Below are positions 1 through 64,000 of a stretch of DNA of 64,000 nucleotides, piece by piece. The translations under genes and the position numbers were made by a program. The notes under the pieces are model-generated. The model saw only the letters and a list, made by a program, of their open reading frames with translations. It was not told the DNA's origin and made no database searches. The stretch comes from Clostridium sp. OF03-18AA (GTDB lineage Bacteria > Bacillota > Clostridia > Lachnospirales > Lachnospiraceae). The stretch covers positions 62,001 to 126,000 of the forward strand of contig NZ_QUEP01000002.1 in the NCBI RefSeq assembly GCF_003478035.1, in the 5' to 3' direction. Within the stretch, counting starts at the first letter, position 1, and every line of letters starts with the position of its first letter.

Positions 1-1
1 A

Positions 2-2080
2 TTAAAGAGCGACGAGGTAAAAGATACCCTGATCGTCACTTCCATCCAGAAAATGAGCAATATCCGCGATGAAGAAGGCGGACGGAATGCTCACGATATG
101 GAGATCATCGGTCGGAAGCGAATTGTCTTTATCGTCGATGAGGCGCACAGATCCACGTTTGGTGAGATGCTGGCAGTGATCAAGGAGACATTTCCGCGTG
201 CGATTTTCTTTGGTTTTACAGGAACACCTGTCTTTGAGGAAAATGCAAAGAAACGGAATGCACAGACCGATGTCTTTGGAAATGAGCTGCACCGGTACAG
301 CATTGCCGACGGGATCCGGGATAAAAATGTACTGGGGTTTGATCCGTATAAAGTTCTGACATTCCGCGACCGCGATGTCCGCAAAGTGGTTGCCCTGGAT
401 CAGGTAAAGGCTGACACAGAGGCAGAGGCTGTTTCGGATCCGGAAAAAGCAAAAATTTTTTATGATTATCTGGATCCCTCAAAAATCCGGATGGCAGGGT
501 ATGAAGGAGAAGACGGAAAATGGATCCGCGGGATCGAAGATTACCTTCCAAACAGCCAGTATCGATCAGAGGAACATCAGAACCAGGTAGTAAAGGACAT
601 GAAAGAAAACTGGATCACGTTGAGTCATAATGGAAAATTTCATACAATTTTTGCGACGAGCAGCATTCCGGAATCCATCCGGTATTATCGTCTGATCAAA
701 AAGGAGATGCCGGATTTAAAGACTACCTGTCTGTTTGATGCCAGTATTGACAATGATGGGAGCAGTGCACTTGAGAAGGAAGATGGACTGATCGAGATCT
801 TAAAGGATTATAATGCGAGATACGGTCAGGAGTTTGGTATCGCTTCCCACGCGGCCTTTAAAAAAGATCTTTCCTCCCGCCTTGCACATAAGGAACAGTA
901 TAAATACATAGAGAAAACGCCGGAAAAACAGTTGGATCTTCTGATCGTTGTCGACCAGATGCTGACGGGATTTGACTCAAAATGGGTGAATACACTTTAT
1001 CTGGATAAGGTGCTGGAATATGAGAATATTATCCAGGCATTCTCACGCACAAACCGTCTGTTCGGACCGGACAAGCCGTTTGGGATCATCCGCTATTACC
1101 GGAAACCACATACGATGGAGCAGAATGTCCTTCGTGCAGTAAAATTGTATTCCGGGGATAAACCGATCGGTTTGTTTGCAGAAAAACTGCCCCATAATCT
1201 GAAAAAGCTGAATGACGTGTACGGAGAAATTTCAGAATTATTTACGAATGCGGGAGCTGCGGATTTTGCAAAACTTCCGGATGAGAAACCGGTGAGAGCG
1301 AAATTTGCGCTTTTGTTCCGGGATTTTAACAGTTATCTGGAAGCGGCAAAAGTTCAGGGCTTCCAATGGACAAAGAAAGAGTATGAATTTTGTGATGAAG
1401 CGGGCAGAAAGACAGGAGATCATGTGATCATGTCATTCGATGAGAACGACTTTCTGACTCTTGCGCAGCGCTATAAAGAGCTGGCCTCTTCTGCATCAGA
1501 TGAACCGGGCGGTCATGAGGACATGATGTATGATCTGTCCGGATATCTGGTTGAAATTGACACCGGAGTGATCGATGCAGACTATATGAACAGCCGTTTT
1601 GTTAAGTATTTAAAGATGATCCGGCAGCAGGGGACACCAGGAGAACTGATCGAGCAGGCAAAGGCGGAGCTGCATAAGACATTTGCGACCCTGACGCAGG
1701 AAGAACAAAAGTATGCCAACATTTTTCTGCATGATACTGAACGCGGGGATGTGATCCCGGAACCGGGAAAGACTCTGCGGGATTATATCACGGAATATCA
1801 GTATCGCGCAAAGAATGACCAGATTCACCGGTGTGCGGAAATCTTTGGACTGGACGAAGAAAAACTGCGAAATCTGATGAAGCTGGGACTGAATGAAAAA
1901 AACATCCGGGAGTTCGGTCGGTTTGATGAGCTGAAAAAGACGGTGGATAAGTCGAAAGCAAAGGCATTTTTTGAGAAAAAAGAAAAATGCAGGCTGATTC
2001 CTCCGAAAGTAAATATGAAAACAGATCAGTTTTTACGCTCCTTTATTATCAAAGGCGGCTTCGATCTGGAAAATTTATAG
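2..2080 (+). CDS. hsdR: Type I restriction enzyme R subunit HsdR, 3' part (5' end outside window)
   Basis: The motor and nuclease subunit of a type I restriction-modification complex, which translocates DNA with ATP and cuts at a distance. The reading frame is open from base 2, so the start lies upstream; the first ATG (53) is internal. Visible are the DEAH box (VDEAHRSTFGEM), helicase motif III (GFTGTP), and the C-terminal RecA-like lobe with DQMLTGFDSKWVNTLYLDK and AFSRTNR (motifs V-VI), followed by the long helical HsdR tail. The N-terminal PD-(D/E)XK nuclease domain must lie upstream. The hsdM and hsdS genes are not in the window. The frame is intact to the stop. Confidence 0.93.
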   Translation, partial: LKSDEVKDTLIVTSIQKMSNIRDEEGGRNAHDMEIIGRKRIVFIVDEAHRSTFGEMLAVIKETFPRAIFFGFTGTPVFEENAKKRNAQTDVFGNELHRYSIADGIRDKNVLGFDPYKVLTFRDRDVRKVVALDQVKADTEAEAVSDPEKAKIFYDYLDPSKIRMAGYEGEDGKWIRGIEDYLPNSQYRSEEHQNQVVKDMKENWITLSHNGKFHTIFATSSIPESIRYYRLIKKEMPDLKTTCLFDASIDNDGSSALEKEDGLIEILKDYNARYGQEFGIASHAAFKKDLSSRLAHKEQYKYIEKTPEKQLDLLIVVDQMLTGFDSKWVNTLYLDKVLEYENIIQAFSRTNRLFGPDKPFGIIRYYRKPHTMEQNVLRAVKLYSGDKPIGLFAEKLPHNLKKLNDVYGEISELFTNAGAADFAKLPDEKPVRAKFALLFRDFNSYLEAAKVQGFQWTKKEYEFCDEAGRKTGDHVIMSFDENDFLTLAQRYKELASSASDEPGGHEDMMYDLSGYLVEIDTGVIDADYMNSRFVKYLKMIRQQGTPGELIEQAKAELHKTFATLTQEEQKYANIFLHDTERGDVIPEPGKTLRDYITEYQYRAKNDQIHRCAEIFGLDEEKLRNLMKLGLNEKNIREFGRFDELKKTVDKSKAKAFFEKKEKCRLIPPKVNMKTDQFLRSFIIKGGFDLENL

Positions 2081-2177
2081 TTGTATCGACGTTCTTTGCC
2101 AACGCGCGCCGCTCTGGAAAAAGTGGAGGAACGCGAGCAATGTTAAGTGAAATGAAAGAAGACTTGGCCATTCAAGT

Positions 2178-2273
2178 ATGACAACAACGCAGAAGACATA
2201 CCTGCATATTATTCAGGAACTGGAAAATAAGGATATTGACCTTGTCATGAGATCTTTGTCCAGTCTGAACTAA
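2178..2273 (+). CDS. Possible 31-residue peptide or gene remnant
   Basis: A short open frame starts MTTTQKTYLHIIQEL and ends at a TAA. It reads like the end or middle of a soluble helical protein, but no good ribosome binding site is visible. It may be the remnant of a gene that once followed hsdR. Family not recognised. Confidence 0.25.
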   Translation: MTTTQKTYLHIIQELENKDIDLVMRSLSSLN

Positions 2274-2412
2274 AACGAAAAAGAAACAGATCCCGGCTGC
2301 GCTGGCAGGGAGCGAACCATTTGCAAACAGTGCGGATCTATAGTAAAATGAAAACAGGCATGAAAACGACCCGGCGCAAGAATCCCGCCGGTTCAGATAG
2401 GAGCAGCAGGAA

Positions 2413-4059
2413 ATGGATTTATACAGAATTATCCTTGTGGATGACGAGGAAGAAGTGCGAAAGAGCATTATCCGAAAGATCGACTGGCAGTCGGTAGGCT
2501 TTACCGTGGTCGGTGATGCGGAGAACGGGGAGGACGCTTTGGAGAAGATCGAGAATCTGGAGCCGGACGTTGTCCTCACGGATATCCGGATGCCATATAT
2601 GGATGGTCTTACGCTTGCGGAGAAGATCCGCCAGAAATATCCGTCGATGAAGATTGTGATCTTTTCCGGATATGACGATTTCGAGTACGCGAAGCGGGCG
2701 ATCAAGTTAAATGTGACGGAATATATCTTAAAGCCGGTGAATGTGGAGGAGCTGACGGCGATCTTAAAGAAGATCCAGGCGAGTCTCGACGAGGAGATTG
2801 AGCAGAAGCGGGACGTGAGTCTTCTGCGGGAAAATTACAAGCGCAGTCTGCCGATCCTCAGGGAGCAGTTTTTAAAGGATCTTGTGAGCCGACAGATGGA
2901 TGAGATGACGGTGGCGGAGCGCCTGGAACAGTATGATATCCCGCTGGCAGGTGCGAAAAAATGGATCTCGATCGCAGTCAAGGCGGAGCTTTCGGCTGTC
3001 TCCGGCGAGGTGATCCTGCCGCTTCATGAAGAGCGGGACCTGATCCCGATCTCCGTGATGCAGATCCTGGAGGAAAATCTGAAAAATTACTGCCGCTTTT
3101 CCCTGTTTTCATTCTCGGGGGCGGCGGATGCGGAGATCGCAGGGATCGTCGCGGTGGATGAGACAAACTCCCAGACCGGACTGATCGATATCCTGAGCGA
3201 CATCTGCAAGGAGATCCGGAAGATCTTAATGATTCCGGTCACGATCGGGATCGGTCACAGCCGGACGGAGCTTGGACTGATCTGTGAATCTTTCCAGTCA
3301 GCACTCGACGCGCTTGGATATCGCGCGATCGTCGGTGTCGGCAGTACGATCTATATCAACGACGTGGAGCCGATGAACACCGGAAAACTTCAGTTCACTT
3401 CGGAAGATGAGTCAGCACTGATCCAGGCAGTCAAATTCGGGCCGGAGGAAAAGATCCGGGAAGTGACCGCGCGGATCATCGGACGGATGTCGGACGCGAA
3501 GGTTCACGCGAGACAATACCAGACTTACATCCTGAGCGTCGCAAACTGCCTGGTCCAGCTGATCCAGCAGTATGATCTGGAGATGGACGAGCTTTTTGCT
3601 GACTCAAAGGTGGGGGCGGATCCGTTTACGATCATCCACCAGGTCATGAACCGGGAGACGTTCTCAAAATGGCTCCTCGGGGCAGCGTTAAAGATCAACG
3701 GCGCGATGAATAAGGAGCGCGACAACACGACGAGACAGAGCATGGAACGCGCCAAGCAGTATATTATGGAAAATTATCAGGATCCGGATCTCTCGGTCGA
3801 ACAGATCTGCCGGATCCTTCATATGAGCCCGGCGTATTTTTCAACGATGTTCAAGAAGGCAACCGGGCAGACGTACATCGGATATCTGACGGACGTCCGC
3901 CTCAATAAGGCGGTGGAGCTTCTGAACATGACGGATGACAAGACATATGTGATCGCCGCGAAGGTCGGATATCAGGAGCAGAATTACTTCAGTTACGTTT
4001 TTAAAAAGAAATTCGGCGTCTCACCGACAAAATTCAGGGGAAGCAGACCCGGAAATTAA
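2413..4059 (+). CDS. YesN-type response regulator, AraC-family output
   Basis: A response regulator paired with the histidine kinase that follows 31 bases downstream. The N-terminal receiver domain (about residues 1-125) has the acidic pocket (VDDEEE), phospho-acceptor Asp57 in LTDIRMPYMDG, and the conserved Lys in YILKPVN. A long middle region (about 130-430) precedes a C-terminal AraC/XylS double helix-turn-helix (about 445-545, ending GVSPTKFRG). Length 548 is normal for YesN-like regulators. Its probable target is the sugar-binding and mgl genes downstream, inferred from position. An AGGAGCAGCAGG stretch precedes the ATG. Confidence 0.93.
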   Translation: MDLYRIILVDDEEEVRKSIIRKIDWQSVGFTVVGDAENGEDALEKIENLEPDVVLTDIRMPYMDGLTLAEKIRQKYPSMKIVIFSGYDDFEYAKRAIKLNVTEYILKPVNVEELTAILKKIQASLDEEIEQKRDVSLLRENYKRSLPILREQFLKDLVSRQMDEMTVAERLEQYDIPLAGAKKWISIAVKAELSAVSGEVILPLHEERDLIPISVMQILEENLKNYCRFSLFSFSGAADAEIAGIVAVDETNSQTGLIDILSDICKEIRKILMIPVTIGIGHSRTELGLICESFQSALDALGYRAIVGVGSTIYINDVEPMNTGKLQFTSEDESALIQAVKFGPEEKIREVTARIIGRMSDAKVHARQYQTYILSVANCLVQLIQQYDLEMDELFADSKVGADPFTIIHQVMNRETFSKWLLGAALKINGAMNKERDNTTRQSMERAKQYIMENYQDPDLSVEQICRILHMSPAYFSTMFKKATGQTYIGYLTDVRLNKAVELLNMTDDKTYVIAAKVGYQEQNYFSYVFKKKFGVSPTKFRGSRPGN

Positions 4060-4090
4060 AGGGTGGTGAATAAAAACAGGGGAGAGCAGT

Positions 4091-5890
4091 ATGAAACCAG
4101 AAAACGAGAACGGATTTCTGAAACGGACCAGCATCCGCTATATGATCTTCGTGTACTTTACGGTGACGGCACTTGCGGCCAGCATCTTTATCGGACTGTC
4201 ATTGTACAGCCGGATGTCAAAACAGATGTCCGACACGATGCAGGAGGAAAATCAGATCCTGATCGACCAGGTGAACCGCTCGGTGGATGTGTGGCTCCGC
4301 GGCATCATGAAGCTTTCCGATTCCCTGTATTACGACGTGATCAAAAATGCGGATCTGGAGAACGAGCGCGTCAACCGGGAGATGATGCTGCTCTACGACA
4401 ATAACCAGGACAATGTGGAGAATATCGCCCTGTTTTCCAGAAGCGGGGAGCTTCTGGAGGCAGTTCCCGCTTCCCGCCTGAAGACCGGTGTGGATCCGAC
4501 GGAGGAATCGTGGTTCCGGGCGGCACTGAGCAAGACGGAGAACCTTCATTTTTCGGTTCCCCACGTCCAGCGGGTCTTTGATGTGAGCGAAAACCAGTAC
4601 CGCTGGGTGATCTCGGCGGCCCGCGTGGTCGAGATCACGGAGGGTTCCTCCACGGAACAGGGCGTGCTTTTGATCGATATCCGCTATGACAGTCTGGAAC
4701 AGTTGTTCGATGAGATCACGCTCGGGAACGGCGGCTATGTCTATCTCATGGGAACGGACGGAGAGCTGATCTACCATCCGGAAGCCCAGCTTTTGTATTC
4801 CGGGCTGGAAGAGGAAAACCTCGAGGCGGCGGCCGGCTACCGCGACGGGATCCACGAGGAGATGTTCCAGGGGAAAAAGCGGGCGGTGACTGTCAAGACG
4901 GTCGGATACACCGGATGGAAGATCATCGGGGCGGCGCCGATGGGCGGAGTCACCCTGAATGCGTTGAAGACGCGTCTTCTGATCACGTTTATCGTGGTGT
5001 TTGTTGCCTTCCTTCTCGCGGTGATCAACGCCTATATCTCCACGAGAATCACGACCCCAATCGAAGCGCTGGAGAAGTCCGTGAACGAGATCGAGGCGGG
5101 AAACCTGAATGCGGATGTCTATGTGGGCGGCTCCTATGAGATCCGCCATCTTGGCACATCCATTCAGAACATGGCGACCCAGATCCGGCGGCTGATGGAT
5201 GACATCGTCGCGGAGCATGAATCAAAGCGAAAGAATGAGTTCGACGTCCTACAGTCCCAGATCAACCCGCACTTCCTTTACAATACGCTGGACATCATCG
5301 TCTGGATGATCGAGAATGAAAAACAGGCGGACGCTGTGAAGGTCGTGACGGCGCTGGCGAGATTTTTCCGGATCAGCCTGAGCCGTGGAAAGAGCATCAT
5401 CACCGTCCGAGATGAGATCGAACATGTGAGAAATTATCTGACGATCCAGCATATGCGCTTTAAAAATCGCTTTACCTACGGGATCGAGGCGGATGAGTCG
5501 GTTATGGACCTTGCGAGTGTAAAGCTGATCCTTCAGCCGCTTGTGGAAAATGCGATCTATCACGGCATGGAGTTCATGGACGGGGATGGGGAGATCCGGA
5601 TCCATGTATACCGGGATGGCGATGACCTTTATATGAAGGTCTCTGACAACGGACTCGGAATGACGAAGGAGCAGATCGAAAACATGTTCTCCGAAAAAAA
5701 ACATGTGGCCTCAAAGAGCGGCTCCGGGATCGGCGTCCGGAATGTCAATGAAAGGATCCGCCTGTATTTTGGATCGGATTACGGTCTCTCGATCGAGTCG
5801 GAGCTTGACGAGGGAACGACCGTGACGATCCACATGAAGGCGATCCCTTACTCGGAGACGGCAGAGGGGGAAAAGATCAATGTCAAATAA
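4091..5890 (+). CDS. YesM-type sensor histidine kinase
   Basis: A membrane sensor kinase of 599 residues. TM1 lies at about 16-38, then an extracellular sensor region (Cache-like, about 40-295), TM2 at about 297-318 and a HAMP segment. The His_kinase domain has the phospho-acceptor His in QINPHFLYNTLD. The HATPase domain has an N-box (QPLVENAIYHG) and G-boxes (DNGLGM; GSGIGVRNVNERI). ATG start follows GGGGAGAGC. It overlaps the next gene by 11 bases, so kinase and sugar-binding protein are probably translationally coupled. The ligand is likely a sugar presented by a binding protein, by analogy with XylFII-LytS. Confidence 0.92.
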   Translation: MKPENENGFLKRTSIRYMIFVYFTVTALAASIFIGLSLYSRMSKQMSDTMQEENQILIDQVNRSVDVWLRGIMKLSDSLYYDVIKNADLENERVNREMMLLYDNNQDNVENIALFSRSGELLEAVPASRLKTGVDPTEESWFRAALSKTENLHFSVPHVQRVFDVSENQYRWVISAARVVEITEGSSTEQGVLLIDIRYDSLEQLFDEITLGNGGYVYLMGTDGELIYHPEAQLLYSGLEEENLEAAAGYRDGIHEEMFQGKKRAVTVKTVGYTGWKIIGAAPMGGVTLNALKTRLLITFIVVFVAFLLAVINAYISTRITTPIEALEKSVNEIEAGNLNADVYVGGSYEIRHLGTSIQNMATQIRRLMDDIVAEHESKRKNEFDVLQSQINPHFLYNTLDIIVWMIENEKQADAVKVVTALARFFRISLSRGKSIITVRDEIEHVRNYLTIQHMRFKNRFTYGIEADESVMDLASVKLILQPLVENAIYHGMEFMDGDGEIRIHVYRDGDDLYMKVSDNGLGMTKEQIENMFSEKKHVASKSGSGIGVRNVNERIRLYFGSDYGLSIESELDEGTTVTIHMKAIPYSETAEGEKINVK

Positions 5891-6851
5891 AGAAAAGATC
5901 GGCTGGTGTGCCGGAGTGATCCTGCTGGTGATCCTGTATCTGCTGTCCTCGACAGATCTGATCATCAAGGAGAAGAAAAAGGAGATCTTCCGGGTGTCGG
6001 TGATCGTCGACCAGGTGAACGACAATTATTACGGAAATTTCCGCGAAGGCATGAACATGGCGGAAAAAAAGTATCAGGCGGATGTGAATTTTATCACGCT
6101 GTATGCAGAAAATGATGAAAAACAGCAGGATGAGCTCATCGTGCGCGAAGTGAAGGACGGAACGAACGCGATCATCCTCGCACCGGTGCGGGAGGATCAC
6201 ACGGTCATGCAGCTGGACGAGATTTCACCGGGATGTCCGGTGATCTTTCTCGGCGCTTCGACGATCAGCAGTTCGGTCGCATGTTCGATCTCGGTGGACC
6301 GCTACGAGATGGGGCGGAGCCTCGGCGAGAAGATCGTGGAAAATGAGACACCGGAGATTCCGGTCTGTCTGTTTACGGAAGGACTTTCCCACACGGGAAA
6401 TACCGATACATATGACGGACTTCGTTCTGTGCTCGACCAGGCCGGCTTTTCAGTCAGTCTGATCGAGAAGAGAAATGAGGACACTTACCGGAAAACGATC
6501 GAGGGGACCGTGTACCCGGAAAACGGAAAATTTATGGCAGTCGGCATGGATGTAGGCGCGCTGTCGGATCTCGCGGATATTCTGGAGGGAAGCGGCGTGT
6601 ACCGGGAACATGTAACAGCGCTTTACGGGATCGGAAGTACGACAAAACTGTTAAACCAGATGGACAAGGGGATCGTCACCGGTCTTATGGCGTGGAACCG
6701 CTTTGATGAAGGATACTTAAGCGTGGAAAAAGCCGTACAGGCGGCAGGCGGAGAGTGGAATGAGAAACAGATCACATTGACGCCGGAATATATCGATGAT
6801 GGGATCTTAAAGAGCGGGACCTATGAGAAATTGCTGTATCCGATGGAATAG
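5880..6851 (+). CDS. Membrane-anchored sugar-binding protein (periplasmic-binding-protein type 1)
   Basis: A 323-residue LacI/RbsB-type solute-binding fold with one N-terminal membrane helix (about residues 8-26: GWCAGVILLVILYLL) and no lipobox Cys, so it should stay anchored to the membrane facing outwards. The body begins FRVSVIVDQVNDNYYGNFREGM, typical of the family. It starts inside the kinase gene and sits in the same operon, which suggests that it delivers the sensed ligand to the kinase rather than to a transporter. No permease is directly attached. Confidence 0.82.
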   Translation: MSNKEKIGWCAGVILLVILYLLSSTDLIIKEKKKEIFRVSVIVDQVNDNYYGNFREGMNMAEKKYQADVNFITLYAENDEKQQDELIVREVKDGTNAIILAPVREDHTVMQLDEISPGCPVIFLGASTISSSVACSISVDRYEMGRSLGEKIVENETPEIPVCLFTEGLSHTGNTDTYDGLRSVLDQAGFSVSLIEKRNEDTYRKTIEGTVYPENGKFMAVGMDVGALSDLADILEGSGVYREHVTALYGIGSTTKLLNQMDKGIVTGLMAWNRFDEGYLSVEKAVQAAGGEWNEKQITLTPEYIDDGILKSGTYEKLLYPME

Positions 6852-6863
6852 GAGGATGCCAGA

Positions 6864-7877
6864 ATGAAAAAGAACAGATTTCCGGTCATGACGGTCGCGC
6901 TTGCGGCGGCAGCACTGCTTGGGATCACCGTGTGGCGGGCCGCTCTGGAAAACGGTGCGCAGGAAGAAAAAAAGACTTCTCTCCGGATCGGGGTTCTCCT
7001 GTACCGCGGGGATGATACGTTTATCGGGACACTCCGGAGTTCCATGGAGCAGGATGCAAAGGAGTATGAACAGGAGACGGGGATCCGGGTAACCCTGGAT
7101 GTCCGGGATGCGAAGAGAAACCAGATGACCCAGAACAGCCAGGCGGAGCGGATGATCGGCTTAAACTGTGATGTACTCTGTGTGAACATGGTTGACCGCT
7201 CGGCAGCTTCCGGTGTCATCGACAAAGCGATGGAGGCGGATATCCCGATCGTGTTCTTCAACCGGGAACCTGTGTCGGAGGATATGAACCGCTGGGAAAA
7301 ACTCTATTATGTTGGGGCGGATGCGAAAGAGTCGGCGGTCCTTGAGGGGCAGATCCTCGTTGATGCCTACCGGAAGAATCCGGCATCCCTTGACCGGAAT
7401 GGGGACGGGGTCGTCTCATACGTCCTTCTTGAGGGGGAGACGAACCACCAGGATTCCCTGATCCGGACGGAGTGGTCGGTCCAGACCTTAAAGGACGGCG
7501 GTGTCCCGATCCGGAGGATCACGAGCGGGATCGCGAACTGGGAGAGAAACCAGGCGTCTGCACTCATGGAAGAATGGCTTTCCGATTACGGGGATGAGAT
7601 CGAACTTGTGATCTGCAACAACGATGATATGGCGCTCGGGGCGATCGATGCGATCGAGCGGGAGGGGATCATGGCCGGGACGATCAAACTCGTCGGGATC
7701 GACGGGACTCCGGCCGGTCAGGAGGCATTCCGCGAGGGAAAACTTTTCGGAACGGTGGAATCGGACAGGGAGGCTTATGCGAAGCGGATCTTTGACACGG
7801 CGGAGGAACTGGCGATGGGAAAAGAGGTCACACAGGAAAAATACTTCTGGTGCCCGCAGCATATGGTCGCAAACTGA
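6864..7877 (+). CDS. Galactose/glucose-binding-protein-like sensor protein
   Basis: A 337-residue MglB-like binding protein with an N-terminal hydrophobic segment (about 8-24) lacking a lipobox Cys. It retains the EF-hand-like calcium loop of the glucose/galactose-binding family (DRNGDGVV, followed by SYVLLEGE) and the NDDMALGAIDA motif. An AGGAGG site precedes the ATG 12 bases after the previous gene. It resembles the mglB product downstream but is anchored differently, so it is probably a second sensing subunit of the kinase/regulator pair. Confidence 0.84.
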   Translation: MKKNRFPVMTVALAAAALLGITVWRAALENGAQEEKKTSLRIGVLLYRGDDTFIGTLRSSMEQDAKEYEQETGIRVTLDVRDAKRNQMTQNSQAERMIGLNCDVLCVNMVDRSAASGVIDKAMEADIPIVFFNREPVSEDMNRWEKLYYVGADAKESAVLEGQILVDAYRKNPASLDRNGDGVVSYVLLEGETNHQDSLIRTEWSVQTLKDGGVPIRRITSGIANWERNQASALMEEWLSDYGDEIELVICNNDDMALGAIDAIEREGIMAGTIKLVGIDGTPAGQEAFREGKLFGTVESDREAYAKRIFDTAEELAMGKEVTQEKYFWCPQHMVAN

Positions 7878-8028
7878 TCCGGATCCATTTGTAAAAGTTG
7901 ATGGAAAAGCAGCCCTGGATCCGGGACTGGTAGTGCCAATTAAGCGTTTTTCTGCCGTGATATGACAAAAAATTGTGGTTTTTTTACATAAATCAAAGAA
8001 TTTCAATAATTTATCATAAAAAAAAGTA

Positions 8029-8057
8029 TGGAAAAATGCACAAAGACAAGCTATAAT
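8029..8057 (+). promoter_or_regulatory. Candidate promoter for mglBAC
   Basis: A perfect -10 box (TATAAT, 8052-8057) lies in an AT-rich gap of about 230 bases upstream of mglB; the -35 (TGGAAA, 8029-8034) is weak, as expected of an activator-dependent promoter. This would separate strong mgl expression from the sensor genes. Confidence 0.4.
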
Positions 8058-8124
8058 TAACTTGTCGTTAAGGGAAAATGCCTAAACGGTCAAAATTATT
8101 TTTTGAATGGGAGGATTCAAAAAC

Positions 8125-9243
8125 ATGAGAATGACAAAGAAAGTAACAGCAATGGCACTGGCTTCCATGATGGCCCTGTCTTTAGCAGGATGCGGAAGCT
8201 CTTCCACAACAGCAACAACAGCAGCGGCTACCGAGGCAGCTACAACCGCAGCAGCTTCTGAGGCAGCATCCGAAGCAGCAACAACTGCAGCGGAGGCAGC
8301 TGGAACTGTAGATGTAGCAGACAAGAAAGTCGGCATCAGCATCTACAAGTTCGACGATAACTTCATGACTCTTTACAGAACAGAGTTAGTCCGCTACTTA
8401 ACAGAAGACCTTGGATTCAAGGCTGAGAACGTAGTTGTTCAGGATGGTAAGGGTGACCAGGCAGAGCAGACAAACCAGATCCAGAACTTCATCACACAGA
8501 AATATGATGTTCTGATCTTAAACCTTGTACAGGCTTCTTCCGCACCGGAGATCACAGATATGTGTAACGAAGCTGGTATCCCGGTTGTTTACATCAACCG
8601 TGAGCCGGATGAGGCAGAAGAGCAGAGATGGGAATCTGAAGGCATCAACGCTACATACGTAGGCTGCGACGCTAGACAGTCCGGTACATACCAGGGCGAA
8701 GAGATCCTTGAGACAGCAAACAAGGGCGATATCAACGGCGACGGCAAAGTTTCCTACATCATGATCCAGGGCGATCCGGAGAACGTAGATGCTCAGTACA
8801 GAACAGAGTTCTCTGTTAAGGCTCTTACAGATGCAGGCGTAGAAGTTGAGGAACTCTTAAAACAGCGTGGTGACTGGGATCAGGCTAAGGCTCAGCAGAT
8901 CGCACAGGATGCTTTAACTCAGTACGGCGACAAGATCGAGGTTATCTTCTGCAACAACGATGCTATGGCACTTGGTGCTTTACAGGCAATCGAAGCAGCA
9001 GGACGTAAAGTTAACGAGGATATCTACCTTGTAGGCGTTGACGCTCTTACAGAGGCTGTTCAGAACGTAATCGACGGCAAACAGACAGGTACTGTATTCA
9101 ATAACCACTTCGCACAGGCTCAGGCTGCAAGCGATATCGCTGTTAAGTTCTTAGGCGGCGAGAAGGTTGATGCTGTCAACATGGTCAACTACGAGAAGGT
9201 TACTCAGGATAACGCTCAGGAAATCCTTGATATGTTAAAGTAA
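8125..9243 (+). CDS. mglB: Galactose/methyl-galactoside-type sugar-binding lipoprotein MglB
   Basis: Extracellular sugar-binding lipoprotein of an ABC importer. The start at 8125 is chosen over 8107 because GGGAGG (8109-8114) is correctly spaced for it. A lipoprotein signal peptide ends in LSLAGC; then an Ala/Thr/Glu-rich linker of about 35 residues leads into the type 1 binding fold (KKVGISIYKFDDNFM). The calcium loop DINGDGKVSYI and CNNDAMALGALQAI are present. The Ala/Thr linker is low complexity. The sugar is galactose or glucose by family, but could be another hexose. Confidence 0.92.
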   Translation: MRMTKKVTAMALASMMALSLAGCGSSSTTATTAAATEAATTAAASEAASEAATTAAEAAGTVDVADKKVGISIYKFDDNFMTLYRTELVRYLTEDLGFKAENVVVQDGKGDQAEQTNQIQNFITQKYDVLILNLVQASSAPEITDMCNEAGIPVVYINREPDEAEEQRWESEGINATYVGCDARQSGTYQGEEILETANKGDINGDGKVSYIMIQGDPENVDAQYRTEFSVKALTDAGVEVEELLKQRGDWDQAKAQQIAQDALTQYGDKIEVIFCNNDAMALGALQAIEAAGRKVNEDIYLVGVDALTEAVQNVIDGKQTGTVFNNHFAQAQAASDIAVKFLGGEKVDAVNMVNYEKVTQDNAQEILDMLK

Positions 9244-9260
9244 TTGATACTGTAACAAAT

Positions 9261-9293
9261 GAGAACCGGGTGTGTCTGGCACACCCGGTTCTC
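9261..9293 (+). terminator. Intercistronic hairpin between mglB and mglA
   Basis: A perfect 14-base inverted repeat (GAGAACCGGGTGTG, 5-base loop) directly after mglB, without a following T-run. It is more likely a partial terminator or mRNA-stabilising stem that leaves more mglB than mglA/mglC message than a full stop. Confidence 0.75.
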
Positions 9294-9360
9294 TGAACTT
9301 AAAACTTAAAAAATATGCCACCCGGAGATGCGGGGGAGTGTATCTGAAAGGAGTTTTGGG

Positions 9361-10893
9361 ATGGCAGAACAGTACAGACTCGAAATGAGAGGAGTCAAAA
9401 AAACCTTCCCAGGTGTTAAAGCACTTGACGGAGTAAACTTACGGGTCCGCCCCGGAACGGTCCACGCACTGATGGGAGAAAACGGTGCCGGTAAATCGAC
9501 ACTGATGAAATGTCTTTTCGGAATTTACAAGATGGATGAAGGCGAAGTCTATATCGACGGAGTGAAGACGGAGATCGCAAACCCGGATGACGCGCTCAAA
9601 AAGGGACTCGCCATGGTTCACCAGGAGCTTCAGCCGATTCCGGAACGCTCCATTGCTGAGAATATGTATCTTGGACGTTATCCGATGAAAAACTTCGGAC
9701 CGGTCAAGGTCGTTGACCACGCGAAGATGAACAGCGAAGCTGAGAAATGGCTTCGGGACGTTAAGATGGATTTTAACCCGAAAGCGAAACTCGGCACATT
9801 ATCAATCGGACAGATGCAGTCAGTAGAGATCGCAAAAGCGGTCAGCCAGAGCGCAAATCTTGTAATTCTGGATGAGCCGACGTCCTCCCTGACTGATAAC
9901 GAGGTAGAGGCATTATTCCGGATCATCAGAGATCTGAAGTCCAGAGGTGTTTCTATGATATATATCAGCCACAAGATGGCTGAGATCCGCCAGATCTCCG
10001 ACGATATCACGATCATGCGAGATGGTACATACGTTGGAACCTGGGCGATCGAAGATATCTCCGATGAGGAGATCGTAAAACAGATGGTTGGACGTGAGTT
10101 AAACAACGTTTATCCGCCGAAGGAAGATTACCGGACGGATGAGACAGTGCTCAAGGTCAGCCACCTGACAAGTATCTTACCGAATTCCTTTAAGGACTGC
10201 TCTTTCGAGTTAAAGAGAGGCGAGATCTTAGGATTCGGCGGACTTGTCGGCGCACAGAGAACAGAGCTTATGGAAGCGATCTTCGGAATGCGCCACATTG
10301 AGAGCGGTACCGTTGAGATCCTCGGAAAAGAGGCCCACATCAAGAGACCGCAGGATGCGATCAACAGTTCCGTGGGAATGATTACAGAGGACCGCCGTGG
10401 TAACGGTATTTTCGGATGCCTGAGCATCAATGATAATACGGCGATGGCTTCCTACAAAAACTACACCCATATGGGCAAGATCAACAGGAAAGAAGTTGAC
10501 GCGGTCGTAAAGGACAGCATCGCGAAATTAAAGATCAAGACACCGAGCGGAAAGACCCTGATCCAGTCTCTCTCCGGTGGTAACCAGCAGAAAGTAATTA
10601 TCGCAAGATGGCTTGCAAACAATCCTGATATCCTGATCATGGATGAGCCGACCCGAGGAATCGATGTCGGAGCCAAGTATGAGATCTACCAGATCATGAT
10701 CGATCTCGTAAAACAGGGCAAATCCATTATTATGATCTCGTCGGAGATGCCGGAGCTGATCGGTATGTCCAACCGAATCATCGTAATGTGCAACGGTCAC
10801 ATTACCGGTGAGGTGGAAGGAGAAGACGCAACTCAGGAGAAGATCATGTCCTTCGCCACAAAGTTTACTTTAAGCGGCAAGGAAAACAAGTAG
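9361..10893 (+). CDS. mglA: Sugar ABC transporter ATP-binding protein MglA
   Basis: The double ATPase of a galactose/ribose-type importer (510 residues). The start at 9361 is supported by AAGGAG; an upstream in-frame start adds 11 unlikely residues. First nucleotide-binding domain: Walker A GENGAGKST, signature LSIGQMQ, Walker B VILDEPTSSL. The second domain has the degenerate P-loop typical of this family (GGLVGAQRTE), signature LSGGNQQK and Walker B ILIMDEPTRGIDVG. Operon with mglB upstream and mglC 19 bases downstream. Confidence 0.96.
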   Translation: MAEQYRLEMRGVKKTFPGVKALDGVNLRVRPGTVHALMGENGAGKSTLMKCLFGIYKMDEGEVYIDGVKTEIANPDDALKKGLAMVHQELQPIPERSIAENMYLGRYPMKNFGPVKVVDHAKMNSEAEKWLRDVKMDFNPKAKLGTLSIGQMQSVEIAKAVSQSANLVILDEPTSSLTDNEVEALFRIIRDLKSRGVSMIYISHKMAEIRQISDDITIMRDGTYVGTWAIEDISDEEIVKQMVGRELNNVYPPKEDYRTDETVLKVSHLTSILPNSFKDCSFELKRGEILGFGGLVGAQRTELMEAIFGMRHIESGTVEILGKEAHIKRPQDAINSSVGMITEDRRGNGIFGCLSINDNTAMASYKNYTHMGKINRKEVDAVVKDSIAKLKIKTPSGKTLIQSLSGGNQQKVIIARWLANNPDILIMDEPTRGIDVGAKYEIYQIMIDLVKQGKSIIMISSEMPELIGMSNRIIVMCNGHITGEVEGEDATQEKIMSFATKFTLSGKENK

Positions 10894-10912
10894 ATTACAG
10901 GGAGGTTCAGTC

Positions 10913-11920
10913 ATGACAGCGAAAAAAATAAATGCAAAAGATTTCCTTATCAATAATGGAATCATCGTCGTCCTTTTATTACTTGCAGTGTTTACTGCAA
11001 TCAAACAGCCTACATTTTTCACACGCAACAACCTGATCAATATTGCGTTAAACGTAGCGCCGCGATTCATCATCGCCTGCGGCGTTTCCGGATGCCTGAT
11101 TACAAAAGGTACAGATCTTTCCGCAGGACGTATGGTTGGTCTTTCTGCCTGCTTAGCAGGTACATTACTTCAGAAACCGGATTACAGCGGTAAGTTTTTC
11201 CAGAACCTTCCGGACTTCGGAAACGCATGGCCGTTATGGGTTCTCGCGGTTCTTCTGATCTGCGTTGCAGTCTGCTGTATTTTTGGTTTCATCAATGGTA
11301 TCGTAATTTCCTACTTACAGGTTCCGGCTTTCATCGGAACTCTTGGTATGCAGCTTATCGTTTACGGTGTTTGCCTTGTTTACACAAACGCAACCCCGAT
11401 CGGCGGTTATCACAACGCATACACAGCAGTAGCAAAAGGTAAACTCTTTGGTGCGATTCCGTACCTGTTCCTGATCGCCCTTGCGGTTGGTCTTGTTATG
11501 TGGTTCATCTACAACATGACTCCTCATGGAAAATACATGTATGCGATCGGCGGCAACGAGCAGTCCGCAGAGGTTTCTGGTGTCAACACAAAGAAGACAA
11601 AGATCATCATCTACATGACAGCTGCAGCTCTTTACGCACTGGGCGGCTTCCTTGTAGGAGCGAAATCCGGTGGTTCCTCCGTCAACATGGGTAACGGATG
11701 GGAGCTTGAGGCTATCGCAGCCTGCACCATCGGCGGCGTATCCGTAAACGGTGGTATCGGACGTATCTCCGGTGTTCTCATCGGTGTCCTTGTATTCGAG
11801 ATCTTAAAGACCTGCTTACAGTACTTAGGAGTAGATACAAACTACCAGTACATTGCACAGGGTATCGTTATCGTAGTTGCGATCGCACTCGATATCAGAA
11901 AGTACATTGCAAAGAAGTAA
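10913..11920 (+). CDS. mglC: Sugar ABC transporter permease MglC
   Basis: An integral membrane permease of the BPD_transp_2 family (335 residues, 8-10 predicted membrane helices). Typical motifs are GTDLSAGRMVGLSACLAG near the N terminus and ACTIGGVSVNGGIGRISGVLIG near the C terminus. It has an AGGGAGG site and follows mglA closely; it completes the importer. Confidence 0.95.
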   Translation: MTAKKINAKDFLINNGIIVVLLLLAVFTAIKQPTFFTRNNLINIALNVAPRFIIACGVSGCLITKGTDLSAGRMVGLSACLAGTLLQKPDYSGKFFQNLPDFGNAWPLWVLAVLLICVAVCCIFGFINGIVISYLQVPAFIGTLGMQLIVYGVCLVYTNATPIGGYHNAYTAVAKGKLFGAIPYLFLIALAVGLVMWFIYNMTPHGKYMYAIGGNEQSAEVSGVNTKKTKIIIYMTAAALYALGGFLVGAKSGGSSVNMGNGWELEAIAACTIGGVSVNGGIGRISGVLIGVLVFEILKTCLQYLGVDTNYQYIAQGIVIVVAIALDIRKYIAKK

Positions 11921-11949
11921 TAAAGAAACTGTTGTCAGGCAGTTTGAGA

Positions 11950-11986
11950 GAACGGGCGGCGGATGAGTTCCGAAGCCCGTTCTTTG
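11950..11986 (+). terminator. Terminator of the mgl operon
   Basis: An 8-base inverted repeat (GAACGGGC / GCCCGTTC) followed by TTTGTTT, 30 bases after mglC. Confidence 0.75.
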
Positions 11987-12002
11987 TTTACGCGAACAAC
12001 GA

Positions 12003-12032
12003 GCCAAAGTCCACGCTTGCGCGGACCTTGGC
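12003..12032. repeat. Stem-loop in leader region
   Basis: CCAAAGTCC and GGACCTTGG form a 9-base stem with one wobble around a GC-rich loop, between the mgl terminator and the next small gene. Function unknown; it could belong to the leader of the small gene. Confidence 0.35.
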
Positions 12033-12119
12033 GACTGTCGCGATAACAAGGGGAAACTCGCAAAGTGTGTTTTCACTTGTTGCTGTTGTGTGAATCCGGA
12101 AAAAGCTGGAGGTGAGAGG

Positions 12120-12386
12120 ATGGAAGAAGAGATGGAGAAGATGGGGGAGGCTGAGACTGTGGCTGAGGCCGCCAAAGAGGCTGTGGAGACCTTGAAGGAA
12201 AAGAGCCTGGAAGAACTCGCTGAAGAAAATAAACGGCTTCAGGAGGAGAATGAGAGGCTGAAAAACAGATCCATCAAGGAGCGCATGTACGATAAGATCA
12301 ACGTGTCGGTCCGGACGATCGATATCTTTATCGGGTGCATGTGCGTGTTGTTTGTGGCAGTCGTGGTGATGGGAATGCTGAAATAG
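12120..12386 (+). CDS. Small coiled-coil protein with a C-terminal membrane helix
   Basis: 88 residues from the ATG at 12120, which follows GGAGGTGAGAGG. The first 60 residues are very rich in Glu and Lys with heptad-like LEELAEENKRLQEENERLK, i.e. a coiled coil; a short basic stretch is followed by one membrane helix (about 66-86, FIGCMCVLFVAVVVMGML). This arrangement suggests a tail-anchored protein with the coiled coil in the cytoplasm. No family recognised. Confidence 0.65.
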   Translation: MEEEMEKMGEAETVAEAAKEAVETLKEKSLEELAEENKRLQEENERLKNRSIKERMYDKINVSVRTIDIFIGCMCVLFVAVVVMGMLK

Positions 12387-12495
12387 AAGAGTGCAGATCC
12401 GGGCGAAGAAGCGGAGACTGCGTGAAAAAGTCCGGACCGTGAAAGATATCTGCCTGAAACCAGACGAAGATGTGAAAATATGATCGGGCATAAGA

Positions 12496-12539
12496 AAAAG
12501 CTCTGAAGAACAATGTGAAAAGGTTCTTCAGAGCTTTTT
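12496..12539. terminator. Strong bidirectional terminator
   Basis: Perfect 16-base arms (AAAAGCTCTGAAGAAC and its complement) around an 11-base loop, with A and T tracts on both sides. It serves the small gene on the plus strand and the ATPase gene on the minus strand, about 100 bases downstream of the latter's stop. Confidence 0.9.
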
Positions 12540-12644
12540 AATGATTAGGGGGAAATCCAGATGGAATTTCCTGCTTAAATGAAAGAATGCTTTTGATGTA
12601 GGTTGTCAGCCGGATCTTTGAAATCGTGATTTCGGTTGAAGAAT

Positions 12645-15380
12645 CTATTTTTTGTACAGGATCCGGATGGAATTCAATACGCAGAGGATCGCCACTCCTG
12701 TATCGGCGAACACGGCGAGCCACATGGAGGCGATTCCCATGAGTCCCAGTACCATGACGAGTGCCTTTACTGCGAGTGCGAACACAACGTTCTGGTTGGA
12801 GATCGCGCCGGTGCTCTTTGCGATCCTGATCGCGGTCGGGATCGCGTCCATGCTGGAAGTCATAAATACGACATCAGCAGCCTCGATCGCGGCATCCGCA
12901 CCACTGCCCATCGCAGCTCCGACGTCGGCGCCTGCGAGAACCGGTGCGTCATTGATCCCATCGCCGACGAACATCGCGCTGCCGCTCTCGGCGCGGAGTT
13001 TCTGCAGGATTTCCAGTTTGTCGGCAGGGAGAAGCTTTGCATAAACATGGTCGATCTCGACAGCATCCGCAACAGCTTCGGCAGCGGCTTCCCCGTCACC
13101 GGTGAGCATTGCGGAGCGGATCCCCATGGATTTTAATGTCCTGATCGCATCCTTTGCCTCTGGCTTGATTGTGTCGGAGATCTGGATCGTTCCGGCGAAA
13201 GTACCATTGATCGCTACATAAACGGTGGTGACGGCTCCGTTTTCATCGTAAGTACCGCAGTCCACGTTGAACTCGGTCAGGAGCTTTCTGTTTCCGCAGA
13301 GGACATCTCCACAGGAAAGTCTGGCATGAATGCCCTTTCCGGAAATCTCTTCAAGCTGTGCCGGGTTTTCGAGGCTCAGATCCTGCTCTTTTGCTGCGAG
13401 AAGGATGCTTGTGCCGATCGGGTGGGTGGAAGCGGTCTCGCATGCAGCTGCAGCCTGAAGGACTTCGGCTGCTGTGTAATTTGCGGAAGGAACAATGTCC
13501 TGGACAATGAAATTGCCCTTTGTGATGGTTCCTGTCTTATCCATGACGACGGTCTTTACATTTTTCAGTGTTTCCAGGGCGATCCCGCCTTTAAAGAGGA
13601 TCCCTTTTCTGGATCCGGCGCCGATCCCGGAGAAGAATGCGAGCGGTACGCTTAAAACGAGGGCACATGGACAGCTGATTACCAGGAAGGTAAGCGCTGT
13701 GTAGATCCAGTGGGACCAGTTTCCGGTGATCAGGGACGGAATGATCGCGGTCGCTGCTGCGAGAGCAACGACGAACGGGGTGTATACCCGTGCAAATTTT
13801 GTGATAAAGCGTTCTGCCTGTGGCTTGCTGGCTGCAGCGTTCTCTACAGAATCCAGGATCCTTGTGACCATGGACTCGGAGAGCTCTTTTTCCACGCGCA
13901 TCTTTAAGAGACCGGAGGTATTGACGCAGCCGGAGGTCAGGGTGCTTCCGATCGTTACGGATACCGGAACCGGCTCTCCGGTGATCGGGGAGGTATCGAT
14001 GCGGCTCTCGCCCTCGACAACGACTCCGTCGAGAGGGATGCGGTCGCCGGGGCGGATCTGCACGATATTTCCAACGGCGGCAGAACCAGCCGGGATCTCC
14101 CGGACAGTGCCGTTCTCATCCAGAAGAACAGTCTCCGGGCGGAGATCGACGGCTTCCATGATCTGACTGCGGCTCTTCTCGACTGCGCGGTGCTCGAACG
14201 CTTCACCGACACGGTAGAAGAGCATAACGCCGACCGCCTCGCCGAATTCACCGATCGCGAACGCACCGATCGTTGCAACGCTCATCAAGAAGTTTTCGTC
14301 CATGACATGGCCGGACTTCATGTTCTTGAGTGCGGTGAGGAGGACTTCACGTCCGAGGATCAGATAGGCGATCACAAAACAGCCGATCGATACCGGCGGC
14401 ATCGAATGGGAGAGAAGTTCACCGATGATAAATAAAGCAGCTCCGGCGAGCAGCTCCGGAATATCGTGGTCGTGTTTGTCATCGCGGGTGTCGGAGGACG
14501 GCTTTCCTTCCTCACGGATCTCGATGACGGTTCCAGGTTCGATCTGATCAGCGATCTCCTGCATCTTCGGGAGAAGCTTTGTCCCCTCGGAAGAGTAGAC
14601 ACGGAGCTGTCTTGTCGCGAACGTCAGGATACAATCGTCGACTTCCGGGAGTTCCTGGATCTTTTTCTCGATCTTTGCGGAACAGTTCGCGCAGTCGATG
14701 TTTTTCATCACATAGACTGTGCAGACAGCCTTTGGATTCTTCGGGCGGACCTCGATGATGGTTCCGGGTTCGATCTGATCGGCGATCGCCTGCATTTTCG
14801 GGAGAAGTTTGGTGCCCTCGGAAGAGTAGACACGGAGCTGCCTTGTCGCAAACGTCAGGATACAGTCATCGACTTCCGGGAGTTCCTGGATCTTTTTTTC
14901 GATCTTTGCGGAACAGTTTGCACAGTCGATGTTTTTCATCACGTAGACGATGCACTCAGATTTCGGAGTGGAAGCGTGGTGGTGTTCCTCGTGACCTTCG
15001 TGATGCTCGCCGTGCTCATGTCCACAGTGATCGTCATCATCGTCATCATCGCAGCAGTGGTCCTCGCCATCGTGGTGATGGTGGTGTCCGCAGCTGCACT
15101 GTTCATGTTCATGGTGCTCGTTATGATGCTCGCCGTGCTCATGTCCACAGCAATCGTCATCATCGTCATTATCGCAGCAGTGGTTCTCGCCATCGTGATG
15201 ATGGTGGTGTCCGCAGCCGCAGTGTTCGTGTTCATGGTGCTCGTCGTGATGCGCGTCATGATGCTCGCCGTGTTCGTGTCCACAGCAGTGGTCCTCATCG
15301 TGGTGATGATGGTGTCCGCAGCAGCATTCTTCAGCTTCATGCTCATCCGGTTCCTGCTTGGTTCTTTCTAATTCATCCAT
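12645..15380 (-). CDS. Heavy-metal P1B-type ATPase (Zn/Cd/Pb type) with His-rich head and duplicated HMA domains
   Basis: A metal-exporting P-type ATPase of 911 residues, about 200 longer than ZntA/CadA. Residues about 15-135 are three tandem repeats of His, Asp, Glu and Cys (CGHHHHHD, GHEHGEHH). Two nearly identical HMA domains follow (MKNIDCANCSAKIEKKIQE twice, CxxC metal sites). The catalytic core has SCPCAL in the transport helix, phosphorylation motif DKTGT, STHP, GDGINDAPVLAGADVG, and the Asp in FADTGV typical of the Zn/Cd subgroup. Start ATG after AGGAGG. It is preceded by an ArsR/SmtB-like operator. Likely confers zinc/cadmium efflux; nickel or cobalt binding by the His head is possible. 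Confidence 0.93.
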   Translation of the reverse strand: MDELERTKQEPDEHEAEECCCGHHHHHDEDHCCGHEHGEHHDAHHDEHHEHEHCGCGHHHHHDGENHCCDNDDDDDCCGHEHGEHHNEHHEHEQCSCGHHHHHDGEDHCCDDDDDDDHCGHEHGEHHEGHEEHHHASTPKSECIVYVMKNIDCANCSAKIEKKIQELPEVDDCILTFATRQLRVYSSEGTKLLPKMQAIADQIEPGTIIEVRPKNPKAVCTVYVMKNIDCANCSAKIEKKIQELPEVDDCILTFATRQLRVYSSEGTKLLPKMQEIADQIEPGTVIEIREEGKPSSDTRDDKHDHDIPELLAGAALFIIGELLSHSMPPVSIGCFVIAYLILGREVLLTALKNMKSGHVMDENFLMSVATIGAFAIGEFGEAVGVMLFYRVGEAFEHRAVEKSRSQIMEAVDLRPETVLLDENGTVREIPAGSAAVGNIVQIRPGDRIPLDGVVVEGESRIDTSPITGEPVPVSVTIGSTLTSGCVNTSGLLKMRVEKELSESMVTRILDSVENAAASKPQAERFITKFARVYTPFVVALAAATAIIPSLITGNWSHWIYTALTFLVISCPCALVLSVPLAFFSGIGAGSRKGILFKGGIALETLKNVKTVVMDKTGTITKGNFIVQDIVPSANYTAAEVLQAAAACETASTHPIGTSILLAAKEQDLSLENPAQLEEISGKGIHARLSCGDVLCGNRKLLTEFNVDCGTYDENGAVTTVYVAINGTFAGTIQISDTIKPEAKDAIRTLKSMGIRSAMLTGDGEAAAEAVADAVEIDHVYAKLLPADKLEILQKLRAESGSAMFVGDGINDAPVLAGADVGAAMGSGADAAIEAADVVFMTSSMDAIPTAIRIAKSTGAISNQNVVFALAVKALVMVLGLMGIASMWLAVFADTGVAILCVLNSIRILYKK
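14521..14951 (-). repeat. Tandem duplication of the HMA-domain coding sequence
   Basis: Two copies of about 200 bases (14521-14720 and 14752-14951), offset by 231 bases, encode almost the same 66 residues. Most differences are in third codon positions. Confidence 0.9.
14985..15335 (-). repeat. His/Asp/Glu-rich tandem repeat region
   Basis: Three diverged units of about 110-130 bases encode the metal-buffer head of the ATPase, each with a penta-His, an acidic run and a GHEHGEHH block. Confidence 0.85.
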
Positions 15381-15424
15381 AGAGTCGGCCTCCTAAGAAT
15401 TATATTTGCAATCTATTTATACAT

Positions 15425-15452
15425 AAACATATGAACCATCGTTCATATGTTT
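15425..15452. promoter_or_regulatory. ArsR/SmtB-like operator upstream of the metal ATPase
   Basis: A perfect 12-base inverted repeat (AAACATATGAAC, 4-base centre, complement) 45 bases upstream of the ATPase start. The core ATATGAAC-N4-GTTCATAT matches the known 12-2-12 sites of ArsR/SmtB-family zinc and cadmium repressors. No such repressor gene is adjacent, so it would be encoded elsewhere. Confidence 0.75.
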
Positions 15453-15578
15453 AATATAATACAGTCCGTCGGGAAATGCAAGGTTGTTTTCAGTATTGCC
15501 CAAAGAACTAATAAAATAAGGTTTTGCCGGGAAAACAGGATGAAAAAGAAGCAGAAAAGAGAAAAACAAAAAGAAAGA

Positions 15579-15605
15579 CTGTCCGCAGAAACAAACAGCG
15601 GACAG
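15579..15605 (-). terminator. Terminator downstream of the reductase gene
   Basis: CTGTCCGC and GCGGACAG form an 8-base stem; the A-rich tract at 15563-15578 is a U-run on the minus strand. Confidence 0.8.
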
Positions 15606-15630
15606 CTTTAAACATGCAGAAGTATGAGAC

Positions 15631-16566
15631 TTAGATAACTCCGAACATCCGGTCCTCGATCAGATGGATCCCATGAAGGAAACACTCGCAGACCGGAGTC
15701 TCAACGCCGAGTTCTTTCCCGAGACGTACAACGGTACCGGCAAACATATCGACTTCCGTATGCTTTCCGGTTTCCAGATCCTGGAGTGTGGACGGCTTAT
15801 TTTCATATGGAAGACGTCCGATCGTGTGCTCCTGGCGGTCGATCTCGTTCTGACCAATGTCGATTCCAAGTTTATTGGCGACATGGATCACTTCCCACAT
15901 GGCTTTGTGACGGAAATAATTGGCGTCATCGCTCTTCTGGAAAGCGCCGAACGGAACGCCGAACATCGCACAGGTCATATTTTCGGCGACATTGCACATG
16001 AATTTGAACCAGATGCCTTTTAACATGTCTGCATCGACCTTATAGTCGATCCCGCAGAGATCGAACAGATTCTTTACTGCGAGAACATTCTCGGAATAGT
16101 GTTCCGGATCATTCTTCAGATCCCCGAAGTGGATCGAACCCTTGTGAGGATCGAACTCTGTCTTTCCGTCCTTCATGACAATGCTGATCCGCATGTAGGA
16201 ATACAGGACATGTTCTTCTCCATAGACAGCTGCAACCTGCTTTTCACTCTCGACGCCGTTTAATACGGAGAGGATGATCGTGTCCTTTCCGACCTGATTT
16301 CTGATATCTTTGATCGCCTGCTCCAGATCATATCCTTTTACCGCGATGATGACGAGATCTGCCGGATCTCCCTCTACATCCGGGGTGATGATCGGAAAGC
16401 GATAATTGATCGTGTTGACGGTCACACCTTTTCGCTCCAGGCGCTCTTTTCTCGCACCATCCGCGAGGATCCGGAAATCAGCCCCAAGTTTTTCTGAAAT
16501 ACGCGGCGCAAAAAATACCCCCATCGCGCCGAGACCGATCAACGTCACCTTCTTTATGTCCTTCAT
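15631..16566 (-). CDS. Ketopantoate reductase family protein (ApbA/PanE)
   Basis: 311 residues, the usual length for 2-dehydropantoate 2-reductase, which reduces ketopantoate with NADPH in pantothenate synthesis. The N terminus is a Rossmann site (TLIGLGAMGVFFAPRI); later KGYDLEQAI and SVLNGVESEKQV agree with the family, and the C-terminal helical domain has GIWFKFMCNVAENMTCAMF. The other pan genes are not nearby. Many family members act on other 2-oxo acids, so the substrate is open. Confidence 0.8.
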   Translation of the reverse strand: MKDIKKVTLIGLGAMGVFFAPRISEKLGADFRILADGARKERLERKGVTVNTINYRFPIITPDVEGDPADLVIIAVKGYDLEQAIKDIRNQVGKDTIILSVLNGVESEKQVAAVYGEEHVLYSYMRISIVMKDGKTEFDPHKGSIHFGDLKNDPEHYSENVLAVKNLFDLCGIDYKVDADMLKGIWFKFMCNVAENMTCAMFGVPFGAFQKSDDANYFRHKAMWEVIHVANKLGIDIGQNEIDRQEHTIGRLPYENKPSTLQDLETGKHTEVDMFAGTVVRLGKELGVETPVCECFLHGIHLIEDRMFGVI

Positions 16567-16703
16567 AATACCTTTTATCCTCCTTATTTTGCCCCCTCTC
16601 CGCAGAGACGGGAGAAACTGCCGGAAACTGCCGGAAATGGCAGGCGGCAGACACTGTTTCCTCTTATTGTATAGTAAGTCGGGGAGAGTGTCAACGAATT
16701 ACG

Positions 16704-16766
16704 GATTTTCAGACCAGAAAATCCACAGCGAAAAGTATCCTGCGGAATTTTCGGAGTGGAAAATTC
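16704..16766. repeat. Pair of AT-rich palindromes in a 370-base gap
   Basis: GATTTTC-N6-GAAAATC (16704-16723) and GAATTTTC-N6-GAAAATTC (16745-16766) lie between the divergent reductase and MFS genes. The second resembles palindromes at 40649-40672. The rest of the gap (16567-16937) holds only the MFS promoter. Confidence 0.6.
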
Positions 16767-16821
16767 TTACAAAATAATAGTATAAAAATTCCACAAGATG
16801 GAATATCAGGGGAAATCCTCC

Positions 16822-16850
16822 TTGTCTTGACGGAAAAAAGGTGATATGAT
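16822..16850 (+). promoter_or_regulatory. Candidate promoter for the MFS-kduI-kduD genes
   Basis: TTGTCT and TATGAT are separated by 17 bases, about 90 bases upstream of the MFS start. Confidence 0.5.
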
Positions 16851-16937
16851 GGAAAAGTATGGAGAAAAATTAACAATAAAGCGGAGAGGATCCGGTCACT
16901 GCGGCGCCTTTCAGAAGCTTTTTGGGGGAGAACATAT

Positions 16938-18137
16938 ATGATGGAAATCACGAGAGAAGACAGGCGGTCGGTGATCGATCACTGTTATCTGGCTTATTTT
17001 ATCAGCGGAATGGTCATCCTGATCTTCGGAGTCATCCTGCCAAACCTGATCGAAGAGAGAAACCTGAGCTTTACGGCGGCGGGCGGTCTGCTGTCGTTCC
17101 TGGCGATCGGAAACTTATGTTCCAGCCTGGTCTACCCGGTATTTTGCGGGATGATGTCCCAGAAGATGGCTGTCGTGGTCCTCGCGATCCCGTATCCGGT
17201 CTGCCTGCTTTTATTTACATTCGGACTTCCGGTCCCGGTTCTCTATGTGATGATCTTTCTCATCGGTATTACAAAGGGAATGATCACGATCATCAATAAC
17301 CACGCGATCCGTCAGGTGACGGGGAGCTCCAACAAATATTTAAACCTGCTCCACATGTGGTATGCGGTGGGCGCGTTCCTGTCCCCGTTTGTCACCATGA
17401 TCCTTATGGGTGCGGGGATGAACTGGAAGACGATCTTACAGCTTCTTGCAGTCCTCACGGTTCTCATCGTTGTTTCTTATGCGACGATGGATTACCGCAA
17501 GATCGAAAAGGAAGAAAAGAAACCGGCAGGAGAGGAGAATGGTCCGGCATCAGGACAGAAGGACAAGCTCTGGTTCTTAAAAAATACAGGATTTCTCCTG
17601 GCAGTCGGCGCCCTGTTCTTCTATATGGGACTTGAAAACTCCGTAAACGGGTGGTTTGTTACCTATTTAAAGAGCACTGGATTTATGTCCGCAAGTCTCG
17701 CGACCGTTATGGTGTCTGTAACCTGGATCATGATCATGATCGGCAGGATCGTGATCGCTTCGATCTCGAAGAATGTGCCGCCGGCAAAGATCCTGGCTGT
17801 GATCTCCGTTCTTCAGTTTGCCTCGGTGCTGATCCTTGTATTCGCAGGCAATACGGCGATGGCGGTGGCAGCCCTGGTTCTTCTCGGTCTTGGCATGGCG
17901 GGCGCATTCCCGACAACGACGGCCTTTACCGGCGATCTCATGGGAAATTCCCCGCTTGGAATGTCGGTGTTTACGGGGATCGGTTCCCTAGGCGGGATCC
18001 TGACCCCGCAGGTGATCGGAGTCCTTGCGGACAGGCTGGGCTTCCAGGCGGCGATCATGTTCCTGGTGCTGGACGCTTTCCTTCTGGCACTTTTTGGCGT
18101 CGGAGCACTCCGGTACGCCGTGAAAAAAGTCAGATAG
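16938..18137 (+). CDS. MFS sugar transporter, probably hexuronate-related
   Basis: A 399-residue major facilitator protein with 12 predicted membrane helices and a hydrophilic loop near residues 190-215 (EKEEKKPAGEENG) between the two halves. It resembles the FucP-like sugar branch. GGGGGAG precedes the ATG. Its position 138 bases before kduI-kduD suggests import of an unsaturated or keto-deoxy uronate, but no substrate residue can be assigned from sequence. Confidence 0.82.
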   Translation: MMEITREDRRSVIDHCYLAYFISGMVILIFGVILPNLIEERNLSFTAAGGLLSFLAIGNLCSSLVYPVFCGMMSQKMAVVVLAIPYPVCLLLFTFGLPVPVLYVMIFLIGITKGMITIINNHAIRQVTGSSNKYLNLLHMWYAVGAFLSPFVTMILMGAGMNWKTILQLLAVLTVLIVVSYATMDYRKIEKEEKKPAGEENGPASGQKDKLWFLKNTGFLLAVGALFFYMGLENSVNGWFVTYLKSTGFMSASLATVMVSVTWIMIMIGRIVIASISKNVPPAKILAVISVLQFASVLILVFAGNTAMAVAALVLLGLGMAGAFPTTTAFTGDLMGNSPLGMSVFTGIGSLGGILTPQVIGVLADRLGFQAAIMFLVLDAFLLALFGVGALRYAVKKVR

Positions 18138-18275
18138 TCAGATAGGATGACAAAAATTGTCGTTCTGCATAGAATGCTGTCAGGGTCAGGAGTTCCGATG
18201 CTTTCTGTAGGTCTGTCTGCGGAGATAGGAGCGGACTTCTGACCACAATATCATATAAAAAGGGGTATAGAACAT

Positions 18276-19118
18276 ATGGATATTCGCTATTCCGCAAATC
18301 AGAGAGATGTAAAACGCTACACGACAGAAGAACTGAGAAATGAGTTCCTGATCCAGGATCTCTACCGCCCGGACGAGGTGGTATCTGTCTACTCTCATGT
18401 AGACCGCATGGTGACACTGGGCTGCATGCCGGTGAAAGAACATGTTTCCATCGAAAAAGGGATCGATTGCTGGAAAAACTTCGGGACTCATTACTTCCTT
18501 GAGCGCCGTGAGATCGGGATCTTCAACATCGGCGGTTCCGGATCGATCACAGCCGATGGGGTGGAGTACCATCTTGATTATAAAGACTGCCTTTACATCA
18601 CAAAAGGTACGAAAGAAGTGATTTTTGCCAGCGACAATGAAAATGCTCCGGCAAAATTTTATATGGTGAGTGCGCCGGCCCACACATCTTACGAGACGAG
18701 ACTTATCACGTTAAAGGATGCTGCGAAACGTCCGCTCGGTGATTCCGACACTTCCAATAAGAGAGTCATCAACCAGTTTATCCATCCGGACGTTTTAAAA
18801 ACATGCCAGCTGTCCATGGGAATGACGGCCCTGGAACCGGGCAGTGTCTGGAACAGCATGCCGTGCCACACACATGAGCGCCGCATGGAGATCTATATGT
18901 ATTTTGAAGTTCCGGAGAACCAGGTGGTCATGCATTTCATGGGTGAGCCGACGGAGACGAGACACATCGTCATGAAGAATGAGGAGGCGGTGATCAGCCC
19001 GTCATGGAGCATCCACTGCGGAGCCGGAACCTCCAACTACACCTTCATCTGGGCGATGGGCGGAGAGAACCAGGAGTTTGACGATATGGACACGATCACT
19101 CCGACAGATTTAAAATAA
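18276..19118 (+). CDS. kduI: 5-dehydro-4-deoxy-D-glucuronate isomerase KduI
   Basis: Cupin-fold isomerase of 280 residues that converts 5-keto-4-deoxyuronate to 2,5-diketo-3-deoxygluconate in pectin and glycosaminoglycan breakdown. The metal site residues appear in PCHTHERRMEIYMYFE (two His and Glu) with a fourth His in WSIHCGAGTSNYTFIWAMGGEN. AAGGGG precedes the ATG. It is followed by kduD, the next enzyme of the same route. Confidence 0.94.
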   Translation: MDIRYSANQRDVKRYTTEELRNEFLIQDLYRPDEVVSVYSHVDRMVTLGCMPVKEHVSIEKGIDCWKNFGTHYFLERREIGIFNIGGSGSITADGVEYHLDYKDCLYITKGTKEVIFASDNENAPAKFYMVSAPAHTSYETRLITLKDAAKRPLGDSDTSNKRVINQFIHPDVLKTCQLSMGMTALEPGSVWNSMPCHTHERRMEIYMYFEVPENQVVMHFMGEPTETRHIVMKNEEAVISPSWSIHCGAGTSNYTFIWAMGGENQEFDDMDTITPTDLK

Positions 19119-19193
19119 GATATCCTGAACGAAAGAACGGATGACGGCAGGATGATCGATACCTTATTATTAGAGAGAAAGGAAACAGACAAA

Positions 19194-19994
19194 ATGGATA
19201 AGAAAAACATGTTTTCCCTGGAAGGAAAGATCGCTCTGGTAACAGGCGGGGCACACGGGATCGGTTTCGCGATCGCGGAGAGCTACGCGGAAGCGGGAGC
19301 GACCGTAGTGTTTAACTGCAGCAATGAGGAGTCCTTAAAGCGCGGACTTGCCGCATACAAAGAAAAAGGCATCGATGCCCACGGATATGTCTGCGACGTC
19401 ACGGACGAGGAAGCGGTAAAGAAGATGATCGCTGACATCGAGGAGAAGATCGGCACTGTGGACATTCTTGTAAACAATGCGGGAATGATCCGGAGGATCC
19501 CGATGCATGAGATGAGTGCGGAAGAGTTCCGCAAGGTCGTTGATGTCGACCTGAACGCACCGTTTATCATGGCGAAGGCGGTTCTCCCGTCGATGATGAA
19601 AAAGAGATCCGGCAAGATCATCAACATCTGCTCCATGATGTCCGAACTCGGAAGAGAGACTGTATCCGCATATGCGGCTGCAAAGGGCGGATTAAAGATG
19701 CTCACAAAGAACATCGCCTCCGAGTACGGAGAATACAACATCCAGTGCAACGGCATCGGACCTGGCTATATCGCGACATCCCAGACGGCGCCGTTAAGAG
19801 AGCGCCAGGCGGACGGCTCCCGTCACCCGTTTGACCAGTTCATCATCGCGAAGACACCGGCAGCGAGATGGGGGACTGTCGAGGACTTAAAGGGACCGGC
19901 GGTATTCCTCGCATCTGAGGCATCTGATTTCGTGAACGGACATATCCTCTACGTCGACGGCGGAATCCTTGCTTATATTGGAAAACAGCCGTAA
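19194..19994 (+). CDS. kduD: 2-dehydro-3-deoxy-D-gluconate 5-dehydrogenase KduD (SDR family)
   Basis: A short-chain dehydrogenase of 266 residues. The start at 19194 follows GAAAGGAAACA; the longer frame from 19152 has no good site. Cofactor motif TGGAHGIG, NNAG, and catalytic Ser-Tyr-Lys (CSMMSE...AYAAAKGG) are present, with the C-terminal YVDGGILAYIG typical of KduD/gluconate 5-dehydrogenase. Together with kduI it would yield 2-keto-3-deoxygluconate; kdgK and kdgA are not in the window. Confidence 0.92.
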   Translation: MDKKNMFSLEGKIALVTGGAHGIGFAIAESYAEAGATVVFNCSNEESLKRGLAAYKEKGIDAHGYVCDVTDEEAVKKMIADIEEKIGTVDILVNNAGMIRRIPMHEMSAEEFRKVVDVDLNAPFIMAKAVLPSMMKKRSGKIINICSMMSELGRETVSAYAAAKGGLKMLTKNIASEYGEYNIQCNGIGPGYIATSQTAPLRERQADGSRHPFDQFIIAKTPAARWGTVEDLKGPAVFLASEASDFVNGHILYVDGGILAYIGKQP

Positions 19995-20032
19995 ATCGGG
20001 AACCATATCTGAGACTGTGACTGCCCGTCGAT

Positions 20033-20068
20033 TCATGCATATCATGCAGGAGTTGACGGGCGGTTTTT
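20033..20068 (+). terminator. Terminator after kduD
   Basis: GCCCGTC and GACGGGC arms with an internal loop, followed by GGTTTTT. Confidence 0.75.
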
Positions 20069-20269
20069 GCGAACTCGCACGAAGCTGAAGACTGTCGCAA
20101 GCGAAGTACTCCGGCGCAGGAATGTGCCGGGACAGCAGTGAAAACGGAACGGTCAGGACTGGAAAACAGTACTAACAGAGTAGGTTTGCCGATATAAGGA
20201 CATAAGCTGTACTTGTCTTTATATCACGTTGAATTAGTATATTTGATATATTTTTTTCAATCGGCTTTG

Positions 20270-20298
20270 TTGACATTTGCGCAGAAAGCTGATATACT
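20270..20298 (+). promoter_or_regulatory. Strong promoter of the gcd-gct-hgd cluster
   Basis: A consensus -35 (TTGACA) and TATACT are separated by exactly 17 bases. It lies about 170 bases before gcdD in the 471-base gap after kduD; the remainder of the gap is an AT-rich stretch and the leader described separately. Confidence 0.85.
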
Positions 20299-20340
20299 CA
20301 AATTACGATATTGTGAAAACTGCATAGAAACAAGGTGATT

Positions 20341-20415
20341 ATGGGTGCTGATTTGTCAAGTACCCTTATGCGCCGAGAAAAATGTGGAATGTATTTCACA
20401 ATACGGAATAACTAA
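20341..20415 (+). CDS. Possible 24-residue leader peptide in the gcd leader
   Basis: An open frame begins MGADLSSTLMRREKCG in the untranslated leader, with AAGGTG just upstream (spacing short). Its first bases overlap a small stem (GGGTGCT / AGTACCC). It could be a leader peptide or chance. Confidence 0.3.
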   Translation: MGADLSSTLMRREKCGMYFTIRNN

Positions 20416-20465
20416 CCAACAAAAGTTTCTTAAATGAAACGAAACGAAGGAGGTGCGGTAAGTAT

Positions 20466-20747
20466 ATGTGGACAGGCGGTATGACCGTTGCGGATTCGAT
20501 TGTCATTTCACTCGTTGGATTGTTAGTCGTATTCTCAGCACTTGCAGTGCTCGCAATCGCGGTTATCATTATCTCTAAGGTCATCGGTACATTATTTAAG
20601 GAGAGTGCGCCAAAGGCAGCTGCGGCAGTTGCAGCACCGGCTCCGGCTATCGATGAGGAATCCTATGCAGTGCTTCTCGCGGCAGTCAGTGAGGAAGCAA
20701 GATTGTCCGGGGAAGAGTTCCGTGTAGTAAGTATCAAGGAACTGTAA
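20466..20747 (+). CDS. gcdD: Glutaconyl-CoA decarboxylase delta subunit (OadG family)
   Basis: The small membrane subunit of a Na+-pumping biotin decarboxylase; it holds the membrane complex together. 93 residues: one membrane helix (about 13-37, VISLVGLLVVFSALAVLAIAVIII), then an Ala/Pro-rich linker and a short C-terminal domain (YAVLLAAVSEEARLSGEEFRVVSI) typical of OadG/GcdD. AAGGAGGTG precedes the ATG. First gene of the cluster. Confidence 0.88.
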   Translation: MWTGGMTVADSIVISLVGLLVVFSALAVLAIAVIIISKVIGTLFKESAPKAAAAVAAPAPAIDEESYAVLLAAVSEEARLSGEEFRVVSIKEL

Positions 20748-20829
20748 AAGACCCAAATGTAAAAGCAAAAGCAGCTATGCGAATATGAATCAGCTGCACG
20801 CAAAAAAAGGAAAGGATGTATTAAAAGAA

Positions 20830-21267
20830 ATGAAATACGTTGCAACATTAAACGGAAAAAAGTATGAAGTTGAGATCGAGAGAGTAGACGAGTACAGACC
20901 GCTTGACAGAGGCGCGCAGGTAAGCGCACCGGCACCGATCCTCGCAGCAGCACCGGCACCGAAGGCAGCTCCGGCTCCGGCAGCAGCACCGGCACCGAAG
21001 GCAGCTCCGGCACCGGCTCCGGCTCCAGCACCGGCAGCAGCTCCGTCCGCAGGTGGACAGACAGTAGAAGCTCCGATGCCAGGTAAGATCCTTGACATCA
21101 AGGTTAAAGTCGGTGACGCAGTAAGCTACGGTCAGTGCGTAATCGTTATGGAAGCTATGAAGATGGAAACAGAGATCGTTGCTCCGGCAGCAGGAACTGT
21201 TGCAGCTATCAATGTAAGCACAGGCGATTCCGTTGAGACAGGTGCAGTTCTGGTTACCTTAAACTAA
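20830..21267 (+). CDS. gcdC: Glutaconyl-CoA decarboxylase gamma subunit, biotin carrier
   Basis: Carries biotin between the carboxytransferase (alpha) and the membrane pump (beta). From the ATG at 20830 (GGAAAGGATG upstream) it is 145 residues: a short N-terminal domain, an Ala/Pro-rich flexible linker of about 45 residues made of [18 protein letters not shown] repeats, and a C-terminal biotinyl domain with the lysine in [14 protein letters not shown]. The linker DNA is a simple repeat and could vary between strains. Confidence 0.93.
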
Positions 21268-21283
21268 GCGGGAGGTGCCACAC

Positions 21284-22426
21284 GTGAATATACTTTCAGT
21301 TTTCTCGGAGCTCCTCGCTCAGTCAGGTTTCGCCGCAATCACCTGGCAGCAGGGTGTTATGCTCCTTGTATCCTTCGTTTTATTATATCTTGCAATCAAG
21401 AAGCAGTTTGAACCGCTCCTTCTGCTCCCGATCGCATTCGGTATGTTCCTTGCGAACCTTCCGCTTGCAGGTCTTATGAATGAGGCAGATCACTGGTATC
21501 AGTCCGGTGTGTTAAGAATTATGTACATGGGCGTTAAGTCCAGCTTATTCCCGTGCCTGATCTTCATGGCAGTCGGCGCGATGACAGACTTCGGTCCGTT
21601 GATCGCGAACCCGGTCAGCCTTCTTCTCGGTGCAGCCGCTCAGTTCGGTATCTATGTTGCATTTGCACTCGCAAATGCAACCGGACTTTTCACACCGGGT
21701 GAGTGCGCAGCAATCGGTATCATCGGTGGTGCCGATGGCCCGACCGCGATCTATATCGCAAACAACCTGGCTCCGGATCTTGTAGCTCCGATCGCTGTAG
21801 CCGCATATTCCTATATGGCTCTGATCCCGCTGATCCAGCCGCCGATCATGAAGCTCCTCACAACAAAGAAAGAGCGTCAGATCGTTATGAAGCAGTTAAG
21901 AAAAGTCAGCAAAGTCGAGAAAGTCGTTTTCCCGGTATTCGTTGTTCTGTTCTGCTCCCTGCTTCTTCCGTCCGTAGCACCGCTTCTTGGTATGCTGATG
22001 CTCGGTAACCTGTTCCGTGAGTCCGGCGTTACCGGAAGACTTTCCGATACTGCACAGAACGCACTCTGCAACATGGTTACGATCATGCTCGGTACAACCG
22101 TAGGTGCTACAGCAAATGGTGAGATCTTCCTTCGTGTCCAGACACTTGCCATCATCGCTATGGGTCTTCTTGCTTTCGCTTTCGCGACAGTCGGTGGTAT
22201 CCTGCTTGGTAAAGTTCTCTGCGCGATCACAGGCGGTAAGATCAACCCGTTAATCGGTTCCGCAGGTGTATCCGCAGTTCCGATGGCAGCCCGTGTTTCT
22301 CAGACAGTTGGTGCGAAAGAGAACCCGACCAACTTCCTTCTGATGCACGCTATGGGCCCGAACGTAGCTGGTGTTATCGGTTCTGCAGTAGCAGCCGGTT
22401 ACTTCATGCTGATGTTCAAATCTTGA
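21284..22426 (+). CDS. gcdB: Glutaconyl-CoA decarboxylase beta subunit, Na+ pump (OadB family)
   Basis: The integral membrane subunit that decarboxylates carboxybiotin and exports Na+. The GTG at 21284 is chosen because GGGAGG ends 8 bases before it. 380 residues with about 9-11 membrane helices; the family signatures [12 protein letters not shown] (with its Asp implicated in Na+ transport) and the C-terminal [12 protein letters not shown]...[23 protein letters not shown] are clear. Confidence 0.94.
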
Positions 22427-22501
22427 TAAAATCCATTCCAGAAATGGAATCGAAGTTGAAATCCGTTTCATAACATGGTATATTTTTACAGGAACTAAAA
22501 A

Positions 22502-22546
22502 GCAGTTCAGGCCTGTCTGAGGAGAACAGGCAGGCCTTTTAACTGC
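22502..22546 (+). terminator. Intercistronic hairpin between gcdB and gctA
   Basis: AGGCCTG and CAGGCCT pair, extended by outer GCAGTT / AACTGC, with an internal TTTT. Probably partial termination or message stabilisation inside the operon. Confidence 0.7.
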
Positions 22547-22571
22547 AAATATAAATAAAGGAGGCTTTATT

Positions 22572-23672
22572 GTGGCTAATAAAGTTATGTCATTACACGA
22601 CGCCGTAGAGAAGTACGTACATGATAACGATGTACTCTGCCTCGGCGGATTTACAACAAACCGTAAACCGTATGCTGCTGTTTACGAGATCCTTCGTCAG
22701 GGTAAAACTGGTTTTGTAGGCTGGTCCGGCCCGGCAGGCGGAGACTGGGACTCCTTAATCGGTGAGGGTCGTGTAAGAGCTTACATCAACTGCTACACAG
22801 CAAACTCTGGGTATACAAACGTTGCACGTCGTTTCCGTGCTGCAATCGAGAAAGGTGAGCTTACATATGAGGACTACTCCCAGGACGTTCTTATGTTACA
22901 GCTTCACGCAGCTTCCCTTGGTCTTCCGTACCTCCCGGTAAGAATGATGCAGGGCTCCGGTCTTGTTAAATTCTGGGGCATCAGCGAAGAGAAGAGAAAA
23001 ACAATGGAAGGCGTTGACAACCTCAAATGCGTAGATATCGAGAACCCGTTTGAGCCGGGCGAGAAACTTCTTGCTGTTCCGGTTCCGAAGCTTGACTGCG
23101 CGATCATCCATGTACAGCAGGCATCTCCGGATGGAACCTGCATTATCGATGGTGATGAGTTCCACGATGTTGATATCGCAATCGCTGCAAAGCGTACGAT
23201 CGTTACATGCGAGGAGATCGTAAGTGATGAATATATCCGCCGTGATCCTACAAAGACAAGAATCTTCGGTGAGTGCGTAGACGCTGTCGTTCGTACTCCG
23301 TACGGCGCATGGCCGGCACAGTGCTATGGCTACTATGATGATGATGATAAGGGACTTAAGGAGTACGATAAGGCTTCCAAGTACCTTGATGCTGAGGATG
23401 CTAAGGCACAGCTCGCAAAGGCTGCTGCAAAGGCTGAGAAGGCTGCTGCTGCTAAACCGGAAGACGAGAAGCTTGCAAAGGCTGCAGAAGTTGCAAAACA
23501 GGCTGCAGAGGATGCTGCTAACGGCACAAAGATTCCGGAGACCTTCAAGGATTACCTCCAGAAATACGTATACGGCTGCAAGGATCAGGATGATCTTCTT
23601 AATGTCCTTGGCGGCGCTCGCCTCATGAACCTTAAGAATGAGCCGCATCTTGGCTATTCTACCAGACACTAA
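22572..23672 (+). CDS. gctA: Glutaconate CoA-transferase subunit A, with a low-complexity insertion
   Basis: Transfers CoA from acetyl-CoA or glutaconyl-CoA to (R)-2-hydroxyglutarate, with GctB. Start GTG after AAAGGAGG. The N-terminal half is typical (DVLCLGGFTTNRKPYAAVYEI, GWSGPAGGDWDSLIGEG). The protein is 366 residues; the Acidaminococcus enzyme is about 320. The excess is an Ala/Lys/Glu-rich helix-like segment at about residues 275-325 (AKAEKAAAAKPEDEKLAKAA), just before the conserved C-terminal FKDYLQKYVYGCKDQDDLL. Highly regular codon use suggests strong expression. Confidence 0.93.
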   Translation: MANKVMSLHDAVEKYVHDNDVLCLGGFTTNRKPYAAVYEILRQGKTGFVGWSGPAGGDWDSLIGEGRVRAYINCYTANSGYTNVARRFRAAIEKGELTYEDYSQDVLMLQLHAASLGLPYLPVRMMQGSGLVKFWGISEEKRKTMEGVDNLKCVDIENPFEPGEKLLAVPVPKLDCAIIHVQQASPDGTCIIDGDEFHDVDIAIAAKRTIVTCEEIVSDEYIRRDPTKTRIFGECVDAVVRTPYGAWPAQCYGYYDDDDKGLKEYDKASKYLDAEDAKAQLAKAAAKAEKAAAAKPEDEKLAKAAEVAKQAAEDAANGTKIPETFKDYLQKYVYGCKDQDDLLNVLGGARLMNLKNEPHLGYSTRH

Positions 23673-23693
23673 TTGAGGGAGGGAAATTCAAAA

Positions 23694-24503
23694 ATGGCTG
23701 ATTATACAAAGTATACAAAGCAGGAAATGCAGGCTTATGCCATCGCAAAAAATATTAAAGAAAATCAGATCGTTATCGTTGGTACCGGTCTTCCGTTAAT
23801 CGGTGCTTCTCTTGCGAAGCGTGTGGTTTGCCCGAGCTGCCATCCGATCGTAGAGAGCGGACTTATGGACTGCTCACCGGTAGAGGTACCGCGTTCCGTA
23901 GGTGATAACCGTTTCATGGCTCACTGTGCAGTACAGTGGCCGAACGTTCGTTTCGTAGGCTTCGAGGCGAATGAGTGGCTTCATGACGCTGACCGTATGA
24001 TCGCTTTCATCGGCGGTGCTCAGATCGACCCGTATGGTAACGTTAACTCCACATGTATCTTCGGTAAGGGCGACTACGTTCAGCCGACAACCCGTTTCAC
24101 AGGTTCCGGCGGAGCTAACGGTATCGCTACATTCTGCAACACCATCATTATGATGCAGCACCAGAAGAGAAGATTCATGGAGCATGTTGACTACATCACA
24201 AGCTGCGGCTGGATGGACGGCCCTGGCGGACGTGAGAGAGCAGGTCTTCCGGGCAACCGCGGACCGCAGATGGTAGTTACAGATCTTGGTATCATGAAGT
24301 TCGACGAAGAGACCAAGAGAATGTACCTTGCTTACTACTATCCATTCTCCTCTCCGGAAATGGTTCAGGAGAACACAGGTTTCGAGATCGATACCACAAG
24401 AGCTCAGCTTATGGAAGGTCCGGATCCGGAGATCATTCGCGTAATTCGTGAAGAGATCGACCCAGGTCAGGCTTTCATCAAAGTTCCGAAGGAAACAAAG
24501 TAA
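23694..24503 (+). CDS. gctB: Glutaconate CoA-transferase subunit B
   Basis: The subunit that carries the active-site Glu (in the ESGLMDCSP region). 269 residues from the ATG at 23694, which follows GAGGGAGGG; the longer frame from 23673 would start inside that site. FTGSGGANGIATFCNT and GPGGRERAGLPGNRGPQMVVTDLG are conserved in the family. 21 bases after gctA, so they are co-translated. Confidence 0.94.
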   Translation: MADYTKYTKQEMQAYAIAKNIKENQIVIVGTGLPLIGASLAKRVVCPSCHPIVESGLMDCSPVEVPRSVGDNRFMAHCAVQWPNVRFVGFEANEWLHDADRMIAFIGGAQIDPYGNVNSTCIFGKGDYVQPTTRFTGSGGANGIATFCNTIIMMQHQKRRFMEHVDYITSCGWMDGPGGRERAGLPGNRGPQMVVTDLGIMKFDEETKRMYLAYYYPFSSPEMVQENTGFEIDTTRAQLMEGPDPEIIRVIREEIDPGQAFIKVPKETK

Positions 24504-24535
24504 TCGAAACGATCATTTAAAATATAATCATGCCG

Positions 24536-24567
24536 CGGTCAGTGACTGGCAAAAACCGCTGACCGCA
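24536..24567 (+). terminator. Intercistronic hairpin between gctB and gcdA
   Basis: GCGGTCAG and CTGACCGC form a perfect 8-base stem; no T-run follows. Confidence 0.65.
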
Positions 24568-24596
24568 GCGATCGCGTATATATAAGGAGGAAGAAC

Positions 24597-26366
24597 ATGG
24601 GTTACTTTTCCATGCCGAAATATTTCCAGGAAATGCCTACTGTTGGTAAAGAGCTGGTAAATGTAAATGACGAGAACGCAAAAGAGATCAAAGCCGTAGA
24701 GGCTGACATCCATGAGTCCATCGAGAAAGCTCTTGCAGCTGGTATCACAACAGAAGAGAAGTTAAACGAGCGCGGACAGCTCTCCGCAATGCAGCGTATC
24801 AACGCTCTCATTGATGAGGGAACATGGTGCCCGTTAAACAGCCTTTACAACCCGGAAGGCAACAAGTTCGGTACAACAAACATTCTTAACGGACTTGGCC
24901 GTGTAAACGGAAAATGGGTTTACATCATCGCTTCCGATAACAAGAAGATGGCCGGCGCATGGGTACCAGGACAGGCAGACAACCTTCTGCGTGCTTCCGA
25001 TGCAGCTAAGATGCTCCACCTTCCGCTCGTATATCTGTTAAACTGCTCCGGCGTTGAGTTCCCGAACCAGGATAAGGTTTACCCGAACAGACGCGGCGGC
25101 GGTACACCGTTCTTCCGTAACGCTGAGTTAAACCAGCTTGGTGTTCCGGTTATCGTAGGTATCTACGGAACAAACCCGGCAGGCGGCGGATACCACAGCA
25201 TTTCCCCGACAATCCTTATCGCACACAGCCAGGCAAACATGGCAGTAGGCGGCGCTGGTATTCTTTCCGGTATGAACCCGAAGGGATATATTGACGAAGA
25301 GTCTGCTGAGCAGATCATCGCAGCACAGATCGAAAACGGCAAGAAGCACGTTCCGGCTCCGGGTTCCGTTCCGGTTCACTACGACGAGACTGGTTTCTTC
25401 CGTGAAGTATATGAGAACGATTACGGCGTAATCGAGGGCATCAAGAAGTACGTTAGCTACCTTCCGGCATACAACCTCGAGTTCTTCCGTGTTGATGATC
25501 CGAAGGCACCGGCTCTTCCGGCAGAGGATCTTTACAGCATCATCCCGATGAACCAGAAACGTCCGTACGATATCTACGATGTAATCGGCCGTCTCTTCGA
25601 CGGCAGTGAGTTCGCTGAGTACAAGAACGGTTACGGCCCGGAGGTTGTAACAGGTCTTGCTAAAGTAAACGGACTTCTCGTTGGTGTTGTAGCAAACGTT
25701 CAGGGTCTCCTTATGAACTATCCGGAGTACAAACAGAACTCTGTTGGTATCGGCGGAAAGTTATATCGTCAGGGCCTGATCAAGATGAACGAGTTCGTAA
25801 CACTTTGCGCTCGTGACAGAATCCCGCTGATCTGGTTACAGGATACAACTGGTATCGATGTAGGTGATGACGCTGAGAAGGCTGAGCTTCTTGGTCTTGG
25901 TCAGTCTCTGATCTACTCCATCCAGAACTCCAAGCTTCCGTCCTTAGAGGTTACACTTCGTAAGGCATCCGCAGCTGCTCACTACGTACTTGGCGGACCG
26001 CAGGGCAATGATACAAACGTATTCTCCCTTGCAACAGGCGCTTCTGAGTACTATGTAATGCCGGGTGAGACAGCAGCAAACGCTATGTACTCCAGAAAAC
26101 TTGTTAAGGCTAAGAAGGCCGGCGAGGATCTCCAGCCGATCATCGACAAGATGAACGACATGATCCAGATGTACCACGACAAGTCCCGTCCGAAATACTG
26201 CACAATCAAGGGTATGGCTGACGAGATCGTTGATCTTACAGAGATCCGTCCGTACATCCAGGCATTCACAGAGTCTGCTTACCAGAATCCGGAGTCTATC
26301 TGCCCGTTCCATCAGATGGTAACACCGCGTGCGATCCGTGAGTGGAACACATTTAAAAAAGCTTGA
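24597..26366 (+). CDS. gcdA: Glutaconyl-CoA decarboxylase alpha subunit, carboxytransferase
   Basis: Removes the carboxyl group of glutaconyl-CoA and transfers it to biotin on GcdC, giving crotonyl-CoA. 589 residues, close to the 587 of Acidaminococcus. It has the crotonase-like carboxyltransferase fold in two halves: GTNPAGGGYHSISPT in the first, and LIWLQDTTGIDVGDDAEKAELLGLGQSLIY plus YVLGGPQGNDTNVFSLATGASEYYVMPGETAA in the second. AAGGAGG precedes the ATG. Confidence 0.96.
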   Translation: MGYFSMPKYFQEMPTVGKELVNVNDENAKEIKAVEADIHESIEKALAAGITTEEKLNERGQLSAMQRINALIDEGTWCPLNSLYNPEGNKFGTTNILNGLGRVNGKWVYIIASDNKKMAGAWVPGQADNLLRASDAAKMLHLPLVYLLNCSGVEFPNQDKVYPNRRGGGTPFFRNAELNQLGVPVIVGIYGTNPAGGGYHSISPTILIAHSQANMAVGGAGILSGMNPKGYIDEESAEQIIAAQIENGKKHVPAPGSVPVHYDETGFFREVYENDYGVIEGIKKYVSYLPAYNLEFFRVDDPKAPALPAEDLYSIIPMNQKRPYDIYDVIGRLFDGSEFAEYKNGYGPEVVTGLAKVNGLLVGVVANVQGLLMNYPEYKQNSVGIGGKLYRQGLIKMNEFVTLCARDRIPLIWLQDTTGIDVGDDAEKAELLGLGQSLIYSIQNSKLPSLEVTLRKASAAAHYVLGGPQGNDTNVFSLATGASEYYVMPGETAANAMYSRKLVKAKKAGEDLQPIIDKMNDMIQMYHDKSRPKYCTIKGMADEIVDLTEIRPYIQAFTESAYQNPESICPFHQMVTPRAIREWNTFKKA

Positions 26367-26397
26367 TTCTGACTGAAGGATAGAGTAAAATGATACG

Positions 26398-26434
26398 TAT
26401 CCAGGCCAGGGGAGTACTTTCTCTGGCCTGGATA
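26398..26434 (+). terminator. Intercistronic hairpin between gcdA and hgdC
   Basis: Perfect 12-base arms (TATCCAGGCCAG and complement), 13-base loop, no T-run. Confidence 0.7.
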
Positions 26435-26490
26435 TACTGGTATAACAAAGCCAGTTTCATTTTACATTTTCAGTATACCCGGAGGTTATT

Positions 26491-27282
26491 ATGAGTGCAA
26501 TTTACACCCTGGGAATTGACGTAGGATCCACGGCATCCAAATGCATCATGCTGAAGGATGGCGAGGAGATCGTAGCGAAATCCCTGATCGATGTAGGTGC
26601 AGGTACCAGCGGCCCACAGCGCGCGATCGATGCAGTGCTGGAAAACGCAGGTATGAAAAAAGAGGATGTGGCTTTTACCCTGGCAACAGGATACGGTCGT
26701 AACTCTTTAATGAATTTTGCAGACAAACAGATGAGTGAGTTATCCTGCCACGCAAGGGGGGCTTACTTCCTGTTCCCTGACGTTCACACTGTCATTGATA
26801 TCGGCGGTCAGGACGTTAAGGTCCTTCATATTGACAACGGTGCAATGACCAACTTCCAGATGAACGACAAGTGCGCTGCAGGAACCGGAAGATTCCTCGA
26901 CGTAATGGCAGGCGTTCTTGAAGTAAAGGTCCAGGATCTTGGTCATCTTGATTCCCTCTCCAAAAAGAGAGTCGAGATCAGCTCCACATGTACCGTATTT
27001 GCGGAGAGCGAGGTTATCAGCCAGCTGTCGATGGGAACCGACAAATGCGATATTATCGCAGGTATCCACCGCTCCGTGGCTCACCGTGTCACTGGACTCG
27101 CACACCGGATCGGAGTGGTTCCGGCACTCGTCATGACTGGCGGTGTCGCACAGAACGACGGTGTTGTCAAAGCTCTTCAGAATGAGCTTGGATGTGAGAT
27201 CCACAGATCTCCTCTGACACAGTATAACGGTGCGCTTGGTGCAGCCTTATATGCATATCAGGCAGCAAGCCGCCGCGCATAA
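26491..27282 (+). CDS. hgdC: 2-hydroxyglutaryl-CoA dehydratase activator (archerase)
   Basis: A homodimeric iron-sulfur ATPase that injects a high-energy electron into the dehydratase. 263 residues with the ASKHA nucleotide-binding fold ([27 protein letters not shown]) and the two Cys that bind the shared [4Fe-4S] cluster (in [11 protein letters not shown] and [13 protein letters not shown]). Located directly before the dehydratase subunits, as in Acidaminococcus. Confidence 0.96.
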
Positions 27283-27301
27283 GACAGTTTGATGTTTATC
27301 G

Positions 27302-27387
27302 TCCATGCAAATCTGCATGGATCGGTGAAACAGAATTAGGTTATGCAATTTTATGGCTGAAAAACAGCTGCGGGATTGTCCCGCAGC
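27302..27387 (+). terminator. Two hairpins between hgdC and hgdA
   Basis: TCCATGCA-N4-TGCATGGA (27302-27321) and GCTGCGGGA-ttg-TCCCGCAGC (27367-27387) are both perfect. Neither has a T-run; likely processing or stability elements. Confidence 0.65.
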
Positions 27388-27428
27388 CGCGGTCGGTCAT
27401 GATTGATAAGAAATGGAGGATATTTATT

Positions 27429-28871
27429 ATGGCAAAGCAGGTTAGCCCTGGTGTTCTTGCGCTGCGTAAAGTCGTAGACGACGTTCATAAAGACGCGCGT
27501 GAGGCCAAAAAGAGAGGCGAGTTAGTTGGATGGTCTTCTTCCAAATTCCCGTGCGAGCTCGCAGCAGCATTTGATTTAAACGTTATGTACCCGGAGAACC
27601 AGGCAGCTGGTATCGCAGCAAACCGTTACGGTGAGCTTATGTGCCAGGCAGCTGAGGATATGGGTTACGATAACGATATCTGCGGTTATGCACGTATCAG
27701 CCTTGCATATGCAGCTGGTGTCCGTGTTGCTCGTAAGTTTGACCCGGAGACAGGTGAATACATCATCGATCCGAGCACAGGTAAGCCGTTAAAGGATGCT
27801 GACGGTAACGTAGTGATCGACGAGGCAACTGGCAAGCCGAAGAAAGATCCGAAGACTCAGACTCCGTATCTTGAGGTTGTAAACCTTCTTGAGCTTGAAA
27901 AACTTCCGGATGGACCGGATAAAGAGCGCCGCATCGCAGCAATCTCCCCGATCCGTCAGATGCAGATCCCGCAGCCGGATTTTGTTCTCTGCTGCAACAA
28001 CATCTGTAACTGTATGACAAAGTGGTATGAGAACATCGCTCGTATGTGCAACATTCCGCTTATCATGATCGATATTCCGTACAACAACTCTGTTGATGTT
28101 GCTGATCAGAATGTTCGCTATGTTCGTGGACAGTTCGACAAGGCAATCAAGCAGTTAGAGGAGCTTACAGGCAAGAAGTTCGACGAGAAGAAGTTCGAGC
28201 ATGCATGTGAGAACGCAAACCGTACAGCAAAAGCATGGTTAAAAGTCTGTGATTACTTACAGTACAAACCGGCTCCGTACAGTGGTTTCGACCTGTTCAA
28301 CCATATGGCTGACGTCGTAACTGCACGTGCAAGAGTTGAGGCTGCTGAGGCATTTGAGCAGTTAGAAAAAGACCTTGACGAGACGATCGCTAAGGGCGAG
28401 ACAACAACTCCGTTCCCGGAGAAATACCGTGTAATGTTCGAGGGTATTCCGTGCTGGCCGAAGCTTCCGGCACTGTTCAAACCGTTAAAGGCTAACGGCG
28501 TCAACGTAACAGCAGTTGTATACGCACCGGCATTCGGTTTCGTATATAATGGTCTGGATGAGATGGCACGTGCTTACTACAAAGCACCGAACTCTGTATG
28601 TATCGAGCAGGGTGTTGCATGGCGTGAAGGCATCTGCCGCGACAACAAGGTAGATGGCGTTCTCGTTCACTACAACAGAAGCTGTAAGCCGTGGTCCGGT
28701 TACATGGCTGAGATGCAGCGTCGCTTCACTAAGGATCTTGGCATCCCGTGCGCAGGATTCGATGGTGACCAGGCTGACCCGCGTAACTTCAATGCCGCTC
28801 AGTACGAGACTAGAGTACAGGGTCTTGTTGAGGCTATGGAAGCAAACATCCAGGCAAAGGAGGCTAAATAG
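27429..28871 (+). CDS. hgdA: 2-hydroxyglutaryl-CoA dehydratase alpha subunit
   Basis: With HgdB removes water from (R)-2-hydroxyglutaryl-CoA by a ketyl-radical route. 480 residues from the ATG at 27429 (ATGGAGGATA upstream). Family blocks: LVGWSSSKFPCELAAAFDLNVMYPEN, VLCCNNICNCMTKWYENIAR, GVAWREGICRDNKVDGVLVHYNRSCKPWSGYM. The stretch at about 112-155 rich in Asp, Gly and Lys is also present in the Acidaminococcus subunit and is not an oddity. Cys residues available for the [4Fe-4S] cluster are intact. Confidence 0.96.
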   Translation: MAKQVSPGVLALRKVVDDVHKDAREAKKRGELVGWSSSKFPCELAAAFDLNVMYPENQAAGIAANRYGELMCQAAEDMGYDNDICGYARISLAYAAGVRVARKFDPETGEYIIDPSTGKPLKDADGNVVIDEATGKPKKDPKTQTPYLEVVNLLELEKLPDGPDKERRIAAISPIRQMQIPQPDFVLCCNNICNCMTKWYENIARMCNIPLIMIDIPYNNSVDVADQNVRYVRGQFDKAIKQLEELTGKKFDEKKFEHACENANRTAKAWLKVCDYLQYKPAPYSGFDLFNHMADVVTARARVEAAEAFEQLEKDLDETIAKGETTTPFPEKYRVMFEGIPCWPKLPALFKPLKANGVNVTAVVYAPAFGFVYNGLDEMARAYYKAPNSVCIEQGVAWREGICRDNKVDGVLVHYNRSCKPWSGYMAEMQRRFTKDLGIPCAGFDGDQADPRNFNAAQYETRVQGLVEAMEANIQAKEAK

Positions 28872-28874
28872 ACC

Positions 28875-30026
28875 ATGAGTATCAACGCATTATTTGACGA
28901 ATTTAAAGTAAAAGCTGCAACTCCGAAACAGCAGCTTGCTGAATATAAAGCACAGGGCAAGAAGGTCATCGGCGTTCTCCCGTACTACGCTCCGGAAGAG
29001 CTTGTATATGCTGCAGGCATGGTTCCGATGGGAATCTGGGGCTCCAACAACAAGACAATCAGCCGTGCAAAAGAGTACTGTGCAACCTTCTACTGCACAA
29101 TCGCTCAGCTCGCACTTGAGATGCTTCTTGACGGAACTATGGATCAGTTAGACGGAATCATCACACCAACAATCTGTGATACATTACGTCCGATGAGCCA
29201 GAACTTCCGTGTTGCTATGGGCGACAAGATGAAAGTTATCTTCCTTGCTCATCCGCAGAACCGTTTCGAAGAGTTCGGACTTAAGTTCTGTGAGGAGGAG
29301 TACGCAAACGTTAAGGCTGACCTCGAGGAAGTATGTGGCCACGAGATCACCAACGATGCGATCCTTGACGCAATCAAGGTTTACAACAAGAGCCGTGCAG
29401 CCCGCCGTGAGTTCGTAAAACTCGCTAACGAGCACTGTGACGTTGTAACTCCTACAAAGCGTTCCGCAGTATTAAAGGCATTCTTCTTCATGGAGAAACC
29501 GGAATACACAGCGAAACTCGAAGAGTTAAACAAAGAGCTCGCAGCTCTTCCGGTATGTGACTGGAAGGGAACAAAGGTTGTTACATCCGGTATCATCGTT
29601 GACAACCCGAAGCTTCTTGAGATCTTCGAGAACAACAACATCGCGATTGCAGCTGATGATGTTGCTCATGAGAGCCGTTCCTTCCGTACAGACGTTCCGG
29701 AGGACGAGCAGGATGCTCTTAGAGCTCTTGCAAAACAGTTTGCAAACATGGACTACGATGTCCTTCTTTACGATCCGCAGTCTTCCAAGAACCGCCGTGG
29801 TGAGTTCGTAGCTGACATGGTTAAGAAGAGCGGCGCTCAGGGTCTTGTACTCTTCATGCAGCAGTTCTGCGATCCGGAGGAGATGGAGTATCCGTACCTC
29901 AAGAAAGCTCTCGACAACGCAGGTATCCCGCACATCAAGCTTGGTGTTGACCAGCAGATGAGAGACTTCGGACAGGCTGCAACTGCTATCGAGGCATTTG
30001 CGGATGTTCTTGAGATGAGAAAGTAA
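28875..30026 (+). CDS. hgdB: 2-hydroxyglutaryl-CoA dehydratase beta subunit
   Basis: Second dehydratase subunit, 383 residues, 3 bases after hgdA. It shows KVIGVLPYYAPEELVYAAGMVPMGIWG, DGIITPTICDTLRPMSQNFR and LFMQQFCDPEEMEYPYLKKALDNAGIPHIKLGVDQQM, all typical of HgdB. Its own [4Fe-4S] cluster and flavin would be bound here. Confidence 0.96.
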   Translation: MSINALFDEFKVKAATPKQQLAEYKAQGKKVIGVLPYYAPEELVYAAGMVPMGIWGSNNKTISRAKEYCATFYCTIAQLALEMLLDGTMDQLDGIITPTICDTLRPMSQNFRVAMGDKMKVIFLAHPQNRFEEFGLKFCEEEYANVKADLEEVCGHEITNDAILDAIKVYNKSRAARREFVKLANEHCDVVTPTKRSAVLKAFFFMEKPEYTAKLEELNKELAALPVCDWKGTKVVTSGIIVDNPKLLEIFENNNIAIAADDVAHESRSFRTDVPEDEQDALRALAKQFANMDYDVLLYDPQSSKNRRGEFVADMVKKSGAQGLVLFMQQFCDPEEMEYPYLKKALDNAGIPHIKLGVDQQMRDFGQAATAIEAFADVLEMRK

Positions 30027-30087
30027 ATAATTCATAATAAATAGGGGCAGGCGTTCCTGTTTCTTAGTGTTCACGCGGAGTCAGGCG

Positions 30088-30149
30088 AAAAACCGCCGTA
30101 CCGAACATGATTTCCTTTTGGGGAGATCGTGGAGGTGCGGCGGTTTTTT
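30088..30149 (+). terminator. Terminator of the hgd cluster
   Basis: AAAAACCGCCGTACC pairs with GGTGCGGCGGTTTTTT; the long loop may fold further. It ends in a T-run 60-120 bases after hgdB. Confidence 0.8.
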
Positions 30150-30229
30150 CTGCTTTATGGGATGCTGTGTCATAGTGGCTCCGGGTACGCGCAGGACCGT
30201 CTCCTGCCCCGGATGCTGGTGGATTCCAG

Positions 30230-30430
30230 GGGCGGTTCCTCTAAGCTCCCGAAAGAATGCTAAGGGCGGAGAACAGGGGACACAACTCGCCTGTGGCTCA
30301 AACAAGTGACCCCTGTCATCCAACGCATTCTCCCGGAAGCCAAGAGGAAGCCATGCCCCTGAAATCAGACACCCGTGTCCGGAGATGGTCCTGTGCTGAG
30401 GGGCTCGGTGATAGGGAAAAGAGAAAAAGA
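30230..30430 (+). ncRNA. Candidate structured RNA, family unknown
   Basis: In a 768-base gap without genes (30027-30794). Outer stem AGAATGC (30254-30260) / GCATTCT (30325-30331) encloses ACAGGGG (30273-30279) / CCCCTGT (30310-30316), which encloses CACA...TGTG. Parts resemble the omega-RNA-like region after tnpB: GAAC...GGGACACA followed by CTCGCCT occurs in both. Strand is assigned by that resemblance. Could be an omega-RNA scaffold left by another element, or an independent RNA. The remainder of the gap (30430-30790) is AT-rich with short repeats (ATCTTAAAACTCA twice). Confidence 0.45.
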
Positions 30431-30794
30431 GGTTCCATGTTGGGGGGATAGAGGAAGGTTAGCCTGCAGATATAAATTTAACAACACTTTGCAAGAATTC
30501 TCCCATCCTCTCTAGGTGGTGAGATGAATTGCCTTTTGGGAAAATCATGCAATATCTGGCATCTTAAAACTCAACTTAAATGAAAAACTAAATTCGTCCG
30601 CATGCCCTCAAGACATATGGAATTAACTCTTGCATTCTGGAATTTAGTATTGCATTTAACTATCTTAAAACTCACATATCTGTGCACATAAATGAAAACA
30701 AACGCAGAAGAACAAATGTTCTAAAACACATAGACAAACAAGTGTTCCTGTGTTATGATATAATCAGTCGGAAGTAAAAGGAAAGGCTGATTTT

Positions 30795-31235
30795 ATGAGA
30801 AAATTGGACAGTAATGCGCATTCAGTATTTCTACTCTGTTATCATTTGATTCTGGTTATAAAATACCGAAAAAAGATACTGACGGATCCTGTTTCTGATC
30901 GGGCTCGGGAGATTTTTGAATATATCGCTCCGAAGTATCATATTACGTTAGAGGAATGGAATCATGATCGGGATCATGTTCATATCATGTTTCGGGCCCA
31001 TCCAAAATCGGAACTCAGCAAATTTATTAATGCGTATAAAAGCGCAAGCAGCCGATTGATTAAAAAAGAGTATCCGGAGATTCGGCAGAAGCTTTGGAAA
31101 GAAATGTTCTGGAGCCAGAGTTTTTGTCTGTTAAGTGCTGGTGGTGCACCCATTGAGGTTATCCGCCAGTACATAGAAACACAGGGAGAAAATAAGAGTG
31201 AACATCGTGTACCGTTTTCGGATCTACCCGAATAA
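30795..31235 (+). CDS. tnpA: IS200/IS605 transposase TnpA (Y1 HUH family)
   Basis: 146 residues, the usual size. The HUH metal motif is HVHIMF and the catalytic Tyr lies in EVIRQYIETQGE, near the C terminus. It moves the element as single-stranded DNA. Start ATG follows AAAGGAAAGG. It overlaps tnpB by 38 bases in another frame, so the two are coupled. No disruption is seen. Confidence 0.94.
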   Translation: MRKLDSNAHSVFLLCYHLILVIKYRKKILTDPVSDRAREIFEYIAPKYHITLEEWNHDRDHVHIMFRAHPKSELSKFINAYKSASSRLIKKEYPEIRQKLWKEMFWSQSFCLLSAGGAPIEVIRQYIETQGENKSEHRVPFSDLPE

Positions 31236-32316
31236 ATCTCAAAAAGAACTATTTGCAAGGACATTTGGCTGTGTGCGTTTCGTGTATAACCGGATGCTGG
31301 CAGAGAAGAAAGAATATTATGAGAAAACCGGAAAAATATTAAAGGTTACGCCTGCAAAATATAAGGCAGAGTTTCCGTGGCTGAAGGAGGTAGACAGCCT
31401 GGCATTGTGTAATGCACAGCTGCATCTGCAGACAGCCTACAGGAACTTCTTTCGAGATTCTTCGGTTGGTTTCCCGAAGTTCAAGTCAAAAAAGAATCCG
31501 GTAAGAAGTTATACGACAAACTGCGTAAATGGAAATATTACTTTGCAGAATACGAAACTGAAACTTCCGAAAGCAGGTTGGATCCGCATAAAACAGCATC
31601 GGAGCATCGATGATCGTTACATATTGAAGGGTGCCACCGTCAGCCAGGAAGCAGATGACAAGTATTATGTATCATTACTGTATGCGGCAGAAGAAGCGGA
31701 ACATGAAATCAGGCCAGTAAAAACCGCAATCGGACTTGATTTTTCCATGAGCGAATTGTATGTAGATTCCCATGGAGCTCATGCAGATTATCCCCACTTT
31801 TTCCGAAAATCCCAGGAAAAACTTGCAAGGGAGCAGCGCAGGCTGAGTCATTGCGAAAAGGGGAGCAGCCGTTACATGAAGCAGAAAAAGAAAATAGCCA
31901 GACTCCATGCTCATATCGCACGTCAGCGGAAAGATTATCTACACAAGGAATCCAGAAAGATAACCAATTTTTACGATCTTGTGTGCATAGAATCTTTGAA
32001 CATGAAAGAAATGAGCCAGGATTCAAGGTTCGGAACGAGTGTTCATGATAATGGATGGGGAATGTTTACTGAGTTTCTTTCCTACAAATTAGCACGTGCC
32101 GGTAAGAAACTGGTTCGTATTGATAAGTGGTATCCCAGTTCAAAAATCTGCAGCTGTTGCGGAAAACTCAAAAAGGAGTTGAAACTGGAAGACCGTATCT
32201 ATAGATGCACCTGCGGAAATCAGATGAACCGTGATGAGAATGCAGCTATCAATATTTGCAGGGAAGGATTGAGAATATCGGGAGTTGAACTTGATACAGA
32301 AAGAAAAATTTCCTGA
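31198..32316 (+). CDS. tnpB: TnpB RNA-guided nuclease (OrfB)
   Basis: 372 residues, GTG start inside tnpA. N-terminal OrfB domain (YRFRIYPNKSQKELFARTFGCVRFVYN), then a RuvC-like nuclease with all three acidic positions present: Asp in IGLDFSMSELYV, Glu in VCIESLNMKEMS, Asp in MNRDENAAINI. The zinc ribbon is complete (ICSCCGK...YRCTCG). TnpB proteins cut DNA next to a short motif guided by the RNA made from the element's 3' end, which favours retention of the element. Apparently functional. Confidence 0.95.
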   Translation: MNIVYRFRIYPNKSQKELFARTFGCVRFVYNRMLAEKKEYYEKTGKILKVTPAKYKAEFPWLKEVDSLALCNAQLHLQTAYRNFFRDSSVGFPKFKSKKNPVRSYTTNCVNGNITLQNTKLKLPKAGWIRIKQHRSIDDRYILKGATVSQEADDKYYVSLLYAAEEAEHEIRPVKTAIGLDFSMSELYVDSHGAHADYPHFFRKSQEKLAREQRRLSHCEKGSSRYMKQKKKIARLHAHIARQRKDYLHKESRKITNFYDLVCIESLNMKEMSQDSRFGTSVHDNGWGMFTEFLSYKLARAGKKLVRIDKWYPSSKICSCCGKLKKELKLEDRIYRCTCGNQMNRDENAAINICREGLRISGVELDTERKIS

Positions 32317-32488
32317 TTTTCCCAAAAAACGTAGATTTTGTTCGGGACTGCGTAGATACGAAACAGTCCCGCTCATAATAACAGAACCGTGGGACACACG
32401 GGGATAGCTCGCCTATGCTTTGCCTAATAGGGCAATCGAACGAGAAGTCCCCACTTCAAGCGTTAGCTAAGTGGAGAGAGTATGTCAC
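32317..32488 (+). ncRNA. Predicted omega RNA (reRNA) of TnpB
   Basis: Downstream of tnpB is a series of nested stems: CGGGACTG / CAGTCCCG (32343-32371), GGGGA (32400-32404) / TCCCC (32448-32452) enclosing CTCG / CGAG (32408, 32441) and CCTAT / ATAGG (32412, 32427), then the end hairpin CCACTT / AAGTGG. This matches the layout of TnpB guide RNAs, whose scaffold overlaps the tnpB end and whose guide is the flanking host DNA after about 32488. The rest of the gap to 32667 is AT-rich without further structure. Confidence 0.75.
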
Positions 32489-32667
32489 GTAAAGAACACT
32501 ATCGGAAAATACTAAAATGTGGTATATTAGTTTGTAAAGATAATTACCGCGGCATAATATATGATTCTGAGAAAAAGGAACATTAATGCAAAATAAATGG
32601 AAAATTCAGAGAAAATAGTGTGTACAACTGTACAGATAAACATAAGTTTTAGCAGGGAGATGGAATC

Positions 32668-33015
32668 ATGGGAAACACAAACTGGAATTACGTTATTGCT
32701 GCTGTGGAAGAGATGAATTTTGCAAAGGCCGCAAAGCGACTGTATATTTCGCAGCAATCATTGAGTAATTATATTGCAAAATTGGAAAAACAGTTTGGAA
32801 TAGAGTTTTTTAACAGAAAGAATACGCTTACCCTGACAGCTGCAGGGGAAAGCCTGTACCGATATGCAAAATTTATCAAGATGGCGGTAGGAGAGTATGC
32901 GTCAGCACACAATGAGCATTTTATGGTGGATGAGCATTGGATCCAGTTGATGACAAGAGTGATGTGTATGGCAGCAGTAGCATTCCAGAATGAAAGCAGG
33001 GAAATACATGAATAA
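32668..33015 (+). pseudogene. LysR-type regulator fragment fused to a peptidase-like tail
   Basis: 115 residues; LysR regulators are about 300. Residues 1-72 are a LysR DNA-binding domain (FAKAAKRLYISQQSLSNYIAKLEKQFGIEFFNR). From about 75 the sequence stops resembling LysR and reads SAHNEHFMVDEHWIQLMTRVMCMAAVAF, which looks like the C-terminal end of an M20 amidohydrolase (SAHxExFxVDE...). An internal deletion joining a LysR gene to a second M20 gene would explain this. It is still an open frame and could make a DNA-binding stub. Overlaps the next gene's start. Confidence 0.7.
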
Positions 33016-34204
33016 TAAAAAAGAACGTATTGCAGATGTGATCGATCGCAGCAGGGATGAATTGTTTGAATTGTCAAAGAAGATCCATGATCATCCGGAA
33101 CTTGGTTTTGAAGAGTTTCAGGCGGTGGAGGCAATTTCTTCGGTTCTGGAGCGTCACGGATTTCAGGTGCAAAAGGGGTATGGAGGTCTTCAGACTGCCT
33201 TTCGCGCAGATAAAGCGGGAAAAGGGAAGGGACCGAATGTTGCATTTCTGGCGGAATATGACGCACTCAGAGGCATTGGTCATGGCTGTGGTCATAATCT
33301 GATTGCCACCTGTTCGACGGGGGCATTTTTAGGACTTGCCTCCATGATGGCGGAATTAAACGGAAATGTTTGCCTGATCGGAACTCCGGCGGAGGAAGGA
33401 GGAGCTGGAAAGGTAAAACTTCTCAGAAATGGAGCATTTGACGATGTAGACTTCGCTTTGATGATGCATCCGTCATCCGGAGGAGCGAATCTGGTTGGCA
33501 GAGGCGGCAGGGCAGCATGTACGCTGACAATTAGTTTTACGGGAAAAGGAGCGCATTCCTCCGTGCCGAAGAATGGAATCAATGCGTTAAGTGCTGTTCT
33601 TCATGTGTTCCAGCAGATTGATCTTCTACGTCCGACATTCGATCCTCAGGACAATATCAATGGAATTATTACAAACGGTGGCAGCGCTGCAAATGTGATT
33701 CCTGCGCAGGCAGAATGCGAGTTCTGTGTCCGGGCGGATACGATGAAGAGGACGGAAGAACTGATTGAAATTTTGAAACGCTGTGTAGAAAATGCAGAAA
33801 AACTGACAGGAGCAAAGGCTTTGATCAATTTGGGCGATATCTATGCAGAACGATATCCAAATCAGCCGATGTGTCAGGCATTCAAGGATAATATGGAATT
33901 GATAGGAGTTCACATGGAATGGCCGGATCCGAAAAAGCAATACGGTTCTTCGGATATCGGAAATGTATCCATCAAAATTCCGGCGATTCATGATTATCTG
34001 TCCATCACAGATGACAAAACAATTCAGGGTCATACGATAGAGTATGCAAATGCGGCAGGAAGCTTAGAGGCGCAGGAAATCTGCTTAAAAGGCGCAAAAG
34101 GACTTGCCATGACTGGATATGATATTTTGGTGGATCCTGATTTTCAGAAAAATATCCGCACATATCACGAAAAACAAATCCCCAATTTTTATAAAGAAAA
34201 ATAA
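33008..34204 (+). CDS. M20 family amidohydrolase / metallopeptidase
   Basis: 398 residues from the ATG at 33008 (AAAGCAGGGA upstream). Zinc enzyme of the aminoacylase/AbgB type: LSKKIHDHPELGFEEFQA at the N terminus, FLAEYDALRGIGHGCGHNL and GTPAEEGGAGK as metal and catalytic Glu motifs, MMHPSSGGANLVGRGGRAA before the lid domain. It hydrolyses an amide of an amino acid or p-aminobenzoyl-type compound; the substrate is not evident. No transporter is adjacent. Confidence 0.9.
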   Translation: MNNKKERIADVIDRSRDELFELSKKIHDHPELGFEEFQAVEAISSVLERHGFQVQKGYGGLQTAFRADKAGKGKGPNVAFLAEYDALRGIGHGCGHNLIATCSTGAFLGLASMMAELNGNVCLIGTPAEEGGAGKVKLLRNGAFDDVDFALMMHPSSGGANLVGRGGRAACTLTISFTGKGAHSSVPKNGINALSAVLHVFQQIDLLRPTFDPQDNINGIITNGGSAANVIPAQAECEFCVRADTMKRTEELIEILKRCVENAEKLTGAKALINLGDIYAERYPNQPMCQAFKDNMELIGVHMEWPDPKKQYGSSDIGNVSIKIPAIHDYLSITDDKTIQGHTIEYANAAGSLEAQEICLKGAKGLAMTGYDILVDPDFQKNIRTYHEKQIPNFYKEK

Positions 34205-34372
34205 TTTGGAGAATGTATTGGCACTGTTGTTTCTTTTTATAGAGCAACAGTGCTATTTTTTGTGGCTTTTGTATAAGAAATATGATAAAATGGAAAAAAA
34301 GAGTGAATAGTAGAACTGAATATGAAAGGGATAAACAAAATTTGATCGAAATCAAAAGGGGGATTTCGGGGA

Positions 34373-35407
34373 GTGAAGGGAAAGAGAAACGTATGGGCGT
34401 TGTTCCTTGGAATTGCAGTTGCGGCGATGAGTGCGGCGGGCTGTAGCACAGGGGAGAGCAGCGGTCAGGGACCGGAGAAAGTGAGTGCGGAGAAGAGACT
34501 TACGGTGTATACTTCTCACAAGCAGGAGGTCTATGCGCCGATTATAAAGGAGTTTGAGGAGCGGACCGGAATCTGGGTAGAAGTGGTTCCCGGGGGAACG
34601 ACGGAGCTTCTGGAGCGGATCAGGGAAGAGGGGGAAAAGGGATCCTGTGACGTGATGTTTGGCGGAGGTGTGGAGAGCTATGAGGTCTTTAAGGACTGCT
34701 TCGTGTCATACGAGAGTACCCAGAGCGATCATATCGAGAGTATATACCGGACTGAGGATCATGTCTGGACTCCGTTTACGGAGCTTCCCATTGTTCTGAT
34801 CTACAACAATAAGCTGGTGGACGCGGCTTCCGCCCCGCGGGGATTTGAGGATCTGTTTGACGGGAACTGGGACGGAAAGGTGTCCTTTGCGGATCCGGGA
34901 AGATCCGGCAGCAGCTGCACGATGTTGGAAACGATGATTCAGGTCCTGCCGATGCGTGAAAATGAGGTCCTGGAACAGTTTGCCAGAGTGCTCGGCCGCC
35001 GGATGGCGGCGGGGTCAGGCGCCGTGCTCGATGAGGTGTCAGAGGGAACATATCTGGTTGGTCTGACTTTGGAGGAAACTGCGAAAAAGTATATCGACCG
35101 CGGCGCGGCGATCTCGATCGTCTATCCACGGGAGGGAACTAGCGCGGTGGCAGACGGATGCGCGGTGATCAAGGGTGCGGAGCATGAAGAAAACGCGAAG
35201 CTTTTTGTGGATTTTATCGTGAGTCCTGATGTCCAGAGACTGGCTGTCGAGAAGCTTTACAGACGGACGGTCCGCGATGATATTACCCCGGATCAGAAGG
35301 AAGAGGGCTCGATCATGGACTTCGATCTTGGATGGGCGGTGAAAAACCAGAAATCCATTTTGGAAACATGGGCGGCGCTCATGGCAGGAAACGGAGGTGG
35401 ATCATGA
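34373..35407 (+). CDS. Solute-binding lipoprotein, iron/phosphonate-type (PBP type 2), probable sensor
   Basis: 344 residues; GTG start after GGGGATTTCGGGG. Lipoprotein signal with lipobox SAAGC. The mature part (LTVYTSHKQEVYAPIIKEFEERTGIWVEVVPGGT) is typical of Fe3+/phosphoglycerate-type binding proteins; YPREGTSAVADGCAVIKGAEHEENAKLFVDFIVSPDVQ near the C terminus agrees. No ABC ATPase or permease is present; instead its stop overlaps the kinase start (ATGA). It most likely works as the ligand-sensing partner of that kinase. Confidence 0.85.
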   Translation: MKGKRNVWALFLGIAVAAMSAAGCSTGESSGQGPEKVSAEKRLTVYTSHKQEVYAPIIKEFEERTGIWVEVVPGGTTELLERIREEGEKGSCDVMFGGGVESYEVFKDCFVSYESTQSDHIESIYRTEDHVWTPFTELPIVLIYNNKLVDAASAPRGFEDLFDGNWDGKVSFADPGRSGSSCTMLETMIQVLPMRENEVLEQFARVLGRRMAAGSGAVLDEVSEGTYLVGLTLEETAKKYIDRGAAISIVYPREGTSAVADGCAVIKGAEHEENAKLFVDFIVSPDVQRLAVEKLYRRTVRDDITPDQKEEGSIMDFDLGWAVKNQKSILETWAALMAGNGGGS

Positions 35408-37131
35408 AGAACTTTATCCAGAGATCTTTCCGGCGTGAGCTTCTTGTGAGTTTTCTCGCTGTGTCTGTTCTTCCACTGATCGTGTGCTGTGTGTTTCTGA
35501 TTCAGATGTTTAAGGTGAAGGTCGGAAGAGATTTTGAGAAAAAGGATATGGAGCTTGCCGGTGCGGTAGAGCAGCAGCTGATGACGCTGTTTGACGCTTA
35601 CCATGACGCGGCGGAGGAACTGTGTACGGATCCGCTGGTCGCCGAGGCGCTGGAAAAGGAGAGCTTTGGAAAGAAAAATGAAGTGTACCGCAGCCTGTAC
35701 GGGGCGACCGCTGCATGCCGTGAGATGGCGGGATTTCATCTCTACAATGCGGACGGCTCCTGCCTGTATTCTACGGGAAACCGTACCTACGGACAGATGC
35801 TGCCGGTATACTGGGGGATCCTGAGAGAGGCTCATGCCCATCCGAATGACCTGATCATCCGGAGTGATCTGGAGATTGGCGGTGATGAGGTCCTGCGGTT
35901 TGCCAGAGCGGTGACCGGAAATTCAGAGGAATGTTCCGGATATTTTGTGGTCACAATGACGGCGGAGCATTTCGCAAAGGCGCTCTCCGGCACATACAGC
36001 GGTCAGGATGGAATCTGTATTCTTAATGGATTCCTGGAGACCGTGTACAGCGTAGGCACGGCATCGGGGGAGACGGTCGGAGATGTTCTGAGAAGCCGTT
36101 TTCTACAGGGAGAATCTCTGACGGAGGTTTGGAACAACAATAGTATTTACGTTTCAAAGCTGGGTAACACAGGACTTTACAGTGTCCTGATCCGTCCCCA
36201 TGTTTTTACGAGTGATACCACGAGATCCATGTATACAGTTCTTCTTTTCATGGCCACGGGAAGCTTTCTTTTAAGTGTTGGTGTCGCGATCGGGATCAGC
36301 TCTTTTCTCTCCAAGCCGATCCATGTGCTTCATGATGCCATGGATGAGGTTCAGGAGGGAAATCTGGATACCCATGTGGACATGGAACGTCAGGACGAGT
36401 TTGGGGAGCTGGCGGAAAATTTTAATATCATGACAAAGAGGATCTCATCCTACATGGAGGAGCGTGTGCGGCGTGAAAAGGAGCTGAACGAGACCCAGAT
36501 CGCCATGATGCAGTCCCAGTTAAACCCGCATTTTCTCTACAATACCCTTGATACGATGAAGTGGGTAGCGAAGGCGAACCATATTCCAGAGATCGCGACG
36601 CTGGCGGCAAAGCTTGCGAAGATCTTAAGGACCAGCATCTCAAGCGCCCAGTTTATCACGCTGCGGGAAGAGATGACATTGGTGGAAAGCTATGCAAAGA
36701 TCCAGAAGATCCGGTTTAACGGAAAGTTTGATTTCTGCTATGAGATCGCTCCTGAGACGGAGGAGATCCTGGTTCCAAAGCTCATCGTTCAGCCCATCGT
36801 GGAGAATGCGGTGATTCATGGGCTGGCGGATGCGGATGAGGGACATATTTTTGTCAGGGCGTATCTGGAAAGGAAGGAGCTTGTGATCGAGGTTTCAGAT
36901 GACGGATGCGGGATCAGTGATGAAGTGATCCGACGGCTCGGAAACCGGGACAAGGAACAGAAGAATGGCCACATCGGCTTTTACAATGTGGATACGATCA
37001 TCCGGCTTCATTATGGAAAAGACTACGGTCTCAGGGCAGAGCGACTGGCTGCAGGCGGAACAAAGGTAACGATAAGAATACCGGTGAATGGCTATGGACA
37101 GCCGGATCCCGGTATGGAAAACAGATCCTGA
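35404..37131 (+). CDS. YesM-type sensor histidine kinase
   Basis: 575 residues from the ATG at 35404 (GGAGGTGGATC upstream). TM1 at about 14-38, extracellular domain about 40-275, TM2 about 278-300, HAMP, then the His_kinase domain with MMQSQLNPHFLYNTLDTMKW and an HATPase domain (VQPIVENAVIHG; DDGCGI; GHIGFYNVDTIIRLHYG). Pairs with the regulator 40 bases downstream. Confidence 0.92.
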   Translation: MKNFIQRSFRRELLVSFLAVSVLPLIVCCVFLIQMFKVKVGRDFEKKDMELAGAVEQQLMTLFDAYHDAAEELCTDPLVAEALEKESFGKKNEVYRSLYGATAACREMAGFHLYNADGSCLYSTGNRTYGQMLPVYWGILREAHAHPNDLIIRSDLEIGGDEVLRFARAVTGNSEECSGYFVVTMTAEHFAKALSGTYSGQDGICILNGFLETVYSVGTASGETVGDVLRSRFLQGESLTEVWNNNSIYVSKLGNTGLYSVLIRPHVFTSDTTRSMYTVLLFMATGSFLLSVGVAIGISSFLSKPIHVLHDAMDEVQEGNLDTHVDMERQDEFGELAENFNIMTKRISSYMEERVRREKELNETQIAMMQSQLNPHFLYNTLDTMKWVAKANHIPEIATLAAKLAKILRTSISSAQFITLREEMTLVESYAKIQKIRFNGKFDFCYEIAPETEEILVPKLIVQPIVENAVIHGLADADEGHIFVRAYLERKELVIEVSDDGCGISDEVIRRLGNRDKEQKNGHIGFYNVDTIIRLHYGKDYGLRAERLAAGGTKVTIRIPVNGYGQPDPGMENRS

Positions 37132-37171
37132 TGACCAATAGGGAAAGGAAATAAGGAAGGGGGGAGCTGTT

Positions 37172-38020
37172 ATGATAAAGGTGATCGTTGTAGATGACGA
37201 GCGGTTCGTCCGGATGGGAATTGTCGGCGAGACGGACTGGGCCTCGCTGGGATGCGAGGTCGTCGGTGAGGCGGAAAACGGGTTGGACGCGCTGGAACTG
37301 GTCCATGAAAAGAATCCGGACCTGATGATCTGCGATATCCGGATGCCTAAGATGAACGGTCTTGAGATGTTAAAGAAGCTTCGGGAAGAGAAAAATCCGG
37401 TACAGGTGATCTTTCTGACCGCGTACAGCGAGTTTTCCTACGCCAGAGAGGCGTTGAAGCTTTATGCATTTGATTATCTGTTAAAGCCTTTCGAGGACGG
37501 AGAGCTGGAGAGCGCGATCCTCAGGGCGAAAGAGCGGATCGAGACAGATCGGGGGAAGCAAAGAGATACCGGTCTGAACAGATCTGTCCCGGATAAGGCA
37601 CCGGTAAAGGGGCAATATCCGGACGCTTTGGAAGGTGACGGACCGGAGACCAATGCCACGATGATCCGGCTCTGCCTTCCATTCGATGAGAATACCGCGG
37701 GACTTACCGGATACGTCCGGGACGCGGTGCTTTATATGGCATCTCATTACGGGGAAAGTACGATCAATGTGGCGAAGATCGCAGGTGCGGTGGGGATCAG
37801 CGAAGGCCACCTGAGCCACTGCTTCAAGAAAGAGACGGGATATACGGTGATGGGGTGGCTCACGCGGTATCGGATGAAAAAGGCAGTGGAATTGCTTTTG
37901 GATCACCGGAACAAGGTGTACGAGGTGGCAGAAAAAGTCGGATATAAAGATATTGCGTATTTTTCTAACACATTTAAAAAAATTGTGGGCGTTGCTCCAT
38001 CGGAGATACAGGAAAAATAA
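37172..38020 (+). CDS. Short response regulator with AraC output domain
   Basis: 282 residues. The receiver domain has VVDDE, phospho-acceptor Asp in MICDIRMPKMNG and Lys in YLLKPF. Unlike the 548-residue regulator at 2413 it lacks the long middle domain; after a linker of about 50 residues the AraC double helix-turn-helix follows (GISEGHLSHCFKKETGYTVMGWL...VAEKVGYKDIAYFSNTFKKIVGVAPSE). GGGGGGAG precedes the ATG. Confidence 0.92.
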   Translation: MIKVIVVDDERFVRMGIVGETDWASLGCEVVGEAENGLDALELVHEKNPDLMICDIRMPKMNGLEMLKKLREEKNPVQVIFLTAYSEFSYAREALKLYAFDYLLKPFEDGELESAILRAKERIETDRGKQRDTGLNRSVPDKAPVKGQYPDALEGDGPETNATMIRLCLPFDENTAGLTGYVRDAVLYMASHYGESTINVAKIAGAVGISEGHLSHCFKKETGYTVMGWLTRYRMKKAVELLLDHRNKVYEVAEKVGYKDIAYFSNTFKKIVGVAPSEIQEK

Positions 38021-38101
38021 TCGGAATCCTGAAAAAGCAAGTCGGTGGAGTCTGCCAATGGAAAAGGTAAGAATTAAAATAAAAATACAGGAGGAATCAG
38101 T

Positions 38102-39193
38102 ATGAATGTAAAGATGTTTGGGGAGATCTGTGATGCGTTTGGACCGAGTGGTTTTGAGGAGGATGTAATCCGCACGGTTGCAAAGTACTGTAAAGGACTG
38201 GAGCTGGAAAATGACGCGATGAATAACCTTTATGCGCGTATGCCGGGTGAGGATCCGGAGAAACCGGTTGTGATGCTGGATGCCCATACGGATGAGTGTG
38301 GATTTATGGTACAGAGCATCAGAGAAAACGGAAGCCTGGAGATCCTCATGCTCGGTGGAGTGATCCTCACGAACCTTCCGGCACACACAGTGATGATCCG
38401 GACCAGAAGTGGGAAACTTGTGCGGGGAATTATTTCGTCCAAGCCGATCCATTTTATGAATGAGGCAGAGCGGGCTTCTCAGTCGCTGAGTATTGAGACA
38501 CTGAGCGTGGATGTCGGCGCAGTGAGCAGGAAAGAAGTGACAGAAGTATTCGGTATTTCCATTGGAGATCCGGCAGTCCCGGAAGTTTCATTTTCCTACG
38601 ATGAGGAACGTGACCTCTGCTTTGGAAAAGCGTTTGATAACCGTGCAGGCTGTGCATGCATTATTGACACCATGACCCGTCTGTGCGGGGAGAAAGATCA
38701 GCTGGCGGTACGGGTGACCGGAGCGTTTGCGGCTCAGGAGGAAGTTGGAACAAGAGGTGCCACAGTCACATCCCAGATTGTCCGTCCAGACCTGGCGATT
38801 GTCTTTGAGGGCTCCCCGTCGGATGATTTCTATTTCAGTGCAGCCCAGACTCAGGGGCATATGCGGGGCGGTGTCCAGATCCGCAGGATGGATAAGAGCT
38901 ATATTTCAAATCCGGTGTTTATCGAGTATGCGGAGGAGCTTGCGAAGAAATTCGGAATCCCATTTCAGGAGACGGTCCGCCGCGGCGGAAGTACGAACGC
39001 GGGAAAGATCAGCCTGACAGCAAAGGCAGTTCCGGTCCTGGTTCTCGGCGTCCCGAGCCGGTATGTTCATACCCATTATAATTTCTGTGCGAAATCTGAT
39101 CTTGAAGCGGCAGCAGATCTTGCTGTGGAAGTGATCCGGGGACTTGACGCGGAAAAGATTCGGCATATCTGCAGACAGGATATTTTAAAATAA
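38102..39193 (+). CDS. M42 family aminopeptidase / FrvX-like metallopeptidase
   Basis: 363 residues, typical for the family. Binuclear metal site residues appear in DAHTDECGFMV, DNRAGCACIID, AAQEEVGTRGA (catalytic Glu pair) and IVFEGSPSDD, with a last His in RYVHTHYNF. A cytoplasmic aminopeptidase that forms large TET-like shells in relatives. Start ATG after CAGGAGGAATC. Possibly in the regulon of the preceding system. Confidence 0.92.
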   Translation: MNVKMFGEICDAFGPSGFEEDVIRTVAKYCKGLELENDAMNNLYARMPGEDPEKPVVMLDAHTDECGFMVQSIRENGSLEILMLGGVILTNLPAHTVMIRTRSGKLVRGIISSKPIHFMNEAERASQSLSIETLSVDVGAVSRKEVTEVFGISIGDPAVPEVSFSYDEERDLCFGKAFDNRAGCACIIDTMTRLCGEKDQLAVRVTGAFAAQEEVGTRGATVTSQIVRPDLAIVFEGSPSDDFYFSAAQTQGHMRGGVQIRRMDKSYISNPVFIEYAEELAKKFGIPFQETVRRGGSTNAGKISLTAKAVPVLVLGVPSRYVHTHYNFCAKSDLEAAADLAVEVIRGLDAEKIRHICRQDILK

Positions 39194-39253
39194 GAAGATC
39201 CCAGAGACCTGAAAGCGGCAGTGTCCCTCAGACGGGTGAAGACAGAACAACAG

Positions 39254-39299
39254 AAAAAAGCGTTCGGATCCATAGGAATGGATTCCGGACGCTTTTTTC
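39254..39299. terminator. Bidirectional terminator between the M42 gene and purC
   Basis: AAAAAAGCG...CGCTTTTTT with a mostly paired inner stem (TCGGATCC / GGATTCCGG). It serves both convergent genes. Confidence 0.85.
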
Positions 39300-39344
39300 G
39301 TAAAAATGAGGAACTATATAAAGGAAGATAAGTGTACAGGATGT

Positions 39345-39381
39345 ACCCTCGCGCAAATTGTCTGCTCAGGGGCGTGAGGGT
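39345..39381 (-). repeat. Stem-loop downstream of purC
   Basis: ACCCTCGCGC and GCGTGAGGGT form a 10-base stem with one wobble. No T-run, so it may protect the 3' end of the purC message. Confidence 0.4.
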
Positions 39382-39435
39382 CCGATCTTATACAATCCGG
39401 AAATGGGAAAACTCAGAGGCGGAGGTTTGTGGGGG

Positions 39436-40311
39436 TTATGCCTCTAATTTTTTCCCGGTGATCATCTCATATGCTTCCAGATATTTCGCGATGGTCTTAT
39501 CGACGATCTCCTGCGGAAGTGTCCAGTCGTTGCCCGGATGGGAAGTAAGCCAGTCGCGGGCGAACTGTTTGTCGAAGGACGGCTGACCGTGGCCTGGCTC
39601 GTAGCCTTTTGCCGGCCAGAAGCGGGAGCTGTCCGGTGTGAGCATCTCGTCACCGATCACGAGGTTGCCCTCCTCGTCAAGACCGAATTCGAATTTTGTA
39701 TCGGCGATGATGATTCCCTTTGCGAGGGCGTACTCTGCACATTTTTTATATAAAGCGATGGTGTTGTCACGAAGAAGCTCCGCATACTCGCGGCCCTTTC
39801 CCGGGAAGTATTTCTCGAGATGGTCGATGCTCTGCTCGAAGGAAATATTCTCATCATGGTCGCCGATCTCAGCCTTTGTGGACGGAGTATAAATCGGCTC
39901 CGGGAGTTTATCGGATTCCTTTAAGCCTTCCGGAAGACGGATTCCGCAGACGGTACCGTCTTTTTTGTAGCTTGCCCAGCCGCTTCCTGTAATGTATCCG
40001 CGGACAATGCACTCGATCGGCAGCATATGTAACTTGCGGCACATCATCGTCTTTCCTTCAAATTTTTTCTGCTGGAAGAACTCCGGCATATCCTTTGTAT
40101 CAACGGAGATCATATGGTTCGGGAGAATATCCTTTGTCAGGTCAAACCAGAATTTGGACATCTGGGTCAGAACAGCACCTTTGGAGGTAACCTCATTGTG
40201 AAGGATCACGTCAAAACAGCTGATACGGTCGGTGGCAACCATGATCAGGCTGTCGCCATTGTCATAAATTTCGCGTACTTTTCCTTCTTTGATCGGTTTT
40301 AATTCCTGCAT
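39436..40311 (-). CDS. purC: Phosphoribosylaminoimidazole-succinocarboxamide synthase PurC
   Basis: Purine synthesis: condenses CAIR with aspartate using ATP. 291 residues. The N terminus (EGKVREIYDNGDSLIMVATDRISCFDV) is the ATP site; LPIECIVRGYITGSGWASYKKDG and IIADTKFEFGLDEEGNLVIGDEMLTPDSSRFW are family signatures. AGAGGTGTAGAC precedes the ATG. The other pur genes are not nearby, and no purine riboswitch is recognised upstream. Confidence 0.97.
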   Translation of the reverse strand: MQELKPIKEGKVREIYDNGDSLIMVATDRISCFDVILHNEVTSKGAVLTQMSKFWFDLTKDILPNHMISVDTKDMPEFFQQKKFEGKTMMCRKLHMLPIECIVRGYITGSGWASYKKDGTVCGIRLPEGLKESDKLPEPIYTPSTKAEIGDHDENISFEQSIDHLEKYFPGKGREYAELLRDNTIALYKKCAEYALAKGIIIADTKFEFGLDEEGNLVIGDEMLTPDSSRFWPAKGYEPGHGQPSFDKQFARDWLTSHPGNDWTLPQEIVDKTIAKYLEAYEMITGKKLEA

Positions 40312-40384
40312 GTCTACACCTCTTCATTATATTTTCTTATACAGCGTTTGTCGTATCATGAAAACGCTGAGCGAACTTACAGTA

Positions 40385-40414
40385 AAGTTACCATTAAATG
40401 GCGGTTTCTGTCAA
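40385..40414 (-). promoter_or_regulatory. Candidate purC promoter
   Basis: On the minus strand a perfect -35 (TTGACA, 40409-40414) and a weak -10 (TAACTT, 40385-40390) with an 18-base spacer, 75 bases upstream of purC. Confidence 0.45.
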
Positions 40415-40532
40415 TGTTCAATTTGCACAATATTTACATAAGAAAAAATAAATGTTTTGGAAATTGAAGAATAGTTGCAATTTCAAAAGTTTTTGACTGA
40501 ATACTTAAAAGATTTGCTAATAATTATAAATA

Positions 40533-40830
40533 AGACATACTAATATAAAATAAGACATTTATAAGAAACGGAAAGCGCAAAGGAATCGGATTTTTCCGAT
40601 GCTTCGCATTTTGAATCGGCAAAATTCGCGGCCACAACTGTATCATACGGAATTTTCCGTTCAGAAAATTCCTACCCGGGAAAAGTAATGAAAAGTTCCT
40701 TGACTTAATATATCGGAGCGGCAGAGAAACACAAGGCGATTCAGGCATTGAGAGATGTACTAATATATAAGAAAACATTTATAAGAATCGACTGCCGTTT
40801 TTTGTAAACGGAATTTTCCGGGCTGAAGAA
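40533..40830. repeat. Repeat-rich 770-base intergenic region
   Basis: Between purC and the dehydrogenase (40312-41084) no gene is seen. It has a diverged direct repeat (ACTAATATA...ACATTTATAAGAA near 40540 and 40760), the palindrome GGAATTTT-N8-AAAATTCC (40649-40672), a related GGAATTTTCCG (about 40810), and CCACAACTG inverted as CAGTTGTGG. This may be a small decayed mobile element or palindrome family. Confidence 0.55.
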
Positions 40831-40886
40831 CCTGTATCATGCAGTTGTGGATTCTGGTGGTTTATGTAAAAAATTTCAAAAATTCC

Positions 40887-40917
40887 TTGACCGGTAGTCA
40901 CAACCGAATCCTATAAT
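40887..40917 (+). promoter_or_regulatory. Candidate promoter of the alcohol dehydrogenase gene
   Basis: TTGACC and TATAAT with a 19-base spacer, followed by a small hairpin (CCGAT-N7-ATCGG). Confidence 0.55.
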
Positions 40918-41084
40918 CAATGGCAACAACCGATAGAAACAATCGGATCACAGGATCGTAAATCGGGCGTGTTCTGTGCGCCGGGAGATTTGCATCCGGC
41001 AGCAGGGACAGGAGCGGAAGATCCATGAGAGTATACGGCTGAAAAAAAGTAATAGGATCAGACAATATGAAGGAGGAAACTATC

Positions 41085-42230
41085 ATGAAGGAGTTTGTTT
41101 ATTCGTATCCAATGAAGGTATATTTTGGAGAAGGCGCGGCAAGAAAGGCGATCGCGGCAGAACTTGGAAGGTTTGGAAAGACTGTGATGCTTGCATACGG
41201 CGGAGGTTCGATCAAAAAATCGGGAGTTTACGACGAAATGAGATCTCTGCTCACAGAAGCAGGGAAGGAGATCGTGGATTTTTCCGGGATCATGCCGAAT
41301 CCTACATATGCGAAGGTACAGGAAGGTGCAGCTCTTGTCAGGGAAAAGAAAGTAGATTTTATCCTGGCTGTCGGCGGCGGAAGTGTCATTGACTGCTGCA
41401 AAGTAATCTCTGCGCAGGCAGTTCTTGATGAGGATATCTGGGACATGGAATATGGTAAGGGAAAATTCCCGACGACCGGGATCCCGATGGGAGCTGTTGT
41501 CACAGCATCCGGAACAGGTGCGGAGATGAATGCCGGGTCCGTGATCACTTGTGAGGAAAAAATGTGGAAGGGACCGATCTTTGGCACTGCGGCATCATTT
41601 GCGGTCCTGGATCCGTCCTACACGATGACGGTACCGAAGATGCAGGTGCTCTCCGGCGCATTTGACACATTGAGCCATGCGATGGAAACATATCTCGGGA
41701 CTTCCGATCAGGACAATGTTTCCGATGATGTGGCATTAGCAGTCATGAGAAATACGGTTGTCAATATGCGGCGCGTTCTTGTGGATATCAATGATATTCA
41801 GGCGCGAGGCAATCTGATGTGGGATTCTGCGATGGCGGAGAATGGAATCCTGAAAGTGGGCCGTGTGACCGATTTCCAGGCTCATCAGATCGAGCATCAG
41901 CTTGGAGCTTATACGGACTGCAACCATGGACAGGGTCTTGCGGTGATCCAGCCGGTTTACTATCGTCATATTTTGAAAGACGCAGAAGAAAAATTCACAC
42001 GTTTTGCGAAAGCAGTGTTTGGCGCTGATACAGCAGAGGGCGGAATAAAAGCATTGGAAGAATTTGTGAAAGAATGCGGTTTTCCGACGAAGATGAGCCA
42101 GCTGGGATCAAATGTGGAGATCACACCGGAGGTACTCCGGAAAGTTGCTGATACCTGCAATATCATAAAGACAAATCCGCGTGAACTGGATCGCGAAGAA
42201 ATCTATCAGATCCTGATGGAGTGCATGTAA
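41085..42230 (+). CDS. Iron-containing alcohol dehydrogenase, butanol-dehydrogenase-like
   Basis: 381 residues from the ATG at 41085 (AAGGAGG upstream; the 41067 ATG overlaps that site). Nucleotide site AVGGGSVIDCCKVI; metal ligands in FDTLSHAMETY and FQAHQIEHQLGAYTDCNHGQGLAV. It closely resembles BdhA/YqhD-type NAD(P)H-dependent aldehyde reductases that make butanol or ethanol. In a crotonyl-CoA-forming organism it could serve as a redox sink, an inference only. Confidence 0.93.
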   Translation: MKEFVYSYPMKVYFGEGAARKAIAAELGRFGKTVMLAYGGGSIKKSGVYDEMRSLLTEAGKEIVDFSGIMPNPTYAKVQEGAALVREKKVDFILAVGGGSVIDCCKVISAQAVLDEDIWDMEYGKGKFPTTGIPMGAVVTASGTGAEMNAGSVITCEEKMWKGPIFGTAASFAVLDPSYTMTVPKMQVLSGAFDTLSHAMETYLGTSDQDNVSDDVALAVMRNTVVNMRRVLVDINDIQARGNLMWDSAMAENGILKVGRVTDFQAHQIEHQLGAYTDCNHGQGLAVIQPVYYRHILKDAEEKFTRFAKAVFGADTAEGGIKALEEFVKECGFPTKMSQLGSNVEITPEVLRKVADTCNIIKTNPRELDREEIYQILMECM

Positions 42231-42314
42231 ATGCCGGAAATGCGTACGGCAACGGCAGCGGATCTTGATGGACAGAAAATTTTCTGAATTGTAAATGCTG
42301 AAAGATGCGGCTGA

Positions 42315-42364
42315 GGACAGATCCTGCGGCTCTATAATAGAAAGAACCGGTAGGATCTGTCTGC
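42315..42364 (+). terminator. Stem-loop after the dehydrogenase gene
   Basis: A perfect 10-base pair of arms, GACAGATCCT and AGGATCTGTC, with a long loop; no T-run. Lies in the 340-base gap before ssrA. Confidence 0.45.
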
Positions 42365-42426
42365 AGTGTGCGGGCGGGAAATATCCGTGCATGATGACAA
42401 CTGCAGGGGACTTTGCAAAGATACAC

Positions 42427-42455
42427 TTGACAATTCGAAGAAATGATGATAGGAT
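42427..42455 (+). promoter_or_regulatory. ssrA promoter
   Basis: TTGACA and TAGGAT with a 17-base spacer, about 115 bases before the mature tmRNA 5' end. Confidence 0.75.
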
Positions 42456-42571
42456 TTGGGTTACATAAGGGTGTAGTTTTTGGTCCGGGGTCGCCCAGAA
42501 AAAACAATGCCGTGCGACAGAGACTGCAGACAGACTCTGCCTCAGCTTAACTCCGAAGAGAGTGCCAGTAA

Positions 42572-42915
42572 GGGCTTGTACTGGTTTCGACGGGGACTTT
42601 GAAGCTGGTGAAGCTATCCGCATGCAATGCGTTAAATGGCAAACCTAAATATAAACGCTAACGACGAATTAGCATACGCAGCCTAATTTAGGCAGCTGTC
42701 GGCCTTAGAAGACCTGCATTTTAAGTCACCGGCATCATTTAAAGCAGGAAACGACACGTGCAAAGCTTTGCGCACGTGGGCGTATCATGAAGCTACCAAA
42801 CGAGTCAGGATGTCTGCTTTCGGGCGCGGGAGGGAATTTTAAATAACAGACTATGATAGTAGAAGAACAGGGGATTGGTTTTCGGACAGGGGTTCGATTC
42901 CCCTCAGGTCCACGA
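42572..42915 (+). ncRNA. ssrA: Transfer-messenger RNA (tmRNA)
   Basis: Rescues stalled ribosomes. The 5' end (GGGCTTGTACTGGTTTCGACG) pairs with the 3' tRNA-like end (CAGGTCC) through a 7-base acceptor stem with wobbles. The T-arm is GGGGTTCGATTCCCC. The tag frame starts at the GCA at 42639 and ends TAA at 42686, giving a tag that ends NDELAYAA. The terminal trinucleotide reads CGA where CCA is usual. The prophage begins immediately after the gene. Confidence 0.96.
42885..42915 (+). other. Probable attL: prophage junction at the ssrA 3' end
   Basis: The T-arm and acceptor end of ssrA directly adjoin a phage integrase gene that points at it, the usual arrangement for tyrosine recombinases using tmRNA as attachment site. 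The core repeat should recur at the right prophage end, beyond the window. Confidence 0.75.
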
Positions 42916-42916
42916 C

Positions 42917-42943
42917 AAAAGCCGCGTATTTACGCGGCTTTTT
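42917..42943. terminator. Terminator shared by ssrA and the integrase
   Basis: AAAAGCCGCGTA and TACGCGGCTTTTT form a long stem with a 2-base loop; it ends the integrase gene on the minus strand and ssrA on the plus strand. Confidence 0.9.
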
Positions 42944-44177
42944 AGTTTTTGTGTTGCATTTCGTGTTGCATATTTAGCAGGGCTTTGTACCAGCCGTTCG
43001 GATCAGCTTCCCGAAGTGCATTTATAATCTCAATGGCGGACTTCTCTTTTTCTGAAGCACTTCCGTCCAGAAGCGAGTCAAAATAATTGTCTATGGTCTC
43101 ATCGACCTTTTCCCGTTCCTCTGAAAATGTATGTGTGTATACGTTTTTCATAACCCGATCAGAAGACCATCCGCCGCGTTCCTGCGCATATTTATCCGGG
43201 ATCCGGAGCATTGCCATTACAGATGCATTAAGGTGCCGCAGATCGTGGAATGTCATGTGAGGTAGGTCATGCTGCTCTAAAAGAGATACCCAACGCATGT
43301 AAATTGCATGTCCGCTCAGGGTGATCAAAGGATCATCTGGTTTCTTCCCAGAGATATTCTTGTCGATCAATGCCTGAATATAATTCGGGATGTGATGCTT
43401 ACGCAGACGGGCTTCCGCTTTACCGCTTTCCTTTACCGTTGGAGTCTGTCCGATGTCAACGATAACACGGTCCAGGGTAATGTACCCGTTAGAGATATCT
43501 CGAACACGGATTCCACGGATCTCAGACATAGAGTAGCTGAGCCAGCAGGCCAGGAGACACGGCAGTTCGATTTCCGTATCTTTAATGATTTCCAGCACAG
43601 TTTTTGCAGGAATAAGATTTTTAACTTTCTTAGGTATCTTAGGCAGCCTTACATCATAGTTATCGTTCGGATAAAAATAGTTTATAACACTTCGTATGTA
43701 GCTGTAAGTGTTTCGAACAGTCTTGGGTGATATAGGTGCTTTCGTTTTTGTTGAACGTTTTGAGGGGCGCTTCGTATCGTCATCAACAGCTTTCTGTAAG
43801 TCCTCTGTGGTGATGTCTTTAAGCTTCTTTTCCATCAGGAAAGCATAGGAGTCATATTGTTCTTTTGAATATCCCTGGACAGTGGTACCTGAAAGCGATG
43901 GACCGATGGCTTCTACGTACTTCTTCATTGCATCTTTCAGCAAAATGTTTCCGTTTTTTTGACGTTTCCGGCTGACATTGGTGTCACGATCCTGTTGAAA
44001 TTCGGCGGCCTGACGCTCAGCATCCGCTTTCCCGCGTCTTGATGGGTCATCGCTGGTAAATGATTCATAAATTCGTTTATCCTTCCATGTACCTGATTTC
44101 GTGTCAAATACACGCTCGGTGTGACTGTATACCAGACACCTCCAGGATCCGGAGGGGAGTTTTTTTGCAGTAGCCAT
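42942..44177 (-). CDS. int: Phage tyrosine recombinase (integrase)
   Basis: 411 residues from the ATG at 44177 (AGGAAGGAG upstream); the longer frame adds 12 unlikely residues. N-terminal arm-binding region, core-binding domain, and C-terminal catalytic domain with Arg in SMSEIRGIRV, HDLRHLNASV, and the nucleophile Tyr in MKNVYTHTF. It carries out insertion at and excision from ssrA. Confidence 0.95.
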   Translation of the reverse strand: MATAKKLPSGSWRCLVYSHTERVFDTKSGTWKDKRIYESFTSDDPSRRGKADAERQAAEFQQDRDTNVSRKRQKNGNILLKDAMKKYVEAIGPSLSGTTVQGYSKEQYDSYAFLMEKKLKDITTEDLQKAVDDDTKRPSKRSTKTKAPISPKTVRNTYSYIRSVINYFYPNDNYDVRLPKIPKKVKNLIPAKTVLEIIKDTEIELPCLLACWLSYSMSEIRGIRVRDISNGYITLDRVIVDIGQTPTVKESGKAEARLRKHHIPNYIQALIDKNISGKKPDDPLITLSGHAIYMRWVSLLEQHDLPHMTFHDLRHLNASVMAMLRIPDKYAQERGGWSSDRVMKNVYTHTFSEEREKVDETIDNYFDSLLDGSASEKEKSAIEIINALREADPNGWYKALLNMQHEMQHKN

Positions 44178-44327
44178 TATATCATACTCCTTCCTGTTGC
44201 GACGTCGCAACACCTAAAAATGGGTATAAAAAATACGCCCCTTGCCAGGACGCGCTGGAGATGATATAATTCAGGTGTCTTAAGTCTGATTTATATCTTC
44301 CGGAGCATCCGGCAAGAGAAAATCTAT

Positions 44328-44366
44328 GTAAAGCCGTTCGGTGTTACCAGCACCGGGCGGTTTTAC
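44328..44366. terminator. Terminator downstream of the Uma2 gene
   Basis: GTAAAGCCGTTCGGTG and CACCGGGCGGTTTTAC form a long stem with wobbles around TTACCAG. Confidence 0.65.
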
Positions 44367-44387
44367 ATTTTATGGAAGTTTAAAGAG

Positions 44388-44930
44388 TTATAGTAGATCG
44401 CTGATCCGGATCGTCAAGCCATCGTAAATTCCAACAGGAATCTCCTGGCTGAACGTGTAAATTGCTGGAGCTGCATCGTCTTCATAATGGTACACGGTGG
44501 TTCTTTCCTTGGCAGGATCCACGATCCAGTATTCCCGGACGCCGGCCTGGGAATAGATCGTGTTCTTCAGGCCATAGTCCATCTTCCGGCTGGCCGGCGA
44601 GACAATCTCAAAAATGAGGTCCGGAGCTCCGGAGCATCCGCGGTCGGTCAGCTTATTCGGATCGCAGATCACGGAAACATCTGGTTCCACCCAGTCCTTA
44701 TCATCGGCGTCGAGGTTGACGGCGAAGGGGGCAGGGTATACCTCGCAGGATCCGTGGTGATCAGCGATATAGTTACCGATGATCCTTGAAATAGAGAAAA
44801 CCAGTTTCTGGTGGATCCGATTCGGCGGAGCCATGTCGTAAAATTTGCCGTTGATCAACTCGGCGCGTTCTTCTTCTGGTAAGTTCCAGTAGTCTTCGGA
44901 TGTATAATGGTCATTTTTTAATAATGGCAT
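44388..44930 (-). CDS. Uma2 family (DUF820) putative nuclease
   Basis: 180 residues, a PD-(D/E)XK-like fold. Family features: EERAELINGKFYDMAPPNRIHQKL, DDKDWVEPDVSVICD, APDLIFEIVSPASRKMDYGLKNTIYSQAGVREYWIVDP. Uma2 proteins are common in cyanobacteria and some Firmicutes and their role is unsettled. AAGGAAAGGAG precedes the start. Placed between integrase and repressor, i.e. in a cargo position. Confidence 0.85.
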   Translation of the reverse strand: MPLLKNDHYTSEDYWNLPEEERAELINGKFYDMAPPNRIHQKLVFSISRIIGNYIADHHGSCEVYPAPFAVNLDADDKDWVEPDVSVICDPNKLTDRGCSGAPDLIFEIVSPASRKMDYGLKNTIYSQAGVREYWIVDPAKERTTVYHYEDDAAPAIYTFSQEIPVGIYDGLTIRISDLL

Positions 44931-44972
44931 AAAATACTCCTTTCCTTAAAAATTATTATTTAGCTGAATATC

Positions 44973-45001
44973 TTGACAGATATCGAGCATATTATTATAC
45001 T
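44973..45001 (+). promoter_or_regulatory. Orphan consensus promoter pointing against the local genes
   Basis: TTGACA and TATACT with a 17-base spacer on the plus strand; the genes on both sides are on the minus strand. A transcript would run antisense into the 3' end of the DUF3644 gene. Confidence 0.45.
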
Positions 45002-45062
45002 ATAGATGAGTTAACTCGTGATGGATAAGGCTGGGTTCCCGAATGGGAGTAGGTCGCAAGAT

Positions 45063-46061
45063 TTAGAATTCCTTTGCCCCTGGGGTTAACTTATTTTTTA
45101 TATTATCCAGAATATTATCAGGATCCTTTTTGATTTCGTCTACAATCAGTTCTAGCGCCTGCAAGGAATATTTATAAAAATCTGTTTCTCCTGTACTGTA
45201 TTTCCAACACAATTTTTTATTATCTTTTATTCCAAAAAATTTTATAAAGTTATTAAAATGATATTTATTAAAAGAAACGGCGTTGCCTTTGTATTTAGGT
45301 TCTATTTTATTTCTAGATAACATAGTAGAAATAGTCTCAATGGAAGCCTTGGTTGAATATTTAAATACTTGTTCAGGATCTTTGACCTCTTTAATAACAG
45401 CCACAGGTTCTTCTCCATCTTTTGCAATATGGAATACAGCATCTGCATGTGCTTTGTTTTTTGTTATGTAATGATTAACGTTGATATTGATAGAAAACTT
45501 TGGATTTTCTGATTCTGATAGCGCCTCAATATTATTTTTTACAGAGATAAGGCGTTTGCTAATTATTTCAGGATATTTACCAGAAATTTCAGTTTCATTT
45601 AAGGATTTTAAACTTACTGATAATGTCAAAAAATTTTGCGGAACAAGTTCAGTCATGTCCACTTCATGAAACTCTGACATTTTGTTATTGAAATTTAAAA
45701 CACAAGCCTGAAAAAGCGGTACGTAAATCATTTCATATTCAACAGTTATAAAATGTGTGCTGGTATTTCTTAATTCAACTATTTTTTCAAGATTGATTCG
45801 AAGAGGATCTTTATCATTGGTAAATACTTTCTTTATGCAATCAGAAAGAGCAAATGTACGATCGGGATTGTCTGGGAAATAGATACTTTGCTCTCCCATC
45901 GTTTTAATCATGTGCGATTTAAGCATAAGCTCCCATGCATTGCATATAAACATGCTAAAACCTTCAACACGATAGCGTATAGTTGGTTTATTGTACAACT
46001 CAATAGCCATTACAAATGCTTCTTTTGCTTTGTTTAGTAATCGATCTTCAAGCTTTTCCAT
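45063..46061 (-). CDS. DUF3644 domain protein
   Basis: 332 residues from the ATG at 46061 (GGAGGG upstream). The N-terminal two thirds match the DUF3644 pattern: FVMAIELYNKPTIRYRVEGFSMFICNAWELMLKSHMI, then FALSDCIKKVF and LRNTSTHFITVEYE. The C-terminal part (KASIETISTMLSRNKIEPKYKG) may be a DNA-binding wing. Clearly more AT-rich than the rest of the prophage, suggesting separate acquisition. Function unknown; DUF3644 genes often sit in mobile defence-like contexts. Confidence 0.8.
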   Translation of the reverse strand: MEKLEDRLLNKAKEAFVMAIELYNKPTIRYRVEGFSMFICNAWELMLKSHMIKTMGEQSIYFPDNPDRTFALSDCIKKVFTNDKDPLRINLEKIVELRNTSTHFITVEYEMIYVPLFQACVLNFNNKMSEFHEVDMTELVPQNFLTLSVSLKSLNETEISGKYPEIISKRLISVKNNIEALSESENPKFSININVNHYITKNKAHADAVFHIAKDGEEPVAVIKEVKDPEQVFKYSTKASIETISTMLSRNKIEPKYKGNAVSFNKYHFNNFIKFFGIKDNKKLCWKYSTGETDFYKYSLQALELIVDEIKKDPDNILDNIKNKLTPGAKEF

Positions 46062-46083
46062 ATTGTACCCTCCATTCATCATT

Positions 46084-46518
46084 TTAATTTGCTGTAAAAA
46101 ATTCTTTATTCTTCAGCAGCTCCTCCGCATAACCGGTCAAACGGGCCAGCTGGCCGATCGTCAGATCGGGGTGATCGAAGATCACGGAGTCCGGAACCAG
46201 AAGTTCCATCGCAAAGGTGTCGGCTTCCTGTTCATATTTATCCGTGTTGAATTGTGTCCTGGAATCCATAAAGATGGCATTTGCTTTCTTATGAAGGAAC
46301 AGGTGCCCCAGCTCATGGGCGAGAACGAAGCGCTGCTCCGCCTCTGTGAGCCGTTCATCCAGATAGATGATATGATTTCGCTGGAAGTACTGGTAAAACC
46401 CACGGACGCCTTCCAGAGGATAGTGGACCAGGATCACATTCATTCCCTTTATCATTTCAAATGGATCACGCGTCTGGTATTTCCGGACGAGGCGTGATAC
46501 CAGTTTCTTTATGCGCAT
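46084..46518 (-). CDS. immA: ImmA/IrrE-family metallopeptidase
   Basis: 144 residues with the zinc-protease motif HELGHLFLH and a downstream Glu-containing EQEADTFAMELLVP. In ICEBs1 and phi105-like elements ImmA cleaves the ImmR repressor to trigger induction; here it lies 5 bases after such a repressor in one operon, which supports that role. AAAGGA precedes the ATG. Confidence 0.92.
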   Translation of the reverse strand: MRIKKLVSRLVRKYQTRDPFEMIKGMNVILVHYPLEGVRGFYQYFQRNHIIYLDERLTEAEQRFVLAHELGHLFLHKKANAIFMDSRTQFNTDKYEQEADTFAMELLVPDSVIFDHPDLTIGQLARLTGYAEELLKNKEFFTAN

Positions 46519-46523
46519 GGAAA

Positions 46524-46961
46524 TCAGTCCTTTTTATATTTCTTGGGCGTGTATTTCTCTTTATTCTTTTTCTTAGCCATTTCCATTCCGATCTGCATTG
46601 CATCCAGAATTGAATTGATCGCCTCCGGAGACGCCGGATCGCCGTCGAACATCAGCCCTTCCTGGGAGAGCAGCTGCTCCTTGGTCTGTTCCAGGATCTT
46701 GGCGATATCTCTTTCATCGCGGGCTGAAAGACAAGAATCGTCGTTTCTATCTTCAACCAGATCAGCTTTTGAAATGCCGAAGTAATTTGCCATTAATTCG
46801 ATTTTGTCAATGCGGGGATAAGAATTTCCCTTTACCCAATCTGTAAAAGTGGTATACTTAACGCCTAATGCGTCACACATTTCTTGTCGAGTCTTATTAT
46901 ATTTTTCCATATAATGGCGGATATTTTTTGCCATTATTTCTTTATTTCCAAGGTTACCCAT
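46524..46961 (-). CDS. ImmR-like phage repressor (XRE helix-turn-helix)
   Basis: 145 residues. N-terminal XRE domain (IRHYMEKYNKTRQEMCDALGVKYTTFTDWVKGNSYPRIDKIELMANYFGIS); the C-terminal half (LSARDERDIAKILEQTKEQLL... ending MAKKKNKEKYTPKKYKK) is the form found in repressors paired with ImmA. It should hold the prophage quiet by binding the divergent operators at 46992-47064. Confidence 0.93.
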   Translation of the reverse strand: MGNLGNKEIMAKNIRHYMEKYNKTRQEMCDALGVKYTTFTDWVKGNSYPRIDKIELMANYFGISKADLVEDRNDDSCLSARDERDIAKILEQTKEQLLSQEGLMFDGDPASPEAINSILDAMQIGMEMAKKKNKEKYTPKKYKKD

Positions 46962-46984
46962 ATTCGTGACCTCCTTATGCTTTG

Positions 46985-47013
46985 ATTATATGGTTATTCC
47001 GTAAAAAAATCAA
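46985..47013 (-). promoter_or_regulatory. Lysogenic promoter for repressor-immA
   Basis: On the minus strand: TTGATT (47008-47013) and TATAAT (46985-46990) separated by 17 bases. Operator 1 lies inside the spacer. Confidence 0.8.
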
Positions 47014-47064
47014 GATAAATTTAAAAAATTACGGAAAAACCGTTGACATTACGATTAAACCGTA
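46992..47064. promoter_or_regulatory. Three repressor operators in the divergent switch
   Basis: O1 46992-47004 (reverse TTACGGAATAACC), O2 47029-47043 (TTACGGAAAAACCGT), O3 47049-47064 (TTACGATTAAACCGTA). O1 is in the spacer of the leftward promoter, O3 in the spacer of the rightward promoter, O2 between them. Confidence 0.8.
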
Positions 47065-47071
47065 GTATAGT
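47043..47071 (+). promoter_or_regulatory. Early lytic promoter for the cro-like gene
   Basis: TTGACA and TATAGT separated by 17 bases, 31 bases before the cro-like start; O3 fills the spacer. Confidence 0.85.
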
Positions 47072-47101
47072 GAGTGCAGAAAGAGAAAGGAGGGAATGAG
47101 A

Positions 47102-47338
47102 GTGCAGAAGGTAAAATCCCGCTTCACTTTGAAAACTGCCCGTGAGATGAAGCGTTACACACAGGAAGAAGCGGCAAAACTCATTGGAGTGAGCGTAGAT
47201 ACGCTCGGAAATTATGAGCGTGGAAAAAGTTATCCAGATGTTCCAGTGTTACGAAAGATCGAAGAGGTCTATGGTGTTCCTTATGAACAGCTTATTTTTT
47301 TACCTTTAGATTACGACAAAACCGTAAATCTTATATGA
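47102..47338 (+). CDS. Cro-like helix-turn-helix protein
   Basis: 78 residues from the GTG at 47102, which is properly spaced from AAAGGAGGG (the ATG at 47096 is too close). Single XRE domain: LKTAREMKRYTQEEAAKLIGVSVDTLGNYERGKSYPDVPVL. Divergent from the repressor and first gene of the rightward transcript, hence probably the antagonist of the repressor. Confidence 0.88.
   Translation: MQKVKSRFTLKTAREMKRYTQEEAAKLIGVSVDTLGNYERGKSYPDVPVLRKIEEVYGVPYEQLIFLPLDYDKTVNLI
47311..47327. promoter_or_regulatory. Fourth operator at the end of the cro-like gene
   Basis: TTACGACAAAACCGTAA matches the operators 250-300 bases upstream and overlaps the last codons of the cro-like gene. Confidence 0.65.
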
Positions 47339-47357
47339 CGAGAAAGGGGTGAGAAGG

Positions 47358-47573
47358 GTGAAGAGGAAACCTCGGGCATTACGAAAAAGACTTTCAGCTC
47401 TTGAAGTGGAAGTTCATAAGCTGAAAGTCATAAATGAGATCCTGTTCGAGTTTTGCCGGAGTGTCGCGAACAAAGACCAGTTATCGTTGCTGTCCTATCA
47501 ACAACTTAACGGCCCAGTTACCGACAGCAATGAGAAGGTCCGAATGCTTCTTGATGAGGTCCGAAAATTTTGA
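47358..47573 (+). CDS. Small early phage protein, unknown
   Basis: 71 residues from the GTG at 47358 (AAAGGGG upstream). Very basic start (KRKPRALRKRL) then a helical LEVEVHKLKVINEILFEFCRS region. Its last 93 bases overlap the convergent gene on the other strand, which is unusual and may cause antisense interference. Family not recognised. Confidence 0.6.
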   Translation: MKRKPRALRKRLSALEVEVHKLKVINEILFEFCRSVANKDQLSLLSYQQLNGPVTDSNEKVRMLLDEVRKF

Positions 47574-48086
47574 GAGAGCGCCTTCGACTAGAACGGGGTG
47601 AGTTGCTTCTTCGGTGGATTTTAATGTGTCTAGTAATTCCTGCCCTGTTACCTGCTCATCTGCCGGAAGGGCATCGATGATTTTTTTGATATCGTCGATA
47701 TTGTGTCCGATATTCATGATGACATTTTCCTGGTTTCCAATGACAGAGTTTCCAGATACAGTACCTATATTTATATTTGCCTGGCGGTTAATTGACTCAG
47801 CTCTCCGATAGGCAATTTCCGTTTCATATTTCACCATCCAGTAAGAGATTACACCATTCATCTTCTTTGGTTGGGCATCTATAACATGATAGCGCTGATT
47901 GGTTTTGGTATCGATTATCCAATCTCCGTTTCTGATGTTTAAATTTTCATTAAATTGGATTGTGTTGGGATAATTGTGACCACAGAAAAAACCTTTTGCG
48001 GTTTCAATTACTTCTCCATTTCGCTCAATTGAAAATTCCTGCATCATGTCGCTAAAAAGGTTAGTAGGAAAAGAAAATGGGCTCAT
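47481..48086 (-). CDS. Accessory prophage protein with an Asn/Gly/Ile repeat, unknown
   Basis: 201 residues; AAAAGGAG precedes the ATG. An N-terminal beta-rich half (FSIERNGEVIETAKGFFCGHNYPNTIQF... NGDWIIDTKTNQRYHVIDAQPKK) is joined to a helical C terminus by a strand-like repeat (INIGTVSGNSVIGNQENVIMNIG) of the kind seen in proteins linking sensor and effector modules. On the opposite strand to the early genes, so probably expressed in the lysogen. Confidence 0.7.
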   Translation of the reverse strand: MSPFSFPTNLFSDMMQEFSIERNGEVIETAKGFFCGHNYPNTIQFNENLNIRNGDWIIDTKTNQRYHVIDAQPKKMNGVISYWMVKYETEIAYRRAESINRQANINIGTVSGNSVIGNQENVIMNIGHNIDDIKKIIDALPADEQVTGQELLDTLKSTEEATHPVLVEGALSKFSDLIKKHSDLLIAVGNWAVKLLIGQQR

Positions 48087-48196
48087 AGAAATTCTCCTTT
48101 TAATTGTATTTCAGCATGGCAGTGCCGATAAAACAATTATAGCTGACGGGTAACAGAAAAGCAAACAGTGGAAAGGGGTGAGAGAGAACGGACCAA

Positions 48197-48349
48197 ATGA
48201 AGAAGACAATATTAAATATATTCGTTGCAGTGATATGTTCGCGCTTATTTGAAACATTAATTGCTATAGGTGGCGAGAACATATCACTGTATGAAAGAAC
48301 TTGTTTGTGGCTCCTTGTGTACTTATGTGTGGAACAGGTGCTGAAATAG
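48197..48349 (+). CDS. Small membrane protein, 50 residues
   Basis: Open frame with two hydrophobic segments (ILNIFVAVICSRLFETLIAIGG and CLWLLVYLCVEQVLK) separated by a short polar turn (ENISLYERT). GGGGTGAG lies rather far upstream. It overlaps the 3' end of the convergent gene by 27 bases. Plausible phage early membrane protein. Confidence 0.45.
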   Translation: MKKTILNIFVAVICSRLFETLIAIGGENISLYERTCLWLLVYLCVEQVLK

Positions 48350-48904
48350 AAGTTTTATCAGGGCTTTAATTTCATCACCGTATAGATTTAATAAAAAGAC
48401 AATGAGCCAAGAGAATAAGTTGAAAAGCTTAGATGTTGTCTCTTTAGGTGAAAAACCGATCCATTTTATAAATGCGCTGGGGAACGAAAATATATTTTTT
48501 ATAGCAGTTAGAGGATTAAGGGCGGTTTTTAGATCCTGATTAAGATAATTTCGTTTCATCAACAAGTAATGATAGTGATCGACGGCAGCCATATAATTTT
48601 CTTTATTTGACTGGCCGTACTCCATTGGCGCGATGTAATAAGGTTCGTATTTTTGAATAGTGGGATATTTTTCCAGAACATTTAAAAGTGCATTCTGATA
48701 AGTAGGGCTTTGTTGGGCAAGAGCATCGATGGTTGTGTAAGACGAGTAGTCTTCTGCGATGGAATAGAGATATTCATGCAATAAGTTTAAGACTATATTG
48801 ATTTCTTGAACACGAAACAAGGCAATTAAGATTCCGGTTACATAGAAACCAAGAAAAATCACTATCAAGAGTAATTTAGGGTTTTGCAAAAATCCGATCG
48901 ACAT
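48323..48904 (-). CDS. Two-helix membrane protein, unknown, probable prophage cargo
   Basis: 193 residues from the ATG at 48904 (AAAGGAGG upstream); the longer frame runs into the next gene's promoter region. N-terminal membrane helix (about 10-32, LLLIVIFLGFYVTGILIALF), a polar middle of about 110 residues and a C-terminal membrane helix (LFSWLIVFLLNLYG). AT-rich and transcribed against the early operon, so probably a lysogen-expressed accessory gene. Confidence 0.7.
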   Translation of the reverse strand: MSIGFLQNPKLLLIVIFLGFYVTGILIALFRVQEINIVLNLLHEYLYSIAEDYSSYTTIDALAQQSPTYQNALLNVLEKYPTIQKYEPYYIAPMEYGQSNKENYMAAVDHYHYLLMKRNYLNQDLKTALNPLTAIKNIFSFPSAFIKWIGFSPKETTSKLFNLFSWLIVFLLNLYGDEIKALIKLLFQHLFHT

Positions 48905-49017
48905 ATACACATGCCTCCTTTCTTCTGTACTCGGCTCTGGCGGGAGCCTGTAAGAGAAGTATATCGCAATGGGGATATGGAAGCAAGAATACAAAGACAT
49001 GGAAGGGGTGAAAAGGT

Positions 49018-49302
49018 ATGCCAAAATTAAAACCAAGTATGCAGGAAGAGCGGAACCGGATCGTTCGCGCATGTATTGCGGGGAATAAGGAGCGGCTGGC
49101 AATCGATGATGCCGCTCTGGCTGTTAAGGTCGGGGTAACGAAGAAAACGATCCAGAATAAGTACCATCGGCCAGAGACTTATTCCCTGGATGAGATGCAG
49201 AAAATCGCAACTGTACTGAAATTCACCCCGCTCCAGGCAGCGTCCGTGCTCCTGGGCCGGGAGCTTACATCAAAAGAAATCAAGGAATTTATCCTGCTGT
49301 AA
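49018..49302 (+). CDS. Helix-turn-helix protein
   Basis: 94 residues; GGGGTGAAAAGG precedes the ATG. LAIDDAALAVKVGVTKKTIQNKYHRPETYSLDEMQKIATVLKFTPLQAASVLLGREL is an XRE/Cro-type DNA-binding domain. Early operon regulator. Confidence 0.8.
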   Translation: MPKLKPSMQEERNRIVRACIAGNKERLAIDDAALAVKVGVTKKTIQNKYHRPETYSLDEMQKIATVLKFTPLQAASVLLGRELTSKEIKEFILL

Positions 49303-49317
49303 AAGGAGGTGAAATAG

Positions 49318-49590
49318 ATGCATGAGATCAATAAAAGGACGACAGGCACTCTGTCAGCGATGCAACCGGATCTGGAATATATCCCGGTTTGCAGTGATCC
49401 ACGGGGAGTACATATGTCCGAAATGCACAAGGATGGCGCGGTCCTCAAGGAGATCCATATCCGGATCGAGAGGCAGTCAACACTGTTTGATGTGATGGAA
49501 AAGGCAGGCAGCGTGATCGGCGGCCTGGCAAGTCTGGGAATGGTGTATGTCCTCGGCTGTATGGTTGTAAGATTCGGGATTTTAATTTAA
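49318..49590 (+). CDS. Small phage protein with C-terminal membrane helix
   Basis: 90 residues; AAAAGGAGGTG precedes the ATG, 15 bases after the previous gene. Hydrophilic first 60 residues; the last 30 (VIGGLASLGMVYVLGCMVVRFGILI) form one membrane helix. No known family. Confidence 0.65.
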   Translation: MHEINKRTTGTLSAMQPDLEYIPVCSDPRGVHMSEMHKDGAVLKEIHIRIERQSTLFDVMEKAGSVIGGLASLGMVYVLGCMVVRFGILI

Positions 49591-49681
49591 AAAGATCCCA
49601 TAACGGAGCGGCAACTCCGAGGGGACCATATGTAAAAAAGTTTACACCTCTATTTTAGAGGAGAAAGAGGAGAAAATCAAG

Positions 49682-50023
49682 ATGGTAAAAGTAACGATTG
49701 AGAACGACAAAAACAAGGATGAGATTACAGGCGAGTTCTTTATGGGGCTTATGCTTACTGAAGAAGAGAAAACCGAGGACAGCGCAACTTATAAAGCATG
49801 TGCGATCGGAATGGGAAATACATGCGTGCAGGATCTCCCGAACAATGTCGCGAAATGGATTGTCAGTTTCTTTGGATCGGTGTGTAAAACCAAGCTTGGC
49901 TATGCGGCGGCAATGGCGGAGCTTGCCAAGCGTATGGATGATGCGGCCAGCCAGGCGCTTAAGGAGAATGCGTGTGCGATCGCAGATGAAACAATGGAAG
50001 AGCTGAAGGGGGAAAAGGAATGA
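49682..50023 (+). CDS. Early phage protein, unknown
   Basis: 113 residues; a GGAGAAAGAGGAG stretch precedes the ATG. MVKVTIENDKNKDEITGEFFMGLMLTEEE then an amphipathic helical half with small residues (AAMAELAKRMDDAASQALKENACAIADETME). It overlaps the Gp157-like gene by 4 bases (ATGA), so it is part of the same replication operon. Confidence 0.75.
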   Translation: MVKVTIENDKNKDEITGEFFMGLMLTEEEKTEDSATYKACAIGMGNTCVQDLPNNVAKWIVSFFGSVCKTKLGYAAAMAELAKRMDDAASQALKENACAIADETMEELKGEKE

Positions 50024-50523
50024 GTGGACTTAAATTATACGAGATCTCGGAGGAGCTCGTGACACTGGAGGACATGCTCTACGATGATACGGTTGATCAG
50101 GAGACTGTACAGGATACCTTAGAGATGATCAACATGGACTTCGAGGATAAGGCAGACAACTATGCGAAAATCATCCGTACAATGGATGCCAGCATCAAGG
50201 CGCTGAAGGACGAAGAGCAGAGACTTTCCGGCAGAAGAAAATCCCTCGAAGAGAGACAGAAGTGGCTGAAGGATACCCTGGAAGCCAACATGCGTTATAC
50301 CGGAAAGATGAAGTTCAAGACCCAGCTGTTCTCCTTCAATATTCAGAAGAATGGAGGTTTGGAACCGTTGGTGATCACAGGAGATCTTGAGGACATTCCG
50401 GGTCGCTATCTGATCCAGCAGCCGCCGATCCCGGATAACATGAAAATCCGGAAACTCCTGGAAGAGCAGCCGGTTGAGTGGGCACATCTGGAGCCGCGCG
50501 GCGAAAGCCTGAGGATCCGCTGA
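50020..50523 (+). CDS. Siphovirus Gp157-family protein
   Basis: 167 residues: LYEISEELVTLEDML, then a long coiled coil (KADNYAKIIRTMDASIKALKDEEQRLSGRRKSLEERQKWLKDTLEANM) and a beta-rich end (FKTQLFSFNIQKNGG). This is the Gp157 pattern first described in Streptococcus thermophilus phages, reported as linked to phage resistance of the host and found in phage recombination operons. Confidence 0.9.
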   Translation: MSGLKLYEISEELVTLEDMLYDDTVDQETVQDTLEMINMDFEDKADNYAKIIRTMDASIKALKDEEQRLSGRRKSLEERQKWLKDTLEANMRYTGKMKFKTQLFSFNIQKNGGLEPLVITGDLEDIPGRYLIQQPPIPDNMKIRKLLEEQPVEWAHLEPRGESLRIR

Positions 50524-50723
50524 TGGACCGGGAAAGTATTGGACCGTTTCGCATGCAGCTGCTTATGGAAGTAGCAGCGAAGGCAGTCAAGATTATGACA
50601 ACAGGTGTATGGCATTTATCCTTTGACGAGATGGATATCGTACTGGAGTATATCCGGTACGGCATTGATGCTTATAAGAGAAAGTACGAGGAGGGAAACG
50701 ACGATGTTTCTGAAAATCGGTGA
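50523..50723 (+). CDS. Small phage protein, unknown
   Basis: 66 residues from the ATG at 50523, whose first base is the last base of the Gp157 stop (TGATG), so translation is coupled. MDRESIGPFRMQLLMEVAAKAVKIMTTGVWHLSFDEMDIVLEYIRYGIDAYKRKYEE looks like a compact helical protein. It overlaps the next start. Confidence 0.65.
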   Translation: MDRESIGPFRMQLLMEVAAKAVKIMTTGVWHLSFDEMDIVLEYIRYGIDAYKRKYEEGNDDVSENR

Positions 50724-51318
50724 ATTGAAAAGAATCATGAAAGATGCCCTGAAGAGCTCCGGACTGATCGTGGGTAATACAGGAGAGTGGTTCTTGGTAT
50801 ACACGGAAAAATGGGGCGTTGCCACAGAGCTGCAGTATCTCTCAAACAAGTTTAAGGCAGCTGTGATTGAGCTGATCGGAGATCTCCCGGAAGAGGGTGA
50901 GGCGTATTTGTACAACATCGATGAGCATGGGCTTAAGCGGGCGCCGGATCTGGACCCGGTGGATCCGTACGATGAATGGATGGCTGCGAAGGATGTGGCA
51001 GTTAAAACCGGCGTAAATGTACGGTTGTTTGCGCACGAATATGCGTTCTATCAGGTCAAGCAGACACATGCATGCGTCGCAATTGAGCGCCGGCATGTGG
51101 AACCGATGATTTCCCCCAGCGACCTGGACAAAATGGAAGGTGAGCTGATGCCGCCGAATCCGAGTGTCAGAAACGGTACGGTCCTCTATTTCAAAAACGA
51201 TATGATGATCTATTGGGTGGCCGCAGAGCCAATGCCGGAAAAGACAAGAAATGAATTTTTACCATTGTTAGAATCGTTGGATTTCTTCAACGAAAGAGAA
51301 GAAGTCATTCCGTATTAG
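50704..51318 (+). CDS. Early phage protein, unknown
   Basis: 204 residues from the ATG at 50704 (GAGGAGGGAAA upstream). MFLKIGELKRIMKDALKSSGLIVGNTGEWFLVYTEKWGV, acidic overall, ends EEVIPY. No recognised domain; lies between Gp157 and the AAA ATPase genes, a place where annealing or DNA-binding proteins are often found. Confidence 0.72.
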   Translation: MFLKIGELKRIMKDALKSSGLIVGNTGEWFLVYTEKWGVATELQYLSNKFKAAVIELIGDLPEEGEAYLYNIDEHGLKRAPDLDPVDPYDEWMAAKDVAVKTGVNVRLFAHEYAFYQVKQTHACVAIERRHVEPMISPSDLDKMEGELMPPNPSVRNGTVLYFKNDMMIYWVAAEPMPEKTRNEFLPLLESLDFFNEREEVIPY

Positions 51319-51328
51319 AGGAGGAGTT

Positions 51329-51988
51329 ATGGGATTACCAGTTTTGATCTATGGAAAGTCCGGAAGCGGAAAGAGCCGGAGCTTAAAGTTCTTCGCAGAG
51401 GATGAAGTTGTACTGTTTAACACGGAAAGAAAGGCGCTGCCGTTCCGCAAGCGTTTCCGGAAAATGGGAGCCAGCGATGACATTGGAAAGATTATCGCAA
51501 CAATCAACCAGAATCCGGAGAAAGTCTTCGTGATCGATGACGCCGGGTATATTATGACACACCTGTTCATGTCCCAACACCGGAATAAAAAAGGCAATGC
51601 ATCTTTTGAGATGTATGACGATATTGCAGATGCCATGTATGGTCTTGTCAAGAGGATCAAGGATGAGGTAAAGGATCCGGAAAAGATCGTATACATCATT
51701 TTTCATGAGGACACGGATGACTTCGGTGTCTCCCGTCTTCGAACCATTGGAAAGCAGCTGGACCGTAAGGTTTGCCTGGAGGGTATGGTCACGATCTGTA
51801 TCCGCTGCATGAGCGAGAACGGAACGCATTTCTTCCGGACGGTCACGGATGGATCCGACATCACGAAGACGCCGGAGGACATGTTTGAGAGCCCGGAGAT
51901 CGAAAATAACCTGAAGTTAGTTGATGACACCATCCGCGATTTCTACGGGTGGGAGAAGTATAAAGCCAAGGAGGACAAGCAGGAATGA
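51329..51988 (+). CDS. Phage AAA/RecA-like ATPase (Sak4-type)
   Basis: 219 residues; GAGGAGG precedes the ATG. Walker A GKSGSGKS at residues 9-16, Walker B VFVIDDAG near 68-75, and a downstream IVYIIFHEDTDD. Phage ATP-binding proteins of this kind, next to Gp157 and DUF669, act as single-strand-annealing or RecA-like recombinases; the pairing here supports that. Overlaps DUF669 by 4 bases. Confidence 0.85.
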   Translation: MGLPVLIYGKSGSGKSRSLKFFAEDEVVLFNTERKALPFRKRFRKMGASDDIGKIIATINQNPEKVFVIDDAGYIMTHLFMSQHRNKKGNASFEMYDDIADAMYGLVKRIKDEVKDPEKIVYIIFHEDTDDFGVSRLRTIGKQLDRKVCLEGMVTICIRCMSENGTHFFRTVTDGSDITKTPEDMFESPEIENNLKLVDDTIRDFYGWEKYKAKEDKQE

Positions 51989-52608
51989 TTAAGAAACCAA
52001 CAGGATATGATGAGGCGGCTGCTTATACCGGAGAGTTCCAGCAGCTGCCGAAAGGAAAGTATGTGTGCGTGATCAAGCAGGTTGCGACACAGAAATCCAG
52101 AAACGGAAATGAGCAGTTTGTAATTCTTTATGACATTGCAGAGGGTGATCAGAAAGGCTTCTACCAGAAGATGTTTGATAATGACAAATCACAGAATCCT
52201 GCCGGAGCGAAGTGGCGAGGCGTATTCAAGCAGAACATGGAAGGCAAGGGCCTTTCCTGGTTTAAAGGTATTATTACCTCAATCGAACGTTCAAACAACT
52301 TTACGTTCCAGTGGGACAGAGAGGACAACGAGAAAACGCTGAACGGCAAGAAATTCGGTGGAATCTTCCGTCGCAGACAGTATGAAGCCGAGAACGGAAA
52401 TCGTCCGATCGTTACGGAGCTGTGGCAGATCCGTAGTCTGGCAGGACTTTCAGAAGCAGAGGTTCCGGAGGACGAGCTTCTTCCGGAAGGACCGGGAGCC
52501 GGAAGCCAACAGGCACAGACAAATGCGGCGCCGCCGTCTATGGTGGACGGTAATGGCTTTATGAATATTCCGGAAGGAGCCGGAGATGAGGGAATCCCGT
52601 TCTTATGA
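51985..52608 (+). CDS. DUF669 protein, probable single-strand DNA-binding
   Basis: 207 residues; PKGKYVCVIKQVATQKSRNGNEQFVILYDIAEGDQKGFYQK with KGLSWFKGIITSIERSN is the DUF669 core (an OB-like fold). C terminus is Pro/Gln/Ala-rich and ends in acidic and hydrophobic residues (GDEGIPFL), as in SSB tails that dock other replication proteins. Overlaps primase by 23 bases. Confidence 0.88.
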   Translation: MIKKPTGYDEAAAYTGEFQQLPKGKYVCVIKQVATQKSRNGNEQFVILYDIAEGDQKGFYQKMFDNDKSQNPAGAKWRGVFKQNMEGKGLSWFKGIITSIERSNNFTFQWDREDNEKTLNGKKFGGIFRRRQYEAENGNRPIVTELWQIRSLAGLSEAEVPEDELLPEGPGAGSQQAQTNAAPPSMVDGNGFMNIPEGAGDEGIPFL

Positions 52609-53167
52609 TCCGGAACTGTACCGGAAAGTTAAGGAATCAGTAACGATGCAGCAGGCCGTAGAGTATTGCGGCCTGCGTGTCATAAAGGATAAATGCCTGT
52701 GCCCGTTCCATAAGGACCAGCATCCATCCATGAAGATCTATCCGGATGGAAAAGGATATTACTGTTTTGCATGTGGATCCGGTGGGGATCAGGTCAAGTT
52801 TGTGGCAAGATACCTCGGCGTAAATAATTATGATGCAGCTAAGGAGCTGGCGCAGGCCTTTGGGATTCCTATTGAGGAGCCGGTCACATATCGGGAGAAA
52901 CGTGAAGCAGAGAAAAAGAAGCGCTACAGGCGCGAGAAAGACGAGTTTACCCGATATGCGAGGAAATGGCTAATGGTGTACCGAAGTCTCCTGTGCGAGG
53001 CGGTCAGAACGCAGGACAGGCATTTCTGGGAGGGGCTGGGCAATTTATCGTATGTGGACTACCTGCTTGAATGTCTGGAGCAGTGTCCGGAACAGGTATA
53101 CGCAGACAAGAAGGCGGTGAGTGAAATTGGAAAAGTCGAACGAAGAGTTACTGACTGGTATAGCTAA
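52586..53167 (+). CDS. DNA primase zinc-finger protein (CHC2)
   Basis: 193 residues. CHC2 zinc ligands Cys39, His42, Cys60 and Cys63 (CPFHKDQHPSMKIYPDGKGYYCFACG). Only the zinc-binding domain plus a basic helical tail is present; the catalytic TOPRIM part is missing, so priming would need the DUF927 protein next to it or a host partner. Overlaps the DUF927 gene by 47 bases. Confidence 0.9.
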   Translation: MRESRSYDPELYRKVKESVTMQQAVEYCGLRVIKDKCLCPFHKDQHPSMKIYPDGKGYYCFACGSGGDQVKFVARYLGVNNYDAAKELAQAFGIPIEEPVTYREKREAEKKKRYRREKDEFTRYARKWLMVYRSLLCEAVRTQDRHFWEGLGNLSYVDYLLECLEQCPEQVYADKKAVSEIGKVERRVTDWYS

Positions 53168-55025
53168 GCTGGAGCGGCAGAATCCATTTCCGGATGAAAT
53201 CTTTTACCGGATCTTTGAGATTGAGGACAATGTGGAACGGCAGAAGTATATTGAGGCATTGCGGAATGAAGCCAAAATCTTAAAGCGCAGCACGGAGTTT
53301 AACAATCTGTTGAAGCAGTTCCAGCTTGACTATATTCAGCGGATGCGCCAGACCGGCAACAAAACGGCTTTTACCGATCAGCCGCTGGAACTGATCTGTG
53401 CAGAATGGAGCGCTACCGATATGGGCGTGAAAACGATCCGGTACGATAAGAATATGCAGCCGATTCCGGTGATTGCCTGTAGTCATCCGATTATGCCGAT
53501 CGAGATCCTTAAAAACGTGGATACATCGGAGGAAAGGATCACGCTTGCTTATTTCAAGTCGGCATCTTGGCAGCATATTACGGTAGACCGGTCCGTTTGC
53601 GCCAATACCAACAAAATTGTGGACGTGCTGTCTCAATATGGCATTGAGGTTACTTCCGACAATGCGAAGAGTCTGGTGCGTTATATCAGTGACTGCGTAG
53701 GTTACAATCCTGTCGCTCTGGAACCGAAGAAATCCATTAACCGTTTGGGATGGGTCGGTGCAGCCTTTACCCCGTATGAGAAAGATATCCGGTACGAGGG
53801 TGGAATGGATTTCGAGGCGATCTTTAAAAATGTGTCTGAAAAGGGCGATTTTGACGTCTGGAAGAAGCTTTGCAGTGATCTCAGGAAGAATATACCCCTG
53901 CGCATGATGATGGCAGCAAGCTTCGCTTCTGTGCTTCTGGAGCCGCTTAAGGTACTGCCGTTTGTGCTGCACTTGTGGGGAACGACCGGAACAGGAAAGA
54001 CGGTGGCGCTTATGGTGGCAATGTCCATCTGGGGGAACCCGCGGATGGGCGGTCTGGTAAAGACCATGAACATGACCAAGAATGCCATTATGCGTAATGC
54101 AGCTTTTTTATGCAGCATCCCTTTTGCGGGAGATGAGCTGCAGACCATCAAGGACAAATGGCAGGGAAATTTTGACCAGCTGATCTACCAGATCACAGAG
54201 GGCGTGGATCGCGGCCGAGCGAAGGCTTATGGCGGTGTAGAGGATACCAAGACCTGGAAGAACAGTTTTATCTTTACCGGCGAGGAACCGATCACGAAGG
54301 TGAACTCCGGAGGTGGTTCAAAAAACCGTGTTATCGAGATCGCAATAGACGGTCCACTGGTGACAGACGGCCATTATGTGAGCAGCATGGTGCAGGAGAA
54401 TTATGGCTTTGCCGGAAGAAAGTTTGTGGAGTACATGCAGGAGACAGAAACCTGCAGAATCATGGACCGTTACAGAGAACTCTTTGAGGAACTCTGTAAG
54501 CTGGACACTACGGACAAGCAGGCTATGGCTATGGCCTGCATGCTGTTGGCAGATGAGATTGCAGTGAAGCTCTTTTTTACGGCAGAGCAGCCACTGCAGA
54601 TTGTTCAGGTAAAGCAGTACCTGCAGAGTGCACTTGATGTGGATATTGCTGAGCGCGCATATCAGCAGGTGTTGAATTGGGTTGCAAAGTACCAGATCCG
54701 TTTTGAAGATCCGAAAGCCGAAAACTCGCTGAATAAGGGCGAGGTCTGGGGAAAGATCGATGGCGGGAAGCTGATCGTGAATCGTGATGTACTTTTAAGT
54801 TTCCTGGATCAGAATGGATTTGACTATACGGCAGTAAGCCGAAAATGGGCAGAGAAAGGCTATCTGGTGCGCAATTCGCAAGGGAAGATGGTGCATCAGA
54901 CGAAGGTATATGGAATCAAATCGAGCTACATCAAATTCAACCTGCCAGAGGATGACGATACTACGGACAAAGATGGGTTTGTGCAGGTCGAAAATTATGA
55001 GCAGGAGACACTGCCTTTTGACTAA
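53121..55025 (+). CDS. DUF927 replicative ATPase/helicase
   Basis: 634 residues; GTG start inside the primase gene. Central P-loop LWGTTGTGKTVALM; later FAGDELQTIKDKW and FTGEEPITKVNSGGGSKNRVIEI. DUF927 proteins are phage and plasmid replication ATPases coupled to CHC2 primases. The candidate origin follows directly. The C terminus (about 540-620) may be a winged domain (FLDQNGFDYTAVSRKWAEKGYL). Confidence 0.92.
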   Translation: MKLEKSNEELLTGIAKLERQNPFPDEIFYRIFEIEDNVERQKYIEALRNEAKILKRSTEFNNLLKQFQLDYIQRMRQTGNKTAFTDQPLELICAEWSATDMGVKTIRYDKNMQPIPVIACSHPIMPIEILKNVDTSEERITLAYFKSASWQHITVDRSVCANTNKIVDVLSQYGIEVTSDNAKSLVRYISDCVGYNPVALEPKKSINRLGWVGAAFTPYEKDIRYEGGMDFEAIFKNVSEKGDFDVWKKLCSDLRKNIPLRMMMAASFASVLLEPLKVLPFVLHLWGTTGTGKTVALMVAMSIWGNPRMGGLVKTMNMTKNAIMRNAAFLCSIPFAGDELQTIKDKWQGNFDQLIYQITEGVDRGRAKAYGGVEDTKTWKNSFIFTGEEPITKVNSGGGSKNRVIEIAIDGPLVTDGHYVSSMVQENYGFAGRKFVEYMQETETCRIMDRYRELFEELCKLDTTDKQAMAMACMLLADEIAVKLFFTAEQPLQIVQVKQYLQSALDVDIAERAYQQVLNWVAKYQIRFEDPKAENSLNKGEVWGKIDGGKLIVNRDVLLSFLDQNGFDYTAVSRKWAEKGYLVRNSQGKMVHQTKVYGIKSSYIKFNLPEDDDTTDKDGFVQVENYEQETLPFD

Positions 55026-55027
55026 AA

Positions 55028-55303
55028 GGTCTTACCTGATTTCTAAAAGGTAAGACCTTGGTAAGACCCTTGAAGCCGCATAAACACTGGCTTTTTTAAT
55101 AAGGTCTTACCTGTCTTACCGGTCTTACCTGTTATATAGTCTCGTGACGCGAGGAAAAAAACGTCATTATTTTTTCTATTATAAAAATATAGACTTATTA
55201 TCCGGGTTTTTAGGTAAGACAGTAAGACCCTAAGTAAAATAAGGGCTTGCGGGCATTTTTTAGGTAAGATTCGGGAAAGACATTTCCGGAAAATGGTAAG
55301 ACC
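55028..55303. other. Candidate phage replication origin: iteron array with AT-rich core
   Basis: Ten copies of GGTAAGAC or close variants in about 280 bases: reverse at 55028, 55103, 55113 and 55121; forward at 55049, 55060, 55213, 55222, 55263 and 55295. Between the two blocks lies an AT-rich stretch (about 55155-55212). The first two copies form a perfect 11-base inverted repeat (AAGGTCTTACC). No gene occupies the gap. Iterons beside an AT-rich element next to primase/helicase genes suggest an origin; a regulatory operator array is the alternative. Confidence 0.6.
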
Positions 55304-55326
55304 GCAGCTATGAGGGGATGAAAACA

Positions 55327-55779
55327 ATGAAAATGAGCAATAAATCAGCCGGCACAATGTTTGAGCGTGAATTTGCTGGGAAACTGGCAAAGAACCGTTT
55401 CTGGGTGCACCGATTTCAGGACAATAAAAACGGGCAGCCTTGTGATGTGATCGCGGCCAGGAACGGAAAAACATATCTCTTTGACTGCAAAGACTGTGCC
55501 GGCGCATTTCAGTTAAGCAGGGTGGAGGAAAACCAGTACAATGCAATGTATTTGTTTCACCTGACCGGAAACAGCCGCGGGATGTTTGCAGTCAGATATG
55601 ATCCGGAAGTGATCTTTCTGGTTGACTATCAGGTTCTGAAAGATTTACAGGACAGGGGAGTCCGGTCGATTCCGCGCGTGGCTATGACACGATACGGTAG
55701 AACGCTGAATGACTGGCTTCAGGAATTAAACGATTCAGAGATAGGAGATGAGACAATTGATCATACAGATTGGCGCTGA
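55327..55779 (+). CDS. RecU-like Holliday junction resolvase
   Basis: 150 residues from the ATG at 55327 (AGGGGATG upstream; the ATG at 55318 overlaps that site). PD-(D/E)XK core: GTMFEREFAGKLAKN, QPCDVIAARNGKTYLFDCKDC with the catalytic Asp and Asp-x-Lys (a Cys/Asp variant of ExK), then LSRVEENQYNAMYLF. Resolves junctions during phage recombination and replication. Confidence 0.82.
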   Translation: MKMSNKSAGTMFEREFAGKLAKNRFWVHRFQDNKNGQPCDVIAARNGKTYLFDCKDCAGAFQLSRVEENQYNAMYLFHLTGNSRGMFAVRYDPEVIFLVDYQVLKDLQDRGVRSIPRVAMTRYGRTLNDWLQELNDSEIGDETIDHTDWR

Positions 55780-57139
55780 GATCCGCATCAAAGATCCAAC
55801 TCCACAGCTTAAAAAGTGGTGTGATGAGAATCTTGTGATCCGGAACCTGGAGTATGATGACCGAATGCGCCGGGGACTCTGGACCGGAAAGACGCCGGAA
55901 TACCTGTGGCTGTTCCGGGTCGATGGTCAGGATCTGGTGGTTCCGACCGGGACCGGAAAGGAGATCCGGAAGTTTTTAACGGATCAGGACCCGATTGAGA
56001 TCCATCTTGCAGACCCGGCACATGTTCAGTACGATGGAGAGTTGCCGCTGTATGACTACCAGAGGCCGGCGGTGGATGCGATGAAGGAACAGAGCTGCGG
56101 GATCCTTCAGGCACCGTGTGGATCCGGAAAAACACAGATGGGAATTGCACTGGCCGCGGAGCTCTGCGGGAAGACCTTATGGGTCACACATACCCAAGAC
56201 CTTTTGAATCAGTCTTATGAGCGTGCAGCACAGTACTTCCCGAAGAGCACCCTGGGAAAGATCACAGCTGGGAAGGTGATGATCGGCAGCCATATGACCT
56301 TCGCGACAGCTCAGACGCTTTGCAAGCTGGATCTTTCCAGATACGAATACGTATGGGATACCGTCATCGTGGATGAGTGTCACCGGCTCGCAGGGACGCC
56401 GACGCAGGTCACGATGTTTTATAAGATCTTGAACAGTCTGGCGGCGAGACACAAGTATGGGTTATCTGCCACAGTGCACCGGTCGGATGGGATGATCAGA
56501 AGCACATTTGCCGTTCTTGGACCGGTGGTGTACCGGGTATCGGATGAGGCGGTTGCGGACAAGACCATGAAGGTCCGGATCTGTGAACGAAGCACGGGAG
56601 TAAAGGTCAATCGGTGCGTGCTGGATACGGACGGGACACTGGAGTATTCGAAGCTGATCCCGTATCTGACTAACTGCTCAGAGCGGAATGATCGAATTGT
56701 GAAGGATCTGAAAGACAATGCGGAACATTTTAATCTGGTTCTCTCGGATCGGTTGGAACATTTGAAGAATCTTATGGGTCTGCTGCCGGAAGATCTTCGG
56801 ATGCAGGCGGTGATGATCGACGGGAAGATGCAGAGCAAGAGCGGACGTCTGGCAAGAGAAAAGGCCATTGAAAATATGCGGAACGGGGAAAAGCATTTCC
56901 TCTTCGCTTCGTATGGTCTCGCAAAAGAAGGACTGGATATCCCACGGCTTGACCGATTGTATCTTGTGACACCGAAGAAAGATTATGCGGTGGTCACCCA
57001 GTCTGTCGGCCGGATTGCACGGACCTTCGATGAAAAACAGGACGCAATCTGTTTTGACTATGTGGATGATATTCAGTTCTGCCAGAATCAGTTCAAACGG
57101 AGAAAGACTCATTACAGAAAGGCAGGATGCATCTTATGA
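55748..57139 (+). CDS. DEAD/DEAH-type superfamily 2 helicase
   Basis: 463 residues. YDYQRPAVDAM (Q-like motif), Walker A APCGSGKTQ, DECH box (VIVDECHRLAG), motif III LSATVHR, and C-terminal lobe with FASYGLAKEGLDIPRLDRL and QSVGRIARTF. Such helicases are a stable part of siphovirus early operons. It overlaps RecU by 32 bases and the next gene by 4. Confidence 0.93.
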   Translation: MRQLIIQIGAEIRIKDPTPQLKKWCDENLVIRNLEYDDRMRRGLWTGKTPEYLWLFRVDGQDLVVPTGTGKEIRKFLTDQDPIEIHLADPAHVQYDGELPLYDYQRPAVDAMKEQSCGILQAPCGSGKTQMGIALAAELCGKTLWVTHTQDLLNQSYERAAQYFPKSTLGKITAGKVMIGSHMTFATAQTLCKLDLSRYEYVWDTVIVDECHRLAGTPTQVTMFYKILNSLAARHKYGLSATVHRSDGMIRSTFAVLGPVVYRVSDEAVADKTMKVRICERSTGVKVNRCVLDTDGTLEYSKLIPYLTNCSERNDRIVKDLKDNAEHFNLVLSDRLEHLKNLMGLLPEDLRMQAVMIDGKMQSKSGRLAREKAIENMRNGEKHFLFASYGLAKEGLDIPRLDRLYLVTPKKDYAVVTQSVGRIARTFDEKQDAICFDYVDDIQFCQNQFKRRKTHYRKAGCIL

Positions 57140-57351
57140 CAAAACGTGAAAAACAGGCAGTAGAAGCGAAAGCAGCGTGGTGCGATTCTTATATTTTCTA
57201 TCAGAAATATCATGGGCATCCAGTGGAGCCTGGAATGTGGAAAGCAGCAACCGATGATTTTGCGGATATCCTTCAAAAAAATCACAATTCAACCATTTGC
57301 GCGCGGCTGATGCTGGCGGCGTTCAGCTTATTAGAGGAAGAATCGAGATGA
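57136..57351 (+). CDS. Small phage protein, unknown
   Basis: 71 residues from the ATG at 57136, overlapping the helicase stop (ATGA). MTKREKQAVEAKAAWCDSYIFYQKYHGHPVEPGMW; helical, no recognised family. Confidence 0.65.
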   Translation: MTKREKQAVEAKAAWCDSYIFYQKYHGHPVEPGMWKAATDDFADILQKNHNSTICARLMLAAFSLLEEESR

Positions 57352-57614
57352 TGGGCAAAAGATGCTATGTCAGAGGCGCATCGAAAGGCGCCTTGGAACA
57401 GAAAGATCAGGATGCGATTACAGCGGATCGGATTGCAGAAATTCAGAGACAGATGAAAATCGGTGATGCGGTCAGCGTAAAAACAAATAAAGGCTGCAAT
57501 GTTGATGAGACCATGAACAGAAGAACTGGAGTCTGGCGGAAAGGAACCGTGATCGGAATCTTCCGGAATCTTCCGGAATTTTGTTCATGTCCGCCTTCAG
57601 AGTGGTGTGTGTGA
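57348..57614 (+). pseudogene. Small phage protein truncated by a 10-base tandem duplication
   Basis: Current frame gives 88 residues from the ATG at 57348, ending ...GTVIGIFRNLPEFCSCPP. GGAATCTTCC is repeated twice in a row (57555-57574). Removing one copy shifts the frame to ...GTVIGIFRNFVHVRLQSGVC, which runs on with an acidic tail (ending MEDQDEEE) to a TAA that overlaps the start of the next gene, as in the rest of this operon. So the present stop is probably secondary. The intact part (GDAVSVKTNKG...GVWRKGTVIGIF) looks like a small beta-barrel. Confidence 0.7.
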
Positions 57615-57661
57615 AAGCGTTCTCTGGACAGATATCATGAATGAGGGTATGGAGGATCAAG

Positions 57662-57823
57662 ATGAAGAAGAGTAATGATGCACCAAAGGTACAATTTATC
57701 TGCAGTGTGTGTGGAAAGGAGATCTCCGGAGATCATGTGATCATCCAGACACGGCGTCACACCACACTGCATATCCACCATGAGTGTATGAGGACAGGGA
57801 GGCAGATGAATGAGAAAGGTTAA
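57662..57823 (+). CDS. Small zinc-binding phage protein
   Basis: 53 residues from the ATG at 57662 (GGAGG upstream). CSVCGKEISGDH...HIHHECMRTGR provides a likely Cys2-His-Cys zinc site. Overlaps the next gene by 14 bases. Confidence 0.65.
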   Translation: MKKSNDAPKVQFICSVCGKEISGDHVIIQTRRHTTLHIHHECMRTGRQMNEKG

Positions 57824-58046
57824 ATTATTTCTGAAGCCGCATATAGAAATCCGGATCCATGTGTCGGAGGAGATGGAAAGGGATTATGCGGAGTGCCAGA
57901 AGATGATGAAACGTGGCGATGACTATGATTGCGATAGATGCAGTTGGGCAAACGTAAGCATTTACGGCACAGGAGCTTGCGAACTGAAAGGTCTGAAAGA
58001 ACAGCTGGGAGGAATAAGCGGTGAGACTGACGGAAAAGAAAGATAG
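57810..58046 (+). CDS. Small phage protein, unknown
   Basis: 78 residues; starts inside the previous gene and overlaps the next. Contains CDRCSWANVSIYGTGACEL with three Cys that may bind metal. Confidence 0.6.
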   Translation: MRKVKLFLKPHIEIRIHVSEEMERDYAECQKMMKRGDDYDCDRCSWANVSIYGTGACELKGLKEQLGGISGETDGKER

Positions 58047-58236
58047 TGGTCATTGGTGCCTGCGGGACGCCTCGTGGTTCGACTTGAAGCCCGGCGTAGT
58101 GCTTACAGAAAAAGTCTGGGAAAAGCTCTACGGGGCGCTCTGGAAGCTGAAGGACTATGAGGATACCGGAGTGAGCCCAGATGAGATCGAGCGCATGAAA
58201 AAGGAGGGGGTAAATAGTGCTGGTAATGATCGATAA
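58021..58236 (+). CDS. Small phage protein, unknown
   Basis: 71 residues; GTG start 8 bases after GGAGGAATA. The part KLYGALWKLKDYEDTGVSPDEIERMKK is a helical motif common at the end of many small Clostridia phage proteins (LKDYEDTGLxPEEI). Confidence 0.7.
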   Translation: MRLTEKKDSGHWCLRDASWFDLKPGVVLTEKVWEKLYGALWKLKDYEDTGVSPDEIERMKKEGVNSAGNDR

Positions 58237-58561
58237 AGACGGAGTAGCAGACGTGTATGACGATACCTATGACATCGTGATCCACTGCGAGAGCGAGGAA
58301 GATCAGAAGGATGCAGAATTGGCGTTAAAAAATGTGCGGAGATGGATCCCGGTGACGGAACGTCTTCCGGAGCTTGGGGAATATGTGTTGATTTCATTTT
58401 CCAACTTCACACTCCCATGCATTGGAAGATATGACGAGGACGAAAAGGGCGGAGCATGGTTTAATGGTGACGAGACAGAATCACTCGTTAGCCAGGACAT
58501 GTATGTGAATGCCTGGATGCCATTGCCGAAACCATACATGGCAGAGATGGAAGAAAATTAA
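58217..58561 (+). CDS. DUF551 protein
   Basis: 114 residues; GTG start after AAGGAGGG. The C-terminal half RRWIPVTERLPELGEYVLISFSN... YVNAWMPLPKPY is the DUF551 pattern, frequent in phages of gut Firmicutes and of unknown function. Overlaps the preceding gene by 20 bases. Confidence 0.82.
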   Translation: MLVMIDKDGVADVYDDTYDIVIHCESEEDQKDAELALKNVRRWIPVTERLPELGEYVLISFSNFTLPCIGRYDEDEKGGAWFNGDETESLVSQDMYVNAWMPLPKPYMAEMEEN

Positions 58562-58579
58562 GATTTGGAGGCAGAGATT

Positions 58580-58840
58580 GTGGACGAAATTTACAGAGTT
58601 GTACGCTATATAAGATCATGCAGAAAAGCAGAAATTGATTGTACAGTTACAATCGATAAAAAGGAAACGCATTTGATACTAAACGCACTGTCCAAACAGA
58701 TCCCTATGAAGGTAAATGAGATACATGTCGATGAATATGTTTGCCCGGCATGTGGTGCAGAAAACCTTAATGGAGATTTTAAGAAGATATGCTATCACTT
58801 CTGCCCGATGTGCGGGCAGGCAATCTATCAAGAAGAGTAG
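58580..58840 (+). CDS. Small zinc-ribbon phage protein
   Basis: 86 residues from the GTG at 58580 (TTGGAGG upstream). C-terminal zinc ribbon: CPACGAENLNGDFKKICYHFCPMCGQAIY. Confidence 0.75.
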   Translation: MDEIYRVVRYIRSCRKAEIDCTVTIDKKETHLILNALSKQIPMKVNEIHVDEYVCPACGAENLNGDFKKICYHFCPMCGQAIYQEE

Positions 58841-58860
58841 GACTTGAGAGGTGATGACAA

Positions 58861-59094
58861 ATGAAGGTAGACCATATAGAGACGTGCGTGTGCATAGACC
58901 ATGAGCCGACAGCAGCAGATAGCGTATATTACGGGATGCCGCAACTCAAAGTAACAAAGGGACAAGAATGGAGCGCTTTCTGCCCTAATTGCGGACGAGG
59001 CGGATGTCTCGATTTTAAATCACAGTATCTTGCCTTGGCGCATTGGAATAAGATGCAGAAAATGCTAAAAAACCTTGATGATATATTAAATTAA
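58861..59094 (+). CDS. Small zinc-binding phage protein
   Basis: 77 residues; GAGGTGATGAC precedes the ATG. CPNCGRGGCLDFKSQYLALAHWNKM resembles Lar-like phage proteins (FCPxCG...AxxxWN). A host-restriction alleviation role is possible for that type but not shown. Confidence 0.65.
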   Translation: MKVDHIETCVCIDHEPTAADSVYYGMPQLKVTKGQEWSAFCPNCGRGGCLDFKSQYLALAHWNKMQKMLKNLDDILN

Positions 59095-59109
59095 GATTTG
59101 GAGGCTGGA

Positions 59110-59319
59110 ATGATAGTGCACAGTTTAGCACGTAGTAGAGCGAAAACAAGGTATGAAGCGAGTAGATATAAAGGCAAAAGCTTAATTGATTGGGCTGTTT
59201 TATGGTTCAAGATGAGCAATAACGCATTTTTCCGGTTGTATGGATTTAATTTTAATCCGCATGAATATCCGTATTTGTATGAGATTGCAAGAAATATTGT
59301 TTATGGAAAGGCAAACTGA
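59110..59319 (+). CDS. Small phage protein, unknown
   Basis: 69 residues from the ATG at 59110 (TTGGAGG upstream). Basic start (SLARSRAKTRYEASRYKGKS) and an aromatic-rich second half (NNAFFRLYGFNFNPHEYPYLYEIA). Confidence 0.6.
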   Translation: MIVHSLARSRAKTRYEASRYKGKSLIDWAVLWFKMSNNAFFRLYGFNFNPHEYPYLYEIARNIVYGKAN

Positions 59320-59342
59320 AATTATGAGAAGGAATGATGAGG

Positions 59343-59525
59343 ATGAAAGATAGAAATGCAGAGAGCTATCCGGATCCAACGGCGTTCAGAGCAATCAAGG
59401 CAGCAGATCGGCCACCGGAGGAGATCATTATGTTCCGGAAGATGATTAAGGCGCTGAGCGTGATCTGCCATGTGCGGGTCCTCGGGAAAGTGACTTTGGT
59501 CGATAAGAAAGGGCGGCGGTGGTGA
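59343..59525 (+). CDS. Small phage protein, unknown
   Basis: 60 residues from the ATG at 59343 (GAAGGA upstream; two other ATGs lie 6 and 9 bases before). MKDRNAESYPDPTAFRAIKAADRPPEEIIMFRKMIKALSVICHV; similar small proteins with this opening are seen before late regulators in Clostridia phages. Confidence 0.6.
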   Translation: MKDRNAESYPDPTAFRAIKAADRPPEEIIMFRKMIKALSVICHVRVLGKVTLVDKKGRRW

Positions 59526-59818
59526 TGAGAATGCAGATATCCGGAAATACCGGGATGAAACATAGGATGAGAACCCAGTGGGATGAAAAAGTTGCGAAGG
59601 CGTTGAAAAAGAAAAACCAAGAGACAGAGTATGCTGCTATGAGTGAGGATAAGGGCAGACACAGTTGGTCGGCGGCACATCCGGCGTACATGGGGACAAG
59701 CCTTTGCCCGGATCCGCGTTATCGAGGAGGTGATAGCAATGGACAAGGAGATTCTGAAGCAGTACATAGATGCCTGCGAGCAGGTAAAGGAAGCGAAGGA
59801 GGATATACTGAGGCTTAA
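59525..59818 (+). CDS. Small phage protein, doubtful C terminus
   Basis: 97 residues from the ATG at 59525 (overlaps previous stop, TGATG). The first 70 residues are plausible (MKHRMRTQWDEKVAKALKKKNQETEYAAM); the last 27 lie over the ribosome binding site and first codons of the ArpU-like gene and look like shadow sequence. Either a true overlap or a frameshifted end. Confidence 0.45.
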   Translation: MRMQISGNTGMKHRMRTQWDEKVAKALKKKNQETEYAAMSEDKGRHSWSAAHPAYMGTSLCPDPRYRGGDSNGQGDSEAVHRCLRAGKGSEGGYTEA

Positions 59819-60164
59819 GAAGAATCGGAAGAAAATTGTACAGGATCGGGTGTCTGGATCTGCGCACGAGTTTCCGTATACCGCCAAGAGTTTCCACATC
59901 GAGGGCTTGTCATATCCGGTGGTGAAAGATCCGGATGAACTGGATAGGCGGGAAGCAATTCTCCGGGAGAGACTTCAGCGGGCGGAGGAGATTAAGCACC
60001 AGGTGGAGGCATGGATGCTCACGATTCCGCAGCGTATGCAGCGTATTATCCGATATCGGGTGTTCGAGGAGATGACATGGGCGGAGGTTGCGCAGCGGAT
60101 GGGACGGCGGGCGACACCGGATGGAATCAGAAAAGAATATGAAAACTTTATGAAGGCAGCGTAA
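59739..60164 (+). CDS. ArpU/RinA-like late transcription regulator
   Basis: 141 residues from the ATG at 59739 (GAGGAGGTGATAG upstream). N-terminal coiled coil, and a C-terminal sigma region 4-like helix-turn-helix (IPQRMQRIIRYRVFEEMTWAEVAQRMGRRATPDGIRKEYENFM). Proteins of this type sit before the packaging genes and turn on late transcription. The tandem repeats just after the gene are candidate binding sites. Confidence 0.85.
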   Translation: MDKEILKQYIDACEQVKEAKEDILRLKKNRKKIVQDRVSGSAHEFPYTAKSFHIEGLSYPVVKDPDELDRREAILRERLQRAEEIKHQVEAWMLTIPQRMQRIIRYRVFEEMTWAEVAQRMGRRATPDGIRKEYENFMKAA

Positions 60165-60165
60165 G

Positions 60166-60209
60166 TTTTTCCGCTTTTTCCTGTTTTTCCGTTTTCAAAA
60201 TGTTATAGT
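60166..60209 (+). promoter_or_regulatory. Candidate late promoter with tandem TTTTTCC repeats
   Basis: Three tandem TTTTTCC units spaced by 9-10 bases (60166-60190) end shortly before TATAGT (60204-60209). There is no good -35, as expected for an activator-dependent late promoter; the activator gene ends 1 base before. Confidence 0.5.
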
Positions 60210-60227
60210 GTAACCTGAAGCCAAGGG

Positions 60228-60304
60228 CATACAGCCGGCGGCTTCCTACATCCTCCCTTAAGTGTAGGGAATGGCGGCTGGTTCGTAGACTGGCGATCAG
60301 CCGC
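60228..60304 (+). ncRNA. Structured leader with alternative stems
   Basis: CAGCCG (60232-60237) pairs with CGGCTG (60275-60280) around CCTACA / TGTAGG; the same GCGGCTG (60274-60280) can instead pair with CAGCCGC (60298-60304). The two folds exclude each other. Lies between the late promoter and the tRNA-like genes, in a 520-base gap without protein genes (60165-60685). Confidence 0.4.
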
Positions 60305-60311
60305 AGACCAT

Positions 60312-60384
60312 CAGGGCGTAGCTCAGTAAGCAGAGCAGCTGATACTTAATCAGAGTGTCGAGGGTGCAAGACCTTCCGTCCTGG
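60312..60384 (+). tRNA. Degenerate tRNA-Lys(CTT)-like gene
   Basis: 73 bases fold as a cloverleaf: acceptor CAGGGCG / CGTCCTG, D stem GCTC / GAGC, anticodon stem CTGA / TCAG, T stem GAGGG / CCTTC. The loop TACTTAA would give anticodon CTT, but U33 is A, the D loop lacks GG and the T loop is TGCAAGA. Probably not a normal elongator tRNA. Confidence 0.5.
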
Positions 60385-60386
60385 TT

Positions 60387-60460
60387 CGCGGAGTAGAGCA
60401 GCCTGGAAGCTCGTCGGGTTCATACCCTGGAGGTCACTGGTTCAAATCCAGTCTCCGCTA
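60387..60460 (+). tRNA. Phage tRNA-Met(CAT), initiator-like
   Basis: 74 bases: acceptor GCGGAG / CTCCGC with the first position C opposite T (unpaired, as in initiator tRNAs), D stem GAGC / GCTC with GG in the loop, anticodon loop TTCATAC (CAT) with wobbles in its stem, T arm ACTGG-TTCAAAT-CCAGT. No encoded CCA. Two bases after the preceding tRNA-like gene. Confidence 0.8.
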
Positions 60461-60572
60461 CTTGCCTGGTTTCGGGATTCTCCACCCAGACATTCCAGGT
60501 AGCAAAGAATCTTCTCGGATGAGGCATGAGCCGCAGGTTTGAGAAACGGTACATTGCTTTAAATTCATAATA

Positions 60573-60616
60573 TCCCCATGAAAAGCGCCTGTCGAGAGAT
60601 GGGGGCTTTTCTTTTT
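60573..60616 (+). terminator. Terminator upstream of the moron-like gene
   Basis: CCCCAT / ATGGGG and the alternative GAAAAGC / GCTTTTC, followed by TTTTC and a further T-run. Confidence 0.75.
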
Positions 60617-60627
60617 CGACTTCTTGC

Positions 60628-60657
60628 TTGCAAATCGAATATATTCATGTGTATAAT
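60628..60657 (+). promoter_or_regulatory. Promoter of the moron-like gene
   Basis: TTGCAA and TATAAT with an 18-base spacer, 28 bases before the gene. Confidence 0.7.
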
Positions 60658-60685
60658 AATACAGCATTGAGAGGGGGATAATTGA

Positions 60686-61195
60686 ATGACTGCAACATCA
60701 TCTAATGCCGAAAAGACTATGGTCTTATTATTTCACAATTTTACAGTTCCAGAGGTGTTATATATATTAGCACTAACATTTCAATTAACAGCAGGTGCAA
60801 TGTTGTTATTAGGAAATATGGATATAACAAAAAAGCAGGTTGTTTCAAATTACTGTATGCTACATCGAGTTATAAGAGTATATCCTAATGGGGATTTGAA
60901 AGATTATGACGAATTTATTGAAATAGCGAAAAAGAATTGGATGAACCAAATTGCTTTTTTGTTGTTATTTTTAGGTTATTTAATAAGCATATTTGGTGAA
61001 ACGCCTCAAAATAAACAATACACACTTGTTGTTGTAATGATGGCGACTATAGTGATGTTAATAGTTGTTAGTGTTTTTACAAGTATAATATCAAAGAGTT
61101 ATGGAAGAATTAATTTTAATGAATTTATTTTACACGACGGTACGGCAGCTATTGGAGTTTCAGAAGATCGTGAAGAAATGTTAAATAAAAAATAG
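60686..61195 (+). CDS. Three-helix membrane protein, moron-like
   Basis: 169 residues; GAGAGGGGG precedes the ATG. Three membrane helices (about 24-43, 92-111 and 119-141) and a short cytoplasmic tail. Strongly AT-rich in contrast with its neighbours. It has its own promoter and a terminator on each side, between the late regulator and the terminase genes. This is the classic layout of a moron expressed in the lysogen; possible roles are exclusion of other phages or a change of the host envelope. Family not recognised. Confidence 0.78.
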   Translation: MTATSSNAEKTMVLLFHNFTVPEVLYILALTFQLTAGAMLLLGNMDITKKQVVSNYCMLHRVIRVYPNGDLKDYDEFIEIAKKNWMNQIAFLLLFLGYLISIFGETPQNKQYTLVVVMMATIVMLIVVSVFTSIISKSYGRINFNEFILHDGTAAIGVSEDREEMLNKK

Positions 61196-61216
61196 TGAGT
61201 ACAAAAAAGTAGAGGG

Positions 61217-61245
61217 GAGCCACCACCGCGTGGCTCTTTTCTTTT
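61217..61245 (+). terminator. Terminator after the moron-like gene
   Basis: GAGCCAC and GTGGCTC arms followed by TTTTCTTTT. Confidence 0.85.
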
Positions 61246-61278
61246 ACCCAAAATCAGACAGATTGGAAGGTGAGGTGA

Positions 61279-62109
61279 GTGGCCAGAAGTCCGAATGAAC
61301 AGGTTGTGAAGGCGAAGGAATTATTCGATTCCGGGAAGAGCCTGGTTGAGATCGCAGAAATCCTGAAGGTCTCGGCGGGAACGGTCCGAAGCTGGAAAAG
61401 CCGGTATGGATGGGATAAATCTGAGAGTGCAACGTTGCAGAAAAAAGTGCAGCGTTGCAAAAAAGAAAAACGCAACGTTGCGAAAGCTGATGCGAAGACG
61501 GTCGAGTCTGTGATGGAGAACACGGAACTGACCGCGGAACAGCAGCTTTTTTGCATTCTTTATGCGAAGACGCTGAATGCTACGCAGTCATACATGAAGG
61601 CGTATGGGTGCAGCTATGAATCAGCTATGACCAACAGCTTCCGGCTGCTGAGAAATGACAGAGTGAAGGCGGAGATCCAGCGTCTGAAAAAAGAGCGCTT
61701 TGAAAGCCAGCTGTTCGATGAGCATGATGTCTTCCAATGGTATCTGGATATCGCGACTGCCAGCATCACGGATTTCGTGACGTTCGGCAGGAAAGAGATT
61801 CAGGCGATGGGAGCCTTCGGTCCGATCACGGATAAGAAGACGGGAGCGCCGGTCATGCGTGAAGTCAACTATGTGGATTTCCGTGAATCCGGTCAGGTGG
61901 ACGGCCGCGTGATCAAGAAGGTCAAAATGGGGAAAGACGGTGCCAGCATCGAACTGTATGATGCGATGAAGGCCATGGAGTGGCTGGCGGATCATATGGC
62001 GATGGGAACCGGAAACCAGCAGAAGCTTGCCGAGACGATTATCGGTGCGTATGAGCGCAGACAGAAGGAAATGAAGGGAGATGAGGAGAATGCCAGCACT
62101 GAGCAGTGA
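61279..62109 (+). CDS. terS: Terminase small subunit
   Basis: 276 residues; GTG start after GGAAGGTGAGG. An N-terminal helix-turn-helix (VVKAKELFDSGKSLVEIAEILKVSAGTVRSWKSRYGWD) recognises the packaging site; then a basic linker (residues about 50-75), and the Terminase_2-type middle (LTAEQQLFCILYAKTLNATQSYMKAYGCSYESAMTNSFRLLRN). The linker DNA carries three palindromes. Overlaps terL by 20 bases. Confidence 0.92.
   Translation: MARSPNEQVVKAKELFDSGKSLVEIAEILKVSAGTVRSWKSRYGWDKSESATLQKKVQRCKKEKRNVAKADAKTVESVMENTELTAEQQLFCILYAKTLNATQSYMKAYGCSYESAMTNSFRLLRNDRVKAEIQRLKKERFESQLFDEHDVFQWYLDIATASITDFVTFGRKEIQAMGAFGPITDKKTGAPVMREVNYVDFRESGQVDGRVIKKVKMGKDGASIELYDAMKAMEWLADHMAMGTGNQQKLAETIIGAYERRQKEMKGDEENASTEQ
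61429..61481. repeat. Three GCAACGTTGC palindromes inside terS, candidate packaging site
   Basis: GCAACGTTGC at 61429-61438 and 61472-61481, with GCAGCGTTGC at 61449-61458. Spacing is 20 and 23 bases, about two helical turns. Several phages have their pac site within the small terminase gene. Confidence 0.55.
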
Positions 62110-63547
62110 TGCGATCCGGTTCTATGCAAATGAGCCGATCTATTTTGTGGAGGATATCATAAAAGCAATTCCGGACGAAAAGCAACGTGACATTCTGCGG
62201 AGTCTTCGAGATTATCCCATGACCTCGGTCCGATCGGGGCACGGAGTCGGAAAGAGCGCCGTGGAAGCCTGGTCAGTGCTGTGGTTCATCTGCACCCGCC
62301 CGTTTCCGAAGATCCCGTGCACGGCGCCTACGGAGCATCAGCTCATGGATGTCCTGTGGGCGGAGATCAGCAAATGGATGAGAAACAATCCGGCATTTAA
62401 GGATGAGCTGATCTGGACGAATGAGAAGCTTTATATGCGGGGGCATCCGGAAGAATGGTTTGCGGTTCCGCGGACGGCAACAAACCCGGAAGCTCTGCAG
62501 GGATTCCATTCAGAGCATGTCCTGTATATCATTGATGAGGCATCCGGTGTTTCGGACAAAGTCTTCGAGCCGGTACTCGGCGCGATGACTGGAGAGGACG
62601 CAAAGCTTCTCATGATGGGGAACCCGACAAGGCTGTCGGGATTTTTCTATGATTCGCATCACAAGTCACGCGGAGAGTACAGCGCGATTCACATCGACGG
62701 CCGAGACAGCGCCCACGTATCCAAACAGTTCGTTGAGAAGATCATCAAGATGTTTGGAGAGGACTCAGACGTCTTCCGTGTCCGTGTAGCAGGAGAGTTC
62801 CCAAAGAGCACGCCGGATTCCCTGATTGCCATGGAGTGGTGTGAGAAGGCAACACAGCTGGAGATCGAAACTGCGAAGCTCCGGATCGATATCGGGATCG
62901 ATGTGGCGCGGTATGGCGATGACAGTTCCGTTCTGTATGTGGTGTTTGATAAGCAGAAATCCGGAGAGATCGAGACGCACAATCATAACAAAACCACGGA
63001 GATTTCCGGATATGCGGTGCAGATGATCAAACGGTATGCGGCAGCCTATCCGGAAGCGTCCATCCACGTGAAAGTGGACTGCGACGGTCTGGGCGTTGGT
63101 GTATACGACAACCTGGATGAGCAGAAGGAAAGAATCGTGCAGGCGGTGTGGGAGGATCGTTGCCGGGAAGCAGGACTGGATCCGAAAGACGGGAACCAAT
63201 GGCGGGACTGCCAGGAGGTTTCGGAACTAGACCTTCACATTGTAGAGTGTCACTTCGGCGGTGCTGGCGGCAAGGTCGATGATGACGATCCGGTCGAGTA
63301 TGTCAACAGCACCGGTTTAATGTGGGGAGCTGTCCGACAGAAATTGAAGGACGGATTACTGCAGATCCCGGAAGATGACACGCTGATGACGCAATTGAGT
63401 AACCGAAAATACATTGTCAACAAGGACGGAAAGATCGAGCTGGAGCGGAAGGAAGCCATGAAAAAGCGGGGACTAAAATCCCCGGATATGGCGGACGCCC
63501 TGGCTCTTGCTCTTTATGATCCGGTCGAGTGGACAGTAAACTGGTGA
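62090..63547 (+). CDS. terL: Terminase large subunit
   Basis: 485 residues from the ATG at 62090 (AGGGAG 9 bases upstream). ATPase: Walker A SGHGVGKSA, Walker B LYIIDEASGV. Nuclease (RNase H-like): DIGIDVARYGDDSSV, VDCDGLGVGVYDNL, and the last Asp in SPDMADALALALYD. Cuts and pumps DNA into the prohead. Looks intact. Confidence 0.95.
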   Translation: MPALSSDAIRFYANEPIYFVEDIIKAIPDEKQRDILRSLRDYPMTSVRSGHGVGKSAVEAWSVLWFICTRPFPKIPCTAPTEHQLMDVLWAEISKWMRNNPAFKDELIWTNEKLYMRGHPEEWFAVPRTATNPEALQGFHSEHVLYIIDEASGVSDKVFEPVLGAMTGEDAKLLMMGNPTRLSGFFYDSHHKSRGEYSAIHIDGRDSAHVSKQFVEKIIKMFGEDSDVFRVRVAGEFPKSTPDSLIAMEWCEKATQLEIETAKLRIDIGIDVARYGDDSSVLYVVFDKQKSGEIETHNHNKTTEISGYAVQMIKRYAAAYPEASIHVKVDCDGLGVGVYDNLDEQKERIVQAVWEDRCREAGLDPKDGNQWRDCQEVSELDLHIVECHFGGAGGKVDDDDPVEYVNSTGLMWGAVRQKLKDGLLQIPEDDTLMTQLSNRKYIVNKDGKIELERKEAMKKRGLKSPDMADALALALYDPVEWTVNW

Positions 63548-63552
63548 TAGAT

Positions 63553-64000
63553 ATGGGATTATTAGATTTATTTAAACGCAGCCGTTTTCAGGGCGGCACA
63601 GAAAGAATGTATCCGAGATGGACAACACCTCCGGACCGGAACTCGTCAGAGTGGCTGCAGAGCTTCGGAGAAAATCCCCGGCTGTCGGTCGTTGACAAGA
63701 TCGCATCGGATCTGTCGTACATTCCGGGTAAGCTTTACCGGATCGGCGAGGACGGGGAACGGCAGGAGGTAACATCCCATCCGTTCCTGGATTTCATGGA
63801 TCAGCCGAATCCGCTGTACGAGATGACTTCCTCCGCAATCTGGAGACTACAGGCGATCTTCCTGATGCTTAAGGGCGAAGGATATTTTATCATTGAACGG
63901 TATTCCGATGGCACTCCGGCGGAGCTGTGGCCGGTTCCGACGCACTGGGTGCAGATGACGCCATATCAGGGTAATCCGTTCTACCAGGTGCGGACAACAG
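63553..64000 (+). CDS. Phage portal protein, N-terminal part (continues beyond window)
   Basis: ATG at 63553, 5 bases after terL; 149 residues visible and open at the window end. MGLLDLFKRSRF...NPRLSVVDKIASDLSYIPGKLYRIG...HPFLDFMDQPNP... FLMLKGEGYFIIERYSDGTPAELWPVPTHWVQ is the HK97-type portal family. This is the ring through which DNA enters the capsid. Confidence 0.92.
   Translation, partial: MGLLDLFKRSRFQGGTERMYPRWTTPPDRNSSEWLQSFGENPRLSVVDKIASDLSYIPGKLYRIGEDGERQEVTSHPFLDFMDQPNPLYEMTSSAIWRLQAIFLMLKGEGYFIIERYSDGTPAELWPVPTHWVQMTPYQGNPFYQVRTT

Follow-up and report, generated by a model that had tools for sequence, protein, structure and literature searches.

A wing residue of a DUF927 helicase covaries with one base of the iterons behind its gene, at a predicted phage replication origin

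The 64-kb stretch of DNA analysed here (the window) holds an array of short repeats directly 3′ of a gene encoding a DUF927 helicase, which raises the question of what the array does and which protein reads it. The gap that contains it spans 292 nt (55026-55317) and lies after the DUF927 gene, as the original prediction had placed it. A scan of the whole window yielded eight exact copies of GGTAAGAC, all within 55029-55302, and three one-mismatch copies on the plus strand (55221, 55263 and 55274) bring the total to 11 iterons (Table 1). The predicted repeats and their coordinates are real, but they number 8 when only exact copies are counted, or else 11, instead of ten. Their description as two orientation blocks fits the right side, where 5 of 5 sites are on the plus strand, and fits the left side only roughly, the order there being mixed (− + + − − −). 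Measured from the helicase stop codon, the iterons start at offsets 3 (−), 23 (+), 34 (+), 78 (−), 87 (−) and 96 (−), followed by the core, and then at 187, 195, 237, 248 and 269 (all +). Since the left triplet is on the minus strand and the right sites are on the plus strand, the inner sites diverge from the AT-rich core. The most frequent 8-mer in the 400 nt behind the gene occurs eight times, a count matched in 0 of 200 first-order Markov resamplings, and just 13 of 1756 other 400-nt tiles from the loci examined contain any 8-mer four times or more. The GC skew was uninformative, with no sign change at the array, and a phage collection contained no DNA similar to the array region. Three sub-threshold Rfam matches, two of them over the array, had E values of 0.12 to 0.84 and scores far below the gathering scores; an RNA element was therefore rejected and the matches were put down to chance. 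A minus-strand reading frame of 167 codons (55043-55546) covers most of the gap.

Table 1. Features of the array and of the element around it (positions in the window)
Feature	Position	Strand	Basis
Phage integrase	42942-44213		
CHC2 zinc-ribbon protein, 193 aa, primase-like, replication module	52586-53167	+	Pfam PF01807; PHROGs primase matches
DUF927 helicase, 634 aa, predicted self-loading initiator, SaPIbov1 Rep/Cch type	53121-55025	+	Pfam DUF927 and HTH_56; PDB 8tch, 5dgk
C-terminal winged helix HTH_56, residues 508-611, predicted iteron-binding domain	54642-54953	+	Pfam; structure model
Codon 593 (Gln), predicted reader of iteron base 4	54897-54899	+	Covariation
Codon 595 (Lys), possible reader of iteron base 8	54903-54905	+	Weaker covariation
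Iteron 1, GGTAAGAC	55029-55036	−	Exact match
Iteron 2, GGTAAGAC	55049-55056	+	Exact match
Iteron 3, GGTAAGAC	55060-55067	+	Exact match
Iteron 4, GGTAAGAC, inner left triplet	55104-55111	−	Exact match; site maps of relatives
Iteron 5, GGTAAGAC, inner left triplet	55113-55120	−	Exact match; site maps of relatives
Iteron 6, GGTAAGAC, inner left triplet	55122-55129	−	Exact match; site maps of relatives
AT-rich core, 83 nt, 72% AT, likely unwinding element	55130-55212		Composition; site maps
Inverted repeat CTCG-TGACG-CGAG inside core	55141-55153	+	Sequence; alignment by eye
Iteron 7, GGTAAGAC, inner right pair	55213-55220	+	Exact match
Iteron 8, AGTAAGAC	55221-55228	+	One mismatch
Iteron 9, GGTAAGAT	55263-55270	+	One mismatch
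Iteron 10, GGAAAGAC	55274-55281	+	One mismatch
Iteron 11, GGTAAGAC	55295-55302	+	Exact match

The element around the array is likely a prophage, judging by its integrase and terminase genes. Also present are genes for HTH proteins and for the small subunit of terminase; the match to the large subunit was weak and below the cutoff. The right end lies beyond the window, and the integrase and terminase matches favour a whole phage over a SaPI/PICI satellite. The replication block comprises genes for Gp157, Sak4-like, SSB-like and CHC2 zinc-ribbon proteins, the DUF927 helicase, a Holliday-junction resolvase and a DEAD helicase; Pfam shows no TOPRIM or catalytic primase domain in the CHC2 zinc-ribbon protein. 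Close relatives of the locus are Lachnospiraceae-type records. Between the integrase and HTH genes, a minus-strand gene (45063-46082) encodes DUF3644 and a restriction-endonuclease-like EC042_2821 domain and is, by these matches, possibly a defence gene.

The original prediction saw no obvious iteron-binding protein, which proved wrong. In addition to the DUF927 ATPase domain (PF06048, 126.7 bits, cutoff 22.6), the DUF927 protein carries a Cch-type winged helix (PF18662, HTH_56) at residues 508-611, which scores 87.8 bits against a cutoff of 26.2. Both by sequence and by fold the helicase matches PDB 8tch (SaPIbov1 Rep) and 5dgk (Cch), and the fold of these solved proteins was found over most of its length. 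The model of the winged helix has a mean pLDDT of 84.3 and places the strands of the wing at residues 591-596 and 599-607. The family comprises no fewer than 4417 homologous proteins at an E value of 1e-20 or better, a floor obtained from 7993 scored candidates.

We collected loci, always by protein and never by repeats, from phage and plasmid records, from genomes, and from contigs of viral or genomic origin. The 240 sequences (239 loci and the window) were reduced by 120 duplicates and 12 open-ended ones to 108; L024, with a broken helicase frame, was excluded from the counts, and L240-L243 likewise stand outside them. An array was called significant when its exact 8-mer count was equalled in at most 2 of 200 resamplings. 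Such an array lies behind the helicase gene in all 44 loci with at least 57% identity (the window and near-copies included), in 26 of 34 at 38-57% identity (none in the other 8) and in 14 of 29 below 38% (none in the other 15). L139, with a premature stop, is among the loci lacking one. A site map could be drawn for 41 of the 43 loci with less than 95% mutual identity and at least 45% identity to the window, the arrays of the remaining pair (L083 and L089) being built from other iterons. In the 41 mapped loci, the inner left sites are on the minus strand in 116 of 123 cases and the inner right sites on the plus strand in 82 of 82. The core is 79-115 nt long (median, 87) and has an AT content of 0.72, versus 0.64 for the whole stretch behind the gene, and it is the richer of the two in 41/41 loci. 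The site maps also showed the outer sites to be more variable than the inner ones. DNA alignment of 18 close loci revealed conserved features besides the iterons, among them CCGCATaaAA...GCTTTT to the left of the inner triplet and caaCcgGaTTTT ahead of the inner right pair. By eye, a core inverted repeat of the TCTCGT..CGCGAG type is kept by many, not all, of the 18 aligned relatives.

L157 (Q593) and L105 (R593) have no repeat array within 400 nt behind the gene, and their origin may have moved or been lost. A search of 397 genomes of one family found 22 with a match at an E value of 1e-50. Two genus searches added nothing new, each giving a single genome, out of 9 and of 12, that was known before. 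Searching with two exact inner-triplet patterns returned 20 stretches (7 and 13), 18 of which are, judged by contig name, already in the set with their helicase. The other two, the viral contigs L244 and L250, were considered as iteron arrays away from DUF927 and rejected, since by eye their dozens of GGTAAGAC words are Gly-X-Thr coding repeats; no hijackers, arrays located away from DUF927, were found with these two patterns. L119, the 40-kb Eubacterium callanderi plasmid p1_EUCAMar, has the same phage-like replication module with three copies of AGTTCCCG behind the DUF927 gene; this array is weak taken alone, 40 of 200 resamplings reaching as high a count, and its octamer AGTTCCCG is the same as that in the gap of staphylococcal PT1028 (L144).

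The iteron type differs between phages, being GGTAAGAC in some, GGTTAGAC in others and GGTTGGAC in one. A first alignment, made before further loci were gathered, hinted that the residue after a conserved histidine (residue 593) corresponds to iteron base 4. For the column scan, 77 rows had at least 38% identity and a match reaching residue 585; 57 of them were classed as A or T at base 4, and 20 remained unclassed. Out of 616 columns scanned in the 57 classified loci, column 593 ranked first, with Gln if and only if base 4 is A in 56 of 57, and the next column was 591 at 0.77. The same covariation appeared in the non-redundant set of 47 rows below 95% identity, where the rule holds in 46/47 and the next best column reaches 35/47 (0.74); this points towards the C-terminal domain as the possible determinant of the iteron sequence. 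It holds in 25 of 25 discovery loci and in 31 of 32 held-out loci (29/29 of those with an [HF]xT motif), which become 23 of 24 (21/21 with the motif) once redundancy is removed. The sole failure, L176, has 39% identity, no [HF]xT motif and a doubtful alignment; L101 and L237, which also lack the motif, conform to the rule, V and L taking the place of S, N or C. Counted by single copies of GGTNNGAC in non-redundant loci bearing the motif, base 4 is A in 123/123 copies with Q593, T in 66/66 with S593 and T in 26/27 with C593, and the 91 copies with N593 have T in 78, C in 12 and A in 1. The unclassed loci L095 (Q), L158 (H) and L236 (N) have A, T and T, respectively, at the matching base. L019 (N593) carries a mixed array of five GGTTAGAC and three GGTCAGAC, perhaps a transitional state.

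How reader and site could change together is suggested by sister phages of different type. L004 (Q593 with GGTAAGAC) and L007 (N593 with GGTTGGAC) share 98-99% identity between 1500 and 750 nt ahead of the stop codon. In the stretch that follows, up to 300 nt past the stop, identity is about 70-79%, and between 450 and about 1350 nt past the stop it is back at 98-100%. The differing block of about 1 kb corresponds to the C-terminal domain plus the origin; L007 has roughly 0.4 kb of extra sequence at its far edge, and further upstream the identity drops to 0.75-0.97. In all, the scan covered four different-type pairs. In L081/L083 and L074/L069 identity falls in a similar way over the end of the gene and the origin, with less sharply defined edges, and L025/L028 has no clear dip. 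The two same-type pairs, L030/L031 and L066/L069, have none in this region. Outside the iterons, origin identity is 0.55-0.71 in 10 different-type pairs versus 0.67-0.94 in 9 same-type pairs of a hand-picked set. The dips indicate that reader and origin are exchangeable as one block. The alignments suggest that specificity would shift at least partly by a swap of this cassette, the C-terminal domain with the adjoining origin, and such a swap would keep reader and site matched. The sole hint on origin compatibility is that the contig names of L069 (A type) and L074 (T type) share a genome number; against it, L004 and L005 share both number and type, and L030 and L031, from one Enterocloster bolteae assembly, share their type.

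The very fact that sister phages swap the 3′ end of the gene together with the origin could mean that the covariation is mere hitchhiking, in which some column of a co-inherited segment was bound to match the iteron, and the neighbouring residues 590 and 591 are indeed partly correlated with base 4 (residue 591, V or I: 0.74-0.77 in the main sets and 0.81-0.89 in the control subsets). We compared nucleotide sites in the 36 of 47 non-redundant rows with at least 57% identity. The information on base 4 amounts to 0.98 bits at the first and third sites of codon 593, whereas the synonymous neighbours, the third positions of codons 592 and 594, have values of 0.002 and 0.074 bits. Away from codon 593 the highest values are 0.43 and 0.41 bits, at sites in codons 591 and 590. 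Kinship was controlled with a quick tree of residues 1-500, which omits the winged helix and came with long-branch warnings (L176 and L077). The best tree has 17 changes of the base label, at least 10 of them forced by starred branches; Q593 also changes 17 times, and the two jointly 18 times. Starred branches provide 10 independent pairs, and Q593 and A4 coincide in an average of 9.9 of these (sign test, median p of 0.002); columns 584, 590 and 621 did not reach significance in this test. Against these figures hitchhiking appears highly improbable, and direct covariation of residue 593 with base 4 is retained as the preferred reading.

The same covariation bears on a different function for the array, that of an operator for a phage transcription regulator controlling, for example, the genes from 55318 on. 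The array does lie upstream of the gene at 55318, and the phage encodes several HTH proteins. However, no promoter of the sigma-70-like type was found in 54900-55400 (mean of 1.0 in shuffles), and the promoter/terminator scan at the array returned a single weak terminator-like site on the opposite strand (55000-55015). Moreover, the covariation ties base 4 to the winged helix of the helicase itself, whereas the best columns of six control proteins (Gp157, Sak4, SSB, primase, resolvase and DEAD helicase, present in 36, 47, 47, 51, 45 and 45 of 57 loci) reach 0.72-0.78, with 0.97-1.0 for column 593 on the same subsets. The constant company of array and helicase in the 44 closest loci also argues against an operator, which we regard as very unlikely.

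Collectively, the original prediction of a phage origin, with the DUF927 protein as a candidate binder, is supported by the homology to Rep and Cch, by the recurrence of the array behind the gene and by the covariation between wing and iteron. We conclude that the array very probably constitutes the phage's own replication origin, with the C-terminal winged helix of the helicase predicted to bind the iterons and its wing residue Q593 to read base 4. Partition and packaging sites, too, can consist of short repeats in both orientations. Such a role in place of an origin is, however, extremely unlikely here, since the array lies behind an initiator-type helicase gene, surrounds an AT-rich core and has the SaPI origin layout (PMC9894130), and the terminase genes are about 6 kb away. 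According to PMC7581432 and PMC9894130, the Rep origin of a SaPI consists of iterons that immediately follow the rep gene, and the C-terminal domain of SaPIbov1 Rep recognises iterons that occur in opposite orientations. The window likewise has a DUF927-type helicase with an iteron array in opposite orientations directly behind its gene, and a Rep/Cch-type helicase followed by iterons placed as in SaPIs makes the reading as a phage origin very likely right. The array differs from that of SaPIbov1 in belonging to a likely prophage, which brings integrase and terminase genes of its own, in its iteron sequence (GGTAAGAC or GGTTAGAC) and in the tracking of a single base by a single residue of the wing. 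By analogy with SaPI origins, the opposite orientations of the inner iterons would let two helicase hexamers assemble there head to head, with Q593 of the wing predicted to contact base pair 4; the hexamers would open up the AT-rich core and self-load onto its single strands, and priming would then launch synthesis in both directions.

Other known systems resemble the locus in part. The Staphylococcus aureus record PT1028, which encodes a relative of the helicase, has AGTTCCC repeats around a stretch that by eye is AT-rich, in a 311-nt gap behind that gene. SCCmec Cch, after which the HTH_56 family is named, shares DUF927, HTH_56 and the matched structure 5dgk, but SCC elements differ in having ccr recombinases; in an eLife paper, a putative iteron site was tested for Cch2, a member of another helicase family. 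SaPI origins are likened in PMC9894130 to the origin of SV40 T-antigen, with its oppositely oriented repeats and two head-to-head self-loading hexamers, as proposed here; T-antigen differs in serving a eukaryotic virus and in its N-terminal origin-binding domain (PMC7581432). TcpK of pCW3 is a winged helix that, according to PMC6137059, reads nine-nucleotide tandem repeats mainly via its beta-wing in the major groove. Its likeness to the window helicase is a weak fold match (TcpK-oriT) to a low-confidence first model, absent among the 50 matches listed for the better model, and unlike the helicase TcpK is a conjugation protein without a helicase. We take it as a lead for wing-DNA reading and a plausible model, and do not read kinship into it. 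As far as the literature covered goes, origin choice in the Rep/Cch family is already known at the level of domains. Among the matches listed, titles and the starts of abstracts mentioned no iteron-reading residue for Rep/Cch helicases and no origins of this DUF927 phage family. What is new is the residue-base rule; the origin itself belongs to a known kind.

A second position may follow a similar logic. Wherever an [HF]xT locus has an array and K or R at residue 595, C predominates at base 8; the base is A with H595 (L087 and L089), T with M595 (L236) and mostly T with T595 (L083 and L239), and base 7 is altered too in the H595 and T595 cases. In the model, residues 593 and 595 stand two apart in the wing strand 591-596 and would thus face the same side. 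Our hypothesis, resting on three departures, is that residue 595 may read iteron base 8. We give even chances to a wider proposal, a beta-wing base code (residue 593 to base pair 4, with Q for A and S, N or C for T; residue 595 to base pair 8, with K or R for C and others for other bases) combined with a traded cassette of reader and origin that would sort near-identical phages into replication-compatibility groups. In the distant loci L089, L097, L101, L103, L104, L117, L118 and L141, the helicase is followed by clear arrays whose octamers are of quite another sequence, such as GGTAAGCA, GGGTGGAA, AGGTTATC, ATGTAGGA, ATGTACAA, CGGTTACC, AGGTGAAA and CCTATCGC; these arrays are material for a wider residue-base code.

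For uncultured phages, these results suggest where origins should be sought, namely behind the DUF927-HTH_56 gene. Natural variation, with its many switches and a natural cassette swap, here provides a prediction from residue to base and reduces origin choice in the Rep/Cch family to a simple binding experiment. From the match of residue and base in 46 of the 47 phages compared, a rule for the recognition of such origins would follow that can be put to the test.
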